IMG/VR virus record: IMGVR_UViG_3300039326_000334
Span: 1-23,202 of that record
DNA length: 23,202 nt
Reading direction: 5' to 3' (one strand)
Source of the DNA: a virus
The notes below the pieces were generated by a model. That model did not search any database. It was given only the letters and a program-made list of their open reading frames with translations, and was not told where the DNA came from. Position numbers and translations under genes: made by a program. Shown here one piece after another: positions 1-23,202 of this stretch; position 1 is the stretch's first letter, and the number at the start of each line of letters is the position of its first letter.

Positions 1-3000
1 CGGCGGCAGCATTCCGCGCCGGTATCCGGGGTGCGTGTAGGCGCAGAAGGATTCCGCGAAGCATTCCTTGCTGCTCGTCGCGGCGTACTTGGAGATGTGC
101 TTCGCAATCGCGTTCTTGGGGGCAGAGGGGTTCAAGTCCACGTCGTTGAACTTCTGCATCCACAGCGTCAGTTCTTTATTGCTCAGCAGGTGGTCCTGGA
201 CGTAGTGCCCGAACTCGTGCCGGACCGTCCCCTCGAACGTGTCGTCCACGACCCACCTGCCGACGCGCGGGCTGTCGTATTGCCGATGGTCGAGGTACGC
301 CGCCGCGACGGTGATGTGGTTGTTCCACGGGTCGTATAGGCCCACGGCATCGGAATGTTGCCTGCCGTCCTTGCCCCTGTAGACGAGCGTTCCGGCATCG
401 GACACCTCCAACTTCCGCAGCGGGGATCGCTCGCACCGCAGCTTGAAGTCGTTCCCGAATTGGGAGCGAGTCGCGGTCAAGGCCCCGTCCACCCGGTCGG
501 CCATCTCGAAATAGGTCTTGTTGACGAAGTCCGCAGGCCTCTCATCCGGGTCGACCTCGTGGTCGAGGTGCATGAAGCGAAGGCTGCTGCCCTGGTGTTC
601 CTTGAACTGCTGCTTCAGGCCCTTCGCGGTCTTCGCTCCCGGAGGATTTGCAGGAGGCGCTCCGGGCTTCTCGGCGGGCGGCTTGTCCTGGCCCGGCCCC
701 TTGGCGAACCACTCCGGGTGATCCTTCCGAGCCTTGTCGATCTGGGCCTTCAAGTCCGCGACGTGCTCTTCGTGAGATTTGCGCTCGTCATCGGAAATAC
801 CAGGCTTGCGCGCGGCCGTGTATGCGCGCTGCCGTTCCCGGTAGAGCTTCTTCAGTTCTTCCGGGGCGTCCTTGGGCGGCAGCGGAAGCGCTTCGACGTG
901 GCCGGCAGCGGCACCCACGTCGGAAAGTGTGTTCAGTTCGACGCTCTTCGGCAGTCGCCCCGTTTTCTGAAACGCCGCAAACCCTTTCGGCGTCAGCAGC
1001 GCGATTGCGTCGTACCCCGCCCGCCGCGCTTCGGTTGCCAGCTCGTGGTCGAGGTCCGTTCTCGCCTTGTAGAATTCCTTGTCGCCCGGATCTGGCAAGT
1101 CTGCCGATGCATGGCGGCCCAAGAGCGTCTTTTCAATGTGCAGTTCGTCGCCGACGAGCGGGCGATTCACTTCAACGCGTTCGGGTTTGGCGTCGCCGCG
1201 AATGCCGTAGAACTCGGCTTCTTCAAAGCTGGACGAGTAGAACTTGCCCCGTTTCGCATAGGCCGATTTATCTTCAGGCGGAACGTGCCACCACTCGCGC
1301 TTTCCAATCGCCGCCGCAGCCTTTGACTCCAGCGTGTCGTCGGCCGCGCGGGACGCTTCGCCGCCAGCCTTGTCATCACCGGCAGCGGATTCCTTCATGG
1401 CCTTCGCGCTGGCGCCGTGGGCCTCTTTCGATTTCTCCGTCGCGCCCTTGCCGCCTTCACCGAACTGCCCGCCTCCGGCTTGACCTGCGGGTACGCGCGG
1501 GTGTTTCGACTCGTCCCAGCCCGCCGCCAGCGCCACATTCGCCTGCTCGAGCTTCTCGATCCGGTCGAGCAACTCGCCCACGTTGGCGGCCAGCGACAGG
1601 CCCTTCTTCTGCCGGTCATCCTGCGCGCCCGGCCTCGGCTCGCTCGGACTGACCGCCGGGTCCGGCTGCGCGTCAGGGAAGTTCACCGGCGGGTCTTGTT
1701 CCGCGCCCATGCGGTATTCGTCGGAGAGCTGCGTGACGACCTCGCGCACGTCGAGGTTCTCCTCGTTGAGGATGTCGCGGCGCGTGGTCAGCTTGTAGTC
1801 GAGCGCGATCTTGTCGGCGGCGCGGTCGTTGGCGGGGTTGATGCTGCCCTTCTTCGGCCCGCGCCATTCCGCTTCCAGGTACGCCGCGCGCCATTCCGGG
1901 TTGTCGAAGCCGGGCGCTTCGAGGCGGCCTTCGAGGATCGCCAGCGTGATCACCTTGTCCCGGATCGGACGGCAGAAGTCGTCCACGAGGCGCAGCTGCG
2001 CGGGGTCGGTTTCGGCCCACGTCTCGAGGCGGCCCTGGAGCTGTCCGCTGTACGTCATGCCGGTGAAGTCGCGGGCGACGGTCGGGTAATCCAGGCCCGC
2101 GCCGGCGGCGATCTTCGTGATCTGCGTCCGGGTGAAGGGCTGGTACTGGCTGCCCGGCGTGGTCGGCTCGTGGAACTTCATCGTGCGGCCTGGGGCGAGC
2201 GGGACGATCATGCCCGGCTGGAGGCTGATGTCCTTCTCCCGCATGTAGGGACCGCCGGGACTGTTCGCACCCGCGCCGCCGAAGAGGTCCTGCCCCGGAC
2301 CCGGCGGCAGCGCGTCATGGTCGGACTCGATGCTCGCGCCGGCGATGCACTCGATCTTCGCGCGGAGGACCGAATACAGCTCGTAGAGCTTGTTATGGTG
2401 TAACGGCTGAAGAACGGGCGAGAGACGACCCATGCCCTGCGACTGCCGCACGCGCTCCGGCCTCATGGAACAGAGGACGCGGTCCCAGGGGACGCGCGTG
2501 TACGCCATGCGGCCCTGGATGTATTCGAGCGGATGCCCCTTCGTGAAGACCCAGAGCGCTGCCGGCGCGCCGAAGTCGTCGATCTCGACGCCGTTGCGAA
2601 TCCAGAAGCCGGTGTCGGGGTTCTTGACGAGCCAGGCGACGAGCTGCTCAAACTCGACGATCTGGATATGGGTGCCGATGTCATTGACGCGCGGGGTGTA
2701 GTTGAAGATGGCGAACGAGACGCCGGTGGTGACCTCTTCGCGGACGGTCAGGCTTTCGAGGCCGGTGAAGTTCCAGTGGCGCTCGGTGTGGCAGAGGTTC
2801 TTGTCGCGCGCCCACTGATACCAGACGCGGTCGGCGGCGTGGTTGAATTCAAGAAGCTGAACGCCGGTGCGCGGATGCCGGGCGTTCGCCCTGGGCGTGA
2901 TCCCGATCCCGACGGTGTGCCGGACGTGGGCGTCCACGATGCTGCCGGCGGTCCCGTCGTTTCGGATGGCATCGCGCGAGCGGGCGATGGCCGTCGGCTG

Positions 3001-3216
3001 GTCGGCGATGACGGCCTGGTCGCTCGACAGAAGGCGGGTGTTCCAGTCGGCGGTGACGCGCGAGTACTCGGCCGAGTCGTGGGCGGCCATCGCGAGCATC
3101 TCGGCGATGGCCTCGGCCTTCTGCTCTGAGAAGCTCAGACGGAGGCGGTTGGCGGCGCGGGCGGCGGCCCAGCCCGGGGCGACGGAGGCGATCAGGTTTT
3201 CCAGTCGCCTGCTCAT
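1..3216 (-). CDS. Phage portal protein (lambda gpB family) fused to C-terminal ART-like and zinc-metallopeptidase domains; 3' end outside window
   Basis: The reading frame is open without a stop from ATG at 3216 to the left edge (1,072 codons) and is incomplete at its C-terminus. Residues ~1-545 resemble lambda-type portal proteins, the dodecameric ring through which DNA enters the head (early AIARSRDAIRNDGTAGSIVD and TVGIGITPR segments). A coiled, charged stretch and the motif WDESKHPRVPAGQAGGGQF (~567-585) resemble linkers preceding appended domains in phage structural proteins. Residues ~640-762 (WWHVPPEDK, KFYSSSFEEAEFYG, GYDAIALL) resemble the ADP-ribosyltransferase-like domains of phage polyvalent proteins. 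HEFGH at 1000-1004, then ECFAE at 1051-1055, fits a zincin peptidase. The start overlaps the gpW stop (ATGA). Portal identity is solid, the metallopeptidase call is good, the ART call is inference. Normal portals are ~500-550 residues. Confidence 0.85.
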   Translation of the reverse strand, partial: MSRRLENLIASVAPGWAAARAANRLRLSFSEQKAEAIAEMLAMAAHDSAEYSRVTADWNTRLLSSDQAVIADQPTAIARSRDAIRNDGTAGSIVDAHVRHTVGIGITPRANARHPRTGVQLLEFNHAADRVWYQWARDKNLCHTERHWNFTGLESLTVREEVTTGVSFAIFNYTPRVNDIGTHIQIVEFEQLVAWLVKNPDTGFWIRNGVEIDDFGAPAALWVFTKGHPLEYIQGRMAYTRVPWDRVLCSMRPERVRQSQGMGRLSPVLQPLHHNKLYELYSVLRAKIECIAGASIESDHDALPPGPGQDLFGGAGANSPGGPYMREKDISLQPGMIVPLAPGRTMKFHEPTTPGSQYQPFTRTQITKIAAGAGLDYPTVARDFTGMTYSGQLQGRLETWAETDPAQLRLVDDFCRPIRDKVITLAILEGRLEAPGFDNPEWRAAYLEAEWRGPKKGSINPANDRAADKIALDYKLTTRRDILNEENLDVREVVTQLSDEYRMGAEQDPPVNFPDAQPDPAVSPSEPRPGAQDDRQKKGLSLAANVGELLDRIEKLEQANVALAAGWDESKHPRVPAGQAGGGQFGEGGKGATEKSKEAHGASAKAMKESAAGDDKAGGEASRAADDTLESKAAAAIGKREWWHVPPEDKSAYAKRGKFYSSSFEEAEFYGIRGDAKPERVEVNRPLVGDELHIEKTLLGRHASADLPDPGDKEFYKARTDLDHELATEARRAGYDAIALLTPKGFAAFQKTGRLPKSVELNTLSDVGAAAGHVEALPLPPKDAPEELKKLYRERQRAYTAARKPGISDDERKSHEEHVADLKAQIDKARKDHPEWFAKGPGQDKPPAEKPGAPPANPPGAKTAKGLKQQFKEHQGSSLRFMHLDHEVDPDERPADFVNKTYFEMADRVDGALTATRSQFGNDFKLRCERSPLRKLEVSDAGTLVYRGKDGRQHSDAVGLYDPWNNHITVAAAYLDHRQYDSPRVGRWVVDDTFEGTVRHEFGHYVQDHLLSNKELTLWMQKFNDVDLNPSAPKNAIAKHISKYAATSSKECFAESFCAYTHPGYRRGMLPP

Positions 3217-3488
3217 ATCCCTGGCCCCATGTAGTTGTGTTCCGGGTCGAACGCCGTGACGCCAGCGCCGGGGACTTCCTTGAAGCGGACGCCGACGGGC
3301 TGATACGCGCCCTGGGCTGCGGCGATCTGCTGCATCAGGTCTTTCTCGCGCCGCTGGAGCGCTGGCAGATCGAGAACCGTTGCCTGGCGCCCCGACCGAC
3401 CCACGGACGAGACGCCATTGGCGACGATGTTGCGGATGGTCGCCTTGACGCCGGCGAGGTCGGACTGAAGCTCTGTGAGGTCCGCCAT
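3213..3488 (-). CDS. gpW-like head-to-tail joining protein
   Basis: A 91-residue protein starting MADLTELQSDLAGVKATIRN. In lambda-like phages gpW sits next to the portal gene and helps stabilise DNA and complete the head before tail joining. Short length, two predicted helices (residues ~1-20 and ~45-60), a variable glycine/serine-rich turn between them and the position directly before the portal gene support this. The start at 3488 is preferred over the upstream ATG at 3530 because AGAGGAA lies 5 bases before it. The stop overlaps the portal start (ATGA), so the two are probably translationally coupled. A strong leftward terminator lies only ~40 bp upstream. Family assignment is from pattern and context, not a search. 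Confidence 0.72.
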   Translation of the reverse strand: MADLTELQSDLAGVKATIRNIVANGVSSVGRSGRQATVLDLPALQRREKDLMQQIAAAQGAYQPVGVRFKEVPGAGVTAFDPEHNYMGPGI

Positions 3489-3528
3489 CTCGGTTCCTCT
3501 CGGCCTGCCGTCGAGCGAACCGGGAAAC

Positions 3529-3577
3529 AAAAAAACCGGCCCGATGAGAGGGGTGAGCCTCTCACCAGGCCGGTTTT
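3529..3577 (-). terminator. Strong leftward rho-independent terminator upstream of gpW
   Basis: AAAACCGGCC (3532-3541) pairs perfectly with GGCCGGTTTT (3568-3577), and inside it TGAGAGG (3545-3551) pairs with CCTCTCA (3558-3564). Read on the minus strand the stem is followed by seven T (3535-3529). It would stop transcripts coming from the zinc-ribbon, MTase and terminase genes before gpW and portal. In the rest of the gene-free stretch 3489-3788 I see no further gene and no clear promoter. Confidence 0.8.
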
Positions 3578-3788
3578 CAGTTTCGCCGGTTCCTACCGCT
3601 CAGGTCATGACTCTGGGCGGCGCTCGCCGGTCAGGTTGTCTGTCCGCGTCACTTTCCAAAAGGAGTTCGTTCAGACTACGCACGCATCATATCGTTCACG
3701 GAATGAACGCGGCAAGATGCACTTTTCCAGACGCTGGAAAAACACTCGGATTCCCCAATGTCCATGCGGCCAAATCGCTCCGCAATTT

Positions 3789-4007
3789 TCACACAATCAG
3801 CCTTCCGTTTTTCCCGCAACGGCGACACTTCACGTATCGAACGTCGCCTACCGTCCTCACGACCAGCGGAAACGGCGTGCCGCATTTTCGCCCTCTGCCG
3901 GGGCAGCGGTGCGTCGCCAGCGCGGCGCGCAGCCGCGCGGCGCGCTCAGCCTTGTCGAGTTTCCGCCAGATTCTGCGGCTTTTCGCGGGCGCGGAATCTT
4001 GCATCAT
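3789..4007 (-). CDS. Small zinc-ribbon protein, function unknown
   Basis: A 72-residue protein with a basic N-terminal helix (KSRRIWRKLDKAERAARLRAAL is its core region, ~9-30) followed by a four-cysteine zinc ribbon: C35, C42, C61 and C64 (CPGRGRKC then CRRC). Such small basic zinc ribbons in phages usually bind nucleic acid, but no specific role can be given. The start is at the first of two adjacent ATG codons; GCAAGGGAA precedes it as a ribosome site. It lies on the same strand as the packaging genes, between the inserted plus-strand cassette and the leftward terminator at 3529-3577. It diverges from the gene at 4091, leaving 83 bp for two start regions. Confidence 0.65.
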   Translation of the reverse strand: MMQDSAPAKSRRIWRKLDKAERAARLRAALATHRCPGRGRKCGTPFPLVVRTVGDVRYVKCRRCGKNGRLIV

Positions 4008-4090
4008 TTCCCTTGCTTTCGGGGCGAATTGATGCCCTCATGTCGCATGTAAGGCGCTGGTATGCAGCAGGTTACAGAAAGGAGGCGGCG

Positions 4091-4360
4091 ATGGCGACGC
4101 GAAGCGACCTGCACATGAATGGCGAGTACCAGAGAAAGCCGTGGGGCTACTTGGGGATGACGGTCCACATCTACCGGCCCATCGTAACGGGGCCGGCGCA
4201 CGTGACGCGCCTGTACGCCATGCGCTCGCTGAAGGGCGTGATCGCCACGGCCAGGACGATGGACGCCCTGTCCGACTTGGCGCGGCGCGAGCAGTGGGTT
4301 GCGAGGTATCGGCACGTGGACGCGGACGGCCACGAGGTTTGGGTTACGGTCCCGGAATAG
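4091..4360 (+). CDS. Hypothetical protein, first gene of a plus-strand cassette inside the late block
   Basis: An 89-residue soluble protein that I do not recognise. AAAGGAGGCGGCG just before ATG 4091 is a strong ribosome site and fixes the start; the frame is open further upstream but without such a signal. The sequence mixes short beta-like segments (MTVHIYRPI, HEVWVTVPE) with a helical centre (TMDALSDLARREQWVARY), giving a compact alpha/beta protein with no membrane segment, cysteine cluster or obvious catalytic motif. It is 12 bp upstream of the DUF2695-like gene and probably cotranscribed with it and with the HARE-HTH gene. All three run against the surrounding minus-strand genes. No convincing promoter was found upstream. 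Confidence 0.68.
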   Translation: MATRSDLHMNGEYQRKPWGYLGMTVHIYRPIVTGPAHVTRLYAMRSLKGVIATARTMDALSDLARREQWVARYRHVDADGHEVWVTVPE

Positions 4361-4372
4361 GAGGCAAAGAAC

Positions 4373-4642
4373 ATGCGACGCTTGAGAGCAAAGGAAATCA
4401 TGACGCCGAAGCACCCGCGCTGGGCGGAGTTCTGTGACCGGCTGGCCGGGCCGGAAGGCTGCGACTTCAAGAAGGGTTCCACGCCGGAGGCCACGACATG
4501 GAAGTGCGCTGGCGGAACCGCCAGACCCTGCGCCGTGAAGATTCTGAAGGCGATGAACATGGACGTGGCGGCATCGCTCGCCTACTTCGACGAGAACGGC
4601 GGGCATTGCGATTGCGAGATTCTCTTCAACGTCGGTGCATGA
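4373..4642 (+). CDS. DUF2695-like protein
   Basis: An 89-residue protein ending in GGHCDCEILFNVGA, which resembles the C-terminal signature of DUF2695 proteins (a Gly-rich turn, then CDCE and a hydrophobic strand). Cysteines earlier in the chain (EFCDRLAG, GCDFKK, WKCAGG, RPCAVKIL) could add to a metal site, but that is inference. The biochemical role of the family is not known to me. AGGAGG is correctly spaced before ATG 4373. It is the middle gene of the three-gene plus-strand cassette and is followed by a GC-rich hairpin (4659-4681) in the gap before the HARE-HTH gene. Confidence 0.7.
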   Translation: MRRLRAKEIMTPKHPRWAEFCDRLAGPEGCDFKKGSTPEATTWKCAGGTARPCAVKILKAMNMDVAASLAYFDENGGHCDCEILFNVGA

Positions 4643-4658
4643 GATGACGACCGCCCTT

Positions 4659-4681
4659 CCGCCCACCCGCGCGGTGGGCGG
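4659..4681 (+). other. Intergenic GC-rich hairpin between DUF2695-like and HARE-HTH genes
   Basis: CCGCCCACC (4659-4667) pairs perfectly with GGTGGGCGG (4673-4681) across a five-base loop CGCGC. No T-run follows on either strand, so it is not a classical terminator. It sits 17 bp after one stop and about 60 bp before the next start and could tune mRNA processing or partial readthrough between the two genes. Function is unproven. Confidence 0.5.
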
Positions 4682-4741
4682 GGATGGCGGCCGGCAATGG
4701 GCTGGCCGAGACGACGTAGGTTCGGGAATGGAGGACGTGCT

Positions 4742-5251
4742 ATGAGGCTGGAGAACGTGAAGGCGGGCGAGACGTACATGCTGAAGGTCGGCAAGAACCC
4801 GGTCCAGGTGACGGTCACTGGCGTGAACGAGAAGGGCAAGATCACGGTCACGACCGCAGGCGGCAAGACGCTCACCGTGGCCGACGCGGGCCGCCTGGCC
4901 GTCCACCACACGAACGCGCCCCAGGCCGCCAAGGGCGCGAAGACGAAGGCCGCCGCGCCCAAAGCTACCAAGGCCGCGTCCGGGCGCGACGTGGGCCAAA
5001 AGGGCGCGCCCCGGGGCCAAGAGAAACGCCTGGGTCTGGTGGACGCCGCGATCCAGGTCATGAAGGCCGCCGGCAAGCCGATGAATTGCCAGGAGGTCGT
5101 CAAGGCCATCCTCGAACAGAATCTCTGGGAGACCGCCGGAAAGACGCCGGCGGCGACCCTGTACTCGAGCATCCTGCGCGAGATTCAGAAGAAGGGGAGC
5201 GAGGCCCGGTTCAAGAAGGTCGACCGGGGGCAGTTCGCGCTGGCCGGCTGA
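4742..5251 (+). CDS. HARE-HTH domain protein with N-terminal beta-barrel-like domain
   Basis: A 169-residue protein in three parts. Residues 1-57 form a likely small beta-barrel (alternating strands VQVTVTGV, KITVTTAGG, KTLTVADA). Residues ~58-95 are a basic, Ala/Lys-rich linker typical of DNA-contacting tails. Residues ~96-169 match the HARE-HTH winged helix (LVDAAIQVMKAAGKPMNCQE, then NLWETAGKTPAATLYSSILR, then FKKVDRGQFAL), a fold known from RNA polymerase delta, ASXL proteins and some restriction systems and proposed to sense DNA modification. The start at 4742 has GGAGG upstream. It is the last gene of the cassette, converges on the ParB-MTase gene with only 5 bp between stops, and is followed by a terminator. 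Confidence 0.82.
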   Translation: MRLENVKAGETYMLKVGKNPVQVTVTGVNEKGKITVTTAGGKTLTVADAGRLAVHHTNAPQAAKGAKTKAAAPKATKAASGRDVGQKGAPRGQEKRLGLVDAAIQVMKAAGKPMNCQEVVKAILEQNLWETAGKTPAATLYSSILREIQKKGSEARFKKVDRGQFALAG

Positions 5252-5256
5252 CGCAT

Positions 5257-6651
5257 TCATCGCTTCACCTTTCGGGAGGCCCGGACGCACTTCCGGGCCT
5301 CCTTCGCTTTAACGCCGTTCGTTGATGGCGTAAGCTTCTTCCAATCGCAGCCCGCGCCGTGGACGAACTCAGCCCACCGCTGCCGGATCACGTCGCAGTA
5401 CTGCGTGTCCAACTCCATCAAGAACGCATGCCGGCTCGTCTGCTCGCAGGCGATCAGCGTTGAACCCGACCCGCCGAAGAGGTCAAGGACGTTCTCGCCG
5501 GGCTGAGACGAATACTGAATCGCTCGCGTGGCCAGTTCCACGGGCTTCTCGGTCAGATGGATCATGGACTGCGGGTTGACTTTCTTGATCGGCCACACGT
5601 CCAGGGCGTTGTTCGGCCCGTAGAATTTGTGGCCGGCGCCGAGGCGCCATCCGTAGAAACACCACTCGTGGTTGCCCATGAAGTCCTTGCGGGTGAGAAC
5701 GGGGTGCTCCTTCACCCAGATGATCGCCTGGCTGAAATACAGCTCGCAGACCTTCAGGACCGGCGGGTAGTTTCCGCAGTTGGCGTAGCCGCCCCAGATG
5801 TAGAATGCGCGCCCCGGCTGAAGGACGCGGGCGATGTTGCCGAACCACGCCTGGAGCATCTTCTCGAAGGCGTCGTCCGAGACGAAGTCGTTTTCGAGGG
5901 GGCGGTCTTTGGCGCGCATCTTCTTGCTGGTGCCGTGGGCCTTGCTCTTGCCGCGCGCCAGGTCGAATCCCTGGTGGTGAGTCAGCCCCTTGCCAGCGCC
6001 AGGGGCGTGCTGCTTGTTGCCATAGCCCGCAAACGACGACAAACCTGCGGCGATGGCATTGTTGCTCCTCGGCTCGACCTTCACGTTGTAAGGCGGGTCA
6101 GTGTTCACGAGATGAACAGGAGCGCCGGCCAAGAGCGCGTCCAGGTCCGCCACGGAGCCGGAGTCCCCGCACATCAGCCGGTGGTTGCCGAGCTGGTAGA
6201 TGTCGCCCCTGGCGCTCGTGGCCTTGTCCGGCGGCGACGGCACGTTGTCCGGGTCGGTCTGCCCTGGCTGAAGGTTCAGTTCATCGGCGCTGAATCCGAG
6301 CATCGTCATGTCCACGCCGGCCTCTTTGAGTTCCGCCAGTTCGATCGGCAGCAACTCCATGTTCCACTCGGCCAGCTCCGCGAGCTTGTTATCCGCGATG
6401 CGGTAAGCCTTGACCTGCGTGGGCGTCAGGTCCGTGGCGACGTGGACGGGGACCTTCTCGAGGCCAAGCTTCTGCGCGGCCTTCAGGCGCGTGTGGCCGG
6501 CGATCACGACGCCGGCGGCGTCCACGACGATGGGCTGTCGCCAGCCGAACTCCTTGATGCTGCGCGCCACGGCATCCACGGCCGCATCGTTGATGCGCGG
6601 GTTCCGCTCGTAGGGCTTGACCTCGGCCGTCTTTCGCATCTCGATCTTCAT
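5257..6651 (-). CDS. ParB-domain DNA methyltransferase (N6-adenine/N4-cytosine type)
   Basis: A 464-residue fusion common in phages. Residues ~1-120 are a ParB/sulfiredoxin-like domain (VKPYERNPRIND, then AGHTRLKAAQKLG at 51-63). The rest is an S-adenosylmethionine-dependent methyltransferase with catalytic DPPY (185-188), a long insert with the probable target-recognition region (~190-255), HLTEKPVEL (365-373) and the cofactor loop LFGGSGST (391-398). Motif IV before motif I gives the beta-class order. Both key motifs are intact, so it should be active. Start 6651 is chosen because AAGGGAGAGG precedes it and it lies 11 bp after the terminase stop; the ATG at 6690 would overlap terminase. Likely roles are protecting phage DNA from restriction or marking DNA. 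No cognate restriction gene is visible. Confidence 0.88.
   Translation of the reverse strand: MKIEMRKTAEVKPYERNPRINDAAVDAVARSIKEFGWRQPIVVDAAGVVIAGHTRLKAAQKLGLEKVPVHVATDLTPTQVKAYRIADNKLAELAEWNMELLPIELAELKEAGVDMTMLGFSADELNLQPGQTDPDNVPSPPDKATSARGDIYQLGNHRLMCGDSGSVADLDALLAGAPVHLVNTDPPYNVKVEPRSNNAIAAGLSSFAGYGNKQHAPGAGKGLTHHQGFDLARGKSKAHGTSKKMRAKDRPLENDFVSDDAFEKMLQAWFGNIARVLQPGRAFYIWGGYANCGNYPPVLKVCELYFSQAIIWVKEHPVLTRKDFMGNHEWCFYGWRLGAGHKFYGPNNALDVWPIKKVNPQSMIHLTEKPVELATRAIQYSSQPGENVLDLFGGSGSTLIACEQTSRHAFLMELDTQYCDVIRQRWAEFVHGAGCDWKKLTPSTNGVKAKEARKCVRASRKVKR
5275..5310 (+). terminator. Terminator-like hairpin at the convergent end of the cassette and the MTase gene
   Basis: GGAGGCCCGGA (5275-5285) pairs perfectly with TCCGGGCCTCC (5292-5302), loop CGCACT, followed by TTCGCTTT on the plus strand. 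It ends the 4091-5251 transcript. Because the genes converge with a 5-bp gap, the hairpin lies inside the 3' coding end of the MTase gene. Confidence 0.65.
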
Positions 6652-6662
6652 CAGCCTCTCCC

Positions 6663-8735
6663 TTAAAGTTTGAATGGCGTCGGCGTCCAACCATCAGGCT
6701 CGCGTCGCCCCGTCTCTGACTCTTCCTCCAACTTCCGCGCCGCCTCTCGATCCCGCGCCTGCTGCGCCTCCAATGCGGCGGCGTTCTTCAACTCCTCCCG
6801 TCTCGCGTCGATCACCGCCCGTGCCGGCAGTGTGTGGACCTGCATCATGTACGCGGCGGCGACCTGGTAGACCTCGCAGTCGAAGAAGTCGATCACCGCG
6901 CCTTCGGACACCGGGCGCCAGACCTCCTCGAGGTGGTTGCCGACGCGCTCGACCACCTTCACGCAGTTCGATAGTTCCTGGTTGTATTCGGAATCGTTGC
7001 GCGTATTCAGGTGCCAGACCTCTTCGGCCTCGTTCTTCCGACCGCGCGAAACGAGGTCGGCCAGCTCGTCGGCGTAGTGGTGGACGTCCAGCATCCAGAG
7101 CGTCAGGTCGGTGCGCCGGTGTTGCTTCGCGTTGCCCTGATCCGTCCGCTGGACGGCCTTCGCCGGCCAAATGTGGATGGCGCCCTGGGCCCCGTGCGCG
7201 CGCCTGGCTCCCTTGATCGCACGGACGTTCCAGCGCACACGTTCGTGGACCCACTTGTAGACCTCCGTCGTGCGGGAGATTTCCTCGCTCTCGAGCTGCG
7301 TGCCGCCGGTGTCGATCAGGAGCAGGTGCAGGCGAATCGGCGGGTATGCGCCGTCCTCGTACTGCCAGAGGCGGCCGAGTAGCATCCTGTCCAGGTCATT
7401 GAAGGTTTCCAGGCGGCCGTGCCAGATGCGGGCGGACTCCATCCCGCCGCCGTCGGCCGTGGGTCCCCAGGCGCGCACGACGGCCTTGAAGAACCGGTGC
7501 TGCGTGTCCACCGTCGCCGAGAGCGCCACGGCCCATTTCGGGATGGTGCCTTCCGGCAGCTTCGCGCGAGACGCCTTGAGCGTGAAGGCATCGGCGTGAA
7601 GTTTCGTCGTCTGCTCGTCAAACGGTTCGCCGAGCGTGTCCGTCTTGAAGGCGAACATTTTCTCGCGCGATCCTTGGGCGAGAACGAACTGCGCCGCGAC
7701 CTCTGCCCAGGACAGCCACAGGCAGTAGAGGCCGGAGATGTGGACGCCAACGCTCGTGCCTGGGGCGAACGCCTCGACTGTCTCGATGGACTCGTGCGCG
7801 CGCCCGCCAGCGTCCAGGATGACGCTCTCGCCATAATCGGCCTGGTATCTGCCGGCGCAGCACATCGCCGGCTTGTCGGCCTCGAGGATCCTTCCCTTGC
7901 ACCCGGCGCACTCGTACCACGCAGCGGCGTTGCGCCGGATGTGGTCGGCCTGGTCATGGCGGTCTGGCTTGTCGCCCTTGTCGAACTTGAGATTCGAGAA
8001 CAGCAGGCGCTGCCGGAATCCGCAACGCGGGCACGGGACGTAGAAGTAAACCTTGATCGAGCAGTCGTCAAAGAGCTGCCAGATGCGGCCGTACCGGGTG
8101 CTCGGCGTGCTGGCGGCAATGAGGAGGCCGCGCTCGCCATAGGTCCGCAGGCGCGCCTGCACCAGTGAGACCGGCTCGCCCTGGCCGTGCGTCCACGGCG
8201 AGAACTTGTCGACCTCGTCACAGATTCCAATTCGCATCGGGTCGGATGCCATGCTCGAGGCAGAACCGGACCACATGAGGTGGAGGATAAATCCATTTTG
8301 CAGCTTGACCTGCTGCTTCGTCGCGTCAGCGCTCCGTGGCGTCATCAGCTTCTTCAGCGGCGGCGTTCCTCGGAAGAGCGGCAGGATGCGGTTGTCAACG
8401 ATGGCCCGGCCCTTCTTCTCGTCCGGCATGGCGATGCCGGCAGGATCCGGGACCAAATGAGCGGCCCACCCGACGACATTCCGCAACGCCTCTGACGCGC
8501 CGATCTGCGCGGCCTTGATGACGACCAGTTGCGCCAGTCCTGGAATCGCGCACAGGTCCATGATCGTGGTCGAGTAGGGTGACAGGGCGTTCTTGTACCG
8601 GTCGGAGAGGTTACTCTGGCCGCGCGGCAACCGGCGGTACTTCTCAGCCCACTGCGACGGCGTAAGGTTCTCGGTCGGCTGAAGCGCCGCCCGCTGGTCC
8701 GCCGGCGTTATGATCTGATTGCCTTTCGGGTTCAC
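6663..8735 (-). CDS. Terminase large subunit, GpA family (packaging ATPase-nuclease)
   Basis: A 690-residue motor that cuts concatemeric DNA and pumps it through the portal. Residues ~40-230 hold the ATPase with a deviant Walker A (KAAQIGAS, 74-81, with Ala where many have Lys, as tolerated in the lambda gpA family) and Walker B RIGICDE (168-174). A zinc-binding segment has CPRC (235-238) and CAGC (276-279). The nuclease part contains ATVDTQ (407-412) and LLIDTGG (472-478), typical acidic-site strands. GTG at 8735 is chosen as start: it overlaps the small-subunit stop as GTGA and follows GGGGAG; the ATG at 8777 would overlap the small subunit more deeply. It is part of the leftward packaging operon with the small subunit upstream and the ParB-MTase downstream. 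Confidence 0.93.
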   Translation of the reverse strand: MNPKGNQIITPADQRAALQPTENLTPSQWAEKYRRLPRGQSNLSDRYKNALSPYSTTIMDLCAIPGLAQLVVIKAAQIGASEALRNVVGWAAHLVPDPAGIAMPDEKKGRAIVDNRILPLFRGTPPLKKLMTPRSADATKQQVKLQNGFILHLMWSGSASSMASDPMRIGICDEVDKFSPWTHGQGEPVSLVQARLRTYGERGLLIAASTPSTRYGRIWQLFDDCSIKVYFYVPCPRCGFRQRLLFSNLKFDKGDKPDRHDQADHIRRNAAAWYECAGCKGRILEADKPAMCCAGRYQADYGESVILDAGGRAHESIETVEAFAPGTSVGVHISGLYCLWLSWAEVAAQFVLAQGSREKMFAFKTDTLGEPFDEQTTKLHADAFTLKASRAKLPEGTIPKWAVALSATVDTQHRFFKAVVRAWGPTADGGGMESARIWHGRLETFNDLDRMLLGRLWQYEDGAYPPIRLHLLLIDTGGTQLESEEISRTTEVYKWVHERVRWNVRAIKGARRAHGAQGAIHIWPAKAVQRTDQGNAKQHRRTDLTLWMLDVHHYADELADLVSRGRKNEAEEVWHLNTRNDSEYNQELSNCVKVVERVGNHLEEVWRPVSEGAVIDFFDCEVYQVAAAYMMQVHTLPARAVIDARREELKNAAALEAQQARDREAARKLEEESETGRREPDGWTPTPFKL

Positions 8736-9268
8736 GGCTTCTTCTCCCCGGTCGGAAGCTCGCCGTCGCCATCCCACCCTTCCGCGTAGGCCCGCAGGAC
8801 ATCGTTGACTCGGTCATCCACCGCCTTCTGCACCACTGGCGCCGGCTGCCCGACGACCTCGCGCACCAGCACCCGCGCCAACGTCACCAGTCCGCTCTTG
8901 AACGAATGCAGCCGCCGCATCCACTCTTCGCGCACCTCTTCCCGATCCACCAGCTGTTTCGCGTCCGCCAACCGGTTCTGACGGAGCGTCAGTTTGCGCT
9001 CGCGCAGGACCGCCAACTTCTCCTTCTCCACCTCGTCGGTCTCCGCGCTCGGCCTGTAAGGGATTTCCGCGCGCTCGTTCACGAACCACGCCAGAACCTT
9101 CAGAACGTTGTAGGTCTTATCCGGGTTGCGCGGGCAGCCCTTCTGCACCCACGCGCCGATGGCTGCGGGCGTCAGGTGCTTGACGCCTGCTTTCAGCAGC
9201 GTCGAACACAGGTCCACGCCGGACATCGCCAGCGGGTTCAGCGTCTCGGATGCGCCGGCCTTCGCCAT
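8732..9268 (-). CDS. Terminase small subunit-like DNA-recognition protein (Nu1-like)
   Basis: A 178-residue protein directly upstream of and overlapping the large terminase gene (GTGA). Residues ~15-50 look like a winged-helix/HTH unit (SGVDLCSTLLKAGVKHLTPA then IGAWVQKGCPRNP), followed by a long charged helix (~78-120, ETDEVEKEKLAVLRERKLTL onward) for oligomerisation, as in lambda Nu1-type small terminases. It would bind the packaging site and load the large subunit. The family is highly divergent, so the call rests on architecture and position. The start ATG 9268 has only a weak purine-rich site upstream (GGACGACATGAC), so a slightly different start is possible. Confidence 0.8.
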   Translation of the reverse strand: MAKAGASETLNPLAMSGVDLCSTLLKAGVKHLTPAAIGAWVQKGCPRNPDKTYNVLKVLAWFVNERAEIPYRPSAETDEVEKEKLAVLRERKLTLRQNRLADAKQLVDREEVREEWMRRLHSFKSGLVTLARVLVREVVGQPAPVVQKAVDDRVNDVLRAYAEGWDGDGELPTGEKKP

Positions 9269-9378
9269 GTCATGTCGTCCATGTTGAAATCAAATACAAT
9301 AGCCCAATTTCCAAAATCCAAATTCTCGTGAAAAGATGGGTCTGCAACATCGCGGCCCTCCCATTCGCCCGGAAGTAC

Positions 9379-10008
9379 CTATATGGACTTGGATGCCCGC
9401 CACCGGCGCTGATAGGCCAACATCTTCTCCCTGTCAGCCGGCACCATGCGCGGTGTCTGCACCGGGTTCGCTTTGATACTGGCGTTCGTCCGCGCGAACT
9501 CCCCGTGTTCCTGGAGCGCTGCGGAATCATAGGCCGCTGCGGCCTCTTCGCGCGTGGCGAAGTAACCGAGCCAATGCTTTACCCCGTTCGACTTCGTATA
9601 GGCACGCCACGGCTTTGAGTAATGCTTTCCGCCTCCCTTCTCAAAGGTCACGCCTTTGAAACCGGAGAGTCCGCAGATGCGGTGCTTATTGCGCTTGTTC
9701 TGACTGCGCGTGCACACCCGGATGTTGTGTCGCCTGTTGTCAAGACCGTTGCCGTTGACGTGGTCGACGTCGTTCGTTCGATTGTCGCCGCGAGGGAGTT
9801 CAAGAATAAAACGGTGCATTGATATCTGCTTGCCCCCTATCTCGCAGTAGGCGTAGCACGTTGAGTAGCCGGGGACCACATGCCATGAATGATTCAAAAC
9901 CCGTTCCACGTCCGTGAAGTCCACGAGTGCGTAGGCTGCGTCACCCACGGCGTGGCGACCGTGCAACGGCACGGCGGCGCACTTGGGAACTTCGCACACG
10001 CACGGCAT
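9379..10008 (-). CDS. HNH endonuclease with C-terminal AP2 DNA-binding domain
   Basis: From ATG 10008 this is a 209-residue protein. Residues ~62-107 carry the HNH nuclease core (MHRFILELPRGDN, then DVDHVNGNGLDNRRHNIRV). Residues ~115-175 carry an AP2-like domain (GFKGVTFEKGGGKHYSKPWR, then GYFATREEAAAAYDSAALQ). The fold resembles homing-type HNH-AP2 proteins that move as free-standing mobile genes; HNH proteins next to terminase genes can instead assist packaging. The frame stays open to 10347, but that upstream part is low-complexity and spans the GTTTCA repeat array, so I use 10008. A TTG at 10264, ten bases after GGAGG, would be an alternative start. Its ribosome site at 10008 is weak. 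Confidence 0.82.
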   Translation of the reverse strand: MPCVCEVPKCAAVPLHGRHAVGDAAYALVDFTDVERVLNHSWHVVPGYSTCYAYCEIGGKQISMHRFILELPRGDNRTNDVDHVNGNGLDNRRHNIRVCTRSQNKRNKHRICGLSGFKGVTFEKGGGKHYSKPWRAYTKSNGVKHWLGYFATREEAAAAYDSAALQEHGEFARTNASIKANPVQTPRMVPADREKMLAYQRRWRASKSI

Positions 10009-10030
10009 GCCGGGGTGCGCGCAGGCTGAA

Positions 10031-10273
10031 CCTGAAACAGCCCTCGCGCACGCACATTCCGGTCCGGTGCGCGACGCCTTCAGGCTCGCGCACCCTACGG
10101 GGGTGTGGGGGGTGTGCGCGCAAACGTGTTTCTTTGTTTCAAATGCTCCATAACGCGCTGCGCTACAGCATGTTGCGCTTGAAACAAAACCTGAAACAGC
10201 CTGTTTCAGTTTCAGGCCCGTTTCCGGGGTTTGTTTCAGGCCCAGTTTCAGGATTTGTTTCAAGTCAGTTTCA
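10031..10273 (+). repeat. GTTTCA repeat array with 19-bp palindrome in the central control region
   Basis: GTTTCA occurs at 10136, 10203, 10209, 10233, 10245, 10257 and 10268, with the variant GTTTCC at 10220. Inverted copies (TGAAAC) occur at 10033, 10180 and 10192. From 10209 to 10268 the steps are 11, 13, 12, 12 and 11 bp, close to one DNA turn, so copies lie on about the same face. CTGAAACAGCCTGTTTCAG (10191-10209) is a perfect palindrome with one central base. Most of the gene-free stretch 10009-10412 is this array plus the lexA promoter. It fits an operator array for cooperative binding; the binding protein is unknown. It is not a CRISPR (units too short, no spacers). Confidence 0.7.
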
Positions 10274-10287
10274 CCTCCCCTTGAACG

Positions 10288-10314
10288 TTGACAGGGTCCT
10301 CCTACAGGCATAAA
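10288..10314 (+). promoter_or_regulatory. Possible second rightward promoter upstream of lexA
   Basis: A perfect -35 box TTGACA (10288-10293) is followed, after a short 15-bp spacer, by CATAAA (10309-10314). It lies between the GTTTCA array and the main lexA promoter. The spacer and -10 are poor, so this is weak. Confidence 0.25.
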
Positions 10315-10355
10315 GGGGGACAAGATCGCCTGTGCGGGACACGACACGAAGCGAT

Positions 10356-10384
10356 TTGACTCCTAACGGACGTTAGGGGATAAT
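10356..10384 (+). promoter_or_regulatory. Sigma-70 promoter of the lexA operon with palindromic operator in the spacer
   Basis: TTGACT (10356-10361), a 17-bp spacer, then GATAAT (10379-10384): near-consensus boxes at ideal distance, start of transcription expected near 10391. The spacer is filled by the perfect inverted repeat CCTAACG-GA-CGTTAGG (10362-10377). A repressor bound there would block RNA polymerase directly. Autoregulation by the LexA-like product is the obvious reading. GGAGAG (10403-10408) is the ribosome site for ATG 10413. Confidence 0.85.
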
Positions 10385-10412
10385 GTGTGCTTCTTTCAGC
10401 TTGGAGAGCAGC

Positions 10413-11030
10413 ATGGCAGAGGCGCAGCGCCTGACCGACCGTCAGCGCGAGATCTTCGACTGGATCAAGGCGTTCATCGCTCGCAACGGCCTGCCGCCGA
10501 CCGTGCGCGAGATCGGCGGTGCGTTCGGCATTAAGAGCTCCAGCGCTTTCGAATTGCTTCAGGCACTGGAGAGGAAAGGCGTTCTGCGGCGCGGGAATCT
10601 GGGCGCACGGTCTCTCGTCGTTCGCGGAGGCCGCGGGCTGCGCAGGCGGGACTCGGTCGAGGTGCGGATATTGGGCCGCATCGTCGCCGGCGCGCCGAAT
10701 CTGGCCGTTGAAGACCCGTCTGAGACGCTCGTTGTCGACGAGCGGCTTGGACGAGGCCGAGACTTATATGCCTTGCGCGTGGACGGTGACAGCATGAAGG
10801 ACGCCGACATTCTCGACGGCGATGTTGTCATCATTCGTCGGCAGGACACGGCGGACGATGGCGATATCGTCGTGGCACTGATTGATGACGAGTCCACGCT
10901 CAAGCGCCTTCGTATTGAGCAGGGTCGTGTCCGGCTCGACCCTGCCAACGACAGGATGAAGCCGATCTATGTAGACGGACAAGAATTCCGTGTTCAGGGC
11001 AAAGTAGTAGCAGTCCACCGGGCGCTATGA
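10413..11030 (+). CDS. lexA: LexA-type self-cleaving repressor
   Basis: A 205-residue protein with the complete LexA layout. Residues ~4-60 are the winged helix (LTDRQREIFDWI, LPPTVREIGGAFG, KSSSAFELLQALERKGVL). The C-terminal S24 peptidase part has the Ala-Gly cleavage site (VAG, A92-G93), nucleophile S127 in VDGDSMKDADI and general-base K164 in STLKRL. RecA filaments would trigger self-cleavage after DNA damage and lift repression. The recognition helix (SSSAFELL) differs from the E. coli SPNAAEEH pattern, consistent with an unusual operator. The start at 10413 is fixed by GGAGAG. First gene of a three-gene operon; it may serve as the prophage repressor, since no other CI-like repressor is seen here. 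Standard chromosomal LexA carried by the element is the alternative. Confidence 0.92.
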   Translation: MAEAQRLTDRQREIFDWIKAFIARNGLPPTVREIGGAFGIKSSSAFELLQALERKGVLRRGNLGARSLVVRGGRGLRRRDSVEVRILGRIVAGAPNLAVEDPSETLVVDERLGRGRDLYALRVDGDSMKDADILDGDVVIIRRQDTADDGDIVVALIDDESTLKRLRIEQGRVRLDPANDRMKPIYVDGQEFRVQGKVVAVHRAL

Positions 11031-11047
11031 GAGGGGAAAGGAAGCCA

Positions 11048-12106
11048 ATGGACGAGATCACATTGCTGGAGCCGCCTGCGTACACCGAAGACGAAAGGCA
11101 AGCGCTGGTGGATTTTGTTCTCGCACTCAGAAAGTCGTATGTCCAGGAATTCCTGCGTCGGGTTGATCTGCCGATAGCCGGCGCGAAACCGGATCTGCGT
11201 GAGCGGGTTCAGGAAGCGCTTGACGAGGAGCGACTCACGCATGCTCAGTTGGTGGAATTCCTGGATTCCGTCGCGCCTTGGGGAAAGCAGCACGTCTTCC
11301 TTTTCACCGGCCCCCGGACCGACGTGCGGATATGGAGGGATGTCGATCACGTTCGCCGGCAGTTGGAGCGTCACGGCGTCGGAAACCTACTGAACGCGCG
11401 ACTTCCGCTGATCCTGCCGGAGAAATTGACACTGTCCTCCATCGTCCAATTGGACGGGACGCTGCGCGTCACCGCCGTTCAGAAACGCGAGTACGCCGAG
11501 CGCGCGCCGCAGCACGATGAAGAGAAGGAGACCGAGGAGGGCGCGACGGTTATTCTGAAGGCCTATATGAACCACCTTTCGCGGACGCTCGTGGCTTTTG
11601 AGTGGAACCTGCACGCCAACACGGCCATGCTCCAGATCACACAGCTTCCGAGCGACACGCTGTACCAGCAAGTGGCGAAGGAGTATTACGAGCTGGTGAG
11701 CGGCTGGCTGGACATCGAGAAGATGTTCGGGTTGGTGGACATCTGCGGCGCGATCCGGAAGCTCCACGAGCTCGAGGAAGCCGGCAAGTCGGAAGCCCGG
11801 GCCCACGGCATCCAGTATCGGACCGCGCATGGGAGGCGCCTGGCCGCGCAAAGTGCGAGTCCGCGCGAATCGGCGCTGGGCGAGGGCGTCATCAACAGCG
11901 CCATGAGAAGCATCGCCAAGAAAGGCACGGGGCATCTCGGCAACTTCTACTGGCTCCCTAAGGTTCAGCCGGGCCCTATTCCGAACCCCCTGAAGGGCGA
12001 GGCTCATGTGTATGTCGTCGGGGACAAGTCGCGCGTCAATTTCCCGACCCCCAACAGCGAGGACGTGGTGCGATATGTACTTCAAAGAGTGCGCGAACTT
12101 AGCTGA
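11048..12106 (+). CDS. Unrecognised SAP-like domain protein of the lexA operon
   Basis: A 352-residue protein whose function I do not recognise. Residues ~30-66 (YVQEFLRRVDLPIAGAKPDL, then RERVQEALD) have the helix-extension-helix pattern of SAP-type DNA-binding motifs. The remainder alternates strands and helices (QHVFLFTGPR, LNARLPLILPEKLTL, GTLRVTAVQKREYA), with a long helical region (~200-240) and the strand-rich end YWLPKVQPGP and AHVYVVGDKSRVNF. There is no Walker motif, signal peptide or membrane span. ATG 11048 has GGGGAAAGGAAG upstream and is preferred over ATG 11027, which would overlap the lexA stop. It lies 17 bp after lexA and overlaps the next gene by 32 bp, so the three genes should be co-expressed under the lexA operator. 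Confidence 0.8.
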   Translation: MDEITLLEPPAYTEDERQALVDFVLALRKSYVQEFLRRVDLPIAGAKPDLRERVQEALDEERLTHAQLVEFLDSVAPWGKQHVFLFTGPRTDVRIWRDVDHVRRQLERHGVGNLLNARLPLILPEKLTLSSIVQLDGTLRVTAVQKREYAERAPQHDEEKETEEGATVILKAYMNHLSRTLVAFEWNLHANTAMLQITQLPSDTLYQQVAKEYYELVSGWLDIEKMFGLVDICGAIRKLHELEEAGKSEARAHGIQYRTAHGRRLAAQSASPRESALGEGVINSAMRSIAKKGTGHLGNFYWLPKVQPGPIPNPLKGEAHVYVVGDKSRVNFPTPNSEDVVRYVLQRVRELS

Positions 12107-12803
12107 ACGGCATCCTGGTCTTGCGAGCGTCATTCAGCAGGTCGACGCGCAATTTCAGGAAATGGAGACGGACGGGGTCATGAGAGTCGGCGACTTCGCC
12201 GACATCCTGCGAGCGGATCGGAACCAGGTAGCCTCCGTGTTCGAGTTGCTTGCGGAAAGCGGCTTGCTCCTCGCCGAAGAGATGGTCGAGTGCCCGCACT
12301 GCACGACGCCGGTGCTGCGTTCCGACTACCAGGCGGTCCTGGACGAAGATGGCGAGTACTTCTGCACGGATTGCCAACGGCGGTTGCGCCTTGTGCCGGG
12401 AGTGCTGATCACGACGTATCGGCGCGGCGAGATATGGAAGGAGACGCCTCGTTCGAAGGAGATCTCTCGCATCCCTGGGATGTCCGAAACCCGACCTGAG
12501 CAATCTGGCCCGCGTCCCCCGTTGCCACCTCGAAAACGAGCGTTGAGGGCGACTGCAATTGACCTCCTTACGAGAGAACTGAAATCGCATATCCGATCCG
12601 CAAAAGACCATGCGTTTGAGTGTCAGAAAAGAACCGGAACACCAGAGCTGCTTCCGCGCCCCAAGCGCAAGGATTTGGCTCGGCGGTGTAAGTTGTCGGA
12701 GACAAGGGTAAGCAATGCGTTTAGAGACAAAGCAGCCGCTATGCTAAATATCCTTTGGGATGTCGCTGGCGATTTGGACAAGACGATGAAGTTCAAAGGA
12801 TGA
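12075..12803 (+). CDS. Unrecognised winged-helix, zinc-ribbon and HTH protein of the lexA operon
   Basis: A 242-residue protein in three parts. Residues ~25-70 resemble a winged helix (RVGDFADILRADRNQVASVF, ending ESGLLLAEEMVE). C73, C76, C97 and C100 (CPHC and CTDC) form a zinc ribbon. After a Pro-rich linker (~130-155), residues ~156-242 are helical with an HTH-like unit (RKDLARRCKLSETRVSNAFR, 199-218). This suggests a DNA-binding adaptor or regulator, but I do not know the family. The start ATG 12075 lies within the 3' end of the SAP-like gene (32-bp overlap), implying coupled translation; its own ribosome site is weak. The gene is followed by a second GTTTC cluster and by the operon terminator. 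Confidence 0.78.
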   Translation: MYFKECANLAERHPGLASVIQQVDAQFQEMETDGVMRVGDFADILRADRNQVASVFELLAESGLLLAEEMVECPHCTTPVLRSDYQAVLDEDGEYFCTDCQRRLRLVPGVLITTYRRGEIWKETPRSKEISRIPGMSETRPEQSGPRPPLPPRKRALRATAIDLLTRELKSHIRSAKDHAFECQKRTGTPELLPRPKRKDLARRCKLSETRVSNAFRDKAAAMLNILWDVAGDLDKTMKFKG

Positions 12804-12808
12804 TTTCA

Positions 12809-12841
12809 GTTTCGTTTCGGATTGTTTCGCGCAACTGAAAC
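12809..12841 (+). repeat. Second GTTTC cluster at the end of the lexA operon
   Basis: GTTTC occurs at 12809, 12814 and 12824, and the inverted form GAAAC ends at 12841, so GTTTCGCGCAACTGAAAC (12824-12841) is an inverted repeat with eight bases between the arms. It lies between the last operon stop and the terminator. It shares its core with the array at 10031-10273, so the same protein may bind both. Confidence 0.5.
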
Positions 12842-12853
12842 GAGGACTAGCTG

Positions 12854-12895
12854 GGCCGTAACAGGTTGCATGGCAACCCGTTACGGCCTTTTTTG
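12854..12895 (+). terminator. Rho-independent terminator of the lexA operon
   Basis: GGCCGTAAC (12854-12862) pairs perfectly with GTTACGGCC (12880-12888); inside, GGTTGC (12864-12869) pairs with GCAACC (12873-12878) around the loop ATG. The stem is followed by TTTTTTG on the plus strand. It cleanly separates the lexA operon from the right-hand early block. Confidence 0.9.
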
Positions 12896-12939
12896 TTTTT
12901 CTGGGGGCCGCTTCGTGCAATTTCCGCCATAGGCCGGAA

Positions 12940-12960
12940 GGTGACGCGCTGGGCGTCACC
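12940..12960 (+). other. Hairpin upstream of the Com-like gene
   Basis: GGTGACGC (12940-12947) pairs perfectly with GCGTCACC (12953-12960), loop GCTGG, ending 30 bp before ATG 12991. No T-run follows. The stretch GCTGGGCGTCA (12948-12958) recurs in the hairpin at the start of the sigma-like gene (13257-13267). Confidence 0.5.
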
Positions 12961-12990
12961 CACAGCAGTCCGACCTCTTGGGGAAATCCT

Positions 12991-13179
12991 ATGGAACGAC
13001 AGTGGCGTTGCCGGAAGTGCAAGACGCTTCTTGGTGTCTGGCGCGAGTGCAAGCTGCACCTCCAGTACAAGAAGGTGCAGTACCTCGTGACCGGCAAGGT
13101 GCTGGCGGTGTGCCGCACATGCTCGACGGTCAGCGAGGCGGATTCCGAAAAGCCCATTGAGTCTGTGGCTCAGGGCTAA
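12991..13179 (+). CDS. Com-like small zinc-finger protein
   Basis: A 62-residue protein with two knuckles, CRKC (C7, C10) and CRTC (C41, C44), separated by a basic strand segment (KLHLQYKKVQYLVTGKVLAV). The layout is like the phage Mu Com family and related small zinc-finger proteins, which bind mRNA and control translation; here that is only an analogy. The start has TGGGGA upstream. It is the first gene after the lexA-operon terminator, is preceded by a hairpin at 12940-12960, and lies upstream of the sigma-like gene, whose start is also in a hairpin. That makes an RNA-binding role plausible but unproven. Confidence 0.72.
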   Translation: MERQWRCRKCKTLLGVWRECKLHLQYKKVQYLVTGKVLAVCRTCSTVSEADSEKPIESVAQG

Positions 13180-13236
13180 TTCACCCCATTTTTCCGAGGC
13201 CCTTGAGGCCCGTTTATTAGGCCACATCTGAGGCGC

Positions 13237-13267
13237 ATGACGCCCGGCCAGAAAGGCTGGGCGTCAT
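13237..13267 (+). promoter_or_regulatory. Hairpin enclosing the start codon of the sigma-like gene
   Basis: ATGACGCCCGGCC (13237-13249) pairs with GGCTGGGCGTCAT (13255-13267) with a single G-T pair and the loop AGAAA. The first two bases of start codon ATG 13266 lie in the stem, and the AGAAAGG ribosome-site-like stretch spans the loop and stem base. No T-run follows, so this is more like a translational switch than a terminator. Confidence 0.6.
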
Positions 13268-14036
13268 GTCTTCCAGTAAGAGGCGGCGCGATTACGAGAC
13301 GTTGCGTCGTGAGTTGCGGAACGCGGAGTACGGGGCATTGTTGGACGCGCTTCGAGGGACGGAGCCGTTTTTCGCTCAGTTCAGTTCGTGGGACGACGTG
13401 GTCGGCTTCATGCGGCGAGGCACCTCCCGCGACCCGAACAAAGACATCGTGCTACGGACTATCCTTCGCGCCCACGCGAAAGTGAACGACCCACGCTTGC
13501 AAACGGCACTCCTTGCCATCTTCTGGCCGGGGTTGGAATCCATTCACTTCCAGAAACGGCGATGGGACGGCAGCCTGGACGCCCGATGGAACAATATCAC
13601 GTGGACGTTCCTCCAGGTGGTCTGCCGGCTGAACCTCCGAAACCGGAGTGATCGCCTCGTCCAGAAGATCATCAACGACACCGTGCACGATCTCTACCAG
13701 GGCTATTGCCGCGAGTGGCGCCAGTCCGGGCGCGAGATTCCCACCGATCCGTACCGGGTCGAACAGTTGCTGCCTCCATACGAGGATGAAGCCTTCCTGC
13801 TCATCGAGATGCGTGACGAGCATGAAGCGCATCTCCGGCGATTGCGGGAACACGTGGCGGAAGGCCGGATCACGAAAGGCGATGCTCGCCTGATCGCGCG
13901 CACGCGCCTGTTCCGCCGGAGTTTGACCGAGTGCGCGCGCCAGGCCGGGATGAGTTATCAGGCGGCGAAGAAACGCCGGCAGCGCGCCGAAGCGGCTATC
14001 CGGAAATACAACGCCGGGAAACCGCGTGTCCCCTGA
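13266..14036 (+). CDS. Sigma-70-like phage regulator (region 4-type HTH)
   Basis: A 256-residue protein with a helical middle (~58-145) resembling a sigma-2-like core (KDIVLRTILRAHAKV, WNNITWTFLQVVCRLNLR) and a C-terminal HTH (~219-246; SLTECARQAGMSYQAAKKRR) like sigma region 4. It may redirect RNA polymerase to later phage promoters. The match is by pattern only; a related phage transcription regulator without full sigma activity is possible. The next in-frame ATG is 48 codons downstream, so ATG 13266 is used even though it lies in a stable hairpin. It is upstream of the recombination genes with a 67-bp gap. Confidence 0.62.
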   Translation: MSSSKRRRDYETLRRELRNAEYGALLDALRGTEPFFAQFSSWDDVVGFMRRGTSRDPNKDIVLRTILRAHAKVNDPRLQTALLAIFWPGLESIHFQKRRWDGSLDARWNNITWTFLQVVCRLNLRNRSDRLVQKIINDTVHDLYQGYCREWRQSGREIPTDPYRVEQLLPPYEDEAFLLIEMRDEHEAHLRRLREHVAEGRITKGDARLIARTRLFRRSLTECARQAGMSYQAAKKRRQRAEAAIRKYNAGKPRVP

Positions 14037-14103
14037 TCGTGTTCTTTGTCCCCCTTTGCTCTTTGGACGCATGGATCATCGTGTTCAGCAGAAAGGAATA
14101 GTC

Positions 14104-14931
14104 ATGGCCCAAGCAATCGCAGCGCCGTCGGACGAATTCGGGTTTCTCATCCGCGAGACTCAGGCGGAATACCGCGAGAAGTCCAAGACCCACCTGAGCA
14201 GCCACGCGCTGGCCGATTTCCGCAGATGCGCGCTCCTTTACAGAAGGCGCCAGGACGGACTGATCCCCGATCAGGACCGTCCAGCCTTCGCGCTCGGCCG
14301 CCAGGCGCACGTGCTGATCCTCGAGCACGCCGAGCAGTTCAACCGGCTCTACGTCATCAGCGACGGCCCAATCAACCCTCACACTCAGCGCGCCTACGGC
14401 AAGGACACCGCCGCATATCGGGAATGGAAGGAGGCTCTCCACGACAAGGAGCCGATCTCCTGGGCCGATTACGAGCTGGTTTCCCACCTGGCCGATGGCG
14501 TCTACGCCAACCCGGAGGCGGTGTCGCTGCTGGCGCGCGGCCAGGCCGAAGGCGTCGTCCGCGCCGAGTACTGCGGCGTTCCGTGCCAAACGCGGATGGA
14601 CTGGTTCAACCCCGAACGCGGGATCGTGGACCTGAAGAGCTGTGACGACCTCACATGGTTCGAGGCCGACGCCCGTCGCTTCGGTTATGCCCACCAGATG
14701 GCGTTCTATCAGGCCGTCCTCGAGCGCGCGACCGGCGAAACCGCTCCCGTCCACATGGTCGCGGTCGAGAAGAAGGAGCCGTTCCGCTGCGGAGTCTGGC
14801 TGCTGTCGAACGACACTCTGACCTTTGCCCGCCGCGAGAACGAAGCGGCCATCGAGAGGTTGAAGCAGTGCGAGCTGACCGGCGTTTGGCCCACCGGATA
14901 CGAAGAGCGCCGGGTGTTCGATTTCCTGTGA
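14104..14931 (+). CDS. PD-(D/E)XK exonuclease, RecE C-terminal/DUF3799-like
   Basis: A 275-residue nuclease of the PD-(D/E)XK superfamily, near RecE/exonuclease VIII and Cas4-like phage proteins. Visible active-site elements are H69 (GRQAHVLILE), D166 (CQTRMDWF), the D176-x-K178 pair in IVDLKSCDD and Q198 in HQMAFYQAV. It would resect double-stranded ends to make single strands for annealing. The start at 14104 follows AAAGGA; the frame is open earlier but without a ribosome site. It begins a recombination cassette: exonuclease, RecA-fold annealing protein, DUF669, RusA and helicase, all on the plus strand with short gaps or overlaps. Confidence 0.86.
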   Translation: MAQAIAAPSDEFGFLIRETQAEYREKSKTHLSSHALADFRRCALLYRRRQDGLIPDQDRPAFALGRQAHVLILEHAEQFNRLYVISDGPINPHTQRAYGKDTAAYREWKEALHDKEPISWADYELVSHLADGVYANPEAVSLLARGQAEGVVRAEYCGVPCQTRMDWFNPERGIVDLKSCDDLTWFEADARRFGYAHQMAFYQAVLERATGETAPVHMVAVEKKEPFRCGVWLLSNDTLTFARRENEAAIERLKQCELTGVWPTGYEERRVFDFL

Positions 14932-14990
14932 CCCGCGCACGGGCAGGCGCGCGCCTGTCCCCTGCGCCTTTTGCGAAGGAGGTGAAGACG

Positions 14991-15785
14991 ATGGGTCTGA
15001 TGGAAAGAATTCAGAGCGGCAAGCAGCCGATGCCGCCGCGTCTGATGCTGTACGGAACGGAAGGCATCGGCAAGAGCACGCTGGCGGCGAACGCGCCGAA
15101 GCCGATCTTTGTCCAGACCGAGGACGGCCTGGCCGAGATCGCCTGCGACAAGTTCCCGCTGGCGCAGACGGTGGAAGACGTCCTGGCGAACCTCGCCGCC
15201 CTGTCCACCGAGCCGCACGACTTCCAGACGGTTGTGGTGGATAGCCTCGACTGGATGGAGCGGCTGATTTTCGACGCCGTCTGCCGCGAGTATCGGGTCG
15301 CCAGCATCGAGAAGGCCGACGGCGGCTATCAGCGGGGCTACGTCCACGCGCTCACGCACTGGCGCAAGGTCGTGGACGCCCTCGGCGCTCTGCGCGCCAA
15401 CAAGGGGATGGCGGTCATCCTGATCGCGCACGCAAAGGTCGAGAAGTTCGAGGATCCCGAATCGACCGCCTATGACCGCTATTCCCCGAGGTTGAACAAG
15501 CATGCCTGCGCGCTCCTGACGGAATGGTCCGATGCCGTGCTCTTCGCCACGCGGAAATTCCGCACCGAGGTCGAGGACAAGGGATTCGGCCGCGAACGCG
15601 CCATCGCCGTGGGCGTCGGGGCCGACGGAGGCGAGCGCATCCTCCGGTGTGTCGGCAGCCCGGCGTGCGTGGCGAAGAACCGTTACGGGCTGCCAGGCGA
15701 GTTGCCGTTGTCGTGGCCGGCTTTGATGGCCGGACTGTCCGGTGAAACCCCCTCTCAGAAAGAAGGAGACGTGGCCAATGGCTAA
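14991..15785 (+). CDS. Sak4-like RecA-fold single-strand annealing ATPase (AAA_24)
   Basis: A 264-residue P-loop protein. Walker A is GTEGIGKST (22-30) and Walker B is TVVVDSLD (80-87). A mid-protein segment (AVILIAHAKVEKF, ~136-149) matches the second acidic/His region of AAA_24 proteins. Phage members beside RecE-like nucleases act as Sak4-type single-strand annealing proteins. GGAGGTGA precedes ATG 14991, which starts MGLMERIQSGKQ. The stop overlaps the start of the DUF669 gene by 8 bp, showing translational coupling. A GC-rich palindrome (14941-14960) precedes the ribosome site. The annealing role is inferred from fold and gene neighbours. Confidence 0.84.
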   Translation: MGLMERIQSGKQPMPPRLMLYGTEGIGKSTLAANAPKPIFVQTEDGLAEIACDKFPLAQTVEDVLANLAALSTEPHDFQTVVVDSLDWMERLIFDAVCREYRVASIEKADGGYQRGYVHALTHWRKVVDALGALRANKGMAVILIAHAKVEKFEDPESTAYDRYSPRLNKHACALLTEWSDAVLFATRKFRTEVEDKGFGRERAIAVGVGADGGERILRCVGSPACVAKNRYGLPGELPLSWPALMAGLSGETPSQKEGDVANG

Positions 15786-16230
15786 TCTGAATGGATTCAA
15801 CGCGAACAATGTCGAGCCGAACACGGACTTCGACCCCATACCTGCTGGCAAGTACGTCGCCGTCGTCACCGGCTCGGAGATGAAGCCCACCAAGTCCGGC
15901 AATGGCAGTTTCCTCGAGCTGACGTTCCAGGTGGTCGAGGGGGAGTTCAAGGGCCGGCTGCTCTGGGCGCGCCTGAACCTCGACAACCCCAACACGCTGG
16001 CGGTGAAGATCGCCCGGGGCGAACTGTCGGCCCTGTGTCGCGCCGTCGGCATCATGGAGCCGAAGGACTCCTGCGAGATGCACAACCTCCCGCTCATGAT
16101 CACGGTCAAGCAGAAGACCGATTCCGACGGCGAGGTGCGCAACGAGATTAAGGGGTACGCCAAGCGCGAGACCGCCAACGGTAAGCCCGCGCAGGCCTCC
16201 AACCCCACACCGCCGTGGAGGCGCGGATGA
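15778..16230 (+). CDS. DUF669 protein, possible phage single-stranded DNA-binding partner
   Basis: A 150-residue protein with the DUF669 look: a start like MANLNGFNANNVEPNTDFDP, then the strand AGKYVAVVTGSEMKPT, then GSFLELTFQVVEGEFKGRLL. The beta-rich core and the constant position beside Sak4-like proteins have led to the suggestion that the family acts as an SSB analogue; the sequence alone does not prove it. The tail NPTPPWRRG is basic rather than acidic, unlike bacterial SSB tails. AAGGAG precedes ATG 15778. It overlaps the previous gene by 8 bp and the RusA start by 4 bp (ATGA). Confidence 0.82.
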   Translation: MANLNGFNANNVEPNTDFDPIPAGKYVAVVTGSEMKPTKSGNGSFLELTFQVVEGEFKGRLLWARLNLDNPNTLAVKIARGELSALCRAVGIMEPKDSCEMHNLPLMITVKQKTDSDGEVRNEIKGYAKRETANGKPAQASNPTPPWRRG

Positions 16231-16574
16231 TCACCGTCGAGCTGCCCTATCCCCCGTCGGTGAATCACTACTACAGGCGGGTCGGGCCGCGCACGTTGAT
16301 CAGTCGGGAGGGGCGGACGTACCGGGACCGTGTGGCCGTCATGCTCATGGGCCTGGGCGTCCGCCCTTTGCGGGGGCCGCTTCGCATGCGCATCGAGGTC
16401 CATCCGCCGGACAACCGACGGCGCGATCTCGACAACCTTCTGAAAAGCCTGTGGGACGCTTTGCAGCATGGCGGCGCGTATCACGACGACAGCCAGGTCG
16501 TCCGATTCGAGGTGGAGAAGCGCGAGACGATTCCCAATGGCAAGGTCATTGTGAGCATCGAGGAGGCCGGTTAG
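16227..16574 (+). CDS. rusA: RusA-family Holliday junction resolvase
   Basis: A 115-residue resolvase that cuts four-way junctions produced during recombination and replication restart. The N-terminal strand PYPPSVNHYYRR and the catalytic acidic cluster are clear: PDNRRRDLDNLLKSL contains two of the aspartates and AYHDDSQV another. The length is normal for the family. The start overlaps the DUF669 stop (ATGA) and the stop directly abuts the next gene with no gap, so the genes are tightly coupled. In phage it would help resolve branched concatemers before packaging by the terminase encoded in the left block. Confidence 0.92.
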   Translation: MITVELPYPPSVNHYYRRVGPRTLISREGRTYRDRVAVMLMGLGVRPLRGPLRMRIEVHPPDNRRRDLDNLLKSLWDALQHGGAYHDDSQVVRFEVEKRETIPNGKVIVSIEEAG

Positions 16575-18272
16575 ATGCAGTTGCGCCCGTACCAACAAGA
16601 CGCCGTCGAAGCGGTCTATCGGCACCTGCGCGAGCATGACGACAATCCGTGCGTCGTGATTCCCACCGCCGGCGGCAAGACGCCCGTGATGGCGACGGTG
16701 TGCAAGGATGCCGTCGGGCGCTGGGCCGGTCGCGTTCTCATCGTGGCGCACGTGAAGGAACTGCTCCAGCAGGCGGTGGACAAGCTCAACGCCGTCGCGC
16801 CGGAGCTCATGCCCCAGGTCGGCGTCTATTCCGCCGGCCTGAACAGCCGCGACACCGAGCATCCTGTCATCGTCGCTGGCGTCCAGTCGGTCTACAAGCG
16901 CGCCGGAGAGCTTGGCCGCTTCGACCTTGTCGTCATTGACGAGGCCCACATGATTCCGCCCGATGGCGACGGCATGTATCGGACGCTCCTGGCGGGACTG
17001 AAAGAGGCCAACCCGCAGGCCCGCGTCATCGGCCTGACCGCCACGCCGTTTCGGATGACGTCCGGTTCCATTTGCGCGCCGGAAAACATCCTCAACGCCG
17101 TCTGCTACGAGGTCGGCGTGCGCGAGTTGATCGCGCAGGGATACCTCTGCGCCCTGAAGAGCAAGGCGGGCCGCGAGAAGGCCGACACCTCCAACCTGCA
17201 CGTGCGCGCCGGCGAGTTCATCGCCAGCGAAGCCGAGGCGCTCATGAACCAGCAGGGCCTCGTCGAGGCGGCGTGCCGGGAGATTGTCGAACAGACCCGC
17301 GAAAGGAAAGCCTGCCTGGTCTTTACGAGCGGCGTTGCGCATGGCGAGCACGTCGCGGAGACGCTGAAAGGCATGGGACAGCGCGTGGAGACGGTCTTCG
17401 GCGACACGCTGAACTTCCAGCGCGATTCGACGCTGAAGGCCTTCAAGGCAGGCGAGGTCAAGTACCTCGTGAACGTGAACGTCCTGACGACCGGCTTCGA
17501 CGCGCCGAACATCGACTGCGTTGCCATGCTGCGCCCGACGATGTCGCCCGGCCTCTATTACCAGATGGTGGGCCGTGGCTTCCGCCTGTGCGAAGGCAAG
17601 AAAGACTGCCTCGTCCTCGATTTCGGCGGCAACGTCCTGCGCCACGGCCCGGTGGACGCCATCCGCATCCGCGATGGACGAGCATTCGATTTGGCGCCCG
17701 CGAAGGAATGTCCGCAGTGCCACACCATCGTGGCGTCGGGATACTCCGTCTGCCCCGAATGCGGGCATGAGTTCTTCAAACAGGACAACAGTCGAAATCC
17801 GAACCATGACAAGGCGGCGAGTTCCGCCGACGTCCTGTCGGGCGAGGTCACCGACGAGACCTGCTCCGTCCAGGAGACGCGCTACAGCGTCCACATCAAG
17901 CGCAACGCGCCGCCAGGCGCGCCGCGAACGATGCGCGTCGAGTATCGCATCAGCTACCACCAGTGGCAGTCGGAATGGATTTGCTTCGAGCACACCGGCT
18001 ACGCCCGCCACAAGGCTGAACTCTGGTGGAGCCGCCGCGCACATCTGCCGGTTCCGCAGAACGTCGAGGACGCCGTCCAACTGGCCGAATCAGGCGTGCT
18101 GGCCGAGACGAGGAGCATCACCATCCGCCATGTGAGCGGCGAGGATTACGACCGGATCATCGGCTACGAACTGGGCGAGAAGCCCGACTGCCGCGAGCCG
18201 GGATGGAACGACGTTCCCGAAGGTGAACTGGCGGGGACGATATCCACGAACGACGATTCCATCCCCTTCTGA
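16575..18272 (+). CDS. DEAD/DEAH-box superfamily 2 helicase with C-terminal zinc ribbon
   Basis: A 565-residue helicase with Walker A PTAGGKTP (30-37), DEAH box (122-125), motif III TATP (155-158) and motif VI QMVGRGFR (330-337). A zinc ribbon follows (CPQC 379-382, CPEC 393-396). The C-terminal ~160 residues contain a strand-rich segment (TMRVEYRISYHQWQSEWICF) of unknown role. This type resembles the SSL2/RadD-like helicases often found in phage replication cassettes, probably remodelling forks or branched DNA. The start immediately follows the RusA stop and GAGGAGG lies in the RusA end. All helicase motifs are intact. Confidence 0.9.
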   Translation: MQLRPYQQDAVEAVYRHLREHDDNPCVVIPTAGGKTPVMATVCKDAVGRWAGRVLIVAHVKELLQQAVDKLNAVAPELMPQVGVYSAGLNSRDTEHPVIVAGVQSVYKRAGELGRFDLVVIDEAHMIPPDGDGMYRTLLAGLKEANPQARVIGLTATPFRMTSGSICAPENILNAVCYEVGVRELIAQGYLCALKSKAGREKADTSNLHVRAGEFIASEAEALMNQQGLVEAACREIVEQTRERKACLVFTSGVAHGEHVAETLKGMGQRVETVFGDTLNFQRDSTLKAFKAGEVKYLVNVNVLTTGFDAPNIDCVAMLRPTMSPGLYYQMVGRGFRLCEGKKDCLVLDFGGNVLRHGPVDAIRIRDGRAFDLAPAKECPQCHTIVASGYSVCPECGHEFFKQDNSRNPNHDKAASSADVLSGEVTDETCSVQETRYSVHIKRNAPPGAPRTMRVEYRISYHQWQSEWICFEHTGYARHKAELWWSRRAHLPVPQNVEDAVQLAESGVLAETRSITIRHVSGEDYDRIIGYELGEKPDCREPGWNDVPEGELAGTISTNDDSIPF

Positions 18273-18282
18273 GGAGGACACC

Positions 18283-18729
18283 GTGAAACGCAATATCAGG
18301 TTCCTGAATGAAGCGGTCGCCCGGCATCGGCTCTACTGCATGTCCTGCGGAACCCATCTCGCGCAGGCTGCGTCCAGGCGCGTCGGCCTCTGCCAGGCAT
18401 GCCGCCGTCACTGCGTCTGCTGCGGACGCAAGACCGGAATCTACGGCTACTATGACGTTTGCCCCCGGTGCCGGCCCCTGATTGAGAAGACCATCGAATA
18501 CATGGATCGGCACAACGGAAAAGCGCCGACGGAGAAGAAGGCCGATGACAGTCCCCCTCGAAGGGCTAATTGCGTGTCGTGCGGAGAACCCGCCGAGATG
18601 GAGTTCGACGGGCGGCCGTATTGCGAGGAGTGCTATGCCGAGAAGGAAAACGGGGGGAGGCCGTGCGCCAATTGCGGCGGCCCGGAATGCGCCGGCGAAT
18701 GCGAGCGCGACGAGTCCGATCAGACCTGA
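18283..18729 (+). CDS. Multi-zinc-ribbon protein, function unknown
   Basis: A 148-residue cysteine-rich protein with at least six CxxC-type pairs: CMSC, CQAC, CVCC, CPRC, CVSC, CEEC and CANC among them, arranged as two groups (N-terminal ~20-65, C-terminal ~98-143) joined by a charged helix. Each group could hold two zinc ions in a treble-clef or ribbon fold; such arrangements bind nucleic acid or proteins. I know no specific function. GTG 18283 is the start, with GGAGG nine bases upstream, and it lies 10 bp after the helicase stop. It may work with the helicase or the PrimPol, which flank it. Confidence 0.75.
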   Translation: MKRNIRFLNEAVARHRLYCMSCGTHLAQAASRRVGLCQACRRHCVCCGRKTGIYGYYDVCPRCRPLIEKTIEYMDRHNGKAPTEKKADDSPPRRANCVSCGEPAEMEFDGRPYCEECYAEKENGGRPCANCGGPECAGECERDESDQT

Positions 18730-18740
18730 CCGGAGCATCC

Positions 18741-18965
18741 ATGCGTGACAGCGTGAACCATCCGGCGCACTACACGAGCCATCCGTCCGGCGTCGAGTGC
18801 ATCCAGATCACCGAGCACATGAACTTCTGCATCGGCAACGCCATGAAATATCTCTGGCGCGCGGGGCTGAAAGGGAACGCCGTGGAAGATCTGGAGAAGG
18901 CGCGCTGGTACGTGGATCGTGAGATCGAACGTCTGCGCTTCGCGGGCAAGAAGCAGGGGCGATAA
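18741..18965 (+). CDS. DUF3310 protein
   Basis: A 74-residue protein matching the small phage family DUF3310: it begins MRDSVNHPAHYTSHPSGVEC and continues with helices containing IGNAMKYLWRAGLKG and a C-terminal helix EDLEKARWYVDREIERLR. The family is frequent in phage replication modules and is sometimes labelled a nucleotide-kinase-like protein; its biochemical role is unsettled. GGAGC precedes the start. The stop directly abuts the PrimPol start at 18966. A role near DNA replication or nucleotide supply is suggested by the neighbours only. Confidence 0.88.
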   Translation: MRDSVNHPAHYTSHPSGVECIQITEHMNFCIGNAMKYLWRAGLKGNAVEDLEKARWYVDREIERLRFAGKKQGR

Positions 18966-21149
18966 ATGGAAGACTTCCTGAACATCCTGTGCGGCGACAC
19001 CATCGCGGAAAACCGCCGCCTTGCGATTTTCACCCTGCCCGACAGGCGCACGCGGTTCTTCTCCTCGGTGAAGGCCGCCGGGTTGTACGCCGCCGAGCAG
19101 AGCAAGAAGCAAGACGTGTACCTGTGCGTGGGGCTGGCCGGGGCGGACTGCAAGGGCAAACCGTCGGCATCTGAGGTCGTCTCCATAGCAGGTTTTTGGG
19201 CTGACATTGACCTGCCTGCCCCTTGGCGCGAGCACAAGCCGTTGCCGCCGACGGTCGCGGACGCGCAGTCCATACTCGGCAAGCTGCCTTTCCCGCCGAG
19301 CATGATCGTGGACAGCGGACACGGCCTTCACGCCTGGTGGCTGTTCAAGGAACCGTGGACGTTTGAGACGGATGAGGACCGCCTGGCGGCGGCGAAGAGC
19401 GCCAAGGGGTGGGTGAATCTTATTCGAGAGACTGCGCGCACGTTCGGCTGGGAAGTGGACCCCGTAGGCGACCTGGCGCGCGTCCTTCGTCTGCCTGGAA
19501 CGTGGAACCGAAAGGGAAGCGATCCCGTCGAGGTGCGCCTTGTCGAGCACCATGAGGATCGCCGGTACAACCCGGACGACTTCGCTCCCTTCGCCTGCGA
19601 GGACGCGGCGCTCGACGCCGGGCCCGTCGAGGCGGGCGACGTGGCGCTCCGCATGGACGCCGAGCCGCCCGCGGAGAAATTCGCGGCGCTGATGCAGTTC
19701 TGCCCGACGTTCGCGCAGACGTGGAACCGGCAACGTGCGGATTTCCCGGATCAGTCGCAGAGCGCATACGACCTGAGCCTGGCGGACATCGCGGCGCTCA
19801 ACGGATGGTCGCACCAGGAGATCGCCAGTCTCCTCATCGCGGCGCGCCGGAAGCACGATGAGAACCCGGACAAGGCGCTTCGCGCCGACTACGTCGGGCG
19901 AACCATCGCCCATGCGAAGCAAATGGCCGAGGAGCGCACCGCCAGCGGCGTGGACCTGTCTCAACTGACGGTCGGCGAACCTTCGAAGGCGATGCCGAAA
20001 AAACTGCGGCAGCTCGTCCAGACGTACCCGGCTCTGCGGCCGCCGGTGATCGAGGGGTTGCTTCGGCGCGGCGAGACGATGAACGTCATCTCCGCCCCGA
20101 AAATCGGGAAGTCGTGGCTCGTGATAGACCTGGCGCTCTCCGTGGCCACGGGCCGCCCGTGGCTGGGCATGGACTGCTTCGCCGGCGACGTGCTCATCAT
20201 CGACAACGAGCTGCACGGCGAGACCAGCGCGAACCGCATCCCGAAGGTCGCTGACGCCAGAGGTATCCCGTTCGAGGAGATTGCCGACCGGGTCCACGTG
20301 GACAACCTGCGCGGCCGCCTCAAGAACCTGTTTGCCATGGGAGAGTACTTCCGGCGGTTTTCCCCGGGGCAGTTCAAGATCGTCATTCTCGACGCCTTCT
20401 ATCGCTTCATGCCGGAGAACAAAGACGAGAATGACAACGGCACGATGGCGAACCTCTACAACTGCATTGATGCCTTCGCCGATTATCTGGACTGCTCGTT
20501 TGTCCTGATTCACCACACCAGCAAGGGAAATCAGTCGCAGAAGGAACTGACCGACGTAGGCGCGGGCGCAGGCGCGCAGTCGCGCGCCACGGACACGCAT
20601 GTCGTCTTGCGCCGGCACCATGAGAGCGACGCCGTGGTGCTGGAAGCCGCCGTGCGTTCCTGGCCGCCCGTGCCGCCACGCTGCCTTCGCTGGGCTTTCC
20701 CGGTCTGGATGCCCGCCGATGACCTCGACCCGGCGGCGCTGAAAAAGGAGGGCGGCAAGAAGGCGGGCGGCGCGGAGAAGGAGGAAGCCCCATCGTATGA
20801 TGCTCCGGGCTTTGTGGCTCGGTTCGTTTCCGAGGAACCGAAGAGCGAGGCGCGCATTCAAGAGGACGCCGAGGCCGAAGGCGTGTCGTCGCGCCGCGTG
20901 AGGCGGCTTCTGGACTTGGCCGAGGAGGAAAGTCTGATCTTCCGCTGGCGCCTCAGTCCGCGCAAGACGCTCGCCTACGCGACCGTCAGACCGCCGGTGG
21001 AAGAGTCTCAGGACGACGGGAAACGCGCGGCCGTCGAGAACCTGATTCGAGAGAACCCGGAATTGCCGACAAAGGACGTGGCCGACCAGTGCGGCGCATC
21101 GGTGCAATACGTAAATCGGATTCGCCGAGAAATGGAAGGCGGAGAATAA
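18966..21149 (+). CDS. Primase-polymerase/RecA-fold helicase fusion (PrimPol-AAA_25)
   Basis: A 727-residue replication protein. The N-terminal ~1-205 looks like an archaeo-eukaryotic primase/PrimPol: acidic pair in FWADIDLP (D80, D82), SGHGLHAWWLF (117-127) and DPVGDLARVLRLPGTWNRKG (165-184). After a helical linker (~235-345, including a helix-rich primase C-terminal-like part) comes a RecA-fold ATPase: Walker A SAPKIGKSW (376-384), IIDNE (411-415), Walker B VILDAF (473-478), LIHHTSKG (514-521) and AGAQSRATDT (534-543). A coiled/charged region (~575-600) and two wHTH-like stretches (~620-725) follow. This single protein could start and unwind phage replication. There is no gap from the DUF3310 stop. 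Exact reaction is inferred. Confidence 0.85.
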   Translation: MEDFLNILCGDTIAENRRLAIFTLPDRRTRFFSSVKAAGLYAAEQSKKQDVYLCVGLAGADCKGKPSASEVVSIAGFWADIDLPAPWREHKPLPPTVADAQSILGKLPFPPSMIVDSGHGLHAWWLFKEPWTFETDEDRLAAAKSAKGWVNLIRETARTFGWEVDPVGDLARVLRLPGTWNRKGSDPVEVRLVEHHEDRRYNPDDFAPFACEDAALDAGPVEAGDVALRMDAEPPAEKFAALMQFCPTFAQTWNRQRADFPDQSQSAYDLSLADIAALNGWSHQEIASLLIAARRKHDENPDKALRADYVGRTIAHAKQMAEERTASGVDLSQLTVGEPSKAMPKKLRQLVQTYPALRPPVIEGLLRRGETMNVISAPKIGKSWLVIDLALSVATGRPWLGMDCFAGDVLIIDNELHGETSANRIPKVADARGIPFEEIADRVHVDNLRGRLKNLFAMGEYFRRFSPGQFKIVILDAFYRFMPENKDENDNGTMANLYNCIDAFADYLDCSFVLIHHTSKGNQSQKELTDVGAGAGAQSRATDTHVVLRRHHESDAVVLEAAVRSWPPVPPRCLRWAFPVWMPADDLDPAALKKEGGKKAGGAEKEEAPSYDAPGFVARFVSEEPKSEARIQEDAEAEGVSSRRVRRLLDLAEEESLIFRWRLSPRKTLAYATVRPPVEESQDDGKRAAVENLIRENPELPTKDVADQCGASVQYVNRIRREMEGGE

Positions 21150-21151
21150 GA

Positions 21152-21381
21152 ATGCCGCACACGGCTGTATGCCCGCCTCCGTCGGTTCAGGAACGCGAAC
21201 TGGAGGCCGAAGCGTCCCCTGACCAGATGTCCGTGGCCGAGTCCATTCTCGCCAGGCTGCTCGTCCGGCGCTGGCAGGCCGCGCGAAATTCCGCCGAGCA
21301 TGCCCTTGACTTGTCTGGCGGGGGATGCCCTGATCTGTCCGACGGTTCAAAGCGTTCCATGCAGGAAAGGGCAGACCAGAA

Positions 21382-21385
<4 letters not shown>
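21152..21385 (+). CDS. Small hypothetical protein coupled to the recombinase
   Basis: A 77-residue protein with a helical centre (ELEAEASPDQMSVAESILAR then LLVRRWQAARNSAEHALDL) and polar tails. I do not recognise it. GGAG lies upstream of ATG 21152. Its stop overlaps the recombinase start as ATGA, so the two are translationally coupled. Small proteins beside large serine integrases sometimes act as directionality factors, but nothing in this sequence shows that; it could also be a linker gene of the replication operon. Confidence 0.55.

Positions 21386-23202
<1,817 letters not shown>

What the first reader, a model, noticed from the sequence alone, without database searches (positions are those of the whole stretch)
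1..930. Portal protein carrying a C-terminal zinc metallopeptidase
The portal frame continues to the left edge without a stop, and at residues 1000-1004 has HEFGH followed by ECFAESF (1051-1057), a good fit to a gluzincin-type site (third ligand E1051 or E1055). An enzyme attached to the portal ring could be carried in the virion near the DNA exit and act on host or phage proteins when injected, as proposed for phage polyvalent proteins. A protease on the portal itself, instead of a separate head protease, is unusual. The gene is incomplete here, so further domains may follow.
Basis: partly seen in the sequence, partly recalled or inferred. Interest (0 to 1): 0.85.

Follow-up and report, generated by a model that had tools for sequence, protein, structure and literature searches.

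The report
Phage portal carrying two effector enzymes
A phage's portal protein, the ring through which its DNA leaves the head, carries a C-terminal tail with a predicted ADP-ribosyltransferase and a zinc protease that other phages hang on a different head protein, so it probably arms each virus particle with enzymes aimed at the host.

Summary
One unbroken minus-strand frame (3216..1, 1072 aa, cut by the contig edge) encodes a lambda-family portal followed by HEFGH (1000-1004) and ECFAESF (1051-1057). A sister contig (L002/L033) completes the gene: only 31 residues are missing, so no further domain follows. In 14 relatives the invariant residues are HExGH, Y1044 and E1051-x-F-A-E1055-x-F. The predicted fold matches lethal-factor-type and PPEP zincins. 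Between portal and cargo lies a motif (WDESKHPRVPAG..GGQFGEGG) that recurs in more than 100 other viral proteins, often directly after portal, MuF or prohead-protease domains. Relatives of the zincin mostly sit on MuF head proteins, the known carriers of phage-delivered toxins; neither this contig nor its sister has a detectable MuF. The cargo of the two sister phages is far more alike at silent sites than their portals, so it was probably exchanged as a cassette. Best reading: a portal-borne effector cassette, carried in the head and acting on host or defence proteins early in infection. Delivery and activity are inferred. Portal-effector fusions are already published: a new variant of a known kind.

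The parts
1..3216 (-). Portal-ART-like-zincin fusion gene, 1072 aa in the window, about 1103 aa complete
1615..3216 (-). Portal region (aa 1-534; lambda family)
   Evidence: PF05136 3e-71, phrog_21 5e-78, TIGR01539 4.6e-58; PDB portal chains 8vhx, 8gtd, 8k38
1444..1518 (-). Junction motif WDESKHPRVPAGQAGGGQFGEGGKG (aa 567-591) between portal and cargo
916..1299 (-). ART-like (ADP-ribosyltransferase-fold) domain, about aa 640-767; conserved E760
   Evidence: hhalign to ART-PolyVal members, PF18760 hits in those members, Foldseek to AcrIF11 6kyf prob 0.98, VIA list dominated by ARTs
1..618 (-). Zincin metallopeptidase domain (aa 867-1072, last 31 aa lie beyond the contig edge)
205..219 (-). HEFGH zinc-binding/catalytic motif (aa 1000-1004)
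   Evidence: invariant HExGH in 14 relatives
85..87 (-). Y1044, invariant; candidate catalytic tyrosine (counterpart of Y178 of PPEP-1)
   Evidence: PPEP inactive mutants named
46..66 (-). ECFAESF (aa 1051-1057): E1051 likely third zinc ligand, E1055 second shell
   Evidence: invariant ExFAExF
6663..8777 (-). Terminase large subunit (GpA type), places the fusion in the head module
   Evidence: PF05876 1.1e-46, PF20454 1.3e-42
3213..3530 (-). Small gene just before the portal, weak head-tail adaptor similarity
   Evidence: phrog_118 0.0035, phrog_5774 0.0022

Best explanation
This is a lambda-family portal protein that carries, behind a conserved junction motif, an exchangeable cargo of two enzymes: an ADP-ribosyltransferase-like domain and a lethal-factor/PPEP-type zinc metallopeptidase. 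Up to 12 copies per head (portals are dodecamers; general knowledge) would be built into the capsid with the portal. They are then freed or exposed, possibly by cleavage near the junction, and act on host or defence proteins at the start of infection. The portal here takes the carrier role that MuF proteins play in other phages. Shown: the fusion, both domain assignments (zincin firmly, ART moderately), intact zincin catalytic residues, the shared junction motif, and cassette-like evolution. Inferred: position inside the capsid, release, injection, enzymatic activity and targets.
For: Same intact fusion in two phages with purifying selection. Zincin relatives are C-terminal parts of MuF head proteins: L015, L024, L026, L044, L045, L047 match MuF; L056 and L226 look MuF-like by eye. 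L044 has MuF + zincin + ADP-ribosyltransferase PF03496 at 1.1e-15, i.e. the same enzyme pair on the other carrier. No MuF in the window or sister record. Profile comparison of the window pair with 9 others: prob 99.8, E=2.7e-29. AF2 model pTM 0.68, active-site helices pLDDT about 86; VIA top rows lethal factor Z 9.6 and PPEPs Z about 8. Junction motif: 48 + 78 instances; motif ORFs include portal, MuF, S78 protease, and cargo such as ART, Acb1, 2H, InPase, Zeta toxin, RNase A-like; head-carrier enrichment about 1e-7 by a rough count. Four-fold sites differ 39% in the portal but 15% in the cargo, Fisher 2.7e-6. Literature: PMC5512222, PMC9503650, PMC5576092. The window also carries a large serine recombinase, fitting the published tie of MuF toxins to temperate phages.
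Against: No experiment and no virion data. The ART fold match is weak in absolute terms (VIA Z at most 4.5; no Pfam hit for the window domain itself), and its first catalytic position appears to be His where relatives have Arg. Twelve tails of several hundred residues would be bulky inside a small head. How a portal-tethered enzyme would leave the virion is unexplained without cleavage. Only two phages with this exact fusion are known.
Confidence: 0.6

Rival explanations
1. The zincin is a virion-assembly protease: it matures the head or cuts its own portal tail, and does not act on the host.
For: Relatives of this portal are normally followed by an S49-type or other head protease, whereas in the sister phage the next gene is a capsid fusion with no recognised protease domain. 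A release cut is needed for delivery anyway.
Against: The same zincin family sits on MuF proteins beside classical toxin or effector domains. The N-terminal 475 aa of the sister's capsid fusion are unassigned and might hold a protease. Head-maturation proteases known to the author are serine-type, and it travels with an ART-like domain that has no assembly role known to the author.
Confidence: 0.18
2. The tail is a structural or DNA-contacting extension of the portal; the enzyme folds are retained but inactive.
For: Tethering to the portal would keep the domains in the head; the ART-like domain has a non-canonical first catalytic position (alignment).
Against: Only active-site residues are invariant in the zincin family; strong purifying selection in both domains, dN/dS 0.07 and 0.12; E760 invariant in the ART-like set.
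Confidence: 0.12
3. Assembly chimera or frame error joining unrelated genes.
For: The window is one metagenomic contig that ends inside the gene.
Against: Independent contig with the same fusion and 86% identity, no stop or frameshift in either.
Confidence: 0.02

Closest known systems
Portal-effector fusions of the polyvalent-protein literature (Iyer 2017 PMC5512222; PMC9503650)
   Same: Portal domain with C-terminal enzymes predicted to be packaged and injected: PBECR, 2H, InPase, Nudix, ART
   Different: The main text of PMC5512222 names no portal-zincin fusion; here two enzymes are joined in series, after a defined junction motif
MuF polymorphic toxins (Jamet 2017 PMC5576092)
   Same: Same cargo repertoire, about 20% metallopeptidase, also ADP-ribosyltransferase; the same zincin family is found on MuF here
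   Different: Carrier is the portal, not MuF; no MuF found in these phages
Lethal-factor-type / PPEP zincins (PF07737, Peptidase_Mx PF15887)
   Same: HExxH, downstream Tyr and Glu, matching fold (VIA Z 8-9.6)
   Different: Low identity (13-20% in the structural alignments), phage-borne on a portal, no export signal tested
ART-PolyVal (PF18760) and AcrIF11
   Same: Predicted fold and conserved segments FYSSS, EARRAGYDAI and Glu
   Different: No direct Pfam hit; Arg of motif 1 apparently replaced by His; no evidence of a CRISPR target
T4 / P1 capsid-targeting sequences (P1 DarB N-terminal 30 aa, PMC9024508)
   Same: Short segment that could steer cargo to the head
   Different: Different position; the motif here is internal in most carriers and its function is untested

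Membership tests
Lambda-family portal (PF05136) | Profile match above curated cut-off over the domain | tested here: met
   240.9 bits, cut-off 32.9
Gluzincin-type zinc metallopeptidase | HExxH plus downstream Glu ligand, invariant in relatives | tested here: met
Gluzincin-type zinc metallopeptidase | Zincin fold with the motifs on adjacent helices | tested here: met
   (model confidence moderate overall, high at the active-site helices)
Gluzincin-type zinc metallopeptidase | Zinc binding and proteolysis | not testable with these tools
   needs purified protein
Peptidase_Mx (PF15887) | Score above gathering cut-off 27 | tested here: inconclusive
   window 25.8 bits (truncated), sister 27.8 bits
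ATLF / lethal-factor family (PF07737) | Score above gathering cut-off 27.4 | tested here: not met
   15.4 bits; fold similar only
ART-PolyVal (PF18760) | Profile match | tested here: not met
   window domain has no hit; 2 of 5 aligned members hit, best 1.5e-4
ADP-ribosyltransferase fold | Structural match to ARTs | tested here: inconclusive
   AcrIF11 prob 0.98, E 1.5e-3; VIA Z at most 4.5 but rows mostly ARTs
MuF polymorphic toxin | MuF domain | tested here: not met
   no PF04233 in the window or sister record; both records are fragments
Phage-type polyvalent protein | Two or more effector domains in one polypeptide tied to virion genes | tested here: met
   portal + ART-like + zincin; terminase upstream, capsid gene downstream in the sister
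Phage-type polyvalent protein | Packaged and injected | not testable with these tools
   needs virion proteomics and ejection assays

The most novel reading that the evidence does not exclude
The junction motif ([WFY]x[ES]x[HQ]PR[DV]...G[RQE]F[GAT].GGG) is a general virion-cargo tag: a protein-level signal recognised during head assembly, for docking or for a release cut. It would let phages plug interchangeable counter-defence and toxin domains (ART, zincin, Acb1, 2H phosphoesterase, nucleases) onto portal, MuF, protease or stand-alone carriers. The window's portal would be one instance. Protein-level selection is supported because synonymous codons at the motif are as diverse as elsewhere.
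Probability: 0.35. Interest if true: 0.8.

Novelty: new variant of a known kind. Interest (0 to 1): 0.5.

Why it matters
It shows the portal taking the place of MuF as carrier of a two-enzyme cargo, which would set a fixed dose (up to 12 copies, against one to two for MuF in SPP1, PMC5576092) at the DNA exit. If the shared junction motif is a cargo tag, it gives a sequence handle for finding head-borne counter-defence proteins across phages and a short peptide whose function can be tested directly.

Tried and rejected
Single-protein searches of viral contigs with the C-terminal half, the zincin pair or the portal found only the sister contig; both genome-contig scans found no relative. tblastn of the cargo found nothing useful in annotated phages; in plasmids the best match was 9e-4 to a hypothetical protein. 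A divergent portal alignment could not be used as a query. Short-peptide tblastn of the motif in phages returned nothing; at 23-33 aa with a low-complexity filter this says little. No paper in the held library contains six spellings of the motif, which is weak evidence of novelty. Foldseek alone gave no match below 1e-3 for either model. Rejected: assembly chimera (second contig); incomplete gene with more domains (sister ends 31 aa later); the motif as a DNA recombination site (codon test). Prophage host not identified.

Full report
WHAT IS THERE. The window is a whole virus record of 23,202 bases. The frame 3216..1 (-) is open for 1072 codons to the contig edge. Its N-terminus is a lambda-family portal (PF05136 3e-71, aa 53-404; PDB portals 8vhx, 8gtd and 8k38). 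Upstream lie a GpA-type terminase and a small possible adaptor gene.

THE GENE IS NEARLY COMPLETE. A sister contig, IMGVR_UViG_3300041809_003493 (L002/L033), encodes the same fusion, uninterrupted, and ends 31 residues after the point where the window stops. The full protein should be about 1103 aa with no further domain. Downstream in the sister come a capsid fusion protein, a decoration protein and neck and tail genes. Every segment of the fusion is under purifying selection: dN/dS 0.22 portal, 0.07 ART-like, 0.12 zincin, 0.37 in the linker between them.

THE ZINCIN. A degenerate scan for HEFGHYV and an alignment search brought distant relatives. In the 14-row alignment the invariant columns are H1000, E1001, G1003, H1004, Y1044, E1051, F1053, A1054, E1055 and F1057 (window numbering). 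The window/sister pair matches nine others by profile with E=2.7e-29. The AF2 model (pLDDT 65, pTM 0.68; active-site helices about 86) puts HEFGH and ECFAE on two helices. VIA ranks anthrax lethal factor (Z 9.6, 155 residues, rmsd 3.6) and the PPEP peptidases (Z about 8) highest; Foldseek alone is not significant. PPEP entries named are inactivated at the HExxH Glu plus a Tyr (E143A/Y178F; E153A/Y189F), and Y1044 is the natural counterpart. In lethal factor and PPEP-1, to my knowledge, that Tyr lies seven residues before the third ligand; E1051 is seven after Y1044. I therefore favour E1051 as ligand (inference).

THE SECOND DOMAIN. Its own Pfam search is empty. It aligns with three viral proteins, and two members of that alignment hit ART-PolyVal; a profile comparison with those three gives probability 91.9, E=7e-7. 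Those three were found by a motif taken from this domain, so some selection bias remains. The model (pLDDT 68, pTM 0.63) matches 6kyf, prob 0.98, E=1.5e-3, which is AcrIF11, a phage ADP-ribosyltransferase (PMC12421852). The VIA list is dominated by ART-fold proteins (diphtheria-toxin type, RES toxins, Tpt1, PARPs) but at Z 4.5 or less. I treat the ART assignment as likely, not certain. E760 is conserved in the set; the usual first Arg looks replaced by His.

WHO CARRIES THIS ZINCIN ELSEWHERE. Relatives are C-terminal parts of MuF head-morphogenesis proteins: L015, L024, L026, L044, L045 and L047 match PF04233 (L045 at 28.9 bits is just under the cut-off; in L047 the MuF domain comes after the zincin). 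L044 has MuF, zincin and an ADP-ribosyltransferase (PF03496, 1.1e-15); L045 has MuF, Zeta toxin, zincin and GNAT. L056 and L226 look MuF-like by sequence (not profile-tested), L226 with the PRVPAG motif then a zincin. PF04233 is absent from the window and sister records but present in the three MuF-zincin records searched beside them. Both records are fragments, so a MuF gene outside them is not excluded. The portal seems to stand in for MuF as carrier.

THE JUNCTION MOTIF. Between portal and cargo both phages have WDESKHPRVPAG..GG[QE]FG (one extra G in both). A scan for PRDxxGRFxEG gave 50 stretches, in which 48 distinct instances share flanks that the pattern did not fix: Q or H before the P in 47 of 48, D at -2 in 71%, G at +8 in 92%. 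A scan for the window-like form gave 88 stretches and 78 instances with the same H/Q-P-R context. Among 46 motif ORFs (45 plus the window), Pfam finds portal, MuF and S78 protease as carriers and ADP-ribosyltransferase (7), Acb1, 2H/LigT, InPase, RNase A-like CdiA-CT, Zeta toxin, topoisomerase IB and others as partners. Matching ORF lengths and coordinates, I count eleven portal ORFs above cut-off, other than the window's and sister's, with the motif C-terminal to the portal domain: L015, L157, L160, L162, L179, L181, L199, L215, L219, L232, L251. Carrier enrichment is 12 observed against 1.95 expected, P=9e-8; this assumes one gene per kb and ignores ORF length, so it is rough. Synonymous codons at the motif are as mixed as elsewhere (0.367 against 0.359; 0.354 against 0.351), so selection acts on the peptide, not on DNA.

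CARGO EXCHANGE. Between window and sister, four-fold sites differ by 39% in the portal and 15% in the two cargo domains (Fisher 2.7e-6); the drop begins just after the motif region. This fits recombination of the cargo as a cassette. Different constraint on silent sites is a less likely cause.

HOW IT PROBABLY WORKS. Shown: fusion, catalytic residues, carriers, motif, exchange. Inferred: the tail lies in the capsid with the portal, is freed or exposed, enters the cell with the DNA, and modifies or cuts host or defence proteins early. The published frame for this is polyvalent proteins and MuF toxins (PMC5512222, PMC9503650, PMC5576092). [quoted passage not shown] The architecture is therefore a new variant of a known kind. 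Whether the motif is a docking tag, a cleavage site or only a favoured linker is open; P1 DarB offers a precedent for short head-targeting sequences (PMC9024508).

LIMITS. Two phages carry this exact fusion. Function, delivery and the status of a separate head protease are untested. The motif survey used patterns tuned to two spellings in one viral collection.

Noticed in passing
window 1444-1518 (-); L015, L136-L183, L185-L271: Conserved junction motif [HQ]PR[DV]...G[RQE]F joining head proteins (portal, MuF, S78 protease) to varied effector domains; no paper found with its sequence.
   Followed up: partly
L015 9011-11368 (-): HK97-type portal followed by the motif and a domain that looks PDDEXK-nuclease-like by eye (HGIELKT); similar 'IEVKT' tails after the motif in L160, L162 and L164.
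   Followed up: no
L015 5754-9107 (-): One ORF holds the motif twice, with two further HExxH-containing regions (HEAGH, HEFAH) in a phage that also has a MuF-zincin protein.
   Followed up: no
L002 3090-5975 (+): Capsid protein fused to about 475 N-terminal residues with no library match; a stretch (VKCHVTH...LGLSAIF) looks by eye like a prohead serine protease.
   Followed up: partly
window 5257-6690 (-): DNA methylase with an N-terminal ParB-like domain between terminase and portal genes.
   Followed up: no
window 9379-10347 (-): HNH endonuclease with an AP2 domain.
   Followed up: no
window 21382-23202 (+): Large serine recombinase at the right edge, open-ended, suggesting a temperate phage; a LexA-like ORF lies at 10383-11030 by eye.
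   Followed up: partly
L219 961-6600 (+); L232 5800-8715 (-): Single ORFs containing portal, the motif and a MuF domain together.
   Followed up: no
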